A DNA stretch of 64,000 nt from NCBI GenBank assembly GCA_022825185.1, contig JAJDYK010000164.1:12125-76124 (forward strand), read 5' to 3'. Position 1 is the stretch's first letter. Each line of letters begins with the position of its first letter. The position numbers and the translations under genes were made by a program. This document shows, one piece after another, positions 1 to 64,000 of the stretch. The DNA is from Candidatus Latescibacterota bacterium. Lineage in GTDB: Bacteria; Latescibacterota; UBA2968; UBA8231. Under the pieces are notes generated by a model. It ran no database searches, was not told the origin of the DNA, and saw nothing but the letters and a program-made list of their open reading frames with translations.

Positions 1-2
1 AT

Positions 3-2606
3 TGCGTGCGCCAACTCGTTGCCAATGCCCGCGAGACAGGAACCGGACAGCACTATCTCATCCAACACTCGGCCGGAAGCGGCAAGAGCTTCACCATCGC
101 TTGGCTCGTCCACCAACTCTCCACCTTGCACAACGCCGCTGACCGCCGCGTCTTCGATTCCATCGTAGTCATCACCGACCGCCGCGTGCTCGACCGCCAA
201 CTCCAAAGCACCATACGCCAGTTCGAGCAAACGCTAGGCGTGGTGGAAAACATCGACACCACCTCGCGCCAACTCAAAGACGCCCTCGAAGCGGGCAAGA
301 CGATCATCGTCACCACGCTACAGAAATTCCCAGTCATCGCCGCAGAAATCGGCGCACTGCCGGGCAAGCGCTTCGCCCTAATCGTCGATGAAGCGCACTC
401 ATCGCAGTCGGGCGAGAGCACCAAGAGCCTCAAGACCGTGCTGGCCCCGAAGTCCCTCGAAGAGGCAGAGAGCGAGGAATCCGAGGCCGAGACTCCCGAA
501 GAAGAGCTTGAGAACGCGATCCTGGCCGAGATGGAAAAACGCGGGCGCTTGCCCAATGTTTCGACCTTTGCCTTCACCGCCACGCCCAAGCCCAAGACGC
601 TGGAACTCTTCGGGACCAAGCACCCCGATGGCTCATTCGCACCGTTTCACCTCTACAGCATGCGCCAAGCAATCGAAGAGGGATTCATCCTCGACGTCTT
701 GGAAAACTACACCACCTACACGGCCTATTGGCGGCTGTGGAAGACCGTCGAAGACGATCCGCGCTACGACAAGCGCAAGGCCGCTTTCCTGCTCAAATCC
801 TTTGTCGAACTGCACCCGCACGCCATCGGCGAGAAGGTGCGCATCATGGTCGATCACTTTGCCGAGCAGGTGCAAAATCAGATCAACGGCAGGGCCAAAG
901 CCATGATCGTCACCCGCTCGCGCCTGCACGCAGTGCGGTACAAGCTGGCAGTGGATGAGTACCTCGCTGAGCGGGGATATTCGTTCAAGGCGTTGGTTGC
1001 GTTCTCAGGCACCCTTGACGATGGTGGTCGGTCCTACACTGAGCCAAGTATGAACGGAATCTCAGAGGCGCAGACCGCCAAGACGTTCGAGGGGCCGGAC
1101 TATCGCTTCCTGATCGTCGCCAACAAGTTCCAGACCGGGTTCGACCAGCCGCTGCTGCACACCATGTATGTGGACAAAAAACTCGGTGGCGTAAACGCAG
1201 TGCAGACCCTGTCGCGGCTCAACCGCACACACGCGGAAAAACAAGGCACCATGGTGCTCGACTTCGCCAACGAGTCCGACGAGATCAAGACCGCCTTTGA
1301 GCCTTACTATGAGACGACGCTGTTGTCAGAATCAACCGATCCCAACCTGCTCTACGAAATCCAAACCAGCCTCAGCACGTTCCCCGTTTATGCCCAAACC
1401 GACGTGGACAGTTTCGCCAAAGTCTATTTCGACGGCACAGCCACTCAGGATCAGCTCTACGCCGTACTCAATCCAGTCGTCGCTCGTTTTCAGGAGCTAC
1501 ACGAGGACGAGCGACAGGATTTCCGCAGCAAACTCACGGACTACGTGCGGCTCTATGCGTTCCTCGCACAGATATTGACCTTTGCCGATACCGATCTGGA
1601 AAAGCTCTACGTCTTCGCACGATACTTGCGCCGACTCTTACCTGCCGACCAAGAGGAATTACCACACGAAGTGCAGCAGAACATCGATATGGAATCGTAT
1701 CGGGTTCAGGAGACGGGAAGCGGCAAGATCGCTCTTAAGCGCAAGACGGGGACGCTCGACCCCATCGGTACGAAGGACGCACACGGACATGTACCGGAAG
1801 AAATGGAGACGCTGTCGCGGATTATCGCCGAACTAAACGAGCGCTTTGGCATCGAACTCGGCCCCGAACATCGCGTCACCCTTGGCCAGATGATGGAAAG
1901 GCTCGTTGACGACGCCGCACTCGATGCCGCAGCGCGGGTAAATACGCGCGAAAACGTGCGATTGACCTTCGACCACAAGGTCGAGCAAGTAATCCAAGAG
2001 ATCGTCGATTCCAACTTTGATCTGTACAAGCGCATAACTGACGATCGCGCCTTCGGAGCGGAGCTCAAGAATCACCTCTTCGACCAATATCTCCGCAACC
2101 ATCGCAACGCCGAGGAACTCATCAAACAAGGTGAGTCGAAGACCCTAGAGTTCAAGTCAACGCTGCGCTGGAATCTCAAGGAGGACCGCAGGGACGGTAG
2201 GCGCATCACTCATGCCGCGCTCAAGACAATCGCGGCGTTCTTGAACACGGAAGGCGGGGATCTCTTGCTCGGCGTGGCCGACGACAGTACCGTCGTTGGC
2301 ATCGAACGCGACCGGCTCGACAACGATGACAAATTCATGCTCCATCTCGCGCAGGCCGTGCGCAGCGGACTTGGAGACCGCGCCGGGACGTGCATCGATC
2401 CCAAAATACAAATCGTCGATGACAAGAGCGTCTGCGTGGTGAGTTGCCAGCGAAGCCCAGAGCCTGTCTTCCTCACTTGGAAGGGAGTTGAGACGGAAGC
2501 GGATGGCGACTTCTTTGTGCGCAGCGGTCCGGGAACTGTGAAGTTATCGCCCGATGATGCCAAAGAGTATGTCCGAACCAGATTTGATCAGGTGCGGACT
2601 CCGTGA
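3..2606 (+). CDS. Type I restriction HsdR-like helicase with C-terminal AlbA_2 domain (5' truncated)
   Basis: This is the ATP-driven motor part of an HsdR-like restriction subunit; the 5' end lies outside the window. The reading frame is open to the window edge, and the N-terminal nuclease domain expected of an HsdR protein (usually about 1000 residues) is absent. Counting from the first in-frame GTG (position 6), a Walker A motif (HSAGSGKS) lies at residues 21-28. A DEAH box (VDEAHSSQSGE) and the motif FTATPKPKTLELFG follow, typical of superfamily 2 translocases. The last 160 or so residues (from about 700; GESKTLEFKST, then NTEGGDLLLGVADD) match the AlbA_2/Schlafen-type DNA-binding fold, which is not usual in HsdR. 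No hsdM or hsdS is visible because the gene is cut by the window edge. The helicase call is firm; the system type is inferred. Confidence 0.85.
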   Translation, partial: CVRQLVANARETGTGQHYLIQHSAGSGKSFTIAWLVHQLSTLHNAADRRVFDSIVVITDRRVLDRQLQSTIRQFEQTLGVVENIDTTSRQLKDALEAGKTIIVTTLQKFPVIAAEIGALPGKRFALIVDEAHSSQSGESTKSLKTVLAPKSLEEAESEESEAETPEEELENAILAEMEKRGRLPNVSTFAFTATPKPKTLELFGTKHPDGSFAPFHLYSMRQAIEEGFILDVLENYTTYTAYWRLWKTVEDDPRYDKRKAAFLLKSFVELHPHAIGEKVRIMVDHFAEQVQNQINGRAKAMIVTRSRLHAVRYKLAVDEYLAERGYSFKALVAFSGTLDDGGRSYTEPSMNGISEAQTAKTFEGPDYRFLIVANKFQTGFDQPLLHTMYVDKKLGGVNAVQTLSRLNRTHAEKQGTMVLDFANESDEIKTAFEPYYETTLLSESTDPNLLYEIQTSLSTFPVYAQTDVDSFAKVYFDGTATQDQLYAVLNPVVARFQELHEDERQDFRSKLTDYVRLYAFLAQILTFADTDLEKLYVFARYLRRLLPADQEELPHEVQQNIDMESYRVQETGSGKIALKRKTGTLDPIGTKDAHGHVPEEMETLSRIIAELNERFGIELGPEHRVTLGQMMERLVDDAALDAAARVNTRENVRLTFDHKVEQVIQEIVDSNFDLYKRITDDRAFGAELKNHLFDQYLRNHRNAEELIKQGESKTLEFKSTLRWNLKEDRRDGRRITHAALKTIAAFLNTEGGDLLLGVADDSTVVGIERDRLDNDDKFMLHLAQAVRSGLGDRAGTCIDPKIQIVDDKSVCVVSCQRSPEPVFLTWKGVETEADGDFFVRSGPGTVKLSPDDAKEYVRTRFDQVRTP

Positions 2607-2667
2607 TCCCTAGTCGAGAAAAAATAAGACGATCATGTCTGCCGTAAGGTAAGCATAGAAGTCATAG

Positions 2668-2690
2668 TCGGTGAAGGGGAACCGATTTTT
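2668..2690 (+). terminator. Weak possible terminator after the HsdR-like gene
   Basis: A five-base stem (TCGGT/ACCGA) with an eight-base loop is followed by five T residues, about 60 bp after the stop of the HsdR-like gene and before a convergent operon. The stem is short, so this is only a plausible terminator. Confidence 0.3.
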
Positions 2691-2708
2691 CATAATGCGT
2701 TCCTACTA

Positions 2709-3557
2709 TCACTGGTTGACCTTCAAATTCCATCCACCGCCATTCTTGAGCTTAACATTCATATTTCCCTTTTGATCAGTCCGATACAATTTGTTTCCTT
2801 TTTTCCCACCTCGGGAATGTTTCTTGTACAGCTCAATGGCCTCCGCGTCTGGGTGACCGTATGAGTTCTTACCCACTGACACAATCGTCACCGCTGGATT
2901 CATCGCTTTGACGTGGCCTTCGTAGTAGTACTTCTCATCTCGTGGGTCATCGAAGAACGTGATGGAACCATGGTGGCCTGCGACAAGTATTTCACATGAT
3001 AGATCGCTATTGTCGTAGTCTTTTTGAATTGCATACCGCCACGTCTCCGCATCGCTATCGCCTGTGAGCATCACACTCCCTTCGGTTAGCAAGGAGTTAG
3101 GACTCCGATGTTCGACCTTGAGTACAATCCCTTGTGCGTTAGCATTCTTCGCGAGTCGGTCGTCTTTTGCGCTCAGAAACCAAAAGCGTGTCCGACCGAA
3201 ATCTCGCCATTTCAGCTTTTCTTTTAGGACTCCGCCGACCTTTCGTCTCAACTGCATATACTGCCGGTATTCTGGCGTGTCAGTTGATGTTCCCGGGTAC
3301 CCACTATCCCAGATTTTCCGAATAGGAAAGGATTGGTGTAGCTTAGCGACACCACGGATATGATCAGCGTCTCGATGAGAACAAATGAACGCGTCGAGAT
3401 CAGTGTACCAACCTATCTGCTTAGCGACATATTGGAGTACATCATCTTCGTTCTCATCAGTAATATTGCAGTCAAAGACAAAATTCTTCCCATTCGATGT
3501 CTCGATTAGGGACATGTTTCCTTGACCGACATCAATGAAATGTACGATTGTGCCCAT
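2709..3557 (-). CDS. ComEC/Rec2-like metallo-beta-lactamase-fold hydrolase (last gene of the E2-E1-JAB operon)
   Basis: This is a stand-alone MBL-fold protein of 282 residues, of the type found in the ComEC C-terminal domain. The metal-binding motif SHRDADH is at residues 60-66. A later TGDSD and an AGHHGS segment supply further expected ligands, and a C-terminal SVGKNSYGHP segment is typical of this subfamily. No signal peptide or membrane segment is seen, so it should be cytoplasmic. Its ATG overlaps the stop of the upstream membrane-protein gene by one base (TAATG), which implies translational coupling. In ComEC proteins this domain is thought to be a nuclease. Here, beside a ubiquitin-like ligase/peptidase, it could equally cleave a nucleotide, nucleic acid or another small substrate. 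The fold is certain; the substrate is unknown. Confidence 0.85.
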   Translation of the reverse strand: MGTIVHFIDVGQGNMSLIETSNGKNFVFDCNITDENEDDVLQYVAKQIGWYTDLDAFICSHRDADHIRGVAKLHQSFPIRKIWDSGYPGTSTDTPEYRQYMQLRRKVGGVLKEKLKWRDFGRTRFWFLSAKDDRLAKNANAQGIVLKVEHRSPNSLLTEGSVMLTGDSDAETWRYAIQKDYDNSDLSCEILVAGHHGSITFFDDPRDEKYYYEGHVKAMNPAVTIVSVGKNSYGHPDAEAIELYKKHSRGGKKGNKLYRTDQKGNMNVKLKNGGGWNLKVNQ

Positions 3558-4288
3558 TATTCCATATCTTTCAGTTTTACAACGGCGGCGAAGAAGCTCT
3601 CTGCATAATGATTAGCCTTCTGGCGAACGTAGTTGGGCAGGATATAAGCCAGAACCAGTGTACCTATAGCGATGGCCGTGGAAACGATGGCCCAGAAAAT
3701 GGAGCCATCGTACCGCCCATAGTTAATCCAGCATCCGATGAGACTGACCAAAGCGAGAGAGAGCCAGATATATTGGAACCCTGTAAAGTTACGGGCGAAT
3801 CCGTAATCTTTGTTGTGTAGATTCAATCGCTCCGCCTCTGGTGATTTCCATAAACGGTTGCGAAGCTCACTGACGGCATCATTGATAACGGCCCGGACCT
3901 CGTTGTTATCACCCTCCTCGACAGCTTGGGCGATATCGAGGTTAAGCAACTCTTTGATAGCTTGATACCAGCGCAGCTTCTGTTGTTTAGAGATCGACTT
4001 ATCGTCCGGATGGAGAAACTGATTCGTCGGGGAGTCATGGGGCCAGTCGGGCCACATCCTTTCCTGCAAGCGATTACCGAATGCCGAAGCAACGTGAGAC
4101 GCCAATACCGCGAGGACAGCGGCGAGTCCAACACCCGATAGCAGGAAATTAAGCGGTCCAAGAAACGAAATACCGAAAGCACCAGCGATAGGAAACAAGG
4201 GAAGGACGGATAGTACGGCAGGGATAAACCGAGCCTTTCTCTCGTATGGGTCACTCAGGTTGAAGTAACGAAGCCAACTCTTCGTCAT
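3557..4288 (-). CDS. Four-helix membrane protein of the E2-E1-JAB operon, unknown function
   Basis: I do not recognise a named family. The 243-residue protein has two hydrophobic hairpins: one near residues 20-65 (starting FIPAVLSVLPLFPIAG) and one near residues 170-215 (YIWLSLALVSLIGC, then FWAIVSTAIAIGTLVLAYIL). They are separated by about 100 polar residues rich in charge (DDKSISKQQKLRWYQAIKEL, then EEGDNNEVRAVINDAV) that should face the cytoplasm. The start overlaps the stop of the E2-E1-JAB gene by four bases (ATGA), and its stop overlaps the next start by one base. The position inside the operon suggests a membrane anchor, a target of modification, or a membrane-damaging effector. That role is inference only. 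Confidence 0.75.
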   Translation of the reverse strand: MTKSWLRYFNLSDPYERKARFIPAVLSVLPLFPIAGAFGISFLGPLNFLLSGVGLAAVLAVLASHVASAFGNRLQERMWPDWPHDSPTNQFLHPDDKSISKQQKLRWYQAIKELLNLDIAQAVEEGDNNEVRAVINDAVSELRNRLWKSPEAERLNLHNKDYGFARNFTGFQYIWLSLALVSLIGCWINYGRYDGSIFWAIVSTAIAIGTLVLAYILPNYVRQKANHYAESFFAAVVKLKDME

Positions 4289-6576
4289 TGCGTTGTCCTT
4301 GTCAAAGGGGATGTTCTCTCAGGTGTTCTCACGTAGTATCCAATGCTTTCGGGTTGCCCTACTATCATCATCGTGGCCGGATAGCCATCCGCTTGCATTA
4401 GATCTTCGAGCCATGCGAGAACTTTGAGATCGTCGTTGCCAAGGGTCGTATCGACACCGTCCGGGTGAGAGTGCCATTCCCCAATGTACTCTATCATCCC
4501 ATGTACTTTCTGAGTGAGTGCTTCAACTTTCTCAAAAAGCCCCTCGGATCCCCTGATGTACAACGTAGGCCATTCTTCGCTATCGGGTGGGGAGGGTAAC
4601 GCATCAACGATATAAACGATGCGTCTTTCCATATCGAAGGAGCCCAATAGAACGCCACCTGTTTCGTTGGGAAGTTTGGATTGGCGTAGAGTAGAGAGTT
4701 TCTTGAGCAATGCATCGTCGGTGAGGACTGTCCAACTGTTGATCTGTTTTCGCACCACGGGGGACGGGGACACATTGACTCGTTGGACGACGCCATCGTC
4801 ACTTGAGCGCCAAATCGCCACCGTCGCATCGGTACCACGGATGACATTGCCTATCGCTCGCCCTCCCTGGCTCGCATGGAGAGCCACCATGTGCTGAGGC
4901 AGTCTGCTAGTAATATCACGGCAGGATTGCGCATAGCGATACTGCCGGTCCACATGATCTAGGTGTCCCGATAAGCAGTGGTCGTTCAGAACGGCTCTAT
5001 AGTACTGCATTTCAAGGGCATCAAGAGTAATGTCTCGTTCCTTGTCTTCCGCGAGCAGGACGAGATCTCGCCCAGATGGGGTCAAGAAGAGCGAGATTCG
5101 GCGTGCCGCGCTCTCAGTGTCCCGAGCAAGCATCCTTGCGACGCTCACCGATGTCGACATGTCCAAGATCACATCGGCATCAGCAAGGGCCTTAGACAAC
5201 TTTTGAGCCTGGTTCTCAGGATAAAGTACGTTTACTGGCAGTGCGCTGAACAGATTGACACCCTTCACGATGGTGTTGGCTGATAACGCGACAGCCTCTG
5301 CTTTATTCCACCCCACATAGTTCCCGTCGAGCGCGTGTCTCACTACGTTATGGGGCATCAGAAAATCGTGATCGACCAGCGTCCATGTTCCAAACCCGGA
5401 TCGAGCGAGATTCATGACGACTTGGGAACCGAGTGCTCCTAACCCGACTGTGACGAGACTCATCTCGTCCGCGTGATCTTCACCGTTGAGCCTAGCTGCC
5501 ATCAAGCGATCGACATCATGCGCTACGTTGAGCACATCGACACCCACGGTCTCACCATCCTTGGAGGTGTCCGGCTCTAGAAGAAGACCGACTTGATTTT
5601 CTTGCAAATCCCAAAGGCCGATTTTGATACCGAGTTGGCGAATCTGTAGGCCACCACCACTTTTGTTCTCTTCGGTGTCAAACAGGAAAAACGCCCACAT
5701 ATCAACAACCTCAATCGTGCCGTCGTCATGCCGCTTCTTGGGAAACAGGATGACGAGAAGAAGTTGGGCATCGAGAACAGACCTGTCGCGAGTATGCCAG
5801 ACCCGGAGACGCTCCCTTAGATCAGCAAGGAGATCGAATTTCGCAAGTGCCGTAACGGAGGCGAGGTCCGCAAGTGTCGTCGGCCTTCGATGAATAGCTC
5901 CGTGAGTCTGCGGTTCACAATAATGTACGCTGGCTACTATATCTACGGACTCGTCTTGTAGCTGACCTGTCTTCGCGACCAAAAAAGGCTTCTTGCCATT
6001 TACTGGCCTCACCTGTTCTATGAACAGAGGGACCGAGTCACACTCCCTGAGCTGAGAGGGCGGTGGTAATACAATATGTCCGAGATAGTCCACGAGAAGT
6101 GGCTCTAGGGGTTGGTCGTCCTGATGGAGTTTCCCTTGTCCAGTTAAGGCGAGCCACCTACGGATGTCGTGAACAAATTTTGGTGACGTCCAGCAACGCT
6201 TGAGATCCTCGTACGATCCTTCGTACAAACAGAGGTTGCGAGGGTACTCTTGCAGGTGCAGGTTGAGGTGCGGAACTAGCGGGAAGTCTTCGCGCAGAGC
6301 ATGGATGATCGGGACTATATCATCGGACTTGCAAAACGAGGCGGATATGCGTTCGATGGCCCTAATCGGGTAGTGTTGAACTTGCGCGACTTCTACGTCG
6401 ACGTCAAACACGACGACCTCGACTTCACCTATCCTCCGGCATTCGACGAGCGTGGCAAACTCAATGCGCTTGGCTGATAGACTGAGCGCGAGATCGCGTG
6501 CTTTTAAAACATCAAGCTCGCTAGGCTCGACGCGATCTCCGCAGACGTCGAAGTAGCTCGGCTTCAACTGCGCCAA
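4285..6576 (-). CDS. E2-E1-JAB triple-fusion ubiquitin-like conjugation and deconjugation enzyme
   Basis: One 763-residue polypeptide joins three activities. Residues about 1-160 resemble the prokaryotic E2-like domain, with a likely catalytic Cys116 in RNLCLYEG followed by a conserved tryptophan segment. Residues about 340-600 are a ThiF/E1-like adenylation domain with the nucleotide loop GLGALGS (378-384), the acidic segment LVDHDFL, and a candidate catalytic Cys552 in AQSCRDITS. Residues about 630-750 are a JAB/JAMM metalloprotease with Glu638, His702 and His704 (GEWHSHPDG) and Asp715; the usual serine of the JAMM motif is not conserved (Leu712). E2-E1 fusions with a separate JAB are known from type II CBASS (Cap2 and Cap3). 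Here all three are in one chain and no cGAS-like nucleotidyltransferase is nearby. The start is TTG at 6576 or TTG at 6567; both overlap or abut the upstream MBL gene. Confidence 0.88.
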   Translation of the reverse strand: MAQLKPSYFDVCGDRVEPSELDVLKARDLALSLSAKRIEFATLVECRRIGEVEVVVFDVDVEVAQVQHYPIRAIERISASFCKSDDIVPIIHALREDFPLVPHLNLHLQEYPRNLCLYEGSYEDLKRCWTSPKFVHDIRRWLALTGQGKLHQDDQPLEPLLVDYLGHIVLPPPSQLRECDSVPLFIEQVRPVNGKKPFLVAKTGQLQDESVDIVASVHYCEPQTHGAIHRRPTTLADLASVTALAKFDLLADLRERLRVWHTRDRSVLDAQLLLVILFPKKRHDDGTIEVVDMWAFFLFDTEENKSGGGLQIRQLGIKIGLWDLQENQVGLLLEPDTSKDGETVGVDVLNVAHDVDRLMAARLNGEDHADEMSLVTVGLGALGSQVVMNLARSGFGTWTLVDHDFLMPHNVVRHALDGNYVGWNKAEAVALSANTIVKGVNLFSALPVNVLYPENQAQKLSKALADADVILDMSTSVSVARMLARDTESAARRISLFLTPSGRDLVLLAEDKERDITLDALEMQYYRAVLNDHCLSGHLDHVDRQYRYAQSCRDITSRLPQHMVALHASQGGRAIGNVIRGTDATVAIWRSSDDGVVQRVNVSPSPVVRKQINSWTVLTDDALLKKLSTLRQSKLPNETGGVLLGSFDMERRIVYIVDALPSPPDSEEWPTLYIRGSEGLFEKVEALTQKVHGMIEYIGEWHSHPDGVDTTLGNDDLKVLAWLEDLMQADGYPATMMIVGQPESIGYYVRTPERTSPLTRTTQ

Positions 6577-7691
6577 CCTGCCCGCGGTGCACGCTGGGAC
6601 GTGGCCACAACGCCCGCGCTAAGTGTGCCCTTTTTCAGTGTCGCTTTGTTGTTCCCGATCTCTATTACGACTGGTTTCGGCGCTTTGTCCATCGTGACGA
6701 CGAACTGTCCTCCAAGAGTGCTGACTACATCCTTATAGTAGCGCGCGGCCTGTCGATGTGGTGGCTGCGGGTCGTTATCCTCGTCGCTGCCTGCTAAGGG
6801 AATAGGATTGCTTGTAGAAACAGCAATTGCTCCATCCTGCCCTTTCTTTTCGTACAACTGTGCCACTTTGGGGACGGGTGTCGTCTTGTCTTTTCCCTTC
6901 TCGGGGCCTATAGAAAGATAGCTGCAGTGATGAGGTAGCTTGACGATGTCCCACTCTAGGCGTGAGGTGTTCTGCTTTGACTCTGTGATTTCGACGATCT
7001 GGGTAAGCACCTCGTGAGTAGAATCAGCCAACAGCAACGCCTTGGTCCGAACGCTGTTGACCTCGAAAGTCACTTGTAGCACGAGCGAGTCCTCGTTCCT
7101 ATCCTCGACTGTGTTATCATCCTGGCGGACGGCAAATGGGGAATGAACGAAGAACTCGGCTTGGTGTTTTTGCAAGGAAAACTCAGGCGCTAGTTCTCCC
7201 GCGCTCGTGATCAAGTGAAGCCTTTCGTCGAGCTTGATGCCGTTCTTCTCACACCATTCCTCCAGCCTTTCAGGACGGGAGAAGACACGGATCCCTTTCC
7301 CTTCCCGGAATCGAAATCGAGCTTCCCTCTGCAGAATACGGGCCTCGTCATCGTCAGGGTTCGACTCTGTGATGAGTGCAGCGGGTACCCACATCACGTT
7401 CATTTTTATGCGACCTCCATTCTGGTGCTTTTGGGCATATTCGAGGTGAAAGAAGTCGGTCGCCCCCTTGAAGTGGTCTTTGTCTAGGTGGCTAAACGCT
7501 ACGACATCGAAGTAGTCACGACCCTTCTCCTTGAGGTCAGCCCGGAGTAATTTCGGGAGGTCGCACCTTCGGTCGTCATCGTCGTCTGCGTCCCTAGTAT
7601 CAGCGAAGTCGATGAGGGCCGTACTGCCGCAATCTAGTTCAATCCGACAGCAGTCAGCATTTCCTAGAGAGAACAAGGTCATTGTATGCAT
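6564..7691 (-). CDS. Second ComEC-like metallo-beta-lactamase-fold hydrolase
   Basis: This 375-residue MBL-fold protein differs clearly from the one at 2709. The metal motif SHLDKDH is at residues 67-73, a downstream LLLADSTHE gives the bridging acid, and KLPHHCSYLSIG carries the later histidines. A long insertion (about residues 110-200, including REARFRFREGKGIRVFSR) separates the halves. It has no signal peptide. The ATG at 7691 is set by a strong AGGAGGT nine bases upstream, inside the end of the PIN gene. The 3' end overlaps the E2-E1-JAB gene by 13 bases. Having two different MBL proteins on either side of the conjugation enzyme suggests two non-redundant hydrolytic roles; the substrate cannot be told from sequence. 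Confidence 0.83.
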   Translation of the reverse strand: MHTMTLFSLGNADCCRIELDCGSTALIDFADTRDADDDDDRRCDLPKLLRADLKEKGRDYFDVVAFSHLDKDHFKGATDFFHLEYAQKHQNGGRIKMNVMWVPAALITESNPDDDEARILQREARFRFREGKGIRVFSRPERLEEWCEKNGIKLDERLHLITSAGELAPEFSLQKHQAEFFVHSPFAVRQDDNTVEDRNEDSLVLQVTFEVNSVRTKALLLADSTHEVLTQIVEITESKQNTSRLEWDIVKLPHHCSYLSIGPEKGKDKTTPVPKVAQLYEKKGQDGAIAVSTSNPIPLAGSDEDNDPQPPHRQAARYYKDVVSTLGGQFVVTMDKAPKPVVIEIGNNKATLKKGTLSAGVVATSQRAPRAGWRS

Positions 7692-7697
7692 TTTAAT

Positions 7698-8276
7698 CTA
7701 ACCTCCTATGGCGTCAGCTTTGGCGACACCTGTTTCAAATGATTTGTACAAATCCACAGGCATCAGCCTGGGTGCTGCTAGTTTGCAGAAAGAGGAAAGT
7801 TGCCTTTTCAATTCTGCGAGCACGAGCTTGTCCTCATCCGCTTCCTCAGTGGTAATCACGTTGGCACGAATGGCGAGCTCGAAGAGCCCTAGGGTGTTTA
7901 GGATATGCCCCGTGCCTAGACGAGCTTTGACGAGCTGCAGGAACTTGTGTTGCTCGTCCGACGCGACATACCAGCCTTGGACTTCCGCCATAGCTAAGCA
8001 AGCGGCCTCGCCCCTACCGATCACATGCGTGTGCTCGGCGTAGAGCACGAGTTCGTCAGTACTGGTGAATGCCCGCCGCCGGATATGATCTGCGTCGAAG
8101 GCACGGGCAAGTGCCCGCGAGTAGTCTGGAACTCTGATTTCGGCTTCGACTTCCAGAGGCACGACGAATTCGTAACTGGCCAGCGCACCGAGCAAGTCGA
8201 GCCGGTCAATATGTATTAGGTTGATGAGTACGTTAGCATCGGTCACAACCACATATATTGGATTAAGAGCGCTCAT
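7698..8276 (-). CDS. PIN-domain protein ending in Gly-Gly
   Basis: This 192-residue protein has the PIN nuclease layout. The first strand VVTDANVLINL provides Asp13 and Asn15, VEAEI gives Glu44, GRGEAACLA gives Glu90 and VASDEQH gives Asp107, so the acidic cluster for metal-dependent RNA cleavage appears intact. An extra helical region of about 60 residues follows the PIN fold. The last residues are ADAIGG. A C-terminal diglycine is what E1 enzymes activate, but the codons GGA GGT also form the Shine-Dalgarno sequence of the next gene, so the ending may be accidental. The start overlaps the stop of the XRE-ImmA gene by one base (TGATG). PIN next to XRE-ImmA could also be read as a toxin-antitoxin pair embedded in the operon. 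Confidence 0.8.
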   Translation of the reverse strand: MSALNPIYVVVTDANVLINLIHIDRLDLLGALASYEFVVPLEVEAEIRVPDYSRALARAFDADHIRRRAFTSTDELVLYAEHTHVIGRGEAACLAMAEVQGWYVASDEQHKFLQLVKARLGTGHILNTLGLFELAIRANVITTEEADEDKLVLAELKRQLSSFCKLAAPRLMPVDLYKSFETGVAKADAIGG

Positions 8277-9538
8277 CAGTTACTCCCGAGTAAACGAACC
8301 TCGACACCCTCGTCATCGTCGAGGCCTAGGGCAGAAATGGCTTGATCTACCTCCTCAGCGTCGACACCGACCAGGGTTACGACCTCGTGAAGTTTCATCC
8401 GAGAGATTTTTTCGCGGCGCAATGCCTCTAGAGCTAGACTTAGGAAACGGTCACGGAACTCGTTACGCTGTTGGTGGTTTGGCTCAGGGATCCCTAGGAG
8501 TTGCTCCAACTCGCGGCCTCTTGCCCAATCCTGTTTTAGCAAGATATCGAGTTCCTGGGCTGTGATAAGTCGTGTGCTCTTCAATCGGTAGCAGGCCGCA
8601 GTCCTGCTGACGCCAAAGTGGTGTGCCATCTGGACCACGTCGTAGATCTGTATTTCTTGGCTCCCAGGGGCAGAGCGTGTCCGAGCTCGGATGGGTGCCT
8701 CTTCGTCGAACACCTCGATCTCCCTCCTGCTCGGCCACCCCTTGCCAGAGGCATGGATGAACTGGAACACCGCATCGGCTGGCATCAGGAAACTCGCGGC
8801 GAAGGAGTTAGCACGGACCTCGCACAATTCGTCTCGGTCCTGCCCACGGCTGACGAGGCCCCGTTGGTCGCGGTCCACAAGCACATGACAGTATTCATGT
8901 GCATACGAGAAGCGACGGCGTAAGATGTGATGCTCCCGGTTCGTCACAACTAGGAAGCCGATCTCGGGCTCGATGAGCGTCAAGCCCGAGATGTCCTCAG
9001 GAAGGCTGACTTGGGCCGTGCGAACCCCCTGAGCCTTGAGTATTTCGGCGATGTCCGGCAGTGAAGTAAGGCCTAGACTGAGGCGCTTGCGCTCTTCAAG
9101 GGCAACGCGTTCACCCTGTTGTATAGCTTCCCAAGTAGTGAGAGGCTGCGGCAGCGGGTAGGAGGCAACCGTGGCAAGGTCGCGGTCGATGTCGAGTAGT
9201 CGCTCAAGCTTGGTCAACTCCCGACCTAGGTCCGTACTCCGGCGTAGGGCCTCAAACACCTCCTCTTGGCTCAGAAGTTCCGGATGAAGACGAAAGAGCA
9301 CGACGAGAACATCCTCCTTGGCGGGGTTCTCGTCCGCCACGAAGCTCTGCAGATCCCTACCGAACAGGTAAGCAAGTCGAGACAGCTCGATACCTGTAAC
9401 CGTACGGTTGCCGAGTTCCATCTGCGTCACAGTGGAGCGCGAAACTCCGAGGTGATGTGCAACGTCGTCTCGGGTCATGGTGCTGGCCTCTCGGGCGTGC
9501 CTAAGCCTCTGCCCCAATTCCTTTTCGTCGATTGCCAT
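8276..9538 (-). CDS. XRE regulator fused to ImmA/IrrE zinc peptidase (first gene of the operon)
   Basis: The N-terminal residues 8-62 form a helix-turn-helix of the XRE class (HLGVSRSTVTQMELGNRTV). The middle holds an ImmA/IrrE (DUF955) metallopeptidase: the zinc motif HEYCH is at 214-218 and the third ligand Glu240 lies in CEVRANSFAASFLMP. In known phage and mobile-element systems such proteins sense damage or cleave a repressor; here repressor and peptidase are one chain. The C-terminal 140 residues have helical character and include a second DNA-binding-like segment (HFGVSRTAACYRL). A strong ribosome site (TAAGGAGG) sits eight bases before the ATG, and a promoter lies about 95 bp upstream. 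It is the likely sensor and autoregulator of the E2-E1-JAB operon; that role is inferred from position. Confidence 0.88.
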   Translation of the reverse strand: MAIDEKELGQRLRHAREASTMTRDDVAHHLGVSRSTVTQMELGNRTVTGIELSRLAYLFGRDLQSFVADENPAKEDVLVVLFRLHPELLSQEEVFEALRRSTDLGRELTKLERLLDIDRDLATVASYPLPQPLTTWEAIQQGERVALEERKRLSLGLTSLPDIAEILKAQGVRTAQVSLPEDISGLTLIEPEIGFLVVTNREHHILRRRFSYAHEYCHVLVDRDQRGLVSRGQDRDELCEVRANSFAASFLMPADAVFQFIHASGKGWPSRREIEVFDEEAPIRARTRSAPGSQEIQIYDVVQMAHHFGVSRTAACYRLKSTRLITAQELDILLKQDWARGRELEQLLGIPEPNHQQRNEFRDRFLSLALEALRREKISRMKLHEVVTLVGVDAEEVDQAISALGLDDDEGVEVRLLGSN

Positions 9539-9633
9539 ATCGTCGCCTCCTTAACTTATGCTTGCGACGGTGCGTCGCGTGCCTTTGCACTCTAATCAAC
9601 CGATCCTAGCCGCAAGACATAATCTTGATGAAG

Positions 9634-9662
9634 AAATTAGGAATTCAAAATCGATTTGTCAA
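9634..9662 (-). promoter_or_regulatory. Predicted sigma-70 promoter of the E2-E1-JAB operon
   Basis: On the minus strand a perfect -35 box TTGACA (9657-9662) is followed by a 17-base spacer and a -10-like TAATTT (9634-9639). This predicts a transcript start near 9627 and a leader of about 90 nt before the XRE-ImmA start codon. The -10 box matches consensus at only three of six positions, which would suit a regulated promoter. Confidence 0.55.
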
Positions 9663-10072
9663 ATTATGGCTATAGTCGTTAGGATTTCTATATCTGCTCT
9701 GTGAAGCTTGAACTGATGCCTGACGCAGACGGCCCTTAGGGGTTTCTATGGCGAATGGGATTGAGAATCCGGTGCAAACAGTCCTCCAAACCTCGTCTCC
9801 AGATTAACGAACTCGTCGTTATAGAGCCGGATATGCTCGGTCTACGCCTGCTCTTTCTCAGTGGGTTCGCCGGGTTGGGGCCACACTCGCCTAGAGTATG
9901 AACGTGTCTTTGACGATGGCTTCCACGATAGGTATCGTGTGCCGGCAACTACGGTTAAGGGGCGCGACCATGATGTGAGAATTCGACCACGGCTTGACCA
10001 ATCTCCCTAAAAGACCCTTTGTAACACCTACACCCCACCCTCCTAACCGCCGGTCTAACTAGGAAAAGAATA
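9663..10072. other. Intergenic stretch without a recognised gene
   Basis: Between the promoter of the defence operon and the PhyH gene there are about 410 bp with no supported coding region. The short open frame at 9736-9948 has no ribosome site and no recognisable protein features. AT content is higher near the promoter. The last bases (CTAGGAAAAG) serve as ribosome site for the gene at 10073. I see no repeat, tRNA or terminator here. Confidence 0.5.
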
Positions 10073-11164
10073 ATGCAACCAACGCCAACCACCCCCAGCG
10101 TAAAGCAAGTCCCGCTCCTGACGGCGAGCCAGATAGCCCAGTTCAAGCGCGACGGCTTCCTCGTGCTCCCCGCCGTGCTCGACCCCGAACGCTGCCGCCG
10201 TGCTAGAGACGCAATGTGGGCCGCAATTGCAACCCACCTGCCCCGCATGAAGCGAGACGACCCCTCCACTTGGGAACCGCTCACCGAAGAAGAAAGCGCC
10301 GCGCTCAACGCGCAGCGGCCCGAGGTCGGCGGCGACCCCTATTTCGCTGGCAACGGCCACCGCTTCTACGTCCGCAACGGCGCTGAACAATTCATGCTCG
10401 ACTTGGCCCCCCGAGCCTTGTGGCAAGTCGCTGAGCAATTGCTTGGTAAGGGCACGGTAGTGTGGCCTGCTGGAGAGGATGACGCTGGCATTACGACGGG
10501 TCCGTGCTTCATGTGCGACGACGCCGTGGGAGGGCTGGCCACCCACTTGGGCAAAGAGATCGAGAAGTGGCCAGAGAATGGCTCCTTCACCACCGAGGAA
10601 GCACTGCGCCTCCCCAAGACCGGCCCGGTATGGCTCAACGGACAAGGAACGCGCGGCTTGTATTGCACCCTGCCCAACAGCCCGTCTCCCGGTCCCGAGT
10701 ACCGCGGTGCCCACTCCGACGGTGCCTGCTACGGCCGCTGGCGATTGCAAATAGCGGCTTACATCGACGACCTACCACCCAACTCCGGCGGCTTCACCGT
10801 GTGGCCGGGCAGCCACAGCCGAATCTGGCGCGATCAGTGGGATGCCTTCCTCGAAGGCGAAAAGCACACGGACAAACACTTGGCCGAACGCAAGGCCGGC
10901 GGCTACAACGACCCCGTCATCCAGCGCATCAAAGCCGATACCCAGCCCTTTGATTGCCACGGCCCCGCTGGCACCGTGGTCTTGTGGCACACCAAAATTT
11001 TGCACATGGCCGGGCAGAATCAATCCACCGACGTCATCCGCCAAGCGACCATCTACGGTTTCCTCAAAACGCCAGCATCCCTCCCCGACCCACTCGTAGT
11101 CGATAACACCAACGGCGACATCTGGCGAGATTGGTCCGACGAAGTCCGCGCCATCAATGGGTAG
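10073..11164 (+). CDS. Phytanoyl-CoA dioxygenase (PhyH) family protein
   Basis: This is a predicted Fe(II)/2-oxoglutarate-dependent oxygenase of 363 residues. The jelly-roll starts with the family-typical FKRDGFLVLPAVLD near residue 25. The iron site is seen as His214-x-Asp216 (GAHSDGACYG) plus a distal histidine (His311 in WHTKILHMAG), with Arg323 placed to bind 2-oxoglutarate. NSGGFTVWPGSHSRIW is another family hallmark. Large insertions (about residues 60-100 and 140-200) set it apart from the other two PhyH proteins in the window. The gene stands alone, convergent with a Gfo/Idh/MocA gene nine bases away. PhyH homologues are much expanded in sponge-associated and related bacteria, but the substrate is unknown. 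Confidence 0.85.
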   Translation: MQPTPTTPSVKQVPLLTASQIAQFKRDGFLVLPAVLDPERCRRARDAMWAAIATHLPRMKRDDPSTWEPLTEEESAALNAQRPEVGGDPYFAGNGHRFYVRNGAEQFMLDLAPRALWQVAEQLLGKGTVVWPAGEDDAGITTGPCFMCDDAVGGLATHLGKEIEKWPENGSFTTEEALRLPKTGPVWLNGQGTRGLYCTLPNSPSPGPEYRGAHSDGACYGRWRLQIAAYIDDLPPNSGGFTVWPGSHSRIWRDQWDAFLEGEKHTDKHLAERKAGGYNDPVIQRIKADTQPFDCHGPAGTVVLWHTKILHMAGQNQSTDVIRQATIYGFLKTPASLPDPLVVDNTNGDIWRDWSDEVRAING

Positions 11165-11173
11165 CGACCACCC

Positions 11174-12169
11174 TCAAGAGCCCAGCGGTTCGACGGCGAC
11201 CGCAACACCGGAACTCGATGAGGTGCGGGCGGCATCGGAAACCGCCTGCACCCAGTAGCCACTCTCCGCGTCACAGACCGGTTTTTCACCGCGCTCCGCA
11301 GCGGCAGCGAAATCCTCGATCATCGGCAGATCGAACAGCTTCTCCTGTAGCGGCTCCACCGCAATCCTCTCCGTTCCATCGGGTAGCTCCAGAATCAGGT
11401 GATCCGCCGTCAACTCCAGCGGGTCGATCAGTATCCTGCCGCCATCGCCGTCGATCTGGGCAAAATCGTGACGCGGTGGCGAGGTCAGGATTGTCGAGTG
11501 CATGCCGATCCCTCCACCCTCGAAGCGCACGATCAGGGCGTCGGTGTCATCGACAGGCCAGTCGTGGCCGACCGCGTCAACCACAGCGCTCACCGACTGC
11601 GGCCGACCGCCGAAGTTCAACAGCACTTCGATGCGATGAGACGCCATTTCCATCAGGGCACCGCCAATGCCCGGTTCGATCCGCCAATCCCCCGCTTGCG
11701 GATCCCAGCGCCCGCTGTAATGGGTGCGCACGAAAACGACCCGGCCGATGCGGCCCGCAGCGATCAACCGCTTGGCCGCGACCACTTGTGGACAGGTGCG
11801 CCGACGGTAGGCGACCGCCAAGGTCACGCCGTGAGCCCGGCACGCAGCGATCATTTCGCGACACTCGGCGGCGTTTCTCGCCATCGGCTTCTCGCACAGT
11901 ACGTGCTTTCCGTGCTCAGCCGCCAAGCAGGTGTAGTCGCAATGGGTATCGGTCGGCGTCGATACGATGACCGCCTCCACCCGGTCGTCGCGCACCAGTT
12001 CCGCTGCCGAGTTGTACGCGCGCGGGCCATTGAATCGCGCCGCGAATGCCCTGGCTGCTTCAAGGTCGCGACGGCAGACGGCGACGAGATCGGTCCGTTC
12101 CGAAGTTAGCAGGCTCGGCCCGAACGAATTCTCGGCTATGGAGCCGCAGCCAATGATGCCAAATTTCAT
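11174..12169 (-). CDS. Gfo/Idh/MocA family NAD(P)-dependent oxidoreductase
   Basis: This 331-residue enzyme begins with a Rossmann fold (MKFGIIGCGSIAENS). It carries the family catalytic motif EKP in VLCEKPMARNAAE near residue 95, with a second conserved stretch GIGGALMEMASHRIE where the active-site histidine is expected. Members oxidise or reduce sugars and cyclitols with NAD(P). The start is supported by AAGGAT ahead of the ATG. A serine hydrolase follows on the same strand after about 50 bp. The sugar substrate cannot be assigned. It is one of three paralogues in the window (others at 18940 and 58672), each in a different gene context. Confidence 0.88.
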   Translation of the reverse strand: MKFGIIGCGSIAENSFGPSLLTSERTDLVAVCRRDLEAARAFAARFNGPRAYNSAAELVRDDRVEAVIVSTPTDTHCDYTCLAAEHGKHVLCEKPMARNAAECREMIAACRAHGVTLAVAYRRRTCPQVVAAKRLIAAGRIGRVVFVRTHYSGRWDPQAGDWRIEPGIGGALMEMASHRIEVLLNFGGRPQSVSAVVDAVGHDWPVDDTDALIVRFEGGGIGMHSTILTSPPRHDFAQIDGDGGRILIDPLELTADHLILELPDGTERIAVEPLQEKLFDLPMIEDFAAAAERGEKPVCDAESGYWVQAVSDAARTSSSSGVAVAVEPLGS

Positions 12170-12220
12170 GGTGAAATCCTTGTCCCGGCGAGGCGGAATC
12201 CCGTCTCCCCGTCTCGTGGT

Positions 12221-13720
12221 TCAGCGTTCAACTCCCTCGCCCATCTGCGCCGTGGCGATCAGCTCTTCCCCCTTCGTCTCCCCAAAGCCGACATTGTACT
12301 CCATGTTGAAGAGCAGCCGGTCTGCGGCAAAGCGGAAAGTCAGCAGAGGGCGGAAGGGCGTCTCGTAGAAGCAGAGCCTCGCGTTGTAGGTGCCGTCCGC
12401 GCTCCATGCGCCGCTGGCGGCGACCGGTTGAGAATGGTCACTGGCGAATGAGGTGCTGCCCTCCACCCAGGCCCCGTGGCCGATGCGGATCGGATGCTCG
12501 ACGCCAGACGCGTCCTCGACGGTCATCAGCGTTTCCTCCTCGCCGAAAGCAAAGGTGACCGCCCGCAGGTTGCGCTCGTTGGACGCAAACACAAACCTAC
12601 GCCCCGAATGTTTGCCAGCCAGCGCGGAGGTGGGCAACCCTTCTTGCGGCGCGAGGGACAGGCCCCTTAACCGCTCGGCCAGCGGGCCATTATCGACCGG
12701 TGGCAGGGCTTCATGCTCCATCGCCGGCAGCAGGTGATCCCAGACCAGATCGAGCACCTGCTGCATGTCGCTCACGCCAGCGGTGATGGCCACCACCGCG
12801 TCCTGGTCGGGCATGACGATGCAGTACTGGCCGAAGGCACCGTCGCCCCGGTAGGCATTGTACCGACAGCGCCAGAACTGGTAGCCGTACCCCTGGTCCC
12901 AGTCGCTGTTGGGGTCGCTGCCGTTCGCGGTCTGCAGGGCGGTGGCCTCCGCTACCCACCACTCCGGGAGCAGCCGCTGGCCATCCCACATCCCCCGCTG
13001 TAGCAGCAACTGGCCGAAGCGGGCGATATCCTCAGTGCGAATTCTCAGTCCCCAGCCGCCGACGTTGTAGCCCTCGTCATCGCTCTGCCAAGTGGCACCC
13101 TCGATCCCCAGGGGCGCGAAGAGCCGCGGTGTCAGGTAGTCGATCAGGGTCCCGCCCGTCAGCCGCTGAACCATCAAGCCGGCCATGTAGGTGGCTCCCG
13201 TGTTGTACACGAAGTGGGTCCCGGGCTTGAGGCCCACCGGCACGGCGAGAAAGGACTCAGCCCAGGTATCCCGCTCAGTTGACCAGAAGGCGTCGGCCTG
13301 CTCCTTCAGATGACCAGTGTTCATGCGCAGCAAATCCCGCACGCGCATGGCCGCAAGGTTTTCGTCCGGCTCGGCAGGGGCTTCCTCGGGAAAGTGGTCG
13401 AGGACCAGGTCGTCGAGGCTCATCAACCCTTCCTCGACCGCCAGACCCACCGCTGTGGAGGTGAAACTCTTGCTCAGCGAGTAGAGGCGATGGGGGCTGG
13501 CGGGGTTGTAGGGGTACCACCAGCCCTCGGCCACCACTTTCCCTCCGCGCAGCAGCATGAAGCTGTGCAGAGCATCAATCGAATCCTCGGCCGCATCGAC
13601 GAAGCCGAGAATGGCCCGACTGGAGATGCCCTGAGCCTCGGGGGTGCTGCGCTCAAGGGCGGTGGCTGGCTGGTTGGCGTAAAGCATCAGCATAAACAGC
13701 AGGAGAACGGCGCGAAACAT
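12221..13720 (-). CDS. Secreted serine hydrolase, class C beta-lactamase/PBP-like
   Basis: The start chosen is the ATG at 13720, which opens directly into a signal peptide (FRAVLLLFMLMLYANQPATA); an upstream in-frame ATG adds 26 unconvincing residues. The mature protein has the serine hydrolase fold of class C beta-lactamases, esterase EstB and D-aminopeptidases. The SxxK motif is SLSK (residues 81-84 from this start) and the tyrosine motif lies in FVYNTGATYMAG. The C-terminal 120 residues form an extra beta-rich domain. It should act in the periplasm or outside the cell on a peptide, ester or peptidoglycan-derived substrate; real beta-lactamase activity is not implied. It shares a strand with the flanking Gfo/Idh/MocA and PhyH genes. 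Confidence 0.85.
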   Translation of the reverse strand: MFRAVLLLFMLMLYANQPATALERSTPEAQGISSRAILGFVDAAEDSIDALHSFMLLRGGKVVAEGWWYPYNPASPHRLYSLSKSFTSTAVGLAVEEGLMSLDDLVLDHFPEEAPAEPDENLAAMRVRDLLRMNTGHLKEQADAFWSTERDTWAESFLAVPVGLKPGTHFVYNTGATYMAGLMVQRLTGGTLIDYLTPRLFAPLGIEGATWQSDDEGYNVGGWGLRIRTEDIARFGQLLLQRGMWDGQRLLPEWWVAEATALQTANGSDPNSDWDQGYGYQFWRCRYNAYRGDGAFGQYCIVMPDQDAVVAITAGVSDMQQVLDLVWDHLLPAMEHEALPPVDNGPLAERLRGLSLAPQEGLPTSALAGKHSGRRFVFASNERNLRAVTFAFGEEETLMTVEDASGVEHPIRIGHGAWVEGSTSFASDHSQPVAASGAWSADGTYNARLCFYETPFRPLLTFRFAADRLLFNMEYNVGFGETKGEELIATAQMGEGVER

Positions 13721-13827
13721 AAGCGAAGTCCTAAGAAAGAGTTGGTGGTCTATAGAAAATGGATAGGAATTAAAAACAGGCATTTGAACCTTGGTCAACC
13801 CCTATGGGAGAGCGGGCGGATCTAACC

Positions 13828-14655
13828 TCAGCCGTAGGCCCCTTTCTCGTGGCGGCCTAGCAAGCGCTGCAGACGCGGCGAGGCACCCTCCATCACGTGC
13901 GGCGGCATGCGATAGTCGATAAAGGGATAGAAGCGCTGGGAGATAAAGCGCTTGCTGTACGTGACACCGGCCATAAAGCGCGTGCGGTCCGAGGCATTGG
14001 GAGCCCCCCGGTGCCAGATCTGGTTGTTGAACATATAAGCGTCGCCAGCCCGGGCAAACAAAGAGACTGGTCCAGTCCCGCAAAAGGTGGGCTTGTCTTG
14101 CTCGGCGGGCCCGCGACCGGCGCGGTGACTGCCGGGCACGACTTGCGTGGGGCCGTATTCAATGCTTTCGACATCGCTGACCGGGGTGAAAATTTGCAGC
14201 ACAAAGCAGGGCATGGTAATGCGCGGGTCGTGCTGTTCCACCGCATCGGGCAGGGGAAAGTGTATCAAGTCGTCGAGGTGCCAGCCGCCGGGACCGTCGG
14301 GCACTTTGCTGGAGTCGGGTTCGGTGTACAGGGCGTTTTGCGACATGAGGTGGCAGTTGTCGCCCAGAATGGCTTCGGCCAAGCTGGCAAACGGCTCGCG
14401 AACTACCAAGTCGCGGAATGCCTCACTATATTCGAACATGCGCATGAGGCTGATGCCGCGGATGTGGTCGCCTGCTTCGTCGTTCAGGATGCGAGGGTCT
14501 GCGACTTTGCGCGCCATGGCCTCGCGCAGGGCCTCGACCTCGCCGGCTGCGAGGACGGGCCCCAAGTGACAGTAGCCGTCGCGGTTGAATTGCTCAATGA
14601 TGCGCTGGGTTTCTTCCGGCGAGTATGGCTGGCCTGCTGCAATGGAACTAGACAT
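13828..14655 (-). CDS. Phytanoyl-CoA dioxygenase (PhyH) family protein
   Basis: This 275-residue Fe(II)/2-oxoglutarate oxygenase uses the ATG at 14655, because an upstream in-frame extension to 14829 has no family similarity and runs into the divergent gene's leader. The iron triad is visible as His126-x-Asp128 (GGWHLDDLIHF) and His215 (NNQIWHRGAPN), with Arg224 or Arg226 for the cosubstrate. QVVPGSHRAGR matches the family's PGSH signature. It lies upstream of the serine hydrolase gene on the same strand and is divergent from the secreted sorting-domain protein at 14780. The substrate is unknown. Confidence 0.85.
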   Translation of the reverse strand: MSSSIAAGQPYSPEETQRIIEQFNRDGYCHLGPVLAAGEVEALREAMARKVADPRILNDEAGDHIRGISLMRMFEYSEAFRDLVVREPFASLAEAILGDNCHLMSQNALYTEPDSSKVPDGPGGWHLDDLIHFPLPDAVEQHDPRITMPCFVLQIFTPVSDVESIEYGPTQVVPGSHRAGRGPAEQDKPTFCGTGPVSLFARAGDAYMFNNQIWHRGAPNASDRTRFMAGVTYSKRFISQRFYPFIDYRMPPHVMEGASPRLQRLLGRHEKGAYG

Positions 14656-14779
14656 GAGATTTAGCTGGTCAAGAAGGTGGACAGGTCGGCTGCAAAATAG
14701 GGCACGGCCTTGCCAACGCCAAATCAACCCAAGGCTAGGGCCGAGTTTTGCGTCAAATGCCGCTGTAAAGGAGGCTCCT

Positions 14780-16291
14780 ATGAAAGGACGAGTCGCATGG
14801 CTATTAGCCGTCATCTGCCTAACGGGCAATGTCGCCGGGGTCTCGGGACAAGAAATCGACGTGCACCTATCTAAAATCGACTCGGGAGTGGCTTGGGTTA
14901 GTTCTTACTGGGGCTACAACGCCCCCAAACTGGTGTACGATGGCGAGAGCTATTACACGGTTGCCCTGTGGGGACCGGAGCAAGCCACCGCACAGGGGGC
15001 GCTCTACCAATTGCGCGACGGGCAGTGGCACCGAGGCTACGAGTGGGACGGCTTGAACTACCAGCCGGGCATGGTATTACTCGACGAGCAACGGCGGCTG
15101 CTCCTGATCTATCCAAAGATCAACCAAAAGCCGGTCATTCTGCGGGCCACAGCACCGGGGCAGATCGACCAGTTTGAGCAACTCGAAGTGCCGGACGCCA
15201 TTGGCAAGGCCGGGTACATGGGCGCTGGCATTTACGACGAGCGCCTAGTCATCGGTTATATCGGCGATCCGGCGACCTATACCTTCAAGACGGCCACGCT
15301 CGATTTGCGCACCGGCACTTGGGACGGCCCCTACGTCCTCGCGCCCGCGCAAAGGACACAGGTGCCGTGGACGACTTGGCTCTACCCGGTCATTCAGCCA
15401 GATGAGACGGGTTATCACTTGCTAGTAAGCAATCAGCCCGACCCCAGAGCGCTCTACAACCGCATCCTCTACATGCACTTGCCCTACGGCGACCCCGGTC
15501 CGGTCGCGCCCGAGGTCGTGGTCGAGATCGCGCCCGAAGGCGATTTTATCGCTTTCGGCGAAGCCATGTGGCGCGACCCAGATGGCTACATGTACATCAC
15601 CGGCCAGTACCAATCCCCCGGCCAAGCCAATCAACTGTTCGTCTTTGTCCGCGACCCGCATACGGGCGCGTGGACCCGCCAAGCGCTGAGCAATGCGCAG
15701 GTGGCTGCGGCCTATCAAAGACCCGGTGGAAACCGTGCCGTGTGGGTAGCCAGCACGTACGGGGCCGACTTGCGGCTCTATCGATCAGACGATCGCGGAG
15801 GTAGCTGGCAGGAGGAGCCGCTGGTCGATTTGGCCAACTACGGCCTAGTCTCCAGTTTCTTCCTCCACGGCATTTCCCCGGCCAGCGGCAGCCTGATGCC
15901 GAGCGTACCCACTGCGGTATTCAGCGCCGGGCCTCATCCCAACTACGAGTTGTGGTTCGTCCAGTTCGACATTGCCGAGTTGGCAATGGCTACCGCAATA
16001 GAGGAGGTAGAATCGCTGGACGCGACCGGTGTACCGATTCTGGTCGCCAATGCACCCAATCCCTTCAACAATTCAACCCAGATACGCTTTTGGCTGCCCG
16101 CGGCGGGGCCAGTCGATCTAGCGGTGTACAATCTCCAAGGCCAGCACATCGGACAGATAAGCAAGGGCCACCGGGAGGCCGGCTGGCATACCATTACTTG
16201 GACAGCCGGCGATCTAGCGACCGGGGTGTACCTGTATCGCTTGCAGGCCGGTGGAGCGGAGGTCGCGCGCAAGTTGGCAGTGATCCGTTAG
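14780..16291 (+). CDS. Secreted protein with C-terminal sorting (FlgD-like/T9SS-type) domain
   Basis: The ATG at 14780 follows a strong ribosome site (AAAGGAGG) and opens a signal peptide (GRVAWLLAVICLTGNVAG). The central 380 residues look like a beta-propeller of the sialidase/BNR sort: repeated blades with aromatic and Asp-rich turns, including LYRSDDRGGSW, a good match to the BNR Asp-box. The last 80 residues (from NAPNPFNNSTQIRFWLP to the end) are the Ig-like C-terminal domain used for outer-surface sorting in FCB-group bacteria, ending GVYLYRLQAG. The protein is therefore exported and probably surface-attached. The ligand or glycan target is not known. It has 503 residues. Confidence 0.8.
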   Translation: MKGRVAWLLAVICLTGNVAGVSGQEIDVHLSKIDSGVAWVSSYWGYNAPKLVYDGESYYTVALWGPEQATAQGALYQLRDGQWHRGYEWDGLNYQPGMVLLDEQRRLLLIYPKINQKPVILRATAPGQIDQFEQLEVPDAIGKAGYMGAGIYDERLVIGYIGDPATYTFKTATLDLRTGTWDGPYVLAPAQRTQVPWTTWLYPVIQPDETGYHLLVSNQPDPRALYNRILYMHLPYGDPGPVAPEVVVEIAPEGDFIAFGEAMWRDPDGYMYITGQYQSPGQANQLFVFVRDPHTGAWTRQALSNAQVAAAYQRPGGNRAVWVASTYGADLRLYRSDDRGGSWQEEPLVDLANYGLVSSFFLHGISPASGSLMPSVPTAVFSAGPHPNYELWFVQFDIAELAMATAIEEVESLDATGVPILVANAPNPFNNSTQIRFWLPAAGPVDLAVYNLQGQHIGQISKGHREAGWHTITWTAGDLATGVYLYRLQAGGAEVARKLAVIR

Positions 16292-16366
16292 CGCGACCGG
16301 ACCGCTCCTGCGGACTATTGCGACCAGATGTAGCCTCTGCAGATCCATCTCCACTGGACATTCTCC

Positions 16367-16412
16367 TTGCGTCTCAATTAGATGTTACTACAATAGTAAT
16401 AACAACAGGAGG
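16367..16412 (+). promoter_or_regulatory. Promoter, palindromic operator and ribosome site of the AbrB-Doc pair
   Basis: A -35-like TTGCGT (16367-16372), a 16-base spacer and a good -10 TACAAT (16389-16394) precede the AbrB gene. An inverted repeat TTACTA-CAA-TAGTAA (16385-16399) covers the -10 box, just where an autoregulating antitoxin would bind. AGGAGG (16407-16412) lies six bases before the ATG. Confidence 0.6.
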
Positions 16413-16418
16413 CATTTC

Positions 16419-16646
16419 ATGGTCGAACTCAAAGTCCGTAAACTCGGCAACTCGCTCGGCGTCGTCCTCCCCAAAGAGGTCGTCAACCGGCTGCGCACCA
16501 AAGACGGGGATCCTCTATTCCTGATTGAGGGGCCGGACGGCAGCTATCAGATGACGCCCTACGATCCCACCTTTGCCAAGAAGCTGGCAAAGGCCGAAGA
16601 CATCATCGACCGCTATCGCAACACGCTCCACGTTCTGGCTCAGTGA
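16419..16646 (+). CDS. AbrB/MazE-type antitoxin
   Basis: This 75-residue protein has the swapped-hairpin DNA-binding fold of the AbrB/MazE/SpoVT group (VRKLGNSLGVVLPKEVVNRL at residues 6-25), followed by a short acidic C-terminal tail that would wrap the toxin. The stop overlaps the start of the Doc-like toxin gene by four bases, so the two are co-translated. The palindrome over the promoter suggests autorepression. Doc is more often paired with Phd, but AbrB-like partners of Doc are known. This is the antitoxin by size, order and fold. Confidence 0.88.
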   Translation: MVELKVRKLGNSLGVVLPKEVVNRLRTKDGDPLFLIEGPDGSYQMTPYDPTFAKKLAKAEDIIDRYRNTLHVLAQ

Positions 16647-17044
16647 CGGAACCGGTTTGGATTGACGCACGCGACGCGCTGATGCTGCACGACCGGTTGC
16701 TCGCGCTGCACGGCGGCGCAGCCGGGGTGCGCGACGACGGCTTGTTGCAATCGGCTCTGGCCCGGCCTCAGCAACACTACGCCTATGCGGATACGCCCGA
16801 TCTCATCGAAATGGCGACCGCCTATACAGCGGGCATCGTGCGCAACCATCCTTTCGTCGATGGCAACAAGCGCACCGGCTTTGTAGTCGGAATCCTGTTT
16901 TTGGAGTTGAATGGCTATCGCTTCACCGCCACTCAAGAAAGCGCGGCTCAAGCCGTCATCGCGCTGGCGGCCGGGACACTTGATGAAGCGGGCTACACGT
17001 CTTTCCTGCGTGAGAACACCGAAGCGACGGGCGAAGGGCAATGA
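16643..17044 (+). CDS. doc: Doc-like (Fic-fold) toxin
   Basis: This 133-residue protein carries the Doc variant of the Fic motif, HPFVDGNKRTGF near residues 67-78, where His is catalytic and Asp/Asn/Lys/Arg bind the nucleotide. Doc of phage P1 phosphorylates elongation factor Tu and stops translation; the same is likely here but not shown. The start (GTG) lies within the end of the AbrB gene. A segment GGAAGVRDDGLLQSALARPQ near the N-terminus is typical of the family. The motif is complete, so the toxin should be active. Confidence 0.9.
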   Translation: MTEPVWIDARDALMLHDRLLALHGGAAGVRDDGLLQSALARPQQHYAYADTPDLIEMATAYTAGIVRNHPFVDGNKRTGFVVGILFLELNGYRFTATQESAAQAVIALAAGTLDEAGYTSFLRENTEATGEGQ

Positions 17045-17176
17045 GCAGCGCATCCACCGCTTAAATGCAGCCTATTGCGCCACCTCTCCGCCCACTATAT
17101 CTTGCCCTACCATGAATTTACGCCTCAGCATCGTCGCCCAGAGCTTTTTGCCCCTCTGTAAAGCGCATCTCCTCGC

Positions 17177-18631
17177 ATGAACAAAGTAGAAATCCCGCCG
17201 CCCGAAGGCGTCTTCGCCCAGCCTTGGTCGCTAAAGAAACTCTTCGGTATGCTCGCCGTCTTCGGCCCGGCGGCCATCGTCGCCTCAGTCGCCATCGGGG
17301 CCGGTGAGACCATCGTCGTGGTGCGGGCCGGTGCTTGGGCAGGCTATGGCTTGTTGTGGATGGTCTTGCTCAGTTGCTTGGTCAAGGGCGTCTTCTTCAC
17401 CTACCTGATCGGCCGCTACACAGCCGTCAGCGGCGAGTTGATCGGCCACCGCCTCGTGCGCCTGCCCGGGCCGCGCGGCTGGCTGCTGTTGACCATCTTG
17501 CTCTTTGAAATGATCGGCGCGCCCCTAGCTTGGGTACCCGTCTCCAAACCCTGCGGCGACCTCTTTCACTTCTTGCTGCGCGACATGCTGCCCGCTGGCG
17601 AGGAAGAAGTCTTCTGGGAAAACGCCATAACCTCGGCCTTTATTGCCTTGGCGCTGTTCTTTGGCATCCGCCTGTCCTTTGAACGCCTCGAAAAGCAACA
17701 GCTCCTCATCTGCGGGATCCTAGTCACGGGCACCATCGCCGGCACCCTCATCGTGCGTCCAGACTTTATCGCAGCGCTTGTCGGGACCTTCCGCTTTGGC
17801 GACCTACCGCCCTTCCCAGAGTGGGCACCCGAGGACACCGTCGCGCATCCGCTGCTGACATTGGGCACCACCTTTGGCTACGTCGGCGGCTCGGTCATTG
17901 GCTACATCGCCTACGCCAACTGGGTCGGCCTACACAAGTGGGGGCTGACCGGCCATCAAGACATCGAGGCCATCCGCGACCGCGCCGGCCGCAGCGAGAG
18001 CATCGACTACCTACCCGACGATCCCCAGCAAATCCACCACCTGCGGCAACGCGTGGCACCGCTGCGCTGGGACGTGGGGCTGGGAGCGCTGGTCCTCTTC
18101 ATCGTCACTGGGGCCTTTATGATTTCCGGGGCGGCCGTGCTCTTCCCGCTCGAAACCCGCTTCGAGGGCTGGAACTTGCTGACGCATCAAGCCCACGTCT
18201 GGCGGCAGATTCATCCGAGTTTGGTGTGGATTTACTACGTCTGTATCCTCGCCGCGCTGTGGGGCACCCTGCAAGCCCTGCCCGAAATCTACGCCCGCGT
18301 GGCGCAAGAGTTTCTCGCCGCCCGCTGGCCCGACCGCACTTGGGAGTACCAGGCCATCAAGCGCGTCATCTGCCTCTACATCTTCGCCACCACCATGCTC
18401 ATCGTCTGGAACAACATCCCCTTCGACATCCTGACCCAGATCGCCGGCTTCCTCATCGCCAATCTGGCCATTGCCATAATGATGGTGGCAGCCATCTATC
18501 TCAACTTCAAGCTACCCGCCTCCTACCGCACCCGCGCCTGGGTCCTCATCGGCGCAATACTCTCGACCGTGGTCCTGATCGCCTCCTCCGCCGTCAGCGG
18601 TTGGGGACTGCTGGGAAAATTGGCGGGCTGA
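17177..18631 (+). CDS. Nramp-related membrane transporter with altered metal-site motifs
   Basis: This is a 484-residue polytopic protein with about 11 membrane helices, similar overall to the Nramp family of proton-coupled Mn/Fe transporters. The first helix aligns (GPAAIVASVAIGAG, then RAGAWAGYGLLW), but the canonical DPGN metal motif is replaced by GAGE (residues 41-44). The usual MPH of helix 6 is replaced by a glycine- and aromatic-rich GGSVIGYIAYANW. Selectivity for Mn/Fe should therefore not be assumed; magnesium-type or other substrates are possible. A cytosolic loop GLTGHQDIEAIRDRAGRSES interrupts the middle. It stands alone between the AbrB-Doc pair and a small hypothetical gene, and no metal-sensing leader was recognised. 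Confidence 0.8.
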   Translation: MNKVEIPPPEGVFAQPWSLKKLFGMLAVFGPAAIVASVAIGAGETIVVVRAGAWAGYGLLWMVLLSCLVKGVFFTYLIGRYTAVSGELIGHRLVRLPGPRGWLLLTILLFEMIGAPLAWVPVSKPCGDLFHFLLRDMLPAGEEEVFWENAITSAFIALALFFGIRLSFERLEKQQLLICGILVTGTIAGTLIVRPDFIAALVGTFRFGDLPPFPEWAPEDTVAHPLLTLGTTFGYVGGSVIGYIAYANWVGLHKWGLTGHQDIEAIRDRAGRSESIDYLPDDPQQIHHLRQRVAPLRWDVGLGALVLFIVTGAFMISGAAVLFPLETRFEGWNLLTHQAHVWRQIHPSLVWIYYVCILAALWGTLQALPEIYARVAQEFLAARWPDRTWEYQAIKRVICLYIFATTMLIVWNNIPFDILTQIAGFLIANLAIAIMMVAAIYLNFKLPASYRTRAWVLIGAILSTVVLIASSAVSGWGLLGKLAG

Positions 18632-18670
18632 CAGGCGGCAGCGACACTGTTCATTCGCGCTTATCTCTCA

Positions 18671-18943
18671 ATGAAAACCAAAATTAAGAAAAACTACCCA
18701 TACCAAGCCGCCGGTCGGACGTGGTCTGTGCCAGAACTACGACTGGTCTCACTGCCCGATGGCACCGCCGCCATTTCTGAAGAGGAAATCCACCGGATTC
18801 ACCGGGCGATCGCGAACGAAATCTGCGGCAACAACGCCAGTCTATCTATGGCAGAATTGGAATTCCTCTGTGACGTAACGGGTACCACCTTCTCGGATGT
18901 GACGGACTGGCTACAAATCCACCGCGTCAAGCTCGACAGCTAA
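18671..18943 (+). CDS. Small hypothetical protein with helix-turn-helix-like C-terminus
   Basis: I do not recognise a family. The 90-residue protein has a basic N-terminus (MKTKIKKNYPY), a middle with EEEIHRIHRAIANEICGN, and a C-terminal segment (SLSMAELEFLCDVTGTTFSD) that recalls the helix-turn-helix of MqsA-type antitoxins in a weak form. The ribosome site is poor. It ends by overlapping the stop of the convergent Gfo/Idh/MocA gene by four bases. It is 40 bp after the Nramp-like gene on the same strand. Coding is likely because the composition is protein-like, but the function is open. Confidence 0.55.
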   Translation: MKTKIKKNYPYQAAGRTWSVPELRLVSLPDGTAAISEEEIHRIHRAIANEICGNNASLSMAELEFLCDVTGTTFSDVTDWLQIHRVKLDS

Positions 18944-20097
18944 CTCACACCCCGGCCCAAGCGGCAATCTTCGGCAGCGAGCCATTCCGCATACGGACGC
19001 GGCATAGGGCTAGGCAAGCCCATGCCGTGCTCCTCGCGCCAGCGCAAGAGCGGGTGCTCGCGTTCTGCTTGCGGCAAATCCACGCGCTGACCACGCGCGC
19101 CCGACTCGAAAATCCCCATCAAAATTTCCAGCACGTGGCGGCCAGCCTCGCCCGAGCACTCGTGCGCACGGCCCTCATCGAGCGCCTGCACGTACTCATC
19201 GGCGAACTGGTAATCCTCCACAGCAGCCGGGCCCGCTGGGTCGTAGTGCTCGGGCACTATGGGGGCGAGCGGCTGCCACTCGGATTGGCCAGGGGCAAAG
19301 TGCGGCGTCGATAAAAACCACGGGGCACCGCTCTTCCAGTAGAGCCGCCCCTCGGTGCCGTAGATCTCGATCATATAGGCCGTTGAATCCACCTTGGGAA
19401 AGCGGTGCTGCAAGAGAGTTCCCGAAATCCCACATTCAAAGGCGAGGGCCGCGGTCACGTGCTCGCCGGCGATGTAGCCCATGCCGCTCGGCGACGGCAC
19501 CACATCCTCGGGAGTGATCGGACGACCATCGGTCAGAGCCACGGCTTGCACACTCCGCACCGGCCCAACCACGCCGAGCATGGCATTGAGCGAGTGCGTG
19601 GCGATATTCATCAGGCCGTAGCCGCCGTAGTAGCCCTTGCCGCTGCCCTGCACATAGCGCAAGTCGCCGATCCGGCCCTCGGCAATCGCCGCCTTGACCG
19701 CTTGCAGCGCGCCGCCGCTGCGCCCTTGGTGATGCACGGCCACTTGCACCCCTTGCTCCTCGGCTTTGGCCAACACCGCGTCGGCCTCGATCAAGGTCGT
19801 GCAAATCGGCTTTTCAATGTCGATGTGAACTCCGTGCTCCAGCACCCGCATAGCGAGCGGATAGTGGAACTCAGTGCCCGTGGGAATGGCGACAATGTCT
19901 GGAGCCTCGGCCTCGATCATCCGGTCCAGATCGTCGTAACGAGCCGCAACCCCCAGCTCGTCGCCAAGTTCCGCCAGCCGCTCGGGCACGAGGTCGCACA
20001 ATGCCACAACCTCAGTGCGGGGATGCTGATGATACGCGCGGCCCGCAGCCGTGCCTCGGCCGCGGCAGCCCAAAATAGCGGCTCGGTATTGTTGCAT
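18940..20097 (-). CDS. Gfo/Idh/MocA family oxidoreductase
   Basis: The start is the ATG at 20097, preceded by AAGGAG; an upstream in-frame extension to 20190 has no family similarity. The N-terminal Rossmann fold contains AILGCRGRGTAAGRAYH, and the catalytic EKP sits in VHIDIEKPICTT. The substrate-binding half includes YGGYGLMNIATHSLN with the expected histidine. The protein has 385 residues. It is the last gene of a minus-strand run with a YkgJ-type protein, a ceramidase-like protein and L,D-transpeptidase genes, 32 bp after the YkgJ gene. A role in sugar or aminosugar metabolism is likely; the substrate is unknown. Confidence 0.87.
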   Translation of the reverse strand: MQQYRAAILGCRGRGTAAGRAYHQHPRTEVVALCDLVPERLAELGDELGVAARYDDLDRMIEAEAPDIVAIPTGTEFHYPLAMRVLEHGVHIDIEKPICTTLIEADAVLAKAEEQGVQVAVHHQGRSGGALQAVKAAIAEGRIGDLRYVQGSGKGYYGGYGLMNIATHSLNAMLGVVGPVRSVQAVALTDGRPITPEDVVPSPSGMGYIAGEHVTAALAFECGISGTLLQHRFPKVDSTAYMIEIYGTEGRLYWKSGAPWFLSTPHFAPGQSEWQPLAPIVPEHYDPAGPAAVEDYQFADEYVQALDEGRAHECSGEAGRHVLEILMGIFESGARGQRVDLPQAEREHPLLRWREEHGMGLPSPMPRPYAEWLAAEDCRLGRGVS

Positions 20098-20129
20098 GGT
20101 GCAATCTCCTTGCGACGCCAATGCTGGCG

Positions 20130-20804
20130 TTACTTTTGATCGATTAACTCGGCCTTTTTCCAATACGCAACAAAGTGCCGGCGCAGCCATGCCAGCGGCG
20201 CAAAGCGCAGCGCATTAAAGCCCCCCCAAGACCAGCGTACCGGCCACTCTTCCCGACCGGTGAGCCGTTGGAATAGCCGTTTGCGCTCCGCGACCGCCAG
20301 TTCCACCTCGGCACTGAGCCGCGCCAATTGATGATCGTACGTCCCCTCCATGAGCATGCGGGCGTGCCGCGCGACCTTTTCCGGCTCCAGCACCGCCACC
20401 CGCGGACACACCATACCAGCCTCGCGCCGCACAAAGGCGCGGATTTGCGCCGACGGCAAAGTGCCCTGATGCGCAATAGCTTGCCGGGCAATCGAGACCG
20501 GATTCAGCGCCCCGTACGTGCGGCAGATCAGCGGGCGCACCGGATAGATAGTACAGCTATGGTCCTCACCGAGGAAGGGACAGCGGCGCGGCCGCTCCTC
20601 GGTAAAGTTCAGCAACTCCTGGCGACGCTGCGGGGAAAAGTGCTGCTCCACATAGGCGACGATGTGGACGTATTCGGCTCGGTAGAGCGGGAACATGGTG
20701 GCGTAATAGTTGTCGAACTCCTCGTCCGTGAGCCAGCAGCAATCGCCCGTACCCGCGCACCGCGTCGCCGGAACTTGATCGTAGAGTACTTCTAGCTCGC
20801 GCAT
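20130..20804 (-). CDS. YkgJ-type cysteine-cluster (zinc/iron-chelating) protein
   Basis: This 224-residue protein belongs to the CxxCxxCC family (PF03692-like). Cysteines are seen in CAGTGDCC near residue 16 and again in CPFLGEDHSCTIYPVRPLIC about 70 residues later, the spacing typical of the family. These residues are thought to bind an iron-sulfur cluster or zinc; a physiological role is not established. The C-terminal half is basic and lacks known motifs. It lies 18 bp after the ceramidase-like gene and 32 bp before the Gfo/Idh/MocA gene, so it is probably co-transcribed. Confidence 0.82.
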   Translation of the reverse strand: MRELEVLYDQVPATRCAGTGDCCWLTDEEFDNYYATMFPLYRAEYVHIVAYVEQHFSPQRRQELLNFTEERPRRCPFLGEDHSCTIYPVRPLICRTYGALNPVSIARQAIAHQGTLPSAQIRAFVRREAGMVCPRVAVLEPEKVARHARMLMEGTYDHQLARLSAEVELAVAERKRLFQRLTGREEWPVRWSWGGFNALRFAPLAWLRRHFVAYWKKAELIDQK

Positions 20805-20822
20805 ACGTCCTCCCGTTATAAG

Positions 20823-22109
20823 CTAGCGCACCTTTGCTATCAACGCCGCGGCCCGCTGCCGTATCAGCACCTCGCTCGCCGGCGCAATCATCTGCACGCT
20901 CGGATAAACCTTGTAGGCTTGGTCGATCTCGTAGCCGCCGCGCACGTACTCATCAGCCGTGGGCACATAACCGATGCAGCCATTGGCAAAGCCGCACAAG
21001 ACGGCTGGCCCATGCGCGGCCTCCAAATCGAGCTGATAGCGGGCGAATATTTCCCCTTCCATCCCCAAAAGAACCAACTCGCCTAACGCCAATGCCTGCA
21101 TCTCAAAGGACTGCACCCGAGCGCGCTCCGCACCAGCCTGCGCCCATTTGCACATGGCCACAGCCCATTCGAGCTGCGCTTTGGACACCTCGCTGCCCCG
21201 TGCCAAACGCGCCCGCAGGTGCCCTTTGAGTTGCTCGACCTCAGCGCGCCAGCGCGATGGCGGAGGCTGCAGCGGCAAATCCAACCGCTCGTGCGCCCAG
21301 CTTATCGCTGAAGCGTCCAAGGGCACAGCCGCATCCCGCCCCTCCAGCACGGCCCGACCCAACTCCTGCCCCAACTCCTCGACATCGGCAACCGAGCCGT
21401 TGGCGATCCGCGGATTGACATCGCCGCAGGCCCCGTTGACAAAGAGAGCCTCATCGCCGGTCTGCTCCTCGATGTGGCGCGCTGCCGCACCGGCAAAGTC
21501 GCTGCTGATCTGGAGGTTGTCCTGGCCCAAGACCACCGGATGACAGGCGTGATTGAAGAGCGTTGCCCCCGTGCCATCGGCAGCGACAAAGCGCAGCACG
21601 TGTGCGTAGGGCACGACCGGACCGGCGGGATTTTGCCCGATCCGCGTACCCTGCGGATGCGGCTCGCGGCGATTGATGCCGATCTGCACCTCGGGACGCG
21701 CATAGTACAAACGGCCCGGTCGGCTGTCGGCGGCAGCAGCTACCACCACCTCCACCACGGCGTCCGCAACTTGCTCCAAGTAGCGGCTGTCGATGCGCCC
21801 CATTCCCCGGAAGGGGAAAGTCAGCGGGCCGGCGTGGGTGTGGGAGGCGCAGACCATGATGGCCGCCCCTTCAATGCCAGTAGCGCGCGCTACTTTCTTC
21901 CGAATCCCCCGCACAACATCCGCATCTAACCCCACCAAATCGACGGCGACAAGAGCGATCCGCGCCGCACCTTGGCCGCAGAAAAGGGCCTTGGCCATGA
22001 GGCGGTCGCGGATGTGCATGGCCCCGGACCGCCGTCCCCAGTACCCGCCCATTGCGATGCCAACCGGCGGCGTGATGTCAGCGGTTGCCGCGCCAAAGTG
22101 CAAAGTCAC
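20823..22109 (-). CDS. Neutral/alkaline ceramidase N-terminal domain-like hydrolase
   Basis: The 428-residue protein matches the N-terminal catalytic domain of the neutral ceramidase family. It begins GAATADITPPVGIAMGGYWG, has the zinc histidines in VCASHTHAGPL and the family stretch GACGDVNPR. In true ceramidases the nucleophile is the serine of GDVSP; here that position is Asn (GDVNP), and the C-terminal immunoglobulin-like domain is missing. There is no signal peptide. Shorter proteins of this type are common in environmental genomes and are usually annotated ceramidase without proof. It is more safely called a metal-dependent hydrolase of this fold. Its start overlaps the end of the gene at 22106 by four bases. 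Confidence 0.8.
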   Translation of the reverse strand: MTLHFGAATADITPPVGIAMGGYWGRRSGAMHIRDRLMAKALFCGQGAARIALVAVDLVGLDADVVRGIRKKVARATGIEGAAIMVCASHTHAGPLTFPFRGMGRIDSRYLEQVADAVVEVVVAAAADSRPGRLYYARPEVQIGINRREPHPQGTRIGQNPAGPVVPYAHVLRFVAADGTGATLFNHACHPVVLGQDNLQISSDFAGAAARHIEEQTGDEALFVNGACGDVNPRIANGSVADVEELGQELGRAVLEGRDAAVPLDASAISWAHERLDLPLQPPPSRWRAEVEQLKGHLRARLARGSEVSKAQLEWAVAMCKWAQAGAERARVQSFEMQALALGELVLLGMEGEIFARYQLDLEAAHGPAVLCGFANGCIGYVPTADEYVRGGYEIDQAYKVYPSVQMIAPASEVLIRQRAAALIAKVR

Positions 22110-22624
22110 GGCGGCCTCTCTCTCCAGTTGGCGGGCAGGACGACGAGCGTTGTGCCCGGGCCGCAGGCATTGTACAACGCGCGCAAATCAGCAACTCCAA
22201 TTTGCAGCCCCATAGCATCTGGGCGGTGCCACGCCGGACTGGCGTAGATCAGCAATCCGCTCGCGAAATACAAGGCACTGGCAGCCGGGGCATCGGCAAC
22301 CAAGTTCTGCTCCCAGTCGAAAGGGCTTGGCACTAAGCTCTGCCAAGGACTACTGGGTCGATAGCGTCGCAACCGGGCCGCAAGCGAGGATTGCACTGGC
22401 GGCTTCTCTCCGAGGGAGTCAGCCGCGAGCGGCACGCGCCGCAAGAGCGCCTTCTCGTGCATCAGCCGCAACTCGCCTTCACCCCGATCCACCAGCAAGT
22501 ACGGCGCGTCCGCTTCTATGGCCTGCAACCAAGCCCGCAGCGCGGCGTTGACATAGGCCAAGTCCTCAGCCGACGCTGCGCTCGCGCCACACGCCAAGGC
22601 CCATAACAACGCTAGGCGTTTCAT
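22106..22624 (-). CDS. Exported protein, likely degenerate relative of the adjacent L,D-transpeptidase
   Basis: This 172-residue protein has a signal peptide (KRLALLWALACGASAASA). A segment PYLLVDRGEGELRLMHEKAL resembles the start of the YkuD fold seen in the gene just upstream (PYIVINTQDNLILLRDGEQV). The catalytic HG...SHGC region of L,D-transpeptidases is absent. It is coupled on both sides: a one-base TGATG overlap with the transpeptidase gene and a four-base overlap with the ceramidase-like gene. I infer a non-catalytic duplicate or accessory protein; no function is known. Confidence 0.6.
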   Translation of the reverse strand: MKRLALLWALACGASAASAEDLAYVNAALRAWLQAIEADAPYLLVDRGEGELRLMHEKALLRRVPLAADSLGEKPPVQSSLAARLRRYRPSSPWQSLVPSPFDWEQNLVADAPAASALYFASGLLIYASPAWHRPDAMGLQIGVADLRALYNACGPGTTLVVLPANWRERPP

Positions 22625-23217
22625 CAGTAGATAAAAACCGGCCAGCCGATTTCGACGGCTTCGTACAGGTACTCCAAGTCCTCGCTGCCCACCCGGACGC
22701 AGCCGTGAGTAATACTCTTGCCCAAGTTGATTTCAAAGAGCGTACCGTGAATCATAAAATCCTTGAGGAAGTACAATGCGTACGCGCCCAAGACCCCGCG
22801 TTGGAATCGCCTCGGGTCCTCGGCAAAAATGGGAATTTCCTCGTCGTTTTCGATAAAGTACCAAGTCGGCCGAATCCACAGGGGATCGGCTACCTTGCGG
22901 CGGATGGCGAAGCGGCCTTTGGGGGTGTCGAACGTCCAGCTATGCCACCGCTTGACCCCTTCGAGCTTGCGACCGCTGCCCGTTGCACAAGCGGCTTGGC
23001 GCAACACCTGCTCCCCATCGCGGAGCAGGATTAGATTGTCTTGGGTATTGATGACGATGTAGGGCGTAGTTAGGTCGTGGCGCTCAACAGCTTGCACCAG
23101 TTGCTGATGCTCTAACCAGAGCGCGGACGCACGCGCGGCGGGTGCCCCCCACAGCAGTGCTAAAAAAAATAAAGCGACCGGGAGTAATTCCCGGCCGCCT
23201 GTGATTGAAGCTTGCAA
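22624..23217 (-). CDS. L,D-transpeptidase (YkuD/ErfK family)
   Basis: This 197-residue exported enzyme carries the complete YkuD motif: His157-Gly, Ser168 and His171-Gly-Cys173-x-Arg175 (HGTL, then SITHGCVRVGS). The cysteine is the nucleophile that makes 3-3 crosslinks in peptidoglycan or attaches lipoproteins. A hydrophobic N-terminus (VALFFLALLWGAPAARA) acts as signal peptide. The only plausible start in frame is TTG at 23217, and a terminator-like hairpin with a T run lies inside the first 20 codons. That oddity makes the exact start doubtful. It is followed without a gap by a degenerate relative. Confidence 0.85.
   Translation of the reverse strand: MQASITGGRELLPVALFFLALLWGAPAARASALWLEHQQLVQAVERHDLTTPYIVINTQDNLILLRDGEQVLRQAACATGSGRKLEGVKRWHSWTFDTPKGRFAIRRKVADPLWIRPTWYFIENDEEIPIFAEDPRRFQRGVLGAYALYFLKDFMIHGTLFEINLGKSITHGCVRVGSEDLEYLYEAVEIGWPVFIY
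23161..23194 (-). terminator. Rho-independent terminator overlapping the start of the L,D-transpeptidase gene
   Basis: On the minus strand a perfect six-base stem (CCGGGA, five-base loop, TCCCGG at 23178-23194) is followed by CGCTTTA and eight consecutive T residues. It lies 34 bp after the stop of the lipoprotein gene at 23228, which it probably terminates. It also falls within the first 20 codons of the next open frame, so it may act as an attenuator. Confidence 0.65.
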
Positions 23218-23227
23218 GGGCGCACGC

Positions 23228-23851
23228 TCAGAAGCGCTCGTACCAAGGGCGCATCTCCTCGACCAGTGCGTGGTATCTATCCACAGCCACTATCACGCCG
23301 TCGGCGACCTCGGTAGCCTTCAGATCCGCGCTTCCGGCGAGGGACTCAGCATCGGAGAAATCCTCGCTGTCCAGTGCGGCTGCGGCCGCGTCCATATCGG
23401 CTTCGGCCGCACTTAACTCGGCTCGCAGGGCCTCAATATCGGCTTCCGTGCCCTTGCCGGACGGCGCTTCTTCTAGGCTGGTATATGCGGCCGTGATCGC
23501 GTCGTGGGCCGCGGCAATCACGGCTTCGGCCGACTCCCGCTGGCGTTTCTTTTCAGCCTGCGCAGCCGACTCGGCCTGCGTGGCTTTGGTCTTGGCATCG
23601 GCGATTTGCGCCCGCGCCTGCTCAAAGTCCTTGAAGAGGAAAAATCGCTCGTCTTCGGTTTTGGTCGTTGTTTCGGCTTCGCTGTACGCGCGCTGCGCGG
23701 CCGAGTATTCGCTGGCGGCAAAGCGCTCGGCGTCGGCGTCCCGGGCTGTGTCAAGGGCTTGCTTAGCTGCGTCGAGCTCGGCTGTGGGAGGGTCGTCACA
23801 GCCCGCCAAAACCGCGACGGCGAAAAACAGCGATATTGCCCGCATTTTCAT
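23228..23851 (-). CDS. Lipoprotein with coiled-coil, DUF4398-like
   Basis: The N-terminus is a lipoprotein signal (AISLFFAVAVLAGC, lipobox LAGC), so the mature protein is anchored through its cysteine. The remaining 190 residues are almost wholly helical and rich in Ala, Glu and Asp (AELDAAKQALDTARDADAER and similar), predicting a long coiled coil. The pattern of Ala-rich repeats following the lipobox resembles DUF4398 envelope proteins. It is followed by a clear terminator. Its function is not known, but a structural periplasmic role is plausible. The passenger protein at 49442 has a similar all-helical, signal-peptide design. Confidence 0.7.
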   Translation of the reverse strand: MKMRAISLFFAVAVLAGCDDPPTAELDAAKQALDTARDADAERFAASEYSAAQRAYSEAETTTKTEDERFFLFKDFEQARAQIADAKTKATQAESAAQAEKKRQRESAEAVIAAAHDAITAAYTSLEEAPSGKGTEADIEALRAELSAAEADMDAAAAALDSEDFSDAESLAGSADLKATEVADGVIVAVDRYHALVEEMRPWYERF

Positions 23852-23969
23852 GGTTCACCTTCCTGAGTTTGAACGTTCTGTGCTTCCCTATATAATCAGA
23901 GACAATCTAAAGGGAAGTACAAGGTATTGTCAAGCGCAAACAGGGCGCGGCAGCGCGGCGGTGCGCCCT

Positions 23970-24176
23970 TCAAAATTTCGCATTTTCGTCGTCGTCCGGC
24001 GCAAAATCATCGTCTTCTTCCCCAGGCACTTCGTAAATCCACCCGCAATTTGGACACAAGGGATATTCCGCATCCTCCCGGCGCACTTGGCACTGGGGGC
24101 ACCGCTGGCCAAAAGGCGACCAGAACTTCAGCACCACGACGATCAGCAGCAGTATGGCCAACAAGGTGTAGAGCAT
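23970..24176 (-). CDS. Small membrane-anchored zinc-ribbon protein
   Basis: This 68-residue protein has one N-terminal membrane helix (LYTLLAILLLIVVVLKFW), a zinc ribbon made of CPQC and CPNC 15 residues later, and an acidic tail (EEDDDFAPDDDENAKF). The ATG lies 8 bp after the GDPD gene, so it is the last gene of the apgM-GDPD operon. No family is recognised. Proteins of this plan often act as small adaptor or regulatory membrane proteins. Confidence 0.65.
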   Translation of the reverse strand: MLYTLLAILLLIVVVLKFWSPFGQRCPQCQVRREDAEYPLCPNCGWIYEVPGEEDDDFAPDDDENAKF

Positions 24177-24184
24177 CTGCGACC

Positions 24185-25033
24185 TCAGCGGCCCCGCTTG
24201 GCCGCTTGGAGCTTGCGCAATTGGCGACGGCGACCCCAGCGGCTGCGCTTGATGCGCCGGCCCAACGGCGGCCGCAGTGACCCGTCGGCGACCAGTTCGT
24301 CGAGCACTTGATTGAGCTGGTCTGGACGATTGGTAATGATTCCCTGCACCCCCATCGTCGCCAAATCGCGCATGGCAATATCCTCGTCAACGGTCCAAGC
24401 CCAGACCGCAATGCCTCGCTGGCGCATCTCTTCGAGGAAGGGCGGGGTCAGCGCCGCGTACCACATCGCCAGCGCATTGGCCCCCACTTGCAGCACTTGG
24501 CGCACGAGGCGGCGGGCGCGCACCCGCGAAGGCGTGGTCGGCAACTGACCGACCAACAGCGCCGTGGGCAGAGTCGGCGCGAGCAAATTGAGCCGTCGGA
24601 CGGTTTGCGGATTGAACGCCTGCACCACGACCCGCTCGACCGCATTGGCCGCTTCAATCACCTGCAGGACGCGCTCGGCAATGCCGTCGGCTTTGATCTC
24701 TATCAGCACGAGGGCCTGATTCCGCGCCAAGTCGAGCACCTCTTCGAGCAGGGGCACGCGCTCGCCGACAAAATCAGCGCTAAACCAGCGGCCCGCATCG
24801 AATTGGCTCACTTCCTCTCCCAAAAGGTCGGCGACCAACCCGGTGCCATTGGTAGTCCGATCCAGCGCCGCGTCGTGCAGGACCACGATCTGGCCGTCGC
24901 GGGTGGCGCGCACGTCGATTTCGAGCATATCGACGCCGATCTGGAGCGCCTTTTCGCAAGCGGCCAATGTGTTCTCGGGTGCCAGCCCCGGACCGGACGC
25001 GCCGCGGTGGGCAATGCGCAGAGGGGAAATCAT
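24185..25033 (-). CDS. Glycerophosphodiester phosphodiesterase
   Basis: This 282-residue GDPD hydrolyses deacylated phospholipid glycerophosphodiesters to glycerol-3-phosphate and an alcohol. The catalytic motifs are clear: HRGASGPGLAPENTLAA at the N-terminus, the metal-binding EIDVRATRDGQIVVLHD, and a C-terminal AVWAWTVDED. There is no signal peptide, so it is probably cytoplasmic. A basic tail (RPPLGRRIKRSRWGRRRQL) is added at the end. It lies one base after apgM and is co-transcribed with it. A second, membrane-anchored paralogue is at 43196. Confidence 0.9.
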   Translation of the reverse strand: MISPLRIAHRGASGPGLAPENTLAACEKALQIGVDMLEIDVRATRDGQIVVLHDAALDRTTNGTGLVADLLGEEVSQFDAGRWFSADFVGERVPLLEEVLDLARNQALVLIEIKADGIAERVLQVIEAANAVERVVVQAFNPQTVRRLNLLAPTLPTALLVGQLPTTPSRVRARRLVRQVLQVGANALAMWYAALTPPFLEEMRQRGIAVWAWTVDEDIAMRDLATMGVQGIITNRPDQLNQVLDELVADGSLRPPLGRRIKRSRWGRRRQLRKLQAAKRGR

Positions 25034-25034
25034 C

Positions 25035-26255
25035 TCAAGCGCCGAATTTGTCGAGTCGGCGCGCGTGGGCCAATGCGTGGGCCATCAAGCTAGTTGACGG
25101 CGCGATTCCGAGACAGCCGGCGCTGCAACCGCGCTCGGAAAATTCATCCGCGGCGTCGGCCAACGCCCACTGGCTAGCGATGACTGTGGGCACGGGGTGC
25201 CAACTGTGGCTGCGCATAATCGACGGGGTCGAGTGGTCGCCAGTGACGACGAGCACCTCGGGTTGCAGCGCGAGCAACCTCGGAATGTAGGCATCCAACT
25301 CCTCTAACAGCCGCACCTTCAACTCGAAATCGCCGTCTTCGCCCGCGCTGTCGGTCTTCTTTACGTGGACGTAGAAAAAGTCGTAGTCCGCATAGCGGCT
25401 TTCGAGCAAGGCGAATTCGGATTCGAGGTCCCAGCCAACCACTTCGACATCCATGCCCACGGCCCCGGCCACCCCGCGATACATGGGATACCCAGCAATG
25501 CCCAGCGCCTTCAGCCCGTACGCCTCGTCCATCGACACCAACTCTGGATAGCGACCGAATCCCCGTAGCAGCACCATGTTGGCCGGGTGCTCGTCAGCGA
25601 GCAAGGCAGCGGCTTGCTCTAAAAAGGCATTGGCCACTTCAACCGTGCGCTCGGCACCCGGTGCGAGGGCCGTCAGAGACTTGGGCGGCACGCCCGTCAC
25701 CTGCGGATCCGAATCCGAGACTTGGTCGCCCAAACCCGCGCCGCGCAACACCACGCCAGCGCGATACTCCATCTCAGCGGCGACTTGTAACTCCACCCCG
25801 GGCACTGCGACCGCTTTTAACACTTCGCAAAGCTGGCGTCCTTTTTCTGTGGGAATGCGGCCGGCGCGCCGGTCGCACACCCGGCCCGCATCATCCACGG
25901 TGCAAAAATTGAGACGCGCCGCCACGTCGCCACGAGCGAAATCCAGCCCCAAGCCAAGAGCCGAAAGGGCACCGCGGCCGATTTGGTTCTGCCAAGGGTC
26001 GTAGCCAAAAAGAGCTAGGTGGGCCGGGCCGCTACCCGGGGTAAAGCCGGCTCCTAATGGCGAAAGCAGGCCGCAGGTACCTCCCTTAGCCAGCGCATCT
26101 AAGTTGGGCAACTGGGCCGTCTCGAGTTCGGACTTGCCCGTGGCGGGATGGGGCAACCCGCCCAAGCCATCGACGACCAACAGGACGATCTTGGCGTCGC
26201 TGTCCCGGATGCACAACTCCTTGGTGTATTGAGAACTTATGGGATTTATATACAT
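25035..26255 (-). CDS. apgM: 2,3-bisphosphoglycerate-independent phosphoglycerate mutase, archaeal type
   Basis: This enzyme interconverts 3- and 2-phosphoglycerate in glycolysis. The 406-residue chain belongs to the ApgM branch of the alkaline phosphatase superfamily: the metal-binding LLVVDGLGGLPHPATGKSEL opens the fold, and the catalytic serine lies in TPGSGPAHLALFGYDP. The C-terminal metal site is seen in VTGDHSTPS. The first 19 residues (MYINPISSQYTKELCIRDS) are unlike the family, and the start codon is only 20 bp after the tnpB stop. The 5' end may thus have been rewritten by the transposon. A TTG 14 codons in, right after AAGGAG, is another possible start. Confidence 0.88.
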   Translation of the reverse strand: MYINPISSQYTKELCIRDSDAKIVLLVVDGLGGLPHPATGKSELETAQLPNLDALAKGGTCGLLSPLGAGFTPGSGPAHLALFGYDPWQNQIGRGALSALGLGLDFARGDVAARLNFCTVDDAGRVCDRRAGRIPTEKGRQLCEVLKAVAVPGVELQVAAEMEYRAGVVLRGAGLGDQVSDSDPQVTGVPPKSLTALAPGAERTVEVANAFLEQAAALLADEHPANMVLLRGFGRYPELVSMDEAYGLKALGIAGYPMYRGVAGAVGMDVEVVGWDLESEFALLESRYADYDFFYVHVKKTDSAGEDGDFELKVRLLEELDAYIPRLLALQPEVLVVTGDHSTPSIMRSHSWHPVPTVIASQWALADAADEFSERGCSAGCLGIAPSTSLMAHALAHARRLDKFGA

Positions 26256-27473
26256 GCCTACGCAGTATACCTTTCTATGAAGTAAGCGCTTCTAATGAAG
26301 CGCCTAATTTGGCATATCCTCCCTTCATCTCGGCACTCATCCCAGCCGAGTCAGAGGACAAGCCCCTGTGAAGGATATTGATGGCCGCGTTGAGGTCTCG
26401 GTCTAAGGTCATACCACAGGCGTAGCAACAATACACACGCTGACCCAGATCCAACTTCTCACACGGCATAGCCCCGCAGCCCGAACACTGCTGCGTCGTA
26501 TGGCGGGGCGATACCTTGACGACCCACCCACCGGCACTTACAGCCTTGTAGGTCAGGCACTGCACAAAGTACCCCCATTGCTGCTCCACGATGGATCGAG
26601 CCAAGCTATGGTTCTTCACCATATTGGGAATCTGTAGGTCTTCTACCACAAATCGGCAAGCGTGATCCTGGACCAGAGCAGCGGTTATCTCCTGTATCTT
26701 GCCCCGCTCGCGCTCCGTAACACGCTGCCAGGCCTTGGCCAACAGCCGACGCTTCTTCTCCCGATTGTTAGAATTCTTCTGGGCACGAGCCAACCTGCGC
26801 TGGCGTCGCTTGAGCGTATCACGATCCACCCTGTTTTTAGGAACCTTGTAGCCATTAGACAGCGTAGCCCGGTCCTTAACACCTAAGTCGATGCCCACAG
26901 GAGGACGAACATCCAGCACCTCGGGGGCCGCCACCTCTATCACAAACTGGAGCTTGACGCGCCGAGGCGTACGGACCACGCGAACCACCTTGACTATCCC
27001 CGCCGGCAAAGCGTCTCTGAACTTGAGACGGCCGATGCCTTTCACCTGGTAGGAGTAGTACCGGCCTGACGACTTCACCTTGGCCGGGGCCGGATCTTCA
27101 AAAGAATGGATGCCAGTACGCCAGCTCTTGAAGCGAGGATAGCCGCCCCGCTTAAAAAAATGCTGGTAGGCCCGATCCAGACGCTTGAGGATAGAACGTT
27201 GCACCCGAGCAGGGAAACGACGCCAGTGAGGATCCGCGCGCCGCTGGGTCAGCTTGGCCTGTTGATGTAAATACGTGACAGTGCGCTTCTCCCGCTCCCA
27301 AGCATCACGACGCTCCGCCAAACTCTCGTTATACAGATACCGAGCTTGATCGAGAAAGTCGTCGAGATGGGTGTGCGCTGGCCTGCTCAGATAGGCTTTC
27401 CTAGTGTACGTCCGCAGCATCGCTTAACACCATTGCTTAAGTTATTAGTTATGAATATAAGCCCCGAACTTAT
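26229..27473 (-). mobile_element. Solo tnpB element of IS200/IS605 type (boundaries approximate)
   Basis: A tnpB gene without a tnpA partner sits between recJ and apgM. Upstream of tnpB an imperfect hairpin (ATAAG/CTTAT, 27457-27473) could be the left end. Downstream only 20 bp separate tnpB from apgM, and a TCAA tetranucleotide at 26229-26232 (minus strand) resembles right-end cleavage sites of related elements. Both ends share ATAAGTTC. The limits are guesses; no target duplication is expected for this family. Confidence 0.45.
26275..27420 (-). CDS. tnpB: TnpB RNA-guided nuclease (IS200/IS605 OrfB)
   Basis: This 381-residue TnpB has all catalytic residues of the RuvC-like nuclease: Asp178 (GIDLGVKD), Glu260 (VVEDLQIPNM) and Asp342 (LDRDLNAAINI). 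The zinc ribbon cysteines are C312, C315, C332 and C335 (CSGCG, CYACG). The N-terminal helix-turn-helix-like region and the arginine-rich bridge (RRQRRLARAQ) are also present, so the protein should be active. TnpB uses an omega RNA transcribed from the 3' end of its own element, with a guide read from flanking DNA. Here that flank would be the 5' end of apgM. No TnpA transposase is present. Confidence 0.93.
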   Translation of the reverse strand: MLRTYTRKAYLSRPAHTHLDDFLDQARYLYNESLAERRDAWEREKRTVTYLHQQAKLTQRRADPHWRRFPARVQRSILKRLDRAYQHFFKRGGYPRFKSWRTGIHSFEDPAPAKVKSSGRYYSYQVKGIGRLKFRDALPAGIVKVVRVVRTPRRVKLQFVIEVAAPEVLDVRPPVGIDLGVKDRATLSNGYKVPKNRVDRDTLKRRQRRLARAQKNSNNREKKRRLLAKAWQRVTERERGKIQEITAALVQDHACRFVVEDLQIPNMVKNHSLARSIVEQQWGYFVQCLTYKAVSAGGWVVKVSPRHTTQQCSGCGAMPCEKLDLGQRVYCCYACGMTLDRDLNAAINILHRGLSSDSAGMSAEMKGGYAKLGASLEALTS

Positions 27474-27521
27474 CATATTAGTATTCTCTAGTTCGCTAGG
27501 TCCAATTCCGAGAAAACCGCC

Positions 27522-29198
27522 CTAAGCTACCGGCTCCCGCAAATACAAGTCCTTGAGCACCATCTGCACGGCACCGTTACCAGTATAGGTATCTGCCTCT
27601 AGCTCGAAAGCCGCACTCAGCCGGTCGCCCGGCCGCACCTGATCCGCGAGGTCTTTTTCGTTCCACCACAGCGCCGCACAACGGCGGCCCCCCACCTCCA
27701 ATTCGGCCTTGAAGTGGCGACCCTTGCCGATCTGCCGCGCCCAAACGACCCGACAGTCCTCTAGGGCAAAAACCGGCCGCTGGTGGCCGTTGCCAAAAGG
27801 CTCTAGCGCGGCGAGTTGCTCCACCGTGTCCATCGTCAAATCGCCTGGTTTGAGCATCAGGTCAACGTCCAATGCAGGTTGTAGCTCCTCGGCGCTAATG
27901 TGGGTGTTGGCGTGGCCGATCAGCGCGAGGCGAAAGCGCTCAAAGGCATCGGCTTCAAGCGAAAAACCCGCGGCCGCCGGATGGCCGCCGTGCGTCTGCA
28001 AGTGCTCTTCGCAGGCGTGGATTCCTGCGCTGATGTCGTAGCCGGGGATGCTGCGCGCCGAACCGACGCAGAGGCCGTGCTCGCCGCCTTGGGTACACAC
28101 AACCGCGGGGCGGGCGTATTTTTCGCACAATTTGCTGGCCAACAGGCCGACGATTCCCAAATTCCACTCCCCCAGTACTACGATGATGTGGTCCTCCACG
28201 TCCTCCTCTGGGCCAACCTGTTCCTCGACCTCCTGTATCCCCTCGCGCTGCCACGCCTGCCGCTGAGAGTTGAGCCGGTTGAGTTCGTCGGCCAACTGCG
28301 CGGCCTCCCCCTCGCTTGTCGAGCGCAAAAGCCGCAGCGCTATATCGGGCGTCTTCAGACGACCAGCGACATTGATCCGCGGCCCCAAGCGAAAACCCAA
28401 GCTGGCGGCATCGAGGGGCTGGTCTCGGTAGCTGGCCACCTGCTTGAGCGCGCGCAGCCCGAGGCGCTTGGTGTGCTGGAGGATTTGCAGGCCGCGCTGG
28501 ATAAACAGGCGATTTTCTCCCAGCACAGGCACGAGATCGGCCACCGTTCCCAAGGCCACGAGGTCGAGCAATTCGTTGAGATAGCGGCGGCGCTCTTCAC
28601 CGGCGAGAAAAGCTGCGCTGAGGGCCTGCACCAGCTTGAAGGTGACGCCGACGCCAGCCAAGTCCTTGAACGGATACGCGCAATCGCGGCGATTGGGATT
28701 GATGATGGCAAGGGCGCGCGGCAGTTCGGCGAGCTGTTGGTGGTGATCTACGACGACGACCTCCACGCCGCGCACCTCGGCCAACTCTAGGGCCTCGTAG
28801 GCCGAGATCCCATTGTCAACCGTGACGATGACGCGCGCACCCTTTGCTATGGCGCTCTCGACCCCAGGCGGCTTGAGACCGTATCCGTCCTTGTGGCGAT
28901 CGGGCAAAAGGCAATCGCAGTCGGCCCCCACCTGTTCGAGAAAATCCATCAGCACGGCGGTGCTGCAAACCCCATCGACATCGTAGTCGCCGTACACGAC
29001 GATCTTCTCGCGGGCGCGCACGGCGCGCTCCAGGCGCGCAACCGCAGGGACCATGTCCTGCATTTGCTCGGGCGGATGCAGGGCTTCAGGACCGACTTGC
29101 AGCTCGGCGCGGGTCAGGCCGCGACCGGCCAGCAGATCGTCAATTAAGCTGTCGTACGGGTCTTCGCGGAGGACATTCCAAACGGGATAACGGCGCAT
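27522..29198 (-). CDS. recJ: Single-stranded-DNA-specific exonuclease RecJ
   Basis: RecJ degrades single-stranded DNA 5' to 3' in recombination and mismatch repair. The ATG at 29198 gives a protein of 558 residues that starts RRYPVWNVLREDPYD, typical of RecJ; a longer in-frame extension to 29324 is not. Manganese-binding motifs are YGDYDVDG and the DHH signature VVVVDHHQ, with GVGVTFKLVQAL further on. The DHHA1-like and OB-fold C-terminal parts include HGGHPAAAGFSLE. The gene is divergent from the secreted protein at 29368 and precedes the TnpB element. Confidence 0.93.
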   Translation of the reverse strand: MRRYPVWNVLREDPYDSLIDDLLAGRGLTRAELQVGPEALHPPEQMQDMVPAVARLERAVRAREKIVVYGDYDVDGVCSTAVLMDFLEQVGADCDCLLPDRHKDGYGLKPPGVESAIAKGARVIVTVDNGISAYEALELAEVRGVEVVVVDHHQQLAELPRALAIINPNRRDCAYPFKDLAGVGVTFKLVQALSAAFLAGEERRRYLNELLDLVALGTVADLVPVLGENRLFIQRGLQILQHTKRLGLRALKQVASYRDQPLDAASLGFRLGPRINVAGRLKTPDIALRLLRSTSEGEAAQLADELNRLNSQRQAWQREGIQEVEEQVGPEEDVEDHIIVVLGEWNLGIVGLLASKLCEKYARPAVVCTQGGEHGLCVGSARSIPGYDISAGIHACEEHLQTHGGHPAAAGFSLEADAFERFRLALIGHANTHISAEELQPALDVDLMLKPGDLTMDTVEQLAALEPFGNGHQRPVFALEDCRVVWARQIGKGRHFKAELEVGGRRCAALWWNEKDLADQVRPGDRLSAAFELEADTYTGNGAVQMVLKDLYLREPVA

Positions 29199-29367
29199 AA
29201 GTATCTTCAATAGTCCATATACGTGGGAATTGGTCTGACGCAACTTAGCCAATAATATCAACCGCGACAAAATCCGGTCAAGAAGAGACCCGTGCGCTTG
29301 CCTAGACGCTAGCGTTGCGTACATTTATCCGCTGTATTTCTTGAACTTAATCACTTAGGAAAAGGGC

Positions 29368-30576
29368 ATGTTACTCTGCTATATAGCCCTCCTCGGTGCC
29401 ATCGCATTGCCTCGCCTCGCGGCTGCTGGCCCCAATGCAGATGCCGAAATTTTCGTCGGCGAAGAAGGCCCTTTTTGCGGGTTTGCCGCCAATAGCACCG
29501 TGGAGTTCAGCGTCTCGGCGCGCAACATGAGCGGCGTGCGCCAAGTCAAATTCGAATTTAGCTGGGAACCAGCCAACGCGATCACCGCGATCGCGGGCGT
29601 GCTAGGCGAGACAGCAAGGGCCAGTTCCTTTGTCTCCCCAGGGGTCCCGCAAATAAAAGGGCAAACCGCCCAATGGGGCATCGCGACCCTCGGCGGTGCA
29701 GGGATAGAAGGTGAAGGCCATCTCGTCAGCATGGCTTTCACCTTGGCCGACTCCATCAGCCCTACCACCCCCATAGACATCTACCTCGACGTGGTATCGC
29801 TCGGGCCTTCTTTTGACGAGCGCGACGACATCCGCCCCCAAGTTGCGTTCTTGCGCAATTACTGCGACGCCGAGGGCCAAGCTTTGCCGGATGGCATCTT
29901 CTTTCGCTCGGTCGGGCAAAACCCCTCCTTTTCTACCGCTGGCACCGGCAGCGTAGCTGACAGCAGCGCCGGAGAAATCCTCGTGTCGGCACGCCTCTTG
30001 CAAGCTGGACACTTCCGCACTGGCGCGTCTTTTACTTGGGACATTACCAATCCCGGAGCAGCACCGGCATACGCGCTCGTCAACGACGAGGCCATCCCCA
30101 TCCCGGCTGGCGCAACTCAACAAATAACGACCACTAGCGACGAGCGCGGCCAGACCTATCTGCTCCTCGACGCCGAACAGGCGACCACGCTCGTTTTCAA
30201 TACCTGCGCCGACGACTCGTGCGCTGAGAACCAAGTAGTATGGGGGGACGTTGCCACATCCATCTCAGAGCCATCCGGTTTCGCGCTGCCGCGAGAAGCC
30301 AGCCTCGCGCAGAACTACCCCAATCCCTTTAACGCCGGTACCACTATCCCCTTCGCCATCCCCGAGGGAGGGCCTCGCTTTGCCCAAATCGACATCTTCA
30401 ACCTAATGGGGCAAAAGGTGGCCACGCCCTTTGCGGCGAGCACACTCCCAGGGCGGCATGTGATCCACTGGGATAGCCAGTCGGCAACCGGCGCACCCGC
30501 GGCCAGCGGCCTCTACATCTACCGCCTGCGGACGGATTCGGCCGAGCTGCACCGCGCCATGCTCCTCTTGCGCTGA
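29368..30576 (+). CDS. Exported cohesin-like protein with C-terminal sorting domain
   Basis: The signal peptide (MLLCYIALLGAIALPRLAAA) follows a ribosome site AGGAAAAGGG. The N-terminal 150 residues have the beta-sandwich pattern of cohesin-type domains (FSVSARNMSGVRQVKFEFSW, then GEGHLVSMAFTLADS). The last 90 residues form the Ig-like sorting domain (LAQNYPNPFNAGTTIPFAIP to GLYIYRLRTDSAELH). The protein of 402 residues should be exported and surface-sorted. The start of rsmB lies four bases after its stop, so the two are probably on one transcript. The ligand is not known. Confidence 0.78.
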   Translation: MLLCYIALLGAIALPRLAAAGPNADAEIFVGEEGPFCGFAANSTVEFSVSARNMSGVRQVKFEFSWEPANAITAIAGVLGETARASSFVSPGVPQIKGQTAQWGIATLGGAGIEGEGHLVSMAFTLADSISPTTPIDIYLDVVSLGPSFDERDDIRPQVAFLRNYCDAEGQALPDGIFFRSVGQNPSFSTAGTGSVADSSAGEILVSARLLQAGHFRTGASFTWDITNPGAAPAYALVNDEAIPIPAGATQQITTTSDERGQTYLLLDAEQATTLVFNTCADDSCAENQVVWGDVATSISEPSGFALPREASLAQNYPNPFNAGTTIPFAIPEGGPRFAQIDIFNLMGQKVATPFAASTLPGRHVIHWDSQSATGAPAASGLYIYRLRTDSAELHRAMLLLR

Positions 30577-30579
30577 GCC

Positions 30580-31896
30580 GTGCATCCTCCCGACTCAGCC
30601 CGCCTTGCGGCGGCACACCTCCTCCGCGACCTAGAGCAGCAAGCCCGACCTTTCGACGAACTGCTGCAAGCTCTCGACGCGCGCCTGCCGACCAACCGCG
30701 ATGTGCGCTTCGCCCGCCAGCTAGTCCTCGGTGTGGTGCGGTGGCAGAAGCGGCTCGACTGGATCATCGCCACCTGTTGTACGCGTCCGGTCGCCCAACT
30801 CTCGCCTTGGGCTCGCCACATCCTGCGCCTCGGAACCTATCAACTCTTCTGGCTCGACCGCGTGCCCCAGTCCGCGGCCGTCCATACCTCAGTCGAGCTA
30901 GCCAAGCACTTGACGCATCAAGGCATCGCCTCCTTGGTCAATGCCGTGCTCCGCAACTTGCTGCGGCAACGCGCGCAGGTTCGCTACCCCGATCAGCAAC
31001 AGACCCCGACGCATTACCTAGCAGTGTACCACTCTCATCCCGAGTGGCTGGTCAAGCGGTGGGTCAGCCGCTGGGGCCGCGAAATCGCCGAGCACTTGCT
31101 CGCGGCCAACAACCAGCCCGCCCCACTCAACATCTACCTCAATCCGCTGCGCGCCAGCCGTGCAACCGTCGCCGAACTCGACCTAGCCCCAGTCGAGGCG
31201 AGGCCGGGCTTTTATCGAGCGACAAACGGCGCTGATCTCTTTTCCTCACGCGCATACCAGCAGGGACAGTTTCAAGTCCAAGACCCCAACGCCGGCTTGG
31301 CCGTGGCCCTGCTCAACCCCCAGTCAGGGGAACGCCTGCTCGACCTGTGCAGCGCGCCCGGCGGCAAGGCCGTGCAAGCGGCCATCGCCATGGCCGACCG
31401 CGGCTGGGTCGTAGCGGCCGACATTTCGTTGCCACGCCTGAAGCGGGTGCGCGAAAACGCCCGACGTCTGCGCCTGCGGGCCATCCGCCCCGTGGCCCGC
31501 GACGGCACAACCCCTGGATGCGCTGCCTTCGACCGCGTCCTCGCCGATGTGCCCTGTAGCGCCACTGGCGTACTCGGACGGCGACCAGACGCCCGCTGGC
31601 GCCGCCAGCCCACTGAATTGGCAGCATTGACCGCACGGCAACAGGTACTCATCCAACGCGCTTACGAGCACCTGCGTCCCGGCGGCGTCTTAGTGTATAG
31701 CACCTGTAGCTTGGAAGAGGAGGAAAACGAGGCCATTGTCGAGCGCTTCTTAAAGCAAACCCCGACCGCGCAGCTAGAGCGCGCCGATACTCACTTTCCC
31801 GCCCAGCCTTGGGCCGGTCGCTACGTTCTGACCATACCGGGCCGACACGCCGGCGACGGCAGTTTTGCCGCACGCATCCGCAAGGCCGCATCGTGA
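30580..31896 (+). CDS. rsmB: 16S rRNA (cytosine-967-C5)-methyltransferase RsmB
   Basis: RsmB methylates C967 of 16S rRNA with S-adenosylmethionine. The 438-residue protein has the N-terminal NusB-like RNA-binding domain (about residues 1-140), the SAM site LLDLCSAPGGKAVQAA and the two catalytic cysteine motifs DVPCSATGVLGRRPDARWRR and YSTCSLEEEENE. It starts with GTG at 30580, four bases after the previous gene, and ends in a GTGA overlap with the PASTA gene. The rsmB-PASTA-rpe order recurs in many bacteria. Confidence 0.93.
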   Translation: MHPPDSARLAAAHLLRDLEQQARPFDELLQALDARLPTNRDVRFARQLVLGVVRWQKRLDWIIATCCTRPVAQLSPWARHILRLGTYQLFWLDRVPQSAAVHTSVELAKHLTHQGIASLVNAVLRNLLRQRAQVRYPDQQQTPTHYLAVYHSHPEWLVKRWVSRWGREIAEHLLAANNQPAPLNIYLNPLRASRATVAELDLAPVEARPGFYRATNGADLFSSRAYQQGQFQVQDPNAGLAVALLNPQSGERLLDLCSAPGGKAVQAAIAMADRGWVVAADISLPRLKRVRENARRLRLRAIRPVARDGTTPGCAAFDRVLADVPCSATGVLGRRPDARWRRQPTELAALTARQQVLIQRAYEHLRPGGVLVYSTCSLEEEENEAIVERFLKQTPTAQLERADTHFPAQPWAGRYVLTIPGRHAGDGSFAARIRKAAS

Positions 31897-32666
31897 AAAA
31901 CATCCTCCGCCACTTGAGCCTACTCGCGGCGGGCGCGTTCCTCTCCAGCATCATCGCCCTCTTCCTACTCGACGCGGTCATCATGCCGTACTTAGTTGAT
32001 ACGTCCAGTGTCCAAGTCCCCAACCTCCAGGGCCTTTTCGCGTCCGAGGCATCGGCACGACTCGAAGAAGCAGGACTGAAGATGACCGTCGGCGATTCGC
32101 TGTACCACGAAACCGTTCCCGCCGACGCAGTCGTCGATCAAGACCCCAGTGGCGGCCAATTGGTCAAACAAGGGCGGCGCATCGTCTTGACCGTGAGTAA
32201 AGGACCGCGTTACTACGAGGTTCCCGACGTGCGCCGCGTTAGCCTGCGCGAGGCGCGTTTGCAACTAGAGGAAAACCAGCTCAAGATCGGTCAGATCCTC
32301 TACCGCTCTTCAGATACTCTACCCGAGGGCGCTGTCGTCGGACAGTCACCTCCCCCCGGTGCTCAACTCGCTCGCGACAGTGCGGTTGACCTCCAGGTCA
32401 GCAACGGCTCACCCACCGCCCTCAAGCGCGTCCCGAATCTAATCGGTCTGTCCATCGGGGCTGCGGAGGACACTTTGCGCAAATACGAATTGCGCATCGG
32501 CCACATCGCCAAGCGCATCGACGAGCAAAAGCGCGTCGGCACGGTCCTAGCGCAAGAGCCTACGAGCGAGCAGCGCATCCCGCGCCACAGCCGCATTGAC
32601 CTCGTCGTCAGCGCCGCGGCACCACCCCCCAAGCCAGACGCCTTTGACAACTGGGAGGAACCATGA
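31893..32666 (+). CDS. Membrane-anchored protein with three PASTA domains
   Basis: The GTG at 31893 overlaps the rsmB stop (GTGA). The first 30 residues hold one membrane helix (AGAFLSSIIALFLLDAVIM). Three PASTA repeats follow, at about residues 40-105, 110-175 and 180-245; each has the VPNL/VPDV start, a helix and the GxVxxQxPxxG turn. PASTA domains bind peptidoglycan stem peptides or muropeptides and usually belong to Ser/Thr kinases or penicillin-binding proteins. Here no kinase or transpeptidase domain is attached, so it is probably a stand-alone cell-wall sensor or scaffold. Its end overlaps rpe by four bases. Confidence 0.88.
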   Translation: MKNILRHLSLLAAGAFLSSIIALFLLDAVIMPYLVDTSSVQVPNLQGLFASEASARLEEAGLKMTVGDSLYHETVPADAVVDQDPSGGQLVKQGRRIVLTVSKGPRYYEVPDVRRVSLREARLQLEENQLKIGQILYRSSDTLPEGAVVGQSPPPGAQLARDSAVDLQVSNGSPTALKRVPNLIGLSIGAAEDTLRKYELRIGHIAKRIDEQKRVGTVLAQEPTSEQRIPRHSRIDLVVSAAAPPPKPDAFDNWEEP

Positions 32667-33310
32667 ACGCCACGCGCATCGGCCCTTCCCTCTTGGCCGC
32701 CGATTTTGCCCGCCTAGCCGAGGACATCGACCGCGTCGAGCGCGGCGGAGCTGATTTTCTCCATCTCGACGTAATGGACGGGCACTTCGTCCCCAACATC
32801 AGCTTTGGGCTGCCGGTCGTCGCGGCCGTGCGCCAAACCACCCGCCTCGAACTCAACACGCATCTGATGTTGCAAGACCCCTTGCCCTTTATCGGTCCCT
32901 TCAAAGAGGCGGGCGCAGACTCGCTCATCGTCCACGTGGAACTCGAATCCGCCCAGGCCGTACTCGACGCCATCCGTCAACACGGTCTCCAGTGCGGACT
33001 CGCAGTCAACCCAAAAACGCCCGTCTCCGCCCTCTACCCCTATCTCGACGAACTCGACTCGGCCTTGGTCATGTCCGTGGAGCCGGGATTTGGCGGCCAA
33101 GCCTTCCAGCCCGCAGCCCTCGACAAAATCCGCGACCTGTGCGCGGAAATCGAGCGCCGAGGACTAGACGTACCCGTCGGCATCGACGGCGGCGTTCATC
33201 CCGGCAACGCAGCCGACTGCCGCCGTGCCGGTGCCCAATGCTTAGTGGCCGGCTCAGCCGTCTTCAACTCCCCTGACCCAGCCCGCGTTATCGCCGACCT
33301 GCGCGGCTGA
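32663..33310 (+). CDS. rpe: Ribulose-phosphate 3-epimerase
   Basis: Rpe interconverts ribulose-5-phosphate and xylulose-5-phosphate in the pentose phosphate and Calvin cycles. The 215-residue TIM barrel has all hallmarks: IGPSLLAADFARLAEDI, LHLDVMDGHFVPNISFG (with metal-binding His and Asp), NTHLMLQDP, SVEPGFGGQAFQP and GIDGGVHPGNA. The start overlaps the PASTA gene (ATGA), with GGGAGGAACC as ribosome site. It is the last gene of the rsmB operon, and a new promoter follows before ffh. Confidence 0.95.
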   Translation: MNATRIGPSLLAADFARLAEDIDRVERGGADFLHLDVMDGHFVPNISFGLPVVAAVRQTTRLELNTHLMLQDPLPFIGPFKEAGADSLIVHVELESAQAVLDAIRQHGLQCGLAVNPKTPVSALYPYLDELDSALVMSVEPGFGGQAFQPAALDKIRDLCAEIERRGLDVPVGIDGGVHPGNAADCRRAGAQCLVAGSAVFNSPDPARVIADLRG

Positions 33311-33320
33311 CCTGCCTCTG

Positions 33321-33349
33321 TTGCTATATCTATATATTAAATTTATATT
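33321..33349 (+). promoter_or_regulatory. Predicted promoter of the ffh-rpsP-rimM-trmD-rplS operon
   Basis: TTGCTA (33321-33326), a 17-base spacer and TATATT (33344-33349) form a good sigma-70 promoter in a strikingly AT-rich patch within GC-rich DNA. Transcription would start near 33357, about 35 bp before the ffh start codon. Confidence 0.55.
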
Positions 33350-33390
33350 TTAGCTTCTTTGCCGCATTCTACCACTCGACGCATCGGCCC

Positions 33391-34719
33391 ATGTTTGACC
33401 GACTTAGCGAACGCTTTGACGACCTCTTCCGCTCGCTCCGCGGGCAGGGACGCATCACTGAGCGCAACATCGACGATACGCTGCGCCAGATTCGCCGTTC
33501 TCTGCTCGAGGCCGACGTCAACTTCAAGGTCGCCAAGGACTTTATTCAGCGAGTCAAAGAGCAAGCTCTCGGCCAAGACGTCCTCAAAAGCCTGACCCCA
33601 GGCCAACAGCTAGTCAAAATCGTCCACAGCGAACTCATCGCCCTGCTGGGGGGCAACAACAGCCCGCTCAATCTCGCCGAACACCCTCCCACCGTCGTCA
33701 TGCTCGTCGGCCTGCAAGGCTGTGGCAAGACGACGATGGCTGCCAAGCTAGCCCGTCAATTCAAGGACAAAGGCCGGCCGCCGCTACTGATTGCCGCCGA
33801 TGTGTATCGCCCGGCCGCCGTAGCCCAACTCCAATCGCTGGGAGCCTCTATCGACGTGCCCGTTTTCAGCCAGCCCGCTGGCGTCGATCCAGTCGCCATC
33901 TGCCGTCGCGGCATCGACCAAGCCCGCCAGACCCACCGCAGCATCGCGCTCATAGATACGGCGGGCCGCCTGAGTATCGACGAAGAGATGATGGACGAAC
34001 TAGATCGCATCCAGCAGGCCGTCGAGCCGCACGAGATCCTCTTTGTTGCCGACAGCATGCTGGGCCAAGACGCCGTGGAAACCGCCGCCCGCTTTAACCA
34101 GCGTCTCGCGTTTACCGGCTGTGCCTTGACTAAGCTCGACAGCGACGCCCGCGGCGGAGCCGCCCTGTCGGTTCGCGCCGTCACCGGCCAGCCGATCAAG
34201 TTCGTCGGCACTGGCGAGAAAATCGAAGACCTAGAGTCCTTTCACCCCGACCGCATGGCCTCGCGCATCCTCGGCATGGGCGACATTGTCTCGCTGGTGG
34301 AAAAGGCCGAACAGGCCATGGAGCGCGACCGGGCCAAAGAGCTAGAAGAAAAGTTTCGCCGGGCCTCTTTCACCTTTGAGGATTTTCTCTCGCAGTTGCA
34401 GGCCGTGCGCCGCATGGGGCCGCTCGATCAGCTCATGGGCATGATTCCCGGGGGTGGCAAAGCCGCCAAGAACATGCAGCTCGACGATAGCGCATTCACC
34501 CAAGTCGAAGCCATCATCAACTCCATGACCCGCCAAGAGCGAGTCCAACCCAAAATTCTCAACGGCAGCCGCCGCAAGCGCATCGCCCGTGGCAGCGGCA
34601 CCAGCGTCCAAGAGGTAAATCAACTAGTCAAACAATTTCACATGATGCAGAAAATGCTCAGGCAGATGGGCCGCGCCAAAGGCGGCCGTTTGAAAATGAG
34701 AATGCCCCTCGTGGGCTAG
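33391..34719 (+). CDS. ffh: Signal recognition particle protein Ffh
   Basis: Ffh is the GTPase of the bacterial signal recognition particle and brings ribosomes making membrane proteins to FtsY. The 442 residues show the N domain, the GTPase G domain (GLQGCGKTTMAAKLA, IDTAGRL, TKLDSDARGG) and the methionine-rich M domain that binds 4.5S RNA and signal sequences (GPLDQLMGMIPG, GTSVQEVNQLVKQFHMM). It is the first gene of the operon. The length is normal. No 4.5S RNA gene was seen in the window. Confidence 0.96.
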   Translation: MFDRLSERFDDLFRSLRGQGRITERNIDDTLRQIRRSLLEADVNFKVAKDFIQRVKEQALGQDVLKSLTPGQQLVKIVHSELIALLGGNNSPLNLAEHPPTVVMLVGLQGCGKTTMAAKLARQFKDKGRPPLLIAADVYRPAAVAQLQSLGASIDVPVFSQPAGVDPVAICRRGIDQARQTHRSIALIDTAGRLSIDEEMMDELDRIQQAVEPHEILFVADSMLGQDAVETAARFNQRLAFTGCALTKLDSDARGGAALSVRAVTGQPIKFVGTGEKIEDLESFHPDRMASRILGMGDIVSLVEKAEQAMERDRAKELEEKFRRASFTFEDFLSQLQAVRRMGPLDQLMGMIPGGGKAAKNMQLDDSAFTQVEAIINSMTRQERVQPKILNGSRRKRIARGSGTSVQEVNQLVKQFHMMQKMLRQMGRAKGGRLKMRMPLVG

Positions 34720-34744
34720 GCATCCTTCGCCAAGGAGAATAGCA

Positions 34745-35323
34745 TTGGTCAAACTTCGCCTTAAGAGAATAGGCAAACGCAAACAGCCTTACTACCGGAT
34801 CGTCGCCGCTCACGTCAGCGTCGCCCGCAACGGCCGCTCCCTTGCAGAGGTGGGCCTCTACGACCCCATGCACGCCAGCGTCAAAATCGACGAAGAGCGC
34901 GCCATCGAGTGGCTCAACAAAGGCGCGCAGATGACCGAGACCGTCGCCGACCTCTTCCACAGCCAAGGAATCTTGGCCCGCTGGAAGGGTCAAGAGGGTC
35001 GGGTGCGCGACGACGCCCTCGCTGGCGACAAGCCCAAGCGGCGGCGCAAAAAAGCGGCGGCCGCGCCAGTCCAACAGGCTGAACCGGTTGAGCAAGAAGC
35101 CGTTGAACCAGTCGAACAGGACGAACAGGCAACCGCTGCGCCAGAAGCCACTGAATCGGCTGAATCGGTCGAACAAGAAGAAGTTGCATCGGACGAGCAG
35201 GTAGCTGCTGAACCAGAAGCCGCTGAATCAGCCGAACCGGTTGAGCAAGAAGAAGCTGCGCCAGCCGAAGCCGAACAGGCAGCCGCTGAATCAGCCGAAT
35301 CGGCCGAGCAAGAGGAAAAATAG
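34745..35323 (+). CDS. rpsP: 30S ribosomal protein S16 with long acidic low-complexity tail
   Basis: The first 85 residues are a standard S16 (VKLRLKRIGKRKQPYYRIVA, AEVGLYDPM, VADLFHSQGILARW), a small-subunit protein that supports assembly. The start is TTG. Beyond a basic linker (KPKRRRKKAAAA) comes a tail of about 85 residues made almost only of Ala, Glu, Gln, Val, Pro and Ser in loose repeats (AEPVEQEE and similar), roughly doubling the usual size. S16 tails of this type occur in some phyla, but this one is long. It lies 25 bp after ffh and 12 bp before rimM. Confidence 0.93.
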   Translation: MVKLRLKRIGKRKQPYYRIVAAHVSVARNGRSLAEVGLYDPMHASVKIDEERAIEWLNKGAQMTETVADLFHSQGILARWKGQEGRVRDDALAGDKPKRRRKKAAAAPVQQAEPVEQEAVEPVEQDEQATAAPEATESAESVEQEEVASDEQVAAEPEAAESAEPVEQEEAAPAEAEQAAAESAESAEQEEK

Positions 35324-35335
35324 AGGGACAACCGC

Positions 35336-35845
35336 ATGGCCGGGCGCGTCGCCGTAGCCTATATCTCCCGCCCGTGGGGAGTGCGCGGCGAAGTTCGGGC
35401 CCAAGCCCTGACGCACCGCATCGAGCGCTTCAGCGACCTGCGGGATGTCGTCCTCCAATGCGAGGGCCGACCCGACCAGCCGCTCGAACTCGAGCGCTGG
35501 CGCACAGATGCCAAGAGCTTATTGCTCAAATTCGCCGGCATCGACTCGCCCGAACAGGCGCGTTCAATCTTGGCCGGGGGCTACGTTACCATCGCCCCCG
35601 ATCAGCGCGATCCCCTGCCGGAGGGCACGCACTACATCGACGACCTAGTAGATTGCGAGGTCGTCAATTCGGAGGGGCAACCATTGGGCCACATCGTCGA
35701 GGTCTTATCCATGCCGACGGCAGATGTTTACGTGGTCCGCGGAGCCAAAGGCGAGGCCCTCGTGCCGGCCGTCGGCGACTTTGTCGTGGAAATCGCGCCG
35801 GGTCGGGTCGTCGTGCGGGGCATTGAAGAGCTATTTGGACCATGA
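35336..35845 (+). CDS. rimM: Ribosome maturation factor RimM
   Basis: RimM helps process 16S rRNA and assemble the 30S head near S19. The 169-residue protein has the N-terminal barrel (ISRPWGVRGEVRAQALTH) and the C-terminal PRC barrel (LPEGTHYIDDLVDCEVV, MPTADVYVVRG). It sits between rpsP and trmD in the usual order and overlaps trmD by four bases (ATGA). Length and motifs are normal. Confidence 0.93.
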   Translation: MAGRVAVAYISRPWGVRGEVRAQALTHRIERFSDLRDVVLQCEGRPDQPLELERWRTDAKSLLLKFAGIDSPEQARSILAGGYVTIAPDQRDPLPEGTHYIDDLVDCEVVNSEGQPLGHIVEVLSMPTADVYVVRGAKGEALVPAVGDFVVEIAPGRVVVRGIEELFGP

Positions 35846-36582
35846 AAATAGACATCGTAACGCTCTTTCCGGATTTCTTTGCCTCGCCGTTGGCGACCAG
35901 CATGATGGCCCGCGCCATCGCCCGGGGCCTGTTGACCGTCGAGACCCACGATCCGCGCGATTGCGCGACCGACAAACACCGCACCGTGGATGACGCGCCT
36001 TACGGCGGCGGCGGCGGCATGGTCCTCAAGCCCGAGCCCGTGTATCAGCTTTGGCAGGAGCGGGGCCTAGCAGCCGGCCGCTGCATTTACCTGACAGCCG
36101 ACGGCCAGCCACTCAATCAAACGCTCGCCATCGAGTTGGCGCTCGAGGAGCGGTTGGTGCTGTTGTGCGGGCATTACAAAGGAGTAGATGAGCGCATCCG
36201 TACTGGACTTATCGACCGTGAAATTTCAATCGGCGACTACGTGCTCACCGGCGGCGAGCCGGCCGCCCTCGTCCTCATCGACGCGGTGGCTCGGCTCATA
36301 CCCAATGTTTTGGGCAATTTCTCTTCGGCCTTGGACGACTCATTCCAAGAGGCCGTGCTCGATTGCCCTTGGTACACGCGGCCAGTTGAATTCCGCGGCC
36401 AGCGCGTCCCCGATGCGCTGCTTTCCGGCGATCACGAGCGCATAGAGCACTGGCGGCGACGCCAAGCCCTGCGGCGCACGTTTGCGCGCCGGCCCGACTT
36501 GCTGCAACAAATCGAACTCGACGAAGAAGAACAACAGCTCATCGCCACTTGGCAGGAGCAAGGGCTGGAAGAAGCCCCGTAA
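35842..36582 (+). CDS. trmD: tRNA (guanine-37-N1)-methyltransferase TrmD
   Basis: TrmD methylates G37 of tRNAs and prevents frameshifting. The 246-residue chain has the trefoil-knot SPOUT fold with AM-binding motifs: [28 protein letters not shown] and [20 protein letters not shown]. The start is coupled to rimM by the ATGA overlap. The gene for L19 follows after 16 bp. Confidence 0.95.
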
Positions 36583-36598
36583 CAAACAAGGTGATACA

Positions 36599-36952
36599 AT
36601 GGACGCAAGTATCCTGCGCGAACTAACCTCGGACCAACTCAAAACCGATCTCCCTGAATTCGGCGCTGGCGACACCGTGCGCATCCACGTGCGGGTCATC
36701 GAGGGCGACAAGGAGCGCACCCAGATCTTTGAAGGAACCGTCATCCAACGCAAAGGTAGCGGCATCCAAGAGACCTTTACTGTGCGCAAGATCTCTCAGG
36801 GCATCGCCATCGAGCGCATCTTTCCCATGCACTCGCCGCGCATCGCCAAGATCGAGCGCATGCGCGAGGGCCGGGTGCGCCGCGCCCGCCTCTTTTACCT
36901 ACGCGGTCGCAAAGGCCGCGCTGCCCGCATCCGCGAAAAGCGAGCACGCTAA
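36599..36952 (+). CDS. rplS: 50S ribosomal protein L19
   Basis: L19 lies at the interface of the two ribosomal subunits. The ATG at 36599 follows AAGGTG and gives 117 residues. [43 protein letters not shown] and the basic end [18 protein letters not shown] are family-typical. It closes the conserved ffh-rpsP-rimM-trmD-rplS block. Two unrelated genes follow in the same orientation. Confidence 0.96.
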
Positions 36953-36966
36953 GCGGAGACCGCGTC

Positions 36967-37200
36967 ATGGCCCCACGCGGCGACTTGCCTTTTACGCGCA
37001 AAAACTGGTCCTTGGCCATAGCCGGCCTAGCCGCGATCGTACTCGGCTATGTGTTTTTGCGTATCCCGCCAGCCGAGGGTTTCCTATCCCTCACCCTAGC
37101 GCCGGTACTCCTAGTGGTCGGCTACTGCGTACTGATCCCCATGGCAATTTTGGTTCGGGACCAATCAGCAGACCAGGAAGACGAGGCTGGGCAGACATGA
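36967..37200 (+). CDS. Small two-helix membrane protein
   Basis: This 77-residue protein has two membrane helices (WSLAIAGLAAIVLGYVFL and LTLAPVLLVVGYCVLIPMAI) and a short acidic tail. The turn FLRIPPAEGF recalls the small DUF3098-type membrane proteins of the FCB group, but I cannot confirm the family. It starts 14 bp after rplS with a GCGGAG ribosome site and overlaps the PhyH gene by four bases (ATGA). It is probably co-transcribed with the ribosomal genes. Confidence 0.7.
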   Translation: MAPRGDLPFTRKNWSLAIAGLAAIVLGYVFLRIPPAEGFLSLTLAPVLLVVGYCVLIPMAILVRDQSADQEDEAGQT

Positions 37201-38045
37201 CCAGCGCCCAACCCATCATCGACGACGGCGTCCGCGCCGACTACGCCCCTGATCTTTACCGCTACGACGCCGAGGCCCAGCAAGTCGCCCACTTCGCCGA
37301 CATCGGCCCTGAGCAGCTAGCCTTCTTTCACCAGCAGGGCTACCTCGTAATAGCAGAGGCGTTTTCCTCTGCCCAAGTCGCCGCCGCTGGTGAAGCTGTG
37401 TACGACCTAATTGACGGCAAGCAGCCCGAATTTCGCGGCGTCCAACTGGAAGTCGCCGCGCAAGGCAAAAAGCTAACGGGTGCGGTGCGGCGCAGCTCGG
37501 TGCGCAAGCTGATGAATTTTGTCGATTGGGATGAGCGTTTCCAGCCCCTGGCCACCGACCCGGATCTTTTGGACATCCTCGCCCGCCTGATGGACGACGC
37601 GCCCGTTCTGTTCCAAGAGATGGCCCTGCTCAAGCCGCCTATGGGCCGCGAAAAACCCTGGCACCAAGACTGCGCATACTTCAACTATCCCTTGGGCACC
37701 ACCATCATCGGTGTCTGGATCGCCCTCGACCACGCCGACGCGAATAACGGCTGCCTGCACATCCTGCCCGGCACGCATCGCGAAGGTCCGGTCAATCACT
37801 TCAAGCGCCGCGATTGGCAGATCTGCGACACCGATGTCCAGACCGAGCGCGACATCGTCGTCCCTCTCGCCCCTGGCGGCTGCCTGCTCTGGCACGGCAT
37901 GACCCACCACGGCAGCCCAACCAACCCCTCGCAAAAAATGCGCCGCGCCCTGCAACTGCACTACCGACCCGCCAGCGCTGGCCAGATCGACACCGACGAG
38001 CGCATGCAGCACTTCGGCGGCGAAGTGCGCGGCGCTGAGTGCTGA
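37197..38045 (+). CDS. Phytanoyl-CoA dioxygenase (PhyH) family protein
   Basis: The ATG at 37197 overlaps the previous gene (ATGA) and gives 282 residues; an open frame reaching further upstream runs antisense-like through rplS and is not used. The Fe(II) site is His156-x-Asp158 (KPWHQDCAYFNYP) and His238 (WHGMTHHGSPTN), with Arg249/Arg250 for 2-oxoglutarate. CLHILPGTHREGP is the family signature. It is the third PhyH protein of the window. Its tight coupling to the ribosomal block is unusual. The substrate is unknown. Confidence 0.85.
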   Translation: MTSAQPIIDDGVRADYAPDLYRYDAEAQQVAHFADIGPEQLAFFHQQGYLVIAEAFSSAQVAAAGEAVYDLIDGKQPEFRGVQLEVAAQGKKLTGAVRRSSVRKLMNFVDWDERFQPLATDPDLLDILARLMDDAPVLFQEMALLKPPMGREKPWHQDCAYFNYPLGTTIIGVWIALDHADANNGCLHILPGTHREGPVNHFKRRDWQICDTDVQTERDIVVPLAPGGCLLWHGMTHHGSPTNPSQKMRRALQLHYRPASAGQIDTDERMQHFGGEVRGAEC

Positions 38046-38097
38046 ATCCTTTCAATCTGACCTTCATACCCAGCAGCGTTTGAGGAGGGCAAATCCG

Positions 38098-39324
38098 ATG
38101 CAATTCATCCAACGCCTTCGCATGGGCGGCCTGCTGTCGTTTCCTCCCGATATGGACTTCTTTGAATTGCAACCATTGAACGTCCTTATCGGTCCGAACG
38201 CCTCGGGAAAATCGAACTTTATCGAGGTGCTAGAACTCCTGCGTGCCACGCCGACGAACTTTGCGGCCGCAATCCGTGACGGAGGCGGGGCACAGGAGTG
38301 GCTGTGGAAAGGTGGTTATGCCGGTCAGGTGATTGAAGAAGTAACGAAGGGCCGTGATCCGGAAGATGTATTGAACTCGTATCCCAAGTCCTCGACCATA
38401 GAAGTCGAAACCAGTCAATCGTTAAAATATCGTCTGTCGTTTACCAATGTCGCCTCCCGGATCAATATCATTGCCGAGACCATAGAGAAGGTGAATACCC
38501 AGCAGGGGGGCGAGCCGTACTTCTACTACACTTTCCAACAAGGGCACCCGGCAATCTACATTCGCGTACGGACACCGGAGGGACGAACCGAGGAACGAAA
38601 ACTACAATGGGACGATCACTCATTGGATCAGTCCGTTCTTGCGCAGCGCAAGGATCCAGACCTCTATCCGGAACTCTATCAGCTCGGGTGGTGGTTCCAG
38701 TCAATACAGACGTTCCGCGAATGGACATTCGGCCGTTACGGTGCGCTGCGACAGCCGCAACGCGCCGATCTGCCTGAGCACTGGCTACTCTCCGATTCCA
38801 GCAATCTTGCGCTGGTACTCAACCAGATTGAGCACAAGTTCGGCCCGGTGCTTAACGAGCATCTGAAACGCTTCTTTCCCCGGTTTGAGCGCATGTCTAC
38901 TTCGATCTCGGGGGGCACTGTACAGTTCTACCTGCACGAATCCGGTTTCTCCGCGCCGATTCCTGCAACCCGGCTGTCGGATGGTACCATCCGATTCATC
39001 GCGCTGCTAGCGACTCTGCTGTCCCCATTACCTCCACCGTTGGTTTGTATAGAGGAGCCGGAACTCGGATTGCATCCCGACGCAATGGCACTGCTAGCCG
39101 ACCTGCTCGTCGAAGCCTCCCAACGGATGCAGCTTGTGATCACGACGCATTCCGACGCCCTTGTGTCGGCGCTGACCAATCAGCCGGCCGCCATCGTCGC
39201 CTGCGAGCGGCCAGGAGCTGGCACTGTGTTGCGCCGTCTCGATCCCGAAAAGCTCGCTAGTTGGCTAGACGATTATCTACTCGGCGACCTGTGGCGGATG
39301 GGCGAGCTTGGGGCCAACCCGTGA
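38098..39324 (+). CDS. AAA ATPase of the SMC/RecF/OLD-like group, paired with DUF4276
   Basis: The ATG at 38098 follows GAGGAGG. The 408-residue protein has an N-terminal Walker A (LNVLIGPNASGKSNFIEVL near residues 25-43), a long insertion, the signature-like region LSDGTIRFIALLATLLSP, and Walker B with D-loop (LVCIEEPELGLHPDAMALLA) and a switch histidine (LVITTHSDALVSAL). Such ATPases with an adjacent DUF4276 gene are widespread in accessory regions and are suspected of phage defence. The start of the DUF4276 gene overlaps the end by four bases (GTGA). The ATPase call is firm; the defence role is inferred. Confidence 0.85.
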   Translation: MQFIQRLRMGGLLSFPPDMDFFELQPLNVLIGPNASGKSNFIEVLELLRATPTNFAAAIRDGGGAQEWLWKGGYAGQVIEEVTKGRDPEDVLNSYPKSSTIEVETSQSLKYRLSFTNVASRINIIAETIEKVNTQQGGEPYFYYTFQQGHPAIYIRVRTPEGRTEERKLQWDDHSLDQSVLAQRKDPDLYPELYQLGWWFQSIQTFREWTFGRYGALRQPQRADLPEHWLLSDSSNLALVLNQIEHKFGPVLNEHLKRFFPRFERMSTSISGGTVQFYLHESGFSAPIPATRLSDGTIRFIALLATLLSPLPPPLVCIEEPELGLHPDAMALLADLLVEASQRMQLVITTHSDALVSALTNQPAAIVACERPGAGTVLRRLDPEKLASWLDDYLLGDLWRMGELGANP

Positions 39325-39935
39325 GCGACATCGCCATCTACATGGAAGGCGGCGGTAAAGGTAATGCAACCAAGACAGCTCTTCGCCAAGGGATGACCGG
39401 GTTCCTTAAGCCGCTCAAGAAAGCGGCCAGAAATAAGGAGTTGAATTTGAAGGTGGTCGTCTGCGGTCCACGTAGCGAGGCATTCAAACGCTTTCGAAAT
39501 GCCGTCAATAACAGTGACAATGCGGTGAGTGTCTTACTAGTGGACGCAGAAGGGCCGGTGAACCAGTCACCTAGACTCCACCTGAGAGATCAGGACAAAT
39601 GGAATCTGAGCTTTACTTCTGAAGATACCATCCACCTCATGGTGCAGACGATGGAGACTTGGATTGTCGCTGACTCGGGGACTCTGAAAAGCTACTACGG
39701 ACAAGGCTTCAGGCCGCAGAAACTGCCGGGAGCGAGGAATCTTGAACGTGTGCCTAAGACTGATGTTGAAAGCTCTTTAGGTGAGGCGACGAAAGACACG
39801 CAGAAGGGGCGTTACCACAAGATCAAACATGCGAGCGATTTGCTGGAACGGATTGATGCAGAGAAAGTGAAGGCGCGGTGCTGTCATTGCCGACGGGTGT
39901 TTAAAGCACTCGGGCAGATAGTCGATGCGGCCTGA
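39321..39935 (+). CDS. DUF4276-like protein, partner of the AAA ATPase
   Basis: The GTG at 39321 overlaps the ATPase gene's stop; the longer in-frame version is not needed. The 204 residues start SDIAIYMEGGGKGNATKTAL, where DUF4276/TOPRIM-like proteins have the acidic EG motif, and continue with VSVLLVDAEGPV and the family-like THLMVQTMETWIVAD-type segment (IHLMVQTMETWIVADSGT). A cysteine-rich CCHCRRVF lies near the end. TOPRIM-like folds cut or bind nucleic acid with metal ions; the family's activity is not proven. Confidence 0.75.
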   Translation: MSDIAIYMEGGGKGNATKTALRQGMTGFLKPLKKAARNKELNLKVVVCGPRSEAFKRFRNAVNNSDNAVSVLLVDAEGPVNQSPRLHLRDQDKWNLSFTSEDTIHLMVQTMETWIVADSGTLKSYYGQGFRPQKLPGARNLERVPKTDVESSLGEATKDTQKGRYHKIKHASDLLERIDAEKVKARCCHCRRVFKALGQIVDAA

Positions 39936-40057
39936 TGTAAGGAATCGGGGCGACGATATTCAATTGATCTCAGCCAAATCAGCCACGCCGCGCAAAATAA
40001 TTTTCTTTCCGTGAACGGCAGTAAATACATTGCCTGTGAATGAGACCGTCTTTTAGA

Positions 40058-40267
40058 TCATGACGCCCACTTGAGCTTTTTCTTTGTCTGGACGCAATCT
40101 TGAAGATACAGATTGATCAAGCTCTGGTATGGAATACCCGTTTCGCCCGCCAAATCCTTAAAATACGCAATCACATCCGTCCCCAAGCAAAGCGTAACCT
40201 GCTTCTTAAGATGCTTTTCATAGGGATTCCGGACGGACTTCGAGAAATCGTATTCTTTTCTCATCAC
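40058..40267 (-). CDS. BrnA-type antitoxin without its toxin
   Basis: This 69-residue protein matches the BrnA/CopG-type antitoxin ribbon-helix-helix: KKQVTLCLGTDVIAYFKDLA followed by GETGIPYQSLINLYLQDCV. BrnA normally lies directly downstream of the RNase toxin gene brnT and both are autoregulated. Here the 56 bp upstream hold no brnT, and the next gene is a PfkB kinase. It is thus an orphan that may be a remnant or act on a distant toxin. The 120 bp downstream are non-coding. Confidence 0.75.
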   Translation of the reverse strand: MMRKEYDFSKSVRNPYEKHLKKQVTLCLGTDVIAYFKDLAGETGIPYQSLINLYLQDCVQTKKKLKWAS

Positions 40268-40323
40268 ATAAACCTTCCGTATTGTCGCTGTTTTTTCCTG
40301 TTAGCCTATTGTCAATATAAACT

Positions 40324-41187
40324 TCACCCTTGCTCCAAACGCAACGTCTCCCCATCAATAAACCCACCCTCCACTTGGCGCGCAGCCAACGCCGCAGCGC
40401 GCTGAGCGGCCGTAGCAATCCCCGCCCCTCGGTGCAGCCGATGCGCCAAATACGCAGCGAAAAACACGTCTCCAGCCCCCGTTGGATCAGCCACCATCGC
40501 CACCGGAGCCGACTCAAACTTCGTCCTCTCACCCTTCCCACTTGCCACCCAACCGCCGTGCGAGCCTTCGGTGACGACCCACTCTGCCACCGAGCAATCG
40601 CGCATCAATTGGTCCAGCGTCAGGCCGCAATCAGCGAGCACGAGTTCTAATTCATCGTTGGAAGTTTTGACGTAGTCTGCGCATTGCAGGGCGACATATA
40701 GACTTTTAGCAATCCCCTGGTACACCTGCGTCCCATCAATCCGCCGCACATAGCCTTGGATGTCCAAGCTCACCACGCCGTCTATCGCCGTCAGCACATC
40801 CTCGGCCAGATCGCGCGGATGCAGCGGCCCCAAATGCACGTGCTCCACGCCAGCGAGCACCGGCCCGAGTTGCGCTGCGGCAATCGGCGCGGCACAATCG
40901 AGCAACTCCTGACGCCGCGCGTCGCCATCCACGTAGTTGACAAAACAAGTCGTCGCCGCGCTCTCGCCCACATAGACGGCAATACCCCGTTGCTGCAAAA
41001 TCGCCAGCATCGTCCGGTCGGCCTCGGCGACATTAGTCAACACCCGCGTCTCCACGCCCAACTCGGCAAAGGTCAGCCCAGCATACGCGACCACGCCGCC
41101 GCGCTTGTACGCGACCGCGCCATCTTGCACCACGCGATCAATCGTCGCCGAGCCAATAACTGCCACCGCACCCATATCAAACTCCAT
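40324..41187 (-). CDS. PfkB family carbohydrate/nucleoside kinase
   Basis: This 287-residue kinase is of the ribokinase fold. The N-terminal Rossmann-like start (AVAVIGSATIDRVV) and GGVVAYAGLTFAELG are typical, and the catalytic signature is VADPTGAGDVFFAAYL, where the second Asp is the base. The substrate could be a sugar, sugar phosphate or nucleoside. The N-terminus is ATG at 41187 or, with a GGAG six bases ahead, the ATG at 41175. The gene stands alone on its strand. Confidence 0.88.
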   Translation of the reverse strand: MEFDMGAVAVIGSATIDRVVQDGAVAYKRGGVVAYAGLTFAELGVETRVLTNVAEADRTMLAILQQRGIAVYVGESAATTCFVNYVDGDARRQELLDCAAPIAAAQLGPVLAGVEHVHLGPLHPRDLAEDVLTAIDGVVSLDIQGYVRRIDGTQVYQGIAKSLYVALQCADYVKTSNDELELVLADCGLTLDQLMRDCSVAEWVVTEGSHGGWVASGKGERTKFESAPVAMVADPTGAGDVFFAAYLAHRLHRGAGIATAAQRAAALAARQVEGGFIDGETLRLEQG

Positions 41188-41327
41188 CAGATCGGCGACT
41201 CAAAAGAGCGCATCGAGCCATAATCCACTGTGTCGTCATAGTACAACCCCTTTGAAGAGATTTACTCACCTCGGGCCGCTGTTTATTTTTACTAGCCTAG
41301 GCCATCGTGCAAAAGGAAGAGCAAGCC

Positions 41328-41555
41328 GTGCAGTACCGCCACCTGAATCACCAACGCTTTACGCTTGCCGCCATAGACGACGTGATCTGTCGCGGTCGCT
41401 GGCGCGACTGGGCTGAACTGCGCCGGGCAGCTCTTGAAGACCACGCCCTGCTCGACAAAATCGAGCGCGTCTGCGCCCATCGCGCCGCTGACCCACGCGC
41501 TCAGCGCTATCGCTTTTGGATGCACTATGTCAGAAAACACCGCAGCCCTTCCTGA
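41328..41555 (+). CDS. Small protein upstream of the AbiEii-like gene, possible antitoxin
   Basis: The GTG at 41328 follows AAGGAAGA and gives 75 residues; an alternative GTG at 41307 has no ribosome site. No named domain is recognised. The sequence is Arg- and Trp-rich (IDDVICRGRWRDWAELRRAA, RYRFWMHYVRK). Its 3' end overlaps the nucleotidyltransferase gene by 29 bases, which implies co-translation. Size and order fit an antitoxin or partner protein of the AbiEii-like enzyme; that is inference. Confidence 0.6.
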   Translation: MQYRHLNHQRFTLAAIDDVICRGRWRDWAELRRAALEDHALLDKIERVCAHRAADPRAQRYRFWMHYVRKHRSPS

Positions 41556-42219
41556 TTGGGATCGCGTTCTGTCGTCGGCGTGCCGCCTCCAGCAGCTCCT
41601 GCCCGAGGCTGTGCTGGTAGGCGGAACCGCAGCGGCCATCCATGCCGAGCATCGCCTTTCCCAAGACGCGGACCACGTGGTACCCGACCTGCGCCGTCGG
41701 TTCGACGAGATTCTAGCCCAATTAGAATCAGCGGCTGGATGGCAGACGGCCCGCGTGACGCGCCCGGTGCAAATCCTCGGGAGCCTCGACGGAATCGAAA
41801 CCGGGGTGCGTCAACTGATCCGCAGCGAGCCGTTGGAAACGACGACAATCCAACATCAGGACGCGGCGTTGACCATTCCAACCCCAGCAGAAATCCTCCG
41901 CATCAAAGGGGTGCTGATTCTCAAACGCAACGCAACGCGCGACTATATCGACTTCGCGGCGCTCGCCCATCGCATGGGAGACCAAGCCACAGCAGAAGCC
42001 CTGCGACCTTTCGACAGGTTGTATCGCCAAGACAATGGGGAGTCCGCACTGCAACAATTACAGGCGCAACTTGCTAGTCCCTTGCCCTACGACTTAGAAG
42101 GCACCGAACTTTCTGAATACAAAAACCTCGCCGCACAGTGGCACGACTGGAACGCGGTAACGGCCGCTTGCGTTCATGTAGCGGTCGTCGTCTTCGATTA
42201 CGTCTGCGAACAAAAGTGA
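41527..42219 (+). CDS. AbiEii-like nucleotidyltransferase
   Basis: The ATG at 41527 gives 230 residues. The nucleotidyltransferase signature is visible: the GG segment VLVGGTAAAIHAEHRLSQD, with Asp residues of DADHVVPD taking the place of the DxD metal site, followed by TPAEILRIKGVLILKRNATR. That last lysine-rich stretch is a hallmark of the AbiEii/AbiGii family. AbiEii-type enzymes add nucleotides to RNA and act as toxins in phage defence. The small gene just upstream may be its antitoxin. Confidence 0.78.
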   Translation: MSENTAALPDWDRVLSSACRLQQLLPEAVLVGGTAAAIHAEHRLSQDADHVVPDLRRRFDEILAQLESAAGWQTARVTRPVQILGSLDGIETGVRQLIRSEPLETTTIQHQDAALTIPTPAEILRIKGVLILKRNATRDYIDFAALAHRMGDQATAEALRPFDRLYRQDNGESALQQLQAQLASPLPYDLEGTELSEYKNLAAQWHDWNAVTAACVHVAVVVFDYVCEQK

Positions 42220-42250
42220 AGGAGCTTTCCATGCTGCTCTGGCGACGGCT

Positions 42251-43066
42251 CTAAAAAAACAACCGCATAGCCGTCGCCCCTAACACCTGCTCCTGCTCTG
42301 CCGCACTCAGCCCCAATTCCTCGGTAAACACCGCCAAGTGCTGGGCATAGGTCGTGTTTTCCAACCAGTGCTCGCACGGGAAATCCGACCCCCAGACACA
42401 GCGCTCGGGGCCAAAGGCGGCGAGCAAATGGCGCAGTTGCGGATGCGTATCAGTGAAGGGATACTCCTGATCCGAACTGGTCACCGCAAAGGTGAGTTTG
42501 GCGTGAAGTTGGTCAAAGCGCGCCAACTCCGCCGCTTGGCGCACCGCCGCGTCCTCGATCCCATTAGCCCCCACTGGATAGGCGCAGTGGTCCAGCACTA
42601 CTGGGACGTGGGGAAATCGCGCTAGCAAAGCGGCCAACTCGCCGAGTTGTTCCCGGCGCAAATGGGCGCAGATTACCGCGCCGACTTCGCCGGCCCGACG
42701 CCAGAGCCGCTCCGCTCCAGGCTGGTCGTACCCCGTAGGTGCGGCTTCGAGGCGAAGCCCCTTGACGTTGTATCCGGTCACCAGCCGCTCCAGCTCGTCA
42801 GGGCTATCGTCCCCAGCCGGGTCCAACGTGCAAACCCCAACCGTCCAGTCGGCATTGGCCCGGGCCGTATCGGCCAACAACCGATTGTCCCAGCGATAGG
42901 CCGACCCAGTCTGGATCAACACCACGCGCCCGACGCCGTTGGCCTGGGCCTCGCGCCGCAAGTGTTCGATAGTCCCCACGCCCGGCTGTGGGCGGAAAGG
43001 ATCTCCTATCATGGGGTATCGCGTCTCATCTCCGTGGTAAATATGCGCGTGTGTATCGACGATCAT
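42251..43066 (-). CDS. Amidohydrolase family protein (amidohydrolase_2 type)
   Basis: The ATG at 43066 follows AAAGGAG; the longer open frame to 43144 adds no conserved sequence. The 271-residue TIM-barrel hydrolase shows the metal-binding VDTHAHIY, a LRLEAAP strand, the histidine of VICAHLRRE, and the C-terminal WGSDFPCEHW that carries the catalytic Asp. Proteins of this branch act on lactones or dicarboxylates, for example 2-pyrone-4,6-dicarboxylate hydrolase or L-fuconolactonase. The substrate is not known. It stands alone. Confidence 0.87.
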   Translation of the reverse strand: MIVDTHAHIYHGDETRYPMIGDPFRPQPGVGTIEHLRREAQANGVGRVVLIQTGSAYRWDNRLLADTARANADWTVGVCTLDPAGDDSPDELERLVTGYNVKGLRLEAAPTGYDQPGAERLWRRAGEVGAVICAHLRREQLGELAALLARFPHVPVVLDHCAYPVGANGIEDAAVRQAAELARFDQLHAKLTFAVTSSDQEYPFTDTHPQLRHLLAAFGPERCVWGSDFPCEHWLENTTYAQHLAVFTEELGLSAAEQEQVLGATAMRLFF

Positions 43067-43195
43067 CGCCGACTCCTTTCCATTGTCTATGTAACGGTGG
43101 AACTTAAAGAACAACTGAACAGTCCAAAACTTGCCCGAATCCATCCGTTAGGTATCTTCTTGTGCAACTTTCCCGATAGAACTCCTGCATAATCC

Positions 43196-44107
43196 ATGCG
43201 TCTATTCCTCAAGCGGGCCTTGCTCGCCTTGCTGCTTTTGGCCCTAGTGTTGTACGGTGCCTTCGCCCTGACATCGCACCCCGTAGAGCCGCATCCCTAC
43301 TTTACATCGGGGGACGTTCTCGTCATTGCCCACCGAGGCGGCAAAGGACTAGCACCGGAAAACACCCTGACGGCCTTCACCCACTCAGCCGCGTTGGGAG
43401 TCGATGTGTTAGAAATGGACTTGCGCCAAAGCAGCGACGGCGCGCTCGTCATCCTGCACGACCGGCGCGTTGACCGCACGACCAACGGCCAAGGCGCAGC
43501 CGATAGCCTGAGTCTTGCTCAATTAAAGCAACTAGACGCCGGCTACCACTTCAGCCTAGACGGCCAAACCTTTCCCTATCGCGGCCAAGGAGTCGCAATC
43601 CCCACCCTAGACGAGGTATTTACAGCCTTTCCCAACATGCGCTTTCTCATCGAAATCAAAAACGATTCCGCTGCGCTAGCACGCGATTTCTGCCGCACAA
43701 TCCAGCGCTTTCAACTAAGCGACCGCGTCATCGCCGCCTCGTTCCACAACCGCCCCTTAGAGACCTTGCGCCAGATTTGCCCCGAAGTGGCAACTTCAGC
43801 TTCTTCATCAGCGGGAATGTCCTTTGTCTTTCTCCACTGGCTGCGACTCGACGCGGCTTACCACCCCGTCAGCCAAGCCTTTCAGTTCCCGGCCCGCTTG
43901 GGCAAAATTGACCTGATAGACCAGCGCTTCATCGCCCGCGCCCATGCCCACAACATCCAAGTCCACGCCTGGACCATCAACGATCCCGATGCCATGCAGC
44001 ACTTCCTAGACCTAGGCGTCGATGGCCTAATCACCGACTATCCCGACCGCCTACTACGCATCCTGAACCGCCAGCCCGCAGAGGAGACATCATGGGCGAC
44101 ACAGTAG
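43196..44107 (+). CDS. Membrane-anchored glycerophosphodiester phosphodiesterase
   Basis: The first 28 residues form a membrane helix or uncleaved signal (FLKRALLALLLLALVLYGAF). The catalytic GDPD fold follows with AHRGGKGLAPENTLTAFTH, EMDLRQSSDGALVILHDRR and VHAWTINDPD. It should act on glycerophosphodiesters outside the cytoplasm. The protein has 303 residues. Its end overlaps the ybbA-like gene by 16 bases, and the two are probably one transcript. The cytoplasmic paralogue is at 24185. Confidence 0.9.
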   Translation: MRLFLKRALLALLLLALVLYGAFALTSHPVEPHPYFTSGDVLVIAHRGGKGLAPENTLTAFTHSAALGVDVLEMDLRQSSDGALVILHDRRVDRTTNGQGAADSLSLAQLKQLDAGYHFSLDGQTFPYRGQGVAIPTLDEVFTAFPNMRFLIEIKNDSAALARDFCRTIQRFQLSDRVIAASFHNRPLETLRQICPEVATSASSSAGMSFVFLHWLRLDAAYHPVSQAFQFPARLGKIDLIDQRFIARAHAHNIQVHAWTINDPDAMQHFLDLGVDGLITDYPDRLLRILNRQPAEETSWATQ

Positions 44108-44781
44108 CCCTGAACGTACAACACCTGACCAAAACTTACGGCACGGGACCAAATGCCCTGACCGTCCTCGACGATGTGAGTTTCTCCCTCGCGACCGGAG
44201 CTACCTGCGCGGTCGTCGGCCCCTCGGGCAGCGGCAAAACCACGCTGTTAGGATTGTGCGCTGGGCTGGATCGCGCCAGCTCGGGCTCGGTCGCGCTCGA
44301 CGGCGTGGATTTAAACGGTCTCGACGAAGACCAGCGCGCTCATCTCCGCAGCGAAAAGGTCGGCTTCGTCTTCCAAACCTTCCAACTCATCCCCACCCTC
44401 AGCGCCCTCGAAAACGCCATGGTGCCGCTCGAATTGCGCCGCGAGCCAAACGTCCGCGAGCGCGCCGTTGACCTCCTCGACCGAGTCGGATTGGGCGACC
44501 GGCTGCATCACTACCCAGCGCAGCTTTCAGGAGGCGAGCAGCAGCGCGTGGCGCTCGCACGAGCCTTTATCAACCGCCCCGCGCTCCTCTTTGCCGACGA
44601 GCCTACCGGCAACCTCGACGACGGCACCAGCGGCAAAGTGCGAGACCTGCTCTTCAGCCTCAACGAAGAATCCGGTGCCACCCTAATTCTGGTCACCCAC
44701 GATCTGACGCTGGCTCGCCTCACCCAGCGAATCATTCGCCTCCAAGGCGGCCGGGTCGCCGACGATCAGTTAGTCCCATGA
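44092..44781 (+). CDS. ybbA: ABC transporter ATP-binding protein of the YbbA/LolD type
   Basis: This 229-residue ATPase has Walker A (GPSGSGKTTLLG), the Q-loop, the signature LSGGEQQRVALARAF and Walker B LLFADEPTGNLD; the TGNLD ending is diagnostic for the LolD/MacB/YbbA group. It works with the FtsX-type permease encoded by the next gene, which overlaps by four bases. In E. coli ybbA-ybbP lie beside tesA; the same three genes are neighbours here. A lipoprotein or lysophospholipid/export role is inferred. Confidence 0.9.
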   Translation: MGDTVALNVQHLTKTYGTGPNALTVLDDVSFSLATGATCAVVGPSGSGKTTLLGLCAGLDRASSGSVALDGVDLNGLDEDQRAHLRSEKVGFVFQTFQLIPTLSALENAMVPLELRREPNVRERAVDLLDRVGLGDRLHHYPAQLSGGEQQRVALARAFINRPALLFADEPTGNLDDGTSGKVRDLLFSLNEESGATLILVTHDLTLARLTQRIIRLQGGRVADDQLVP

Positions 44782-47306
44782 TGGTTTGGCTCGGCAAAAT
44801 GGCCTGGCGCGACAGCCGCAGCCACCGCCGCAAATTGCTGCTTTTTACTTCTTCGATCTCCATCGGCATCGGTGCGCTCGTCGGCTTGAGCAGCCTCAGC
44901 TCCACCCTGCAAGAGGCCATGGACCAACAAGCCGCCGCGCTCTTAGGTGCCGACATGGCGCTGACGAGCCGCCAGCCCTTCACGCCCGCCACCGAGACAC
45001 TCATCGACTCGCTCGGCGGCGTTCAGGCGCGCCAAGTGGCCTTCAACTCCATGATTTACCTGCCCAAGAGCCAGAGCACCCGCCTCGCCCAGATCCGCGC
45101 CCTCACCGGCCCTTTCCCCTTTTACGGCGAACTAAAAACAGCACCGGCTGAGGCCGCGCAGAGCTTCCGCACCCAGCCTCATGCTCTCGTTGACGAGGCG
45201 CTCATGTTGCAGTTTGGCGCGGCGGTCGGCGACTCGATCAAAATCGGCGATACGGTCTTTTGCATCGGTGGGCGGCTCCTGCGCATTCCTGGCGAGAACG
45301 CCCTCTTCAGCGACATCCAGCCGCGCGTCTATATCCCGATGTCCTACCTCGACGATACTCACCTGATCCAACGGGGCAGCCGCGTCACCTACACCGCCTT
45401 CTTCCGCTTCGCCGAGCGGGATGTCCAAGCGATAGCCAAATCCATCCGCCCGCACACCCGAGGCGACCGCCTCCGGCTCGAAACCATCGAGAGGCGCAAA
45501 GCCCGTCTCGGCCGCACCCTCAACAACCTCTATCGCTTCTTAAACCTCGGCAGCTTTATCGCCCTGCTGCTCGGCGGCGTGGGCGTGGCCAGCGCCATCC
45601 ACACCTACACGCGGCAAAAATTATCCACGGTCGCCGTGCTGCGCAGTCTCGGTGCCACAGCCCGTCAGACCGTCTTGATCTATCTAATTCAAGCAGGGGG
45701 CATGGGCTTGATCGGCTCACTCATCGGTGCCCTACTCGGCGTCGGAGTCCTTTACTTGCTCCCTACCGTCCTCGCCGACGTGCTGCCCCTCCAAGTCGAG
45801 CCGAGCTTTGATTTCCTCGCCGTCTTGGAGGGTCTCGGCCTCGGCGTTGGCCTGTCGCTGCTGTTTGCCGCCCGGCCACTGATGGCCATTCGCAAGACCT
45901 CGCCGCTTTTGACTCTGCGCGCCTCGTTTGAAGACGACCAACCAGCCGACAGCGGTCTGCTGCGCTGGGCTTTGTACTTGGGGATCGTCCTGATAATCGC
46001 GCTATTCGCCTTCCGACTCACCGACCGCTGGCCGCTGGCCATTGGCTTTGTCGGCGGGGTTGGAGCCGCCTTTGCGCTTCTGACGCTTACAGCACGCGCA
46101 ATCATCTACGGCACTCGGCGGTTCTTCCCCGCCTCTTGGAGCTATATCTGGCGTCAGGGGCTGGCCAATCTCTACCGACCCAACAACCAGACCACGCTGC
46201 TGATGTTGGGCCTTGGGCTTGGGACTTTCCTGCTCAGCACCCTCTTCCTGACCCAGACCAACCTGCTGTCCCATATCAAAAGCGTCGGCTCCGACCAAAA
46301 CCCCAACGTCGTGCTCTTCGACATCCAAACCGATCAGCGCCAAGAGCTAAGCACCCTCGTCGCCGGGATGGATCTGCCACTCCTGCAACAAGTGCCCATC
46401 GTCACCATGCACGTCCACAGCGTCAAAGGCCAACCCGCCCGCGCCATACTCCGCGACACCACCGCTAACCGCCGCCGACGCGGCAATTGGGCCTTGCGGC
46501 ACGAGTACCGCGCGACCTACCGCGACTTCCTCACCGAGACCGAAGAGATCGTCGCCGGCACCTGGCGCAGCCAACCCGCAAGCGACACCCTCTACGTCTC
46601 CTTGGAAACAGGCGTCGCCTCCTCCTTGGGCGTTGGCGTTGGCGACTCGCTGACCTTTGATGTCCAAGGAGTCCCTATTGATGTGGTCGTCGGCAGTCTG
46701 CGCCAAGTCAATTGGCAGCGCATCATGCCCAACTTTTTGGCGGTCTTCCCGCCCGGTATCCTCGAAGCCGCACCGCAATCCCACGTCCTCGTCACCCGCG
46801 CCGCCACAACAGAGCAAATGGCCGCTCTGCAGCGGGCCACCGTACACCGATTCCCCAATGTCTCGGTCATTGATCTCGGCAGCATCCTCAGCACCGTCGA
46901 TACCATCCTCGACAAGGTTGCCCTAGTGGTGCGCTTTATGGCCTTTTTCAGCGTCTCCGTTGGTTTGATCGTACTCGTCGGCGTGATTGCCAGTAGCCGC
47001 TATCAACGCATTGAGGAAAGCGTCTTGCTCAAGACCTTGGGAGCCAGTCGCCGCCAAGTGGTAGCAATTATGGCGCTCGAGTATCTGTTTTTGGGAGCTT
47101 TTGCAGCAGCCACGGGCGTGATTCTGTCGCTGGGGGGCGTCTGGGCCTTGAACCGCTATCTCTTCGAGATCAGCTTCGCGCCCGACTATCTGCCGCTGAT
47201 CCTCGCCTTTGCCGCGGTCAGTCTGCTAACAGTCGCCGTCGGCATGATCTCCAGCCGCGGCGTCCACACCAGCCCGCCGCTCGAAGTCCTGCGCTCGCTC
47301 GGCTAG
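44778..47306 (+). CDS. ybbP: FtsX-type ABC permease of the YbbP family
   Basis: This 842-residue permease has the duplicated FtsX layout: an N-terminal helix with a large periplasmic domain, three helices near residues 255-370, a second set with another periplasmic domain, and three terminal helices (FFSVSVGLIVLVGVIASS, YLFLGAFAAATGVILSLGGV, YLPLILAFAAVSLLTVA). The cytoplasmic turns contain the coupling sequences TVAVLRSLGATARQ and LLKTLGASRRQVV. The N-terminal coupling helix starts WLGKMAWRDSRSHRRKL. It is the membrane partner of YbbA. The 3' end overlaps the convergent tesA gene by four bases. Confidence 0.9.
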   Translation: MMVWLGKMAWRDSRSHRRKLLLFTSSISIGIGALVGLSSLSSTLQEAMDQQAAALLGADMALTSRQPFTPATETLIDSLGGVQARQVAFNSMIYLPKSQSTRLAQIRALTGPFPFYGELKTAPAEAAQSFRTQPHALVDEALMLQFGAAVGDSIKIGDTVFCIGGRLLRIPGENALFSDIQPRVYIPMSYLDDTHLIQRGSRVTYTAFFRFAERDVQAIAKSIRPHTRGDRLRLETIERRKARLGRTLNNLYRFLNLGSFIALLLGGVGVASAIHTYTRQKLSTVAVLRSLGATARQTVLIYLIQAGGMGLIGSLIGALLGVGVLYLLPTVLADVLPLQVEPSFDFLAVLEGLGLGVGLSLLFAARPLMAIRKTSPLLTLRASFEDDQPADSGLLRWALYLGIVLIIALFAFRLTDRWPLAIGFVGGVGAAFALLTLTARAIIYGTRRFFPASWSYIWRQGLANLYRPNNQTTLLMLGLGLGTFLLSTLFLTQTNLLSHIKSVGSDQNPNVVLFDIQTDQRQELSTLVAGMDLPLLQQVPIVTMHVHSVKGQPARAILRDTTANRRRRGNWALRHEYRATYRDFLTETEEIVAGTWRSQPASDTLYVSLETGVASSLGVGVGDSLTFDVQGVPIDVVVGSLRQVNWQRIMPNFLAVFPPGILEAAPQSHVLVTRAATTEQMAALQRATVHRFPNVSVIDLGSILSTVDTILDKVALVVRFMAFFSVSVGLIVLVGVIASSRYQRIEESVLLKTLGASRRQVVAIMALEYLFLGAFAAATGVILSLGGVWALNRYLFEISFAPDYLPLILAFAAVSLLTVAVGMISSRGVHTSPPLEVLRSLG

Positions 47307-47968
47307 CGGCGCAACTCCTCCAGCACCGGCCCCAGCGTCGCCCACACGGTTTCCGCGACGATCTGATGGCCTTCAACGTTGGGATGATTGCCGTCGGGCA
47401 GGTTCAGCGCGGGTTGGTCGCCCACGCCTTCTAACAAAAAGGGGATCAAAGCCGCGTCGTTTTTCTCTGCCAACGCCGGGAAGATCGCGGCAAACGCCTC
47501 TGTGTATTCCGCGCCCATATTGGGCGGCATCTGCATCCCGGCGATGACCAAGGCTACTTTGGAGTTTTTCGCTTTTACCCGCTCGACGATTTGTTGCAGG
47601 TTGGCGTGGGTGTCTTTGGGGTCTATGCCGCGCAGGCCGTCGTTGGCTCCCAGTTCGAGGACGAAGACGTCGATGGGACGGCGCAAAAGCCAGTCAATGC
47701 GGCGCAATCCGCCGGCGGAGGTCTCGCCGCCAAGCCCGGCATTGAAGACCTCAAAGTTCCAGCCGAGCGAATCAATCCGCGCCTGCACCAAAGCCGGGAA
47801 AGCCTGTTCGCGGTCGAGTCCATAGCCAGCGGTCAGGCTATCGCCAAAAAAGAGAATGACGCGGCTGGAGACTTCGGCGAGCTCAGTCGAGTCGTCCGCT
47901 TCTTCGGCAGAGACGCTGCCGCCGAGTAGCGCTAAGGCCAATGCGATGTATTTCACTTTTCGTTTCAT
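47303..47968 (-). CDS. tesA: TesA-like SGNH arylesterase/lysophospholipase
   Basis: This periplasmic esterase/thioesterase has 221 residues. It has a signal peptide (VKYIALALALLGGSVSA), the SGNH block I FFGDSLTAGYG with Ser44, block III LGANDGLRG, and the catalytic DGNHPN block V. Such enzymes hydrolyse acyl-CoA thioesters and lysophospholipids. In proteobacteria tesA is divergent from ybbA-ybbP; here it is convergent and overlaps ybbP by four bases. The link in neighbourhood supports a joint lipid role. Confidence 0.88.
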   Translation of the reverse strand: MKRKVKYIALALALLGGSVSAEEADDSTELAEVSSRVILFFGDSLTAGYGLDREQAFPALVQARIDSLGWNFEVFNAGLGGETSAGGLRRIDWLLRRPIDVFVLELGANDGLRGIDPKDTHANLQQIVERVKAKNSKVALVIAGMQMPPNMGAEYTEAFAAIFPALAEKNDAALIPFLLEGVGDQPALNLPDGNHPNVEGHQIVAETVWATLGPVLEELRR

Positions 47969-48063
47969 AAAATCACGTCAATTCTACCAAAGACCCCGTC
48001 GTGGTCAAGGTCTGAGCCTGCTCCTATATTAACATCTTCTCTAAACTACACCTCGGAGCCTTC

Positions 48064-49017
48064 ATGCAAACTACCATCTTAGGTCGCACCAACTTAACTG
48101 TCTCGCGCATGGGCCTAGGCGCTGGCGGCCACAGCCGAATCGGGCGCAACGCCGGCCTAACCGACGCTCAATCCGCCGACCTCGTCCGCCATGCCTTAGA
48201 CCACGGCGTCAACTTCATCGACACGGCCGAAGGCTATGGCACTGAAGCCATCATCGGCCAAGCCCTACAGGGCCGCGACCGCTCCTCCGTCGTCCTCTCC
48301 ACCAAAAAATCCACCCGCCATGAGCAAGTTACCCCCAGCGCCTTGCAGACAAGCCTCGACGAGAGCCTAAAGCACTTACGCACCGATTACATCGACCTCT
48401 ACAATCTCCACGGCGTCGTACCCCAAGACTACGCCTATCTCGTCAACGACATCTATCCTGCACTGCAAAAGGCGCAACAGCAGGGCAAAATACGCTTTGT
48501 CGGCCTCAGCGAAATGTTCAACGAGGACTTCGAACACACCATGCTCCAGCAGGCCCTTGCCGACGACCTATGGGATGTCCTGATGGTCGGCTTCAATCTG
48601 CTCAACCAGACTGCCCGCGCTAACGTCTTCGCACAAGCCATCGCGCAAAACGTCGGCATCCAAATTATGTTCGCCGTCCGCAAGGCCCTTAGCAACCCCA
48701 ACAACCTGCGTACATTCACCGACGCCCTCGTCGAAAAGGGACAAATCGACCCCGCCGACCTTCGGCTGAGCTCAGGTCGAAGCCTCGACGCCTTCCCCGA
48801 CTTCCTGCTAGCAGAAGCCCCATCCCTACCCGACGCCGCCTATCGCTTCTGCCGCGACGAGCCTGGCGTCCACGTCGTCCTCTCCGGCACGGGTAACGCC
48901 GCCCACCTCGAAGCCAACCTCGCATCTTTCGCCCGCCCGCCGCTAACGCAAGAGACGCGCGACCGACTCATCCACATCTTCCGCCGCGTCAATTCTACTA
49001 CAGGGCAAGCGGTGTAG
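48064..49017 (+). CDS. Aldo/keto reductase
   Basis: This is a 317-residue NADPH-dependent oxidoreductase of the TIM-barrel AKR superfamily. The catalytic tetrad is visible: Asp and Tyr in FIDTAEGYGTEAIIG, Lys in LSTKKST and His in YNLHGVVPQ. The C-terminal NADPH-binding VVLSGTGNAAHLEANL is typical. A ribosome site CGGAG lies before the ATG. It stands alone; the substrate is unknown. Confidence 0.9.
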   Translation: MQTTILGRTNLTVSRMGLGAGGHSRIGRNAGLTDAQSADLVRHALDHGVNFIDTAEGYGTEAIIGQALQGRDRSSVVLSTKKSTRHEQVTPSALQTSLDESLKHLRTDYIDLYNLHGVVPQDYAYLVNDIYPALQKAQQQGKIRFVGLSEMFNEDFEHTMLQQALADDLWDVLMVGFNLLNQTARANVFAQAIAQNVGIQIMFAVRKALSNPNNLRTFTDALVEKGQIDPADLRLSSGRSLDAFPDFLLAEAPSLPDAAYRFCRDEPGVHVVLSGTGNAAHLEANLASFARPPLTQETRDRLIHIFRRVNSTTGQAV

Positions 49018-49051
49018 GGATTTCGGCGATAATAAGCTCTGACTGATGAGG

Positions 49052-49360
49052 TCAAGGGTTAGTTTCAGGACTAAAAGACGGACCAGCTAACTCGTCCAAC
49101 GCCACATTGAGCACGCCCGCGAGTCGGCGAAACAGGCCGAGAGTCCCGGGCTTCTGTCCGTTCTCAATCTGCGACAGATACCCTTTTGAGACACCTACTC
49201 GCTCGGCCAGCGAATCCAGCGTGAATTCGCGGTGCTTCCGCCACACGCGCAAGGGCGATTCGCCCGCGAGAATGGCCTTTACGACTTCGCCCGGAATCGT
49301 CTCGCCTGCTGCGTCCTCGGCCCATGCCCGTTCGACAATCTGCACATCCTGTTCGTTCAT
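49052..49360 (-). CDS. XRE-family transcriptional regulator
   Basis: This 102-residue DNA-binding protein has the helix-turn-helix FTLDSLAERVGVSKGYLSQI at residues 46-65, followed by ENGQKPGTLGLFRRLAGVLN. The 35 acidic residues in front (EDAAGETIPGEVVKAIL) are often seen in antitoxins of the HigA type. No toxin gene lies directly upstream; instead the end of an inserted cassette begins 16 bp before the ATG. Its native promoter has therefore probably been displaced. Confidence 0.82.
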   Translation of the reverse strand: MNEQDVQIVERAWAEDAAGETIPGEVVKAILAGESPLRVWRKHREFTLDSLAERVGVSKGYLSQIENGQKPGTLGLFRRLAGVLNVALDELAGPSFSPETNP

Positions 49361-49401
49361 CGGGGACTCTTCTTCGGTATTGGTCTATTTTGAAATTTGC
49401 T

Positions 49402-50042
49402 GGTAGTGTCTCAGTTTGAAATTTTCCGGAATATAACAGTGTCAATGAGTCTTTTCTCCCTTCTCGTAGGCTTTTTTGATGGCCTCCTCAAAGACATCCA
49501 AGACCGTAAGATAGATGTCATTGGCTTCCTCAAAGGCGTCGAGGGCTTTATTGGCTCTCGACATCATGGTTTCTGTTGCCGGACGGCCAACGCGATGGGA
49601 TTCATCAATGACACGATTGGCTTCATCTAAAGCACTCTTGGCTTCTGTTCGAGCAGTATCAGCTAGCCGGACTTCTTCAATCGTATGAAGGGCTTTATTG
49701 TAGCCGTAGGCGGTTGTCTGATAAATTGCATAGGCCCCTTTGACTTCTTTATTATTTTCTAAGACGGTCGCGGCTTTCTTGCGAGCTTCGTCATTGGCTC
49801 GGGAACTCGACCCTAAAGTATCCCAAGCCAGCCTAGTTTCCTCGTGGGCATAGATGGCTTCAAAATAGGCGTTTCGGGCTTTCTGGTAGGTTCGGTATGC
49901 TTCTACGGCTTTATCAAACGCAGTCGTCTCTTCGGCCAAGACCTCAACGCAAGATAAGAGGCCCAACAGGACGTAGTTGGCGATCTTCATTGTATTGCCT
50001 CCGGTTGTGAGATTTATGCAGATTTCAAACTGAGACACCACC
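49402..50042. mobile_element. Inner transposase-free insertion cassette with 8-bp target duplication
   Basis: The ends are 21-nt inverted repeats with a single mismatch (left 49402-49422 beginning GGTAGTGTCTCAG, right 50022-50042). The octamer AATTTGCT is duplicated exactly at 49394-49401 and 50043-50050. The 641-bp element holds one gene for an exported helical protein and no transposase. It inserted just inside the left end of the outer cassette; the ends of the two elements match at about 15 of 21 positions. An 8-bp duplication fits families such as IS1595 or IS256, but I cannot assign it. Confidence 0.85.
49442..49990 (-). CDS. Exported all-helical passenger protein of the inner cassette
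   Basis: The ATG at 49990 follows CCGGAGG; a longer open frame starts inside the terminal repeat and is not used. The 182-residue protein starts with a signal peptide (KIANYVLLGLLSCVEVLA). The rest is predicted helix rich in Ala, Glu, Lys and Tyr (AFDKAVEAYRTYQKARNAYF, EEANDIYLTVLDVFEEAIKK). No family is recognised. The design resembles helical periplasmic lipoproteins such as the one at 23228, without the lipobox. It is the only gene between the repeats. Confidence 0.7.
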   Translation of the reverse strand: MKIANYVLLGLLSCVEVLAEETTAFDKAVEAYRTYQKARNAYFEAIYAHEETRLAWDTLGSSSRANDEARKKAATVLENNKEVKGAYAIYQTTAYGYNKALHTIEEVRLADTARTEAKSALDEANRVIDESHRVGRPATETMMSRANKALDAFEEANDIYLTVLDVFEEAIKKAYEKGEKTH

Positions 50043-50075
50043 AATTTGCTTGCATGAGGCTGGAGATCCGCAAGC

Positions 50076-50600
50076 TCAATCGAATAGGCTGCGGCGATAT
50101 TTCTCCCTCCTGCACAGCTTTTCTAGAAAGTTTTGCGCTCTGGGGGAGAGTCCGTACCAACCCCCTTCGGAAATCTTTTCGATAATAGCGACAAGGTCCG
50201 CACCGTCCCCTATCTCCAGTTCCAGGTATTTTTCCTCGGACTTGACGGTATGATCATAACCACCCGTTTTCCACCGTACAGATATGCCCTCGTAGTGTCG
50301 TAGCTGTCCTTCAACTTCCTTGGCAACCTCGTAGCAACGCAATGCGTTATACGGGCCCGTCATCTTTTCTTTTTCGTCACGCCAAGCGTTTAGCACTTCA
50401 CGCCACTGGACCTGCGTTATTCTCTCGTCATCCTTGTATCCCCGATAGAACCTCATTATCTGCTTGAGAGAGCTGTCCGAGGTTTTGAGCTTCTCCTTAA
50501 GCCGGAGCTTAAGTTTCTCGTCCGACCAGTCCTCACGTTCAGCGGTTTCAAAAATGTCCGCCATGATCTGTTCGCGCGAAACGTAGCCTTCTGTCTCCAT
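50076..50600 (-). CDS. Hypothetical passenger protein of the outer cassette
   Basis: The ATG at 50600 follows CGGAAGG and gives 174 residues. No family is recognised. The protein is hydrophilic, with basic and acidic helices (DWSDEKLKLRLKEKLKTSDS, RFYRGYKDDERITQVQWREV) and an ending FLEKLCRREKYRRSLFD. It has no signal peptide. It is the one gene of the outer cassette. Base use is more AT-rich than its neighbours, consistent with recent arrival. Confidence 0.65.
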   Translation of the reverse strand: METEGYVSREQIMADIFETAEREDWSDEKLKLRLKEKLKTSDSSLKQIMRFYRGYKDDERITQVQWREVLNAWRDEKEKMTGPYNALRCYEVAKEVEGQLRHYEGISVRWKTGGYDHTVKSEEKYLELEIGDGADLVAIIEKISEGGWYGLSPRAQNFLEKLCRREKYRRSLFD

Positions 50601-50663
50601 GAAAAAACCTTCCGTTTCTGGGTAGTGATTTCAAAATAGACCACTAGGTCTTCTTCCCTTCCC

Positions 50664-50698
50664 TTGACAATGTTCCAACACAATGATAATGTTGTGTT
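50664..50698 (+). promoter_or_regulatory. Strong promoter and operator of the DUF6932-XRE module, probably leaderless
   Basis: TTGACA (50664-50669), a 17-base spacer and TAATGT (50687-50692) precede the start codon at 50699. A perfect seven-base inverted repeat AACACAA (50677-50683)/TTGTGTT (50692-50698) straddles the -10 box. Transcription should begin at or next to the ATG, leaving no room for a ribosome site. The palindrome is a likely operator for the XRE protein of the module. Confidence 0.6.
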
Positions 50699-51139
50699 AT
50701 GACACCTCCGTTCGACGCAACCGGAATCCTTCCACCAGGAGTATATTGGGCCAGTTGGGACGAGGTGACAAGTCGATTCGGGGGGAATCCTTGGAGACAA
50801 CGCCTCATTACTGGTCTCAGAGCGGCACTGAAAAATCTAAAGAGCGCAGGTTGCCGGACCGTCTATATCAATGGCAGCTTCGTAACAAGCAAAAACATAC
50901 CAAACGACTACGACGCTTGCTGGGAAGAAACTGGCGTCGATCCGACGGCTCTCGACCCCGTTCTCTTGACATTCGATCCCGGCAGAGCCACACAGAAAGC
51001 CAAGTACATGGGCGAGTTATTTCCCGCATCAATCACTGCTGACCCAAAGAGATTGTCGTTTTACGAGTTCTTCCAAACAGACAAGCGTACTGGCAGACCC
51101 AAAGGGATTGTTGCCATAGACTTGGGAGGCTTCCAATGA
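50699..51139 (+). CDS. DUF6932-like protein, probable toxin of a toxin-antitoxin pair
   Basis: This 146-residue protein contains VYINGSFVTSKNIPNDYDAC, which resembles the GS-x(n)-DxD metal site of minimal nucleotidyltransferases and is characteristic of DUF6932-type proteins, followed by DPGRATQKAKYMGELFPAS and the end KGIVAIDLGGF. It is followed with a four-base overlap (ATGA) by an XRE protein. The order and regulation fit a toxin-antitoxin unit. The activity is not known. Confidence 0.7.
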   Translation: MTPPFDATGILPPGVYWASWDEVTSRFGGNPWRQRLITGLRAALKNLKSAGCRTVYINGSFVTSKNIPNDYDACWEETGVDPTALDPVLLTFDPGRATQKAKYMGELFPASITADPKRLSFYEFFQTDKRTGRPKGIVAIDLGGFQ

Positions 51140-51564
51140 TCAAAAACGAAAGGCAATATCGGCTCACCAAAGCGCAGGCAAATCGGTTTTCACAGACTTT
51201 GCAAAGCCTCGGCGAGGCCGACGGAGTACATCCGCTTATTGTCAAGGCACAACGCGAGGCCCTGAGCAGCCAGATCGCCGATCTGAAAGAGGAGTTGCGC
51301 GAATATGAATCTCTAAAGGCTGGACTGTTTCAACTCGATCAACTCAAGACCGTCGCCGAACTGCCGACTCTTCTAATCAAAGCACGAATTGCTCAAGGAC
51401 TGAGCCAAAAAGAACTGGCTGAACGCCTCGGACTGAAGGAACAACAAATACAGCGGTACGAGGCTACGGACTATGCCTCAGCCCGTCTCGCTCGGATCAA
51501 GGAAGTCGTCGGGGCCTTGGGTATCGGCAACTCATGCTGCACTATGGGAGAATCCAATGACTGA
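51136..51564 (+). CDS. XRE-family antitoxin-like regulator
   Basis: This 142-residue protein has an N-terminal coiled coil (about residues 25-70; SQIADLKEELREYESLKAGL) and a C-terminal helix-turn-helix (IAQGLSQKELAERLGLKEQQ). It is co-translated with the DUF6932-like gene in front and overlaps the HicB gene behind by eight bases. It is the likely antitoxin and repressor that binds the palindrome at 50677-50698. Confidence 0.8.
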   Translation: MIKNERQYRLTKAQANRFSQTLQSLGEADGVHPLIVKAQREALSSQIADLKEELREYESLKAGLFQLDQLKTVAELPTLLIKARIAQGLSQKELAERLGLKEQQIQRYEATDYASARLARIKEVVGALGIGNSCCTMGESND

Positions 51565-51775
51565 ATACACTGTCGTCATCGAGAAAGACGAAGACGGTTA
51601 TTATGTTGGCAGTGTCCCCGGCCTTCCGGGCTGTCATACTCAAGGAAAGTCAATTGACCAGTTGCTTGAACGGATGGAAGAGGCAATCGCACTCTGGCTT
51701 GAAGTCGAGGGCGAAGAGGGCGAAGACGCTCCGAGTCCGCTTGAACTGGTAGGCATTCAAAGAATATCCGTATGA
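51557..51775 (+). CDS. hicB: HicB-type antitoxin
   Basis: The ATG at 51557 lies after GGGAG and gives 72 residues. The partial RNase H-like HicB fold is plain: EYTVVIEKDEDGYYVGSVPG, LPGCHTQGKS and IDQLLERMEEAIALWL. No DNA-binding tail is present. HicB neutralises HicA, whose gene would normally be adjacent. Here the following hicA is broken off after 21 codons, so HicB is an orphan. Confidence 0.85.
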   Translation: MTEYTVVIEKDEDGYYVGSVPGLPGCHTQGKSIDQLLERMEEAIALWLEVEGEEGEDAPSPLELVGIQRISV

Positions 51776-51834
51776 ACAGAATGCCGCGTGTGACGGGTGC
51801 CCATGTGGTCCGATCTCTGCGGAAAGCCGCCTTC
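51772..51834 (+). pseudogene. Truncated hicA (5' end only)
   Basis: Directly overlapping the end of hicB (ATGA), the frame from 51772 reads MNRMPRVTGAHVVRSLRKA, followed by AF. This matches the start of HicA mRNA interferases up to the first helix. It then switches to sequence antisense to a methylase gene fragment. The double-stranded RNA-binding core with its glycine-histidine site (GSH) is lost, so no active toxin can be made. Confidence 0.7.
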
Positions 51835-52098
51835 GGGCACCTGCCCCTGTTTCGGCTGCCCCTTCTGCACCTGCTTTGCCGCATACAGCCCAAAATCGGG
51901 ATGCCCCGCCCCCTGATCGGCTAATTCACCAACGCAAAACACCTTGGGCTTGAGCGTTGCGCCGATGGCATTTAGCAGGGTCGCCAGCGGCCCATAGCTC
52001 GACCGCTCACCAGTCGCGCCGCCGGAAGCCCGGACTCGTTGCAGATCAGTAAGGTAGGTTTCAACCGCTGTTGTCAGTCGGGTCGTCGTTTTGCCCAT
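51832..52098 (-). pseudogene. Truncated DNA methylase/type ISP-like restriction gene (5' end only)
   Basis: From the ATG at 52098 about 89 residues match the N-terminus of type ISP-like DNA methyltransferase/restriction enzymes (RVRASGGATGERSSYGPLAT, VFCVGELADQGAGHPDFGLY, then GQVPE). The usual acidic and lysine nuclease residues come just after this point and are missing. The frame continues antisense through the hicA fragment to 51757 without a natural end. The junction lies near 51832, exactly where hicA breaks. Confidence 0.7.
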
Positions 52099-52116
52099 CA
52101 ACCGTCCCGGCCCCTT

Positions 52117-52980
52117 CTACCCCTTAAGCGCCCCCACAGTAATCCCCTTCGTCAGATATTGCTGCAGAAAAGCATACACCAACATCGTCGGAGCCATGAT
52201 CAGCACCAACCCGGCAAAAGCCATCCCCCAATCGCTGCGATACTGACTGACAATAGTGATGTTGGCCAGTCCCAACGGCAGTGTGCGCAACGCCTGTGAC
52301 CCCTCCCCAGACAGAAACATAAAAGCCATGAAAAACTCGTTCCAAGTCCCCAAAAACGCGAAGATCCCCACCGTAATAAGCCCCGGCCGCGCCAGCGGCA
52401 ACATAATCGACCAAAACGCTCGAAACTCCCCCGCCCCATCGATCAGCGCCGACTCGTGCAACCCAGAGGGCAAAGACTTGAAAAACCCGGTGAGGATAAA
52501 GATGGCAAACGGCATCCCAAAGGCCACATAGACTATCAAGATGCCCAACCGCGAGTTGAGCAACCCAAAGTCCTTCATCTGAAAAAAGAGCGGCACAATC
52601 GACAGTTGCAACGGAATCATCAACCCGGCCAAGAAGTAGAAAAACATCGGCCTCACGCCAAAGAAGCGAAAGCGCGCCAGCGCGTAGGCCGCCATCGCCG
52701 CCAGCAACATGGAAACCGCCACCGTCGAGATGGTCAAAAAGACGCTGTTGAAGAAGTAGTCGCCAAAGTGCCCCTTAGTCCAAGCATTGGTAAAGTTGAT
52801 CCACTGCAGATCGCCGAACTCGGGCAGACTGAAAGGATTGAGAAAAATCTCGCGGTCGGTCTTCAGCGAAGTGTACAACAGCCACAGCATCGGATAGACC
52901 ACAACCGTCAGATAGCCGCATAGTGCCAAATAGACGAAAGGTTTGGCAATGGAAAATTTGTCTTGTTCCGCCATGCTCAA
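52117..52980 (-). CDS. Carbohydrate ABC transporter permease (MalG/UgpE-like)
   Basis: This is a 287-residue inner-membrane permease with six helices and the cytoplasmic EAA loop ESALIDGAGEFRAFWSIMLP near residues 186-205, which docks the ATPase. The N-terminus KPFVYLALCGYLTVVVYPML is typical. Its start overlaps the upstream fusion gene by four bases. Together they should form the membrane channel of a sugar importer. No ATP-binding gene is adjacent, so a shared MsmK/UgpC-type ATPase elsewhere is likely. Confidence 0.9.
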   Translation of the reverse strand: MSMAEQDKFSIAKPFVYLALCGYLTVVVYPMLWLLYTSLKTDREIFLNPFSLPEFGDLQWINFTNAWTKGHFGDYFFNSVFLTISTVAVSMLLAAMAAYALARFRFFGVRPMFFYFLAGLMIPLQLSIVPLFFQMKDFGLLNSRLGILIVYVAFGMPFAIFILTGFFKSLPSGLHESALIDGAGEFRAFWSIMLPLARPGLITVGIFAFLGTWNEFFMAFMFLSGEGSQALRTLPLGLANITIVSQYRSDWGMAFAGLVLIMAPTMLVYAFLQQYLTKGITVGALKG

Positions 52981-55274
52981 AACTCCACAGCTTCGCGCTT
53001 CATCGCGCGCAAGGTCGCGGTAGTGCCAAAGAAGACGATCAAAAAGAGCAGCACGGCAATCGCGGTCGCCTCCCCCACCTTGAACTCAGTAAACATCGCC
53101 TGCACCATCCGCGTGCCAATCACGTGATTGTCAGTCGTCGGCCGCTGATTGGTCAGCAGCCAAATTACCTCAAACGCCTTCATCCCGCCGATGATCATAA
53201 ACACAATCGCTATCGACAAAACCTCCCAAATCAGCGGCACGGTAATTGACCAAAACTGCCGCCAAGCCGAGGCCCCGTCGATGTCGGCTGCCTCGTACAT
53301 GCTCTGCGGAATGCTCTCCATCGCCGCCAAAAACAGCACCATGTTGAACCCAGCCGCACCCCAAATCGACATGGGAATCAGCGCCCAGTAAAGATTGTCC
53401 TGCGCCAGCCAAGCAAACCCCTCAAACCCCTCCAATCCCAAGGCCACCAACACCGTATTGATCGGCCCACCCTGCGGATTGTATAAGTGCATCCACAGCA
53501 GCGTCGCCGCGACCCCGCCGAGAATGTTGGGAAAGAAGAACACGATGCGGAAGAGCTTAGCCCCGACCACTTCGCGGCTGATGCACACCGCCAGAAAAAG
53601 CGCCAGCGGCAACACGCAGAGCGGGATGATGAACATGATGAAGAGATTGTTCGACAGCGCGATCCAGAATTCATCGCTCTCAAACAGCAGCCGCTGGAAG
53701 TGCAACAGCCCGACGAAGGCCATCTCCGTCAACCCGTCCCAGCGCATCGCGCTCCAGACAAAGGACTTGATGCTGGGCACCACCACGAAAAGCGTGTAGA
53801 ACGCCGCGGCCGGACCGACGAAGAACACCACTCCCGTCCAAGGCAGACGCACAGTACTAGTAGGCCGAGGCGCTTGGCCCGCCTGTCTCTCGCGCCATTG
53901 CCGCGCCGTCGTGTACAACCAATAGCCCATCGCCAGCGCCAACAGGCCCAACAGCAGCGCGGGCTTCCACAGGTGGCGAGTGGTAATCTGATCCGGTTGC
54001 TGACTGCGGTTGCGCACCGCTTCAGCCGCAGACTCCAGCTCTTTGGCCCCTTCCTCCGGCGTCATCTGCCCATTGACGATCTTGAAGCGCACGTCGTTGA
54101 GGAACTGGTCCATCTCCGGGAAGCCCTCGCCCGGAGCGGTGCCGTAGGTCGTAGTCGCCTGCTGTGCCAGCACCACCAAGTCCTGCAAATCCTCGCTAGT
54201 CCGCCCCTCCATCGCCCCATCAACAGCCACCAAAACATCGCGCATCTCGGCAAAGGTGCCCGCCATCTCCTGCGAGGTCATAAAGCGCAAAAAATCCACG
54301 CCCAATTCTGGGTGGGCGCTATTTTTGAAGACAAAGTAATACCCGGCACCAGTATAGATGGCACCGGGTTCGCCGACCCCGCCCTCGACTACGGGCAAAT
54401 TAAACGCTCCCAAGCGGAAGCCATCGGGGATTTTGCCCATCATCTCGCTTTTGAGCCAAGACCCGCAAAAGACCATCGCCGTATGGCCCAAGAAAAACTC
54501 GAGCTGCGCCTCGGTGTGGCTCATGCCGAGGGCACCGGGCTGGAAGTACTCCTGCGCCGTGCGCTGAATAAGCCCGAGCGCCGTCACGAATTCAGGATTG
54601 GCAAAACTGCCCGGCACTAGATCCTTCTGCTCGTAGAACCGGGCGCGGCCGGCGAGGTGATAATAGGCGTTGTCAGTCACGCCGCCGATATAGCCTGGAT
54701 AGCGCCCCTGAAAGGCCAGCGGCCAGACCCCTGCGGCGCGGATTTGCTCGCAGAGGGCGAAAAACTCATCCCAAGTGCGCGGCGGTGCCCAGCCGCGCTC
54801 TTCAAACATGTTCTTGTTGTACCAAACGGCGTAAACCGAGTAGAGGAAGGGAATGCCGTAGATCTTGCCCTCGTACTCATAGCGGTCGAGGCTGCCGGGT
54901 AGGAAGGATTCTCGCCAAGTCTGGTCCCCGTCCCAACTCGGCCTGTCCAAAAAGTCGTCGAGGGGCAGGATCTCGCCATTGCGGATCAGCGCCCAATAAT
55001 TGAGACCCGCGTTGCTAACTTCCGGGAACGTCCCTTCGAGAATCCGCACCCGCACCTTGTCGGCAATGCGCGGATCGCCGTAGAGATCAATCTGCACATC
55101 GGGACGAACTTTTTCGTACTCGCGGGCGGCAAAAAAGAAAAAGTCTAGTCCCGCGCCGCCCTCAAAAATGGGCACTTCAACGCGCGTCGCCGCTTGCGCT
55201 GACACTGGGCCGCCAAGCAGCCCCAGCACAACGGCCGTCCAGCCGATGACTCTGTTAGGTGTTGTTATTTTCAA
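52977..55274 (-). CDS. Fusion of sugar-binding protein and ABC permease (SBP-MalF-like)
   Basis: This 765-residue chain joins two proteins that are normally separate. After a signal peptide (VVLGLLGGPVSAQAA) residues about 30-425 are a family 1 solute-binding protein (AAREYEKVRPDVQIDLYGDP, GIPFLYSVYAVWYNKNMFEE, then TPEEGAKELESAAEAV). A membrane helix (ALLLGLLALAMGYWLY) and an Arg-rich cytoplasmic linker follow. Residues about 485-765 are a MalF/UgpA-like permease with the EAA loop EAADIDGASAWRQFWSITVP. Topology is consistent: the binding lobe stays in the periplasm, tethered to the channel. The stop overlaps the next permease gene by four bases. Confidence 0.9.
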   Translation of the reverse strand: MKITTPNRVIGWTAVVLGLLGGPVSAQAATRVEVPIFEGGAGLDFFFFAAREYEKVRPDVQIDLYGDPRIADKVRVRILEGTFPEVSNAGLNYWALIRNGEILPLDDFLDRPSWDGDQTWRESFLPGSLDRYEYEGKIYGIPFLYSVYAVWYNKNMFEERGWAPPRTWDEFFALCEQIRAAGVWPLAFQGRYPGYIGGVTDNAYYHLAGRARFYEQKDLVPGSFANPEFVTALGLIQRTAQEYFQPGALGMSHTEAQLEFFLGHTAMVFCGSWLKSEMMGKIPDGFRLGAFNLPVVEGGVGEPGAIYTGAGYYFVFKNSAHPELGVDFLRFMTSQEMAGTFAEMRDVLVAVDGAMEGRTSEDLQDLVVLAQQATTTYGTAPGEGFPEMDQFLNDVRFKIVNGQMTPEEGAKELESAAEAVRNRSQQPDQITTRHLWKPALLLGLLALAMGYWLYTTARQWRERQAGQAPRPTSTVRLPWTGVVFFVGPAAAFYTLFVVVPSIKSFVWSAMRWDGLTEMAFVGLLHFQRLLFESDEFWIALSNNLFIMFIIPLCVLPLALFLAVCISREVVGAKLFRIVFFFPNILGGVAATLLWMHLYNPQGGPINTVLVALGLEGFEGFAWLAQDNLYWALIPMSIWGAAGFNMVLFLAAMESIPQSMYEAADIDGASAWRQFWSITVPLIWEVLSIAIVFMIIGGMKAFEVIWLLTNQRPTTDNHVIGTRMVQAMFTEFKVGEATAIAVLLFLIVFFGTTATLRAMKREAVEF

Positions 55275-55345
55275 AAGAATCGATAATACCAGCCCTTAGA
55301 AACCGCTCGCTCGTGCTTGGGCACAAGACGGCTTCTAAGACAAAA

Positions 55346-55386
55346 TTACCCCTGCGAGAGAAGTGCGACCTCCCTCGCAGGGGTAA
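55346..55386 (-). terminator. Rho-independent terminator of the CBM9-like gene
   Basis: A perfect 13-base stem (TTACCCCTGCGAG at 55346-55358 and its complement at 55374-55386) with a 15-base loop is followed on the minus strand by TTTTGT. It lies just after the stop at 55398 and separates that gene from the sugar permease genes. Confidence 0.85.
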
Positions 55387-55397
55387 AAGTAGAAAGC

Positions 55398-56294
55398 CTA
55401 CTCGCTAAAACTCGCCTTGATCCGCGCCCATGATCGGTCGGCCACCGCAGTGGCGTCTCCGGCACCGACTAGCTGGCCATCGACGAAGCGCTCGGCATAG
55501 CGGAAGGTCGCCGCTTGGCCTGAGAGGGTGTGATAGCCCCGGTACTGTTGGGGGGCTTCGTCGAAGTCCGGCATGGCGATCTGGAAGCCGATGATGTGGC
55601 CGGCCTCCAAGTCCGTGGCCACGCTGGCCGCCTGATCGCTGAAGATGATATCATCATAGGGCGTGACGTAGATTTCGAGCACCGACGTGGTTGGCCCGTC
55701 GCCAACCGACGCGCCGCCGCCATCGCTCAAGGGCGGCGAGTTGAGCCAGTCGGCCCGGCCGGGATAGCCCAAAAATCGCCCGTCGGGCGCATCGAAAATC
55801 GCGTTCCACTTCTGGGCCTGGCGGTTTTGGTTGAGTGCCTTCTCCTCGTCGGTCATGGTTTCGCTGTTGCCGAAATTGTACTGGCCACCGGAGTGGTCGC
55901 CATCTACCATGAACTCGACCGAGTCGTGCTGCCACACCGAGGCAGGCGCGCCGCCGGCGTACTCGTTGATGTACACATTGTCGGTGCGCTCGGCTGCGAG
56001 GTAGAGCCGATTGTTGGTGTTGTTCCAGCCCAGCCAAACCCGATAGTCCATATCGGCCGGATCGTACTGGGCACCATCGCCGACGGTTGGATCGGCGAAA
56101 AAATCCTCAGGCGTGAGCGAAGCATCGCCGACCACATCCTCCCAGTCGGAGATGTCCCCATCGAAGAGGTCGAGATCCCCTAAATCGGCATCCGGAATCT
56201 CGAAGATCAGATAGACCTTTTCGCCGATGTGGGCATGAGCACTGCCGGCCAGCACAAAGGCCAGCATGAGGCAAAACGTACTGATGAGTCGCAT
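55398..56294 (-). CDS. Secreted CBM9-like (carbohydrate-binding) protein
   Basis: The ATG at 56294 lies after an ideal AAAGGAGGTG and opens a signal peptide (FCLMLAFVLAGSAHA). The 298-residue protein resembles family 9-like carbohydrate-binding domains: a DISDWEDVVGDAS start, VWLGWNNTNNRLYLAAERTD, then DSVEFMVDGDHSGGQY and a later VLEIYVTPYDDIIF. It should bind sugars or cell-surface glycans outside the membrane. There is no catalytic motif. Its strong terminator and its own good ribosome site suggest high expression. Confidence 0.75.
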   Translation of the reverse strand: MRLISTFCLMLAFVLAGSAHAHIGEKVYLIFEIPDADLGDLDLFDGDISDWEDVVGDASLTPEDFFADPTVGDGAQYDPADMDYRVWLGWNNTNNRLYLAAERTDNVYINEYAGGAPASVWQHDSVEFMVDGDHSGGQYNFGNSETMTDEEKALNQNRQAQKWNAIFDAPDGRFLGYPGRADWLNSPPLSDGGGASVGDGPTTSVLEIYVTPYDDIIFSDQAASVATDLEAGHIIGFQIAMPDFDEAPQQYRGYHTLSGQAATFRYAERFVDGQLVGAGDATAVADRSWARIKASFSE

Positions 56295-56380
56295 AAAAGC
56301 ACCTCCTTTAGATTTGCTTTTAGGTGCGAATCGCCTGTGCATAGGCGATCTTGGTTAATGGGGCGCGATGTACCCCCTAA

Positions 56381-57784
56381 TTATATAATATCTTTGCTCT
56401 CCACGCTCGGACACCAAAATTTTTCGATAAACTCGACCACCAAGCCCGTGCCCGCGTCGTGGCTGACGTACGGCGGCATGACCGGATTGTACATCGCATC
56501 AGTCAAGTCGCGGATCAGCGCCACATCCACTCCCCAACGCACCATCTGCTTAATGGCAAAAGTCCGGTGCAAAACACACATATTGGTATGGACGCCCATG
56601 ATCAACAAATGTGCAATCCCTTGGTGCTGCAAGTAGCTATACACCTCCGTCCCCTTATCCGAAATAATATCCCGCGCTTGGTCAATCCCAATCCCCGGAT
56701 GCTGCCGATCCCAAGCCTTATAGGTCTCAGTCTCGCCCGTATCCGACCCGTGATCTGAGGCATCCACCGGCAGCGGCGGATCTGGACGCTCGGCGTTGGG
56801 CGGAGGCGCAACTTGGGGGGCTGCAAGCGCACGCTGACGCGCCAGCGCATTGGCGTAAAAATCCATGGTATCCGAAGGCGCGTGGACGATCAGGCCACCG
56901 GCCGCGCGCACCGCCCGGACCACCGCGTCCATCCGCTCGATCATGGCGTCGAGGCGCTCGACCGCGCCGCGGCACCAATGGCCGTTCCACACATCGCACA
57001 GCAAGAGCGCAGTCTGATCCGCCGCCCATTCTTGAGTACTGGTCTGCACCTGCCAGATAGCGTGGCCGCCTTCGTCTTGTGCAAGACGCTGAGAACGCAT
57101 ATTGAGTCGCAAAAGATAGCCCGCAGGTCCACCCCCCGACGTCCAAGGAATATCCTCTACATTGATCTTGTTGATGTAAATGTCGGTCCGTTCCTCCAAG
57201 CATTCGAGCAACAGCCGACGGGCATCGTGCAGAACGGAATGCCCGTCACCCATCAACAAAGCGTCAAAATCGAGTTGCAACAATTTGCGCAGACCCAAGG
57301 CCGCTTGGGGCGGATCGGCGAGTTTGGCGTCCGGCAGCAGAGTAATGCGACCTAGCGGCGCACCGACGACCAGATCGCCCGCTAAGACCAGCTTGAGAGT
57401 CGGCCAGTACAGAGCGATTTCCCCCGGACTCTTGCCGTGCGCCAAATGCACTACTCGGAGCCCAGGGACGATCTCCTCACCGTCGTCCAGCAAGCGGTCC
57501 GGTGGCTGGTCAAACAGGTCGGCGTCGGCGCGGTGAACGGCGATGCGAGCACCGGTGCGATCTTGGAAAAAAGCAGCTTCGCGCTCGTGGTCGCGATTGG
57601 TCAGCACGATCCAAGCAGCCCCACCCAATTGGTCGAATTGCTCCAAATCATCCACTGTCATGGGCACCGGATCGATCAAGACATTGCCCTCATCCCGCAC
57701 CCATAGATGGCCGTTAAAGTCGATCTGGCGCTCTTGGCTGAAGATGGACCAAGAATAGAAGTTTGTAACGGCGATTTCTTTCAC
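56381..57784 (-). CDS. Metallo-beta-lactamase-like and isochorismatase-like fusion hydrolase
   Basis: This 467-residue protein has two enzyme folds. Residues about 1-200 are MBL-like (LTNRDHEREAAFF, HLAHGKSPGEIALYW, LVLAGDLVVG, LMGDGHSVL), but the usual HxHxDH is reduced to NRDHE, so metal binding may be altered. Residues about 255-455 are a cysteine hydrolase of the isochorismatase/nicotinamidase type (LLLCDVWNGHWC with Asp264, then GVHTNMCVLHRTF with Cys403). The combination is unusual. It follows the isomerase gene by 41 bp. A role in hydrolysing an amide or ester of a sugar-linked compound is possible, but no substrate can be named. Confidence 0.8.
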   Translation of the reverse strand: MKEIAVTNFYSWSIFSQERQIDFNGHLWVRDEGNVLIDPVPMTVDDLEQFDQLGGAAWIVLTNRDHEREAAFFQDRTGARIAVHRADADLFDQPPDRLLDDGEEIVPGLRVVHLAHGKSPGEIALYWPTLKLVLAGDLVVGAPLGRITLLPDAKLADPPQAALGLRKLLQLDFDALLMGDGHSVLHDARRLLLECLEERTDIYINKINVEDIPWTSGGGPAGYLLRLNMRSQRLAQDEGGHAIWQVQTSTQEWAADQTALLLCDVWNGHWCRGAVERLDAMIERMDAVVRAVRAAGGLIVHAPSDTMDFYANALARQRALAAPQVAPPPNAERPDPPLPVDASDHGSDTGETETYKAWDRQHPGIGIDQARDIISDKGTEVYSYLQHQGIAHLLIMGVHTNMCVLHRTFAIKQMVRWGVDVALIRDLTDAMYNPVMPPYVSHDAGTGLVVEFIEKFWCPSVESKDII

Positions 57785-57825
57785 AGTATATGTCCGGCGA
57801 TTTTAAAAGAGGTTGAAAGCCCTTT

Positions 57826-58611
57826 CTACAAACAGGCCTGCACAATATCGCGCGCCTTCAACATTTCCTTGCGACTTCTGTAGTACTCAAAAACGAAATA
57901 AGGCACCTGCGTCCACTCCTGCAACGCGCCGATATAGGTCGGATAATCCAAGCACCCCGACCCTGCCGGCCCATAGTCGATGACCTCGCCGTTTTCGGCA
58001 AAGCGCGCGTCCTTGCCGTGGGCGATTGCGATATCGGAGCCGAGCATCCGCACTGCGCGCACCAGTGGAGTGCGGTCGGGCGCGAAGTTCGCCGCGTCCA
58101 TGCAGACTTTGAGCGCTGTGGACCCCACCCGGTCCTGCAATCGCCAAAAGCGCTCCGCCCCATCGACGCTCCCCGCCCGCGTCATTTCCACCGCGATGAC
58201 AATGCCCAGCCTCTCGGCCGCCGCGCAGGCCGTCATTAGCCCGTTGCATAGCCCCTCGAACACCGCCTGATCATCAACTTCCTCCTCTGGATACCCCGAC
58301 GGATGCCACACCAGCACTGGTCGCGGGTTGTCGCCGAAACGCCCTTCGAGCGCCGTGGTCTTCTCCACGCAGCGCACCAGCCTTGTGACATCCTCCCGGA
58401 CCATCCCCTTTGGCCCGACCAGATCGACGTGCAAGGTCATGGCCGCCAGCGCAATATCGGCCGCCTGTAACGCTTTGTCGATATCCTCCGCGGACGGATC
58501 CCGCGCATCCCCGTCCGCTCCCCCGCCGAAAAACATCTGCACCGCCTCGAATCCCTCGGACCGCATCTCTGCTGACGACAGCAGATTTCCTGACATCAAC
58601 GCAAGTTTCAC
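57826..58611 (-). CDS. Sugar phosphate isomerase/epimerase-like TIM-barrel protein
   Basis: This 261-residue protein has the xylose-isomerase-like TIM-barrel fold common in sugar epimerases (AP_endonuc_2 superfamily). The metal-site strands are seen in VIAVEMTRAG, KVCMDAANFAPD (Asp) and IAIAHGKDARF (His), with YIGALQEWTQVPYFVFEYY near the end. The family interconverts sugars, hydroxypyruvate or inosose. Its partners are a Gfo/Idh/MocA enzyme upstream and the MBL-isochorismatase fusion downstream. The exact substrate is not known. Confidence 0.83.
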   Translation of the reverse strand: MKLALMSGNLLSSAEMRSEGFEAVQMFFGGGADGDARDPSAEDIDKALQAADIALAAMTLHVDLVGPKGMVREDVTRLVRCVEKTTALEGRFGDNPRPVLVWHPSGYPEEEVDDQAVFEGLCNGLMTACAAAERLGIVIAVEMTRAGSVDGAERFWRLQDRVGSTALKVCMDAANFAPDRTPLVRAVRMLGSDIAIAHGKDARFAENGEVIDYGPAGSGCLDYPTYIGALQEWTQVPYFVFEYYRSRKEMLKARDIVQACL

Positions 58612-58636
58612 GGTTCACTCCTTTCAAGATTCGAGC

Positions 58637-58662
58637 CAGCGGCGAGTACAACTCCCCGCCGC
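58637..58662. other. Intergenic hairpin between isomerase and oxidoreductase genes
   Basis: A seven-base inverted repeat AGCGGCG/CGCCGCT (58637-58643 and 58656-58662) lies between two minus-strand genes. On neither strand does a T run follow directly, so it is not a clear terminator. It may modulate mRNA stability between the two genes. Confidence 0.4.
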
Positions 58663-58671
58663 TCTTTGGTA

Positions 58672-59823
58672 TTAAAACGTCCCCTGCACGTTCATCACCT
58701 GTCCGCCCTCCTCTTTCACCTTGGAGGTGGCCACCCGCTTTTGCAATTCTTCGTAGTACAAATCCTCGGCCACCGGAATATGTACCCAATCATCCGTCCA
58801 CGTCGAAAGCAACATCGCGTTGGACAACTCCACTCCGTTGATCCCCTCGGTTCCCGCAGCCAACAGCGGCGACCCCGTGCGGATAGCCTGCACCCAGTTC
58901 TGGGTAATCCCCTTGTGCTCCTCGCCGCCGCCGCCCGGGATCTCGCACTTCCAGACCTCCGGGCTACCAAATCCATGCGGCCACTCCGCGAGGAACTTGC
59001 TCGCCGACTCGGTCGTGCGCCAAAAGGTGATTTTGCCGCCTTCCAACACCACCTTGCCGCGGTCCGCTGAAATCTCCAGCCGATTGGTCCCTGGAGCCTC
59101 GCCCGTAGAGGTGATAAAAACACCCGTAGCGCCGTTCTCGTATTCGACGTAGGCCGTTACGTCGTCTTCAACCTCAATGTCGTGGTATTGCCCAAAGCGG
59201 CAAAAGGCCCGCACCCGCTGCGGCATCCCGCAGATCCACTGCCACAGGTCGAGGTTGTGCGGACACTGGTTGGCCAACACGCCACCGCCCTCGCCGGCCC
59301 AAGTCGCCCGCCAGCCACCCGAATCGTAGTAGCTCTGGGCGCGGAACCAGTTGTTGATGATGTAAATTGTGCGCCGAATCGGCCCCAGTTCGCCGGATTC
59401 GACCAGCGACTTCAGCTTCTGGTGCTCGCCGCGCGCGCGCTGGTTGAACATCATGCCAAAGACCCGGTCGCTTTTGGACGCGGCCTCGTTCATCTCGCGG
59501 ACTTGGCGCGTATAGACTCCAGCCGGCTTCTCGCTCATCGCGTGCAGACCGTTTTCGAGCGCCTCGATCACCAGCGAGGGGTGGAAGTAGTGGGGGGTAG
59601 CGACGATCACAGCATCGACGCATTGGGCTGCAAACAGGGCATCGGCCCCGACAAACGCTTGCACGCTCTCTCCATATTTTTCTTGCACGCCTGCGAGCCG
59701 GGCCGGATCGACGTCGGCTACAGCCGCGAGTTCCGCACCGGCGATTTGGCCTTGGGAAAGATAGCTGGCGTGGCTGCTGCCCATGCCGCCGAAGCCAATG
59801 ATACCAATTCGCACCTTGTCCAT
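58672..59823 (-). CDS. Gfo/Idh/MocA family oxidoreductase
   Basis: This 383-residue enzyme has an N-terminal Rossmann fold (VRIGIIGFGGMGSSHASYLS), the catalytic lysine motif HAMSEKPAGVYTRQV and the substrate-site segment NQCPHNLDLWQWICGMPQRV typical of this branch. It is likely to act with the isomerase gene 60 bp downstream in breakdown of a sugar or inositol. The araFGH-like transporter genes lie upstream. It is the third paralogue in the window. Confidence 0.88.
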   Translation of the reverse strand: MDKVRIGIIGFGGMGSSHASYLSQGQIAGAELAAVADVDPARLAGVQEKYGESVQAFVGADALFAAQCVDAVIVATPHYFHPSLVIEALENGLHAMSEKPAGVYTRQVREMNEAASKSDRVFGMMFNQRARGEHQKLKSLVESGELGPIRRTIYIINNWFRAQSYYDSGGWRATWAGEGGGVLANQCPHNLDLWQWICGMPQRVRAFCRFGQYHDIEVEDDVTAYVEYENGATGVFITSTGEAPGTNRLEISADRGKVVLEGGKITFWRTTESASKFLAEWPHGFGSPEVWKCEIPGGGGEEHKGITQNWVQAIRTGSPLLAAGTEGINGVELSNAMLLSTWTDDWVHIPVAEDLYYEELQKRVATSKVKEEGGQVMNVQGTF

Positions 59824-59973
59824 TTCGCGCTCCTTGTCGTTATCTAGCGATGATACAGGTTCAGCTTTGGGGACTCAAAAAGGAAGTGAGTCGCCGAACA
59901 TGCCAACGAGAATATGAGCCGCAATATACCTCAAAATCCGCCGAGTGGTCAATCTCGCTGGGCGGCCAGAGGA

Positions 59974-60942
59974 TTACCTCGCACGATTCTTGAGTTGATC
60001 CAGCATAACGGCGACCAATAGGATGAAACCGCGAACCACGTTTTGATAGAACGTCGGGACGTTGAGCAAGTTCAGGGCGTTTTCAACTACGCCCATGATG
60101 AGCACGCCAGCTATGACGCAGCCAATTGACCCCACGCCGCCGGTCAAGGACACGCCACCCAAGACGCAGGCCGAGATGACTTGGAGTTCGAACATCTCAG
60201 GAGGCTTTGGCTGTCCGCTAGTCATGCGCGAGGCGAGGACCACCCCCGCGAACCCAGCCATCAGACCCTGGATACTGAAGATGATCGTCTTGAGCCGCGC
60301 GACCGGGATACCCGAGAGCCGGGCGGCCTCTTTGTTGCCGCCAATGGCCAAGGTATTGCGACCAAAGGTAGTCCGTTGGAGCAGCAATCCGAACACCACG
60401 AAGCAGACCAGCGCAATCCAGACCGGCGTCGGAACGCCTAAAAACGACGACGTACCCAAGGCGAAGAATCCCGAATCGGTAACGCCGACGGCCCGACCGC
60501 CTGAGATGATAAAGCCCAACCCGCGTACGATCTGCATCGTCGCCAGCGTCGCGATCAGCGCATTGATGCGAAATCGCGAAATCACCACGCCGTTGCAAAG
60601 CCCAACCGCGCCACCGACCAACACGCCCGCCAACATACCCAACAGGACGCTGCCCATTGCGTTAGTCACGACCGCGGCCACGACCCCCGCGCAGGCTACG
60701 ACCGAGCCGACTGACAAATCGAAATCCCCCGACGCCAAGCAGAACAGCATCGTGCATCCAACCATGCCGATCTGCGACACCGCCAACGCCAAGCCCTTCA
60801 CGTTTACCCACGAGAAAAAGTCCTCGACAAACAGCGAACACGCCGCGAACAGCACGGCGAAAACCACTAACATGCCAGCTTTCTCCCAGAGAAGTGCCAT
60901 CGCGCCGAGAGAAGCTGTTGGCGAGTTTGTAGATTCCGTCAT
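59974..60942 (-). CDS. araH: Sugar ABC transporter permease, AraH/RbsC-like
   Basis: This 322-residue permease of the ribose/arabinose/galactose group has about eight to ten helices. Signature stretches include GLALAVSQIGMVGCTMLFCL, SGDFDLSVGSVVACAGVVAA and VLGGVSLTGGVGSIGCVIAG. It forms a homodimeric channel with the AraG-like ATPase, whose gene precedes it by 23 bp. The name follows the clear AraF identity two genes upstream; sugar specificity is set by AraF. Confidence 0.88.
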   Translation of the reverse strand: MTESTNSPTASLGAMALLWEKAGMLVVFAVLFAACSLFVEDFFSWVNVKGLALAVSQIGMVGCTMLFCLASGDFDLSVGSVVACAGVVAAVVTNAMGSVLLGMLAGVLVGGAVGLCNGVVISRFRINALIATLATMQIVRGLGFIISGGRAVGVTDSGFFALGTSSFLGVPTPVWIALVCFVVFGLLLQRTTFGRNTLAIGGNKEAARLSGIPVARLKTIIFSIQGLMAGFAGVVLASRMTSGQPKPPEMFELQVISACVLGGVSLTGGVGSIGCVIAGVLIMGVVENALNLLNVPTFYQNVVRGFILLVAVMLDQLKNRAR

Positions 60943-60965
60943 CGTTCTCTTCTCCGTCAGCCGGT

Positions 60966-62474
60966 TTAAGCAGGAGACGCCGGTAGCGCCAACCGCAGGA
61001 CCTCTTCCTCGTCGGCTTCACCCCGGGCGAGAGAGGCTACGATAGCACCTTCGCGCATCACCAGCAGGCGATCCGCCACGCCGAGGGCTTCCGGGAGGTC
61101 GCTGGATGCCAACACCACCCCCACCCCGCGGTCGGCCAGATCGCGGATGATGGCGTAGATCTCGCTCTTCGCACCGACATCCACGCCGCGCGTAGGTTCG
61201 TCCAGCAGCAGCACATTGACGTCCTCAGACAGCCACCGTGCGAGAATGGTTTTTTGCTGATTTCCGCCAGACAAGTTGACTATCTTCTGCGCCACCGACG
61301 GCGTGCGAATCCCGAGCCGCTCAATCTGGTCGTGGGCGTTGCGTCTCTCCCAGGCATCGTTGACGACAAGACCCAGCCGGGCAATGCGACCACGAGCTAC
61401 GAGATTCAGGTTGTCAAGCACAGACGCCGTGGGCACGATGCCGTCCTTTTTGCGGTCTTCTGGGCAGAAGGCCACGCCGGAGCGGATCGAATCATTTGGG
61501 GAAGAGATCGAGACTTGCCGATCGCACACTTTCACCGCGCCGGCCTGCATGGGTTCCGCGCCAAACACCAAGCGCAGCAATTCGCTGCGGCCCGCGCCGA
61601 TCAACCCAAATAGGCCGACGACCTCGCCTTTCGCGACGGTGAAAGAGGCCGGCCTTGAGAGTCCCGGGCCCTCCACCCCGACAACTTCTAAGGCAATCTC
61701 TGTCTGCGTGCTGGAATGGTAATCGAAAACATCTTCGACATCGCGGCCGACCATGCGGTTGACCAGCATCTCGTGAGAGACTCCTTCCAAGGAGAGAAAC
61801 GTCTCAACGTGGCGGCCATCCCGGAGGACGGTCGCGGAGTCGCACACGCTAAACAGTTCGTCCATGCGGTGGCTGACGTAGAGCACGGAACAGCCGTTGC
61901 GCTTGAGTTCCGCCACGGTCGCAAAAAGGCGTTCTACTTCGCGGGCAGAAAGGCTGCTAGTGGGTTCGTCTAGGGCCAACACTCGTGCGCCACGAGTCAG
62001 GGCTTTGGCGATTTCGACCATCTGCCGTTGCGCGATGGGCAGGCGACCGACTTTGACGGCGGGATCGATGGCTTCACCCAAACGTTCCAAGTCGCGGTGC
62101 GCGGCTTCGCGCAGACGCCGGCGATCCACGACTCCTAGCCTTGCGGGGAGATGGCCAAGGTAGAGATTCTCGGCCACGGACATTTCGGGGACGAGCTGGA
62201 GTTCCTGATGGATGACGGCAACGCCAGCGTCCAAGGCTTCCGCAGTCGCATAAAAAACCCGTTCGCGCCCATTTAGCACCACGCTTCCAGCATCGGGCAG
62301 GTGGACGCCGCTTAAAATTTTCAGCAGCGTGGACTTCCCCGCTCCGTTCTCGCCGATCAGGGCGCGGACTTCCCCGCGGCGAACCGAAAACGAGACATCC
62401 TCTAGAGCGCGGACTCCTGGAAACGTCTTTGAGACGCCGTGGAACTCAACTACCGGAGGAGACGAGGGTTCCAA
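60966..62474 (-). CDS. araG: Sugar ABC transporter ATPase with two cassettes, AraG-like
   Basis: This 502-residue protein has two ABC domains. The first has a full Walker A (GENGAGKSTLLKIL), Q-loop and Walker B (VLALDEPTSSL). The second has the degenerate loop GLIGAGRSELLRL and the signature LSGGNQQKTILARW, with LLLDEPTRGVDVGAKSE. This pattern is typical of RbsA, MglA and AraG. The start is TTG at 62474. Gene order F-G-H and the AraF partner suggest AraG. It lies nine bases after the binding-protein gene. Confidence 0.9.
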   Translation of the reverse strand: MEPSSPPVVEFHGVSKTFPGVRALEDVSFSVRRGEVRALIGENGAGKSTLLKILSGVHLPDAGSVVLNGRERVFYATAEALDAGVAVIHQELQLVPEMSVAENLYLGHLPARLGVVDRRRLREAAHRDLERLGEAIDPAVKVGRLPIAQRQMVEIAKALTRGARVLALDEPTSSLSAREVERLFATVAELKRNGCSVLYVSHRMDELFSVCDSATVLRDGRHVETFLSLEGVSHEMLVNRMVGRDVEDVFDYHSSTQTEIALEVVGVEGPGLSRPASFTVAKGEVVGLFGLIGAGRSELLRLVFGAEPMQAGAVKVCDRQVSISSPNDSIRSGVAFCPEDRKKDGIVPTASVLDNLNLVARGRIARLGLVVNDAWERRNAHDQIERLGIRTPSVAQKIVNLSGGNQQKTILARWLSEDVNVLLLDEPTRGVDVGAKSEIYAIIRDLADRGVGVVLASSDLPEALGVADRLLVMREGAIVASLARGEADEEEVLRLALPASPA

Positions 62475-62483
62475 GACCGCGAC

Positions 62484-63506
62484 CTAATCGAGACCCAGCG
62501 TAGTCTGGATTTCTTTGTAGTTATCGCGGTAGGCCATGACGCCTGCCGTGCGCGTGTCCGCGGGCGGGGCGACGCCTTCTTTGACCCACTTGTAAAGTAG
62601 TTCCGTCGTCTCGTACCCATGACGGCGGGGGCTAATCATGCAGGTCGCGAAATACCCCGTCGGTTCCTCCTTCTCAAACTCGGTCAGCCCTGTACCAGCA
62701 CCAATGCCAATACCAATGGTCTCCGCCGCGCCAAATCCACGCCCCTCCAAGGCGCGCACCGCGCCGAGAACCCCTTCGTCATTAATCGAGAACACCAACC
62801 AGCGTTTGATCTCCGGGTATTTGGTCAGGACGATGTTGGCAGCATCGAACGCTCCTGGGATGTCGGTGGTCTTCTCCGCCCCCAAGTAAATGCGCTCCTG
62901 CGGGAAGCCAGCCTCGGCCAGCGCTCCAATCGTCCCATCGGTGCGGTCGCGCGCGGTGTCGAGTTCGTCGAACGTGATCCCGAGCGCCCCTGTCTCCTCC
63001 AACGGCCAGCCGCGGTTGGTGAACTCCTTGTGGAGTTCTCGTCCCACTTGGCGACCGATTTCCACGGCTGAAATGCCCATGTACGGGACGTCCATGAACT
63101 CGCCGTCCGCGCCGACGAACTGATCATCTACCGTGAACACTTTCATGTTATGGCTACCGGCTTTGGCCATCACGGCTGGCCCCAGCCGAACGTCGGGTGT
63201 GCAAACGACAAAGCCCTGTGCTCCCTTGGCCGCGAGGACGTCAATGGCCGCGAGGAGTTTCTCCCCGTCTGGAACGCCGATTTTGATCAGCTCAAAGCCG
63301 TACTTGTCGGCGCACTGCTGGGCGAATCTCCATTCGTTCTGGAACCACAGTTCCTCTGGCATTTTCACCAGAAATCCCAGCCGAATCTCTTCCTTGACCG
63401 ACGGCGCGGAGCCAGTTTCGGGCGATTCAGCAGTCTGCGGCCCACACCCGTTGCTCGCGACCAGCGCCAAGATCATCGCAGCTAAAGCGATAGGTCTGAT
63501 CTTCAT
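62484..63506 (-). CDS. araF: Periplasmic sugar-binding lipoprotein, AraF-like
   Basis: The ATG at 63506 follows GGAGGG. A signal ends in ASNGC, a likely lipobox, so the protein is probably membrane-tethered. The remaining sequence closely follows the L-arabinose-binding protein of E. coli: LGFLVKMPEELWFQNEWRFA, IKIGVPDGEKLLAAIDVLA, FTVDDQFVGADG, FDELDTARDRTDGT and IPGAFDAANIVLTKYPEIKR. Specificity for arabinose or a related aldose is likely but should be checked at the binding site. It is the first gene of the araFGH-like set. The protein has 340 residues. Confidence 0.9.
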   Translation of the reverse strand: MKIRPIALAAMILALVASNGCGPQTAESPETGSAPSVKEEIRLGFLVKMPEELWFQNEWRFAQQCADKYGFELIKIGVPDGEKLLAAIDVLAAKGAQGFVVCTPDVRLGPAVMAKAGSHNMKVFTVDDQFVGADGEFMDVPYMGISAVEIGRQVGRELHKEFTNRGWPLEETGALGITFDELDTARDRTDGTIGALAEAGFPQERIYLGAEKTTDIPGAFDAANIVLTKYPEIKRWLVFSINDEGVLGAVRALEGRGFGAAETIGIGIGAGTGLTEFEKEEPTGYFATCMISPRRHGYETTELLYKWVKEGVAPPADTRTAGVMAYRDNYKEIQTTLGLD

Positions 63507-63567
63507 GTGGAAGTCCCTCCGTTCACAGTTAGCCGAGACAGGTCGCGTCGTCAGCGATAATGGTCGT

Positions 63568-64000
63568 TCAGCGATCATGCGATTCCTCCGCGTGCTGTAG
63601 TATCTGTACGGATTTGAGGTTATCGGCGAACGTTTGGTTCGAGGAGTCTAATTCGACCGCACGTTTGAAGGCCTCCATGGCCCCTATCCTATTTCCCGCG
63701 AGTAGCCTGACATTGCCGATCCCATTGTGGGCAAAGGCATAGGTGGAGTCGGCGCGCAATGCGGCTCGATAGGCCCGGGCAGCCTCTTCGGGTCGATTCT
63801 GCTGCAGTAGGAGGTTTCCCAAGTTGTTGTGGGCAGCGGCAAATTCGGCATCTCGTGCGATAGCCTGTCGATAGAGCTGAATCGCTTTGTCCGTCTCACC
63901 CCGCCTCGAATACAAGCGCGCCAATTCCCGGTAGAGAGCCGGATCGGTGGGGTCGTGGCGGATCGCTTCGCGGTACTTGACAATGTCCGTGTCGATCGAT
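63568..64000 (-). CDS. TPR-repeat protein (5' end outside the window)
   Basis: The frame is open to the window edge. It holds at least four tetratricopeptide repeats of 34 residues (ALYRELARLYSRRGETDKAI, AAAHNNLGNLLLQQNRPEEA, AFAHNGIGNVRLLAGNRIGA), with the typical small and aromatic residue pattern. TPR proteins act as scaffolds, and what this one binds is not visible. It ends 61 bp before the start codon of the AraF-like gene, on the same strand. The N-terminus and any further domains are missing. Confidence 0.85.
   Translation of the reverse strand, partial: SIDTDIVKYREAIRHDPTDPALYRELARLYSRRGETDKAIQLYRQAIARDAEFAAAHNNLGNLLLQQNRPEEAARAYRAALRADSTYAFAHNGIGNVRLLAGNRIGAMEAFKRAVELDSSNQTFADNLKSVQILQHAEESHDR

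Follow-up and report, generated by a model that had tools for sequence, protein, structure and literature searches.

A probable membrane-effector variant of the 6A-MBL operon with a conserved near-terminal glycine on its ComEC-like MBL

Six abutting minus-strand open reading frames (ORFs) occupy positions 2709-9538 of the window, i.e., the whole 64,000-nucleotide stretch of Candidatus Latescibacterota DNA that was analysed, and the ORF list of the window confirms the arrangement described in an earlier note on this DNA. The genes, the codon discussed below and the flanking gene are as follows:

8276-9538, minus strand: XRE-ImmA gene, 420 aa
7698-8276, minus strand: PIN-like gene, 192 aa
6564-7691, minus strand: MBL1, 375 aa
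6576..6578, minus strand: codon of MBL1 Gly372, the proposed conjugation residue, as read from the DNA
4285-6576, minus strand: E2-E1-JAB gene, 763 aa (by alignment, E2 Cys116, E1 Cys552 and JAB Glu638/His702/His704/Asp716)
3557-4288, minus strand: membrane protein, 243 aa
2709-3557, minus strand: MBL2, 282 aa
6-2606: flanking gene, SWI2/SNF2 helicase with a C-terminal Schlafen AlbA_2 domain (Pfam, NCBIfam)

From XRE-ImmA to MBL2, the junctions are a 1-nt overlap, a 6-nt gap, and overlaps of 13, 4 and 1 nt. The true start of E2-E1-JAB is probably an inner TTG at 6567, which would cut the 13-nt overlap with MBL1 to a coupled TTGA; the 89%-identical P0002 also begins there.

The E2-E1-JAB protein carries Prok-E2_A (85.5 bits), ThiF (54 bits) and Prok-JAB (29.9 bits) domains above the Pfam cut-offs, matches the PADLOC E1-E2 model (2.4e-25), and has Cap2 chains as the best PDB sequence matches of its profile. 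The JAB domain is fused in at residues 622-708, with no separate Cap3 JAB gene by Pfam. C116, C552 and H702 are invariant in 30/30 aligned rows, as are the remaining JAB ligands, while Ser713 of the usual JAB site is Gly in the window protein. MBL1, which has no significant Pfam match, was identified by NCBIfam and by its ComEC-type MBL fold, the MBL (nuclease) domain of ComEC being closest both by fold and by PDB sequence match. HxDxDH stands at residue 68, followed by further His/Asp residues, and the presumed metal-site residues H68, D72, H73, D223, H254 and H255 are kept in 36/36 aligned MBL1 rows.

Both proteins pass the NCBIfam models of the "anti-phage 6A-MBL system", namely NF058523 for E2-E1-JAB (625.4 bits, cut-off 320) and NF058524 for MBL1 (381.5 bits, cut-off 220), in line with the earlier proposal of a ubiquitin-like conjugation system that is probably defensive. 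However, the core pair is not new: 6A-MBL consists of the same E2-E1-JAB triple protein directly beside a specialised MBL, and it corresponds to row 6a of Iyer et al. 2006 (PMC1779556), an operon type that usually comprises two genes. The note was right to credit an MBL link to Aravind's group. Its suggestion that the six genes may be a distinct new system is not supported: their core is already named and its neighbours vary. Compared with the operon of 2006, the window adds the four-TM protein, the second MBL, the PIN-like gene and XRE-ImmA. A literature search for "6A-MBL" found no paper, the anti-phage label coming from the NCBI family name only, and the literature found names no target for the E1-E2 enzyme of 6a operons.

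The surroundings of the core were compared in 80 loci, which rank highest among 442 confirmed relatives, using ORF-based gene maps and excluding viral loci (L088-L096) from the counts. MBL1 and E2-E1-JAB are neighbours in 78 of the 80, including all 62 loci having 2.5 kb of flank on both sides. The co-occurrence suggested for the whole six-gene set thus holds for this pair but not for the regulator, as XRE/ImmA genes (fused or paired) were found upstream in only 16 of the 66 loci eligible for the regulator count (3.5 kb upstream). Judged by the gene content of the 80 loci, the six genes do not form a single conserved unit; MBL1 and E2-E1-JAB look like a core with exchangeable genes around it.

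The C-terminal tail of MBL1 reads ...APRAG-WRS, with three residues (WRS) between Gly372 and the stop codon, and is predicted to be disordered or flexible (pLDDT ~33). C-termini were counted in all 120 proteins of each search, i.e., the best 120 of 743, 4087 and 204 matches. Among the 120 listed MBL1 homologues (window copy included), 93 end in G, 91 of them exactly at the motif, and an APRAG-type motif lies at most 10 residues from the end in 119. A terminal G is found in 11/120 listed E2-E1-JAB homologues, and in 18/120 listed membrane-protein homologues. Within the compared loci, 78 MBL1s score above 200 bits; a terminal G is present in 50 of them and the motif lies at most 8 residues from the end in 74, while 77/851 other ORFs of at least 150 aa in these loci end in G. 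PRAG is terminal or three residues short of the end in 5/5 plasmid records checked. At the third base of the Gly codon, the entropy reaches 1.97 of 2 bits: the codons vary freely, so that no DNA signal explains the conservation. Alignments A1, A2 and A3 take in 29, 13 and 20 of the listed proteins, picked for spread, the members of A2 having been picked after the locus tails were known. What is added here to 6A-MBL, at the level of sequence, is this conserved terminal ...APRAG of MBL1, which suggests that MBL1 is the protein being conjugated, via its near-terminal glycine, and gives one residue to implicate as the conjugation site.

Directly downstream of the core, a patatin phospholipase occupies the slot in 32 of the 80 loci and the four-TM membrane-protein family in 21; within 5 kb the counts are 35 and 31, and the two never occur together (0/80; for the 62 flanked loci, Fisher p 3e-10 with no correction for shared ancestry). 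The patatin profile, like those for WYL and kinase regulators, derives from sequences within these 80 loci themselves. Of 34 patatins, 33-34 conserve the oxyanion glycines and Arg and all 34 the SGGS Ser and DGG, and one E2-E1-JAB-patatin fusion occurs. Plasmid pGOX1 of the cultured Gluconobacter oxydans 621H (L117) carries an operon of MBL, E2-E1-JAB and patatin. In the window, the slot holds the membrane protein, whose four TM helices appear as hydropathy peaks at 25-43, 48-66, 170-188 and 199-217 and whose AF2 model is all-helical (pLDDT 89.9). It matches NF033634 SLATT_1 weakly (E 0.042, 13.8 of 41 bits), shows no similarity to a PDB fold at E below 0.001, and has no match in PADLOC, M48A included. 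Its position in the effector slot likely makes it a defence effector, a role that this uncharacterised four-TM family would thereby gain.

MBL2 passes Pfam Lactamase_B (30.1 bits) and shows HRDADH at 61, HHGS at 195 and GHP at 234. It reaches 66 bits against NF058524, under the cut-off of 220, and lacks a terminal Gly, with 0/17 MBL2-like cluster members ending in G. By these motifs, MBL2 qualifies as a second ComEC-like MBL, accessory to the membrane-protein variant. The order of membrane protein then MBL resembles PDC-M48 (M48A, a small TM protein, and M48B, an MBL), and MBL2 matches PDC-M48B weakly (2.4e-13, 48 bits), whereas the membrane protein matches no M48A model; a clear M48A (206 bits) sits in the effector slot of locus L036.

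The XRE-ImmA protein passes the Pfam cut-offs for HTH_31 (42.1 bits) and Peptidase_M78 (49.8 bits), carries an HEYCH motif at residue 214, and matches RmrA (6.1e-23) and capP (5e-16) in PADLOC. Its XRE DNA-binding and ImmA peptidase domains at the upstream end of the operon recall CapH+CapP, which responds to DNA damage according to PMC13373217, but which consists of two separate genes rather than one 420-aa chain. XRE-ImmA is likely an operon regulator resembling a fused CapH+CapP, or else the antitoxin of the PIN-like gene. The latter has no Pfam match; it was called from a weak PADLOC PDC-S70 match (2.5e-7) and an acidic motif recognised by eye, and is probably a toxin or nuclease partner of XRE-ImmA. 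By phmmer it matches the corresponding partner in L054 (1.2e-7), the only one of 96 loci found with its profile, and its ...AIGG end is absent from the PIN-like partners of L032, L036, L046 and L054. Among five loci inspected in detail, three (L032, L036, L054) have a PIN-like partner beside the fused XRE-ImmA, while that of L046 is doubtful and that of L022 is sigma-factor-like instead. XRE/ImmA, WYL and kinase regulators do not co-occur upstream of the core in the 66 eligible loci, and among the five closest well-flanked loci (L008, L022, L010, L011 and L012; 56-62% identity) only L022 has XRE/ImmA.

The window operon is probably 6A-MBL in a membrane-effector variant, with conjugation of MBL1 coupled to exchangeable membrane effectors. 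On the best reading, it works like type II CBASS, except that the enzyme conjugated at its C-terminus is a ComEC-type MBL and not a cyclase. As in type II CBASS, E1-E2 comes with JAB, an enzyme carries a conserved Gly motif at its C-terminus, and the relatives have membrane effectors including patatin and CapH/CapP- or CapW-like regulators. In contrast to type II CBASS, the conjugating enzyme adjoins a ComEC-like MBL and the JAB is fused to E2-E1, and no CD-NTase was found among the six genes by Pfam, PADLOC or NCBIfam (covering 25 of 54 PADLOC rows for E2-E1-JAB). In CBASS, according to PMC10097602, the CD-NTase is the protein that Cap2 conjugates, and it ends in a conserved Gly or Ala; in the window the comparable feature is on MBL1 and is followed by a three-residue tail.

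The pathway that we infer, from its signal through each chemical step to phage defence, would begin with XRE-ImmA repressing the operon until released by DNA damage or infection, as is reported of CapH+CapP. The JAB domain or another protease would remove the WRS tail, the E1 domain would then adenylate Gly372, and MBL1 would pass via Cys552 and then Cys116 to a target lysine, perhaps on MBL1 itself, in a bond that the JAB could reverse. Conjugation would activate MBL1 as a ComEC-like nuclease or phosphodiesterase, whose action or nucleotide product would set off the effector encoded next to the core (the four-TM protein with MBL2 in the window, the patatin phospholipase in relatives), and the resulting membrane damage would stop the infected cell. 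A narrower version would dispense with the cyclase of type II CBASS: a ComEC-type nuclease, activated by ubiquitin-like conjugation through its own C-terminal glycine, would release nucleotides that signal exchangeable membrane effectors to open, including the four-TM protein with MBL2. This version is quite tentative. If the pathway holds, bacterial ubiquitin-like conjugation would govern at least two classes of immune enzyme, and regulator, core and effector would be interchangeable, as they are in CBASS.

It is also conceivable, if doubtful, that MBL1 is itself the killing nuclease, activated by conjugation instead of proteolysis, with the membrane protein or patatin as an independent second effector. 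The ComEC-like fold and the PADLOC similarity of MBL1 to the RTasMBL, LmuA and Avs1a models fit this, as does HamM, a ComEC-like MBL that PMC12799240 describes as a defence pro-DNase. The trypsin-MBL modules of that account (HamM and relatives; Hachiman, AVAST, Lamassu and DRT) share a ComEC-like MBL in a defence operon, whereas the switch proposed for the window is conjugation, and no trypsin-like protease matched among the six genes (Pfam, PADLOC, NCBIfam). However, the patatin and the membrane protein mostly use the same slot and never occur together, as for a coupled effector, and a near-constant nuclease would have no need of such effectors.

Bil (ISG15-like) systems employ E1, E2 and JAB activities, and their ubiquitin-like protein reportedly acts on phage assembly. 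MBL1 could by analogy be a modifier tag that disables phage or host proteins and is itself the weapon; the C-terminal Gly motif beside a full E1-E2-JAB argues for this, and no candidate modifier gene was seen: the six genes give no ubiquitin-like beta-grasp match (Pfam, PADLOC, NCBIfam), the operon has no room for such a gene, and no plausible short ORF lies at 9.5-10.1 kb. It is nevertheless unlikely, because the metal site and catalytic fold of MBL1 exceed the needs of a tag and the exchangeable patatin or membrane effectors suggest a relay. Bub operons likewise have E1, E2 and JAB activities according to PMC13373217, which gives them no shown anti-phage role; in the window, unlike in Bil and Bub, all three domains are on one chain.

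The Bub case and the resemblance of the E1 to the ThiF/MoeB type would also suit an E1 that adenylates MBL1 for sulphur transfer or other non-conjugating chemistry, or a general stress or metabolic role of the operon. This is decidedly unlikely: sulphur carriers should need neither an E2 Cys nor JAB ligands, both of which are invariant here, and immune-type regulators and a phospholipase recur in the loci. A dedicated six-component system with PIN and XRE-ImmA as core parts is highly improbable, despite the tight co-directional junctions and an XRE-ImmA plus PIN-like pair just upstream, on the opposite strand, in L032, L036, L054 and perhaps L046, as most eligible loci have no XRE/ImmA, other regulators take the same place, and L022, the only one of the five closest well-flanked loci with XRE/ImmA, lacks the PIN partner.

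As to the setting of the proposed 6A-MBL variant, the G+C content is 0.50-0.56 at 2-10 kb and 0.60-0.64 at 10-26 kb, but further dips elsewhere in the window, e.g., 0.52 at 50-52 kb, make the low value of the operon only a weak sign that the DNA was acquired. The flanking gene at 6-2606, possibly truncated by the window edge, had been taken as HsdR-like and as a sign of a defence island; it scores 158 bits against NCBIfam hsdR, below the cut-off of 284, and support for an island persists on this one flank only. Beyond 10 kb, ten sampled neighbours belong by Pfam to metabolic, transport, secretion or repair (RecJ) families.

The window operon belongs to a known type of system, of which it is a membrane-effector variant that also carries a second MBL. 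All six genes that an earlier note had listed are present when the open reading frames are read, and the identities it gave to the E2–E1–JAB fusion, the XRE–ImmA protein and the second MBL (MBL2) were upheld by profile matches. The features are as follows:

6–2606, plus strand: HsdR/SNF2-like helicase ending in a Schlafen AlbA_2 domain; may be truncated at the window start
2709–3557, minus strand: MBL2
3557–4288, minus strand: membrane protein
4285–6576, minus strand: E2–E1–JAB fusion
6564–7691, minus strand: first MBL (MBL1)
up to 9538, minus strand: PIN-like and XRE–ImmA genes

Iyer, Burroughs and Aravind (PMC1779556) in 2006 characterised operon type 6a as a triple-module E2–E1–JAB protein with an adjoining specialised MBL, usually in two genes. 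MBL1 exceeds the NCBIfam 6A-MBL enzyme model (381 bits vs. a cut-off of 220) and has no significant match in Pfam, and the fusion protein exceeds 6A-MBL_cap2_3 (625 bits vs. 320). MBL2, a shorter, distinct ComEC-like MBL with close relatives in two related loci (L016, L029), reaches 66 bits on the enzyme model, under the cut-off. The name "6A-MBL" was found in no paper in our literature search. Residue 713 of the fusion is Gly, the site being Ser in 111 of 116 homologues where it is readable; with the metal ligands of the window JAB domain intact, this suggests that the JAB of the window's clade may be weakened or altered.

The C-terminus of MBL1 carries an APRAG (PRAG) motif, in the window copy Gly372 followed by WRS. 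Among the best 120 MBL1 homologues listed, window copy included, 93 end in Gly, 91 exactly at the motif, which lies at most 10 residues from the end in 119, the sole exception being a 321-residue entry. The loci yield 78 MBL1s scoring over 200 bits, of which 50 have Gly as the last residue and 74 have the motif within 8 residues of the end; L026, L069, L070 and L082 have an MBL1 without it there. Five plasmid copies (Gluconobacter, Magnetospirillum, Deinococcus, Hymenobacter, Nostoc) have PRAG terminal or followed by 3 more residues, and three of four viral-contig copies have it at most 5 residues from the end. As controls, a terminal Gly occurs in 77 of 851 other ORFs of at least 150 aa in the loci, in 0 of 17 in the MBL2-like cluster, and in 11 E2–E1–JAB and 18 membrane proteins among the best 120 listed of each. 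The region before the motif (350–368) shows little conservation (top-residue frequency averages 0.43 vs. 0.65 in the body, from a 36-row alignment picked after the tails were known), and the predicted model is disordered from residue 356 to the end. All four third bases are used in the motif Gly codon (21, 21, 20 and 12 of 74). Both a ubiquitin-like C-terminus and the CD-NTase tail conjugated by Cap2 in CBASS (PMC10097602) show this pattern. A viral-contig MBL1 relative (L093, 7813–8964, plus strand) lacks PRAG at its end.

In the 80 loci collected with the E2–E1–JAB profile (best 80 of 442), MBL1 adjoins the E2–E1–JAB gene in 78, and in the other two the contig starts 2 and 433 bases upstream of that gene. 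What the E2–E1–JAB enzyme conjugates is probably its partner MBL, as opposed to a cyclase or a stand-alone ubiquitin-like protein, and the MBL as conjugated partner is the new, testable point. A defence role for the system is, if anything, slightly more secure and is considered likely, while a nuclease or messenger relay is put forward tentatively, as somewhat doubtful; these gradings are judgements, not computed values. No account of the MBL1 tail or of the effector swap was found in the literature as far as it was accessible; Ledvina 2023, Chambers 2024 and Gong 2025 may cover them.

Within 5 kb, a patatin is found in 35 of the 80 loci and the membrane-protein family in 31, the two together in none. 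The patatin is immediately downstream on the same strand in 32 (1 of the rest upstream, 2 on the opposite strand), as is the membrane protein in 21 (6 upstream, 1 farther downstream, 3 on the opposite strand, one of these at 23 bits). Fourteen loci have neither, five of which (L013, L036, L049, L052, L056) encode a different small downstream protein with 2–4 hydrophobic segments, that of L036 being PADLOC PDC-M48A. Of the 31 loci with the membrane protein, 9 also have a second MBL that matches the MBL2 profile, as do 2 of the 35 with a patatin. In L098 (G029 contig 138), from a relative that belongs to the same class as the nearest genome, E2–E1–JAB and patatin are fused in a single 1153-residue ORF (223–3684, minus strand); this ORF adjoins an MBL1. 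In a Nostoc linckia plasmid locus (L121), the membrane protein is followed by an S1/P1 nuclease gene (6630–7532, plus strand), and three Bacteroidales loci (L075, L083, L085) share an altered order of membrane protein, 429-aa gene, 198-aa gene, MBL1 and E2–E1–JAB.

The operon looks sporadic and acquired, because the E2–E1–JAB family is over cut-off in 2 of the 64 genomes searched from the phylum to which the nearest available genome belongs and in 0 of the 11 searched in its genus, this genome being a stand-in for the window's own and the kinship indirect. The operon region is G+C-poor relative to the DNA to its right, as are other stretches of the window.

The regulatory or toxin–antitoxin genes of the window operon look like exchangeable cargo. 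Upstream of the 66 eligible loci, XRE/ImmA genes occur in 16, WYL in 11, a kinase type in 4 and none of these in 35, with no combinations of the three. WYL was upheld by Pfam in both members scanned (L071, L034). Among the kinase-type proteins scanned, L084 has a HATPase slightly below the Pfam cut-off, L121 has a HATPase and matches STAS weakly, and L053 has a winged helix; the set resembles CapK/CapS as presented in PMC13373217. In L022, a sigma-70-like protein (7537–8046, minus strand) is encoded beside the XRE–ImmA gene, upstream of MBL1.
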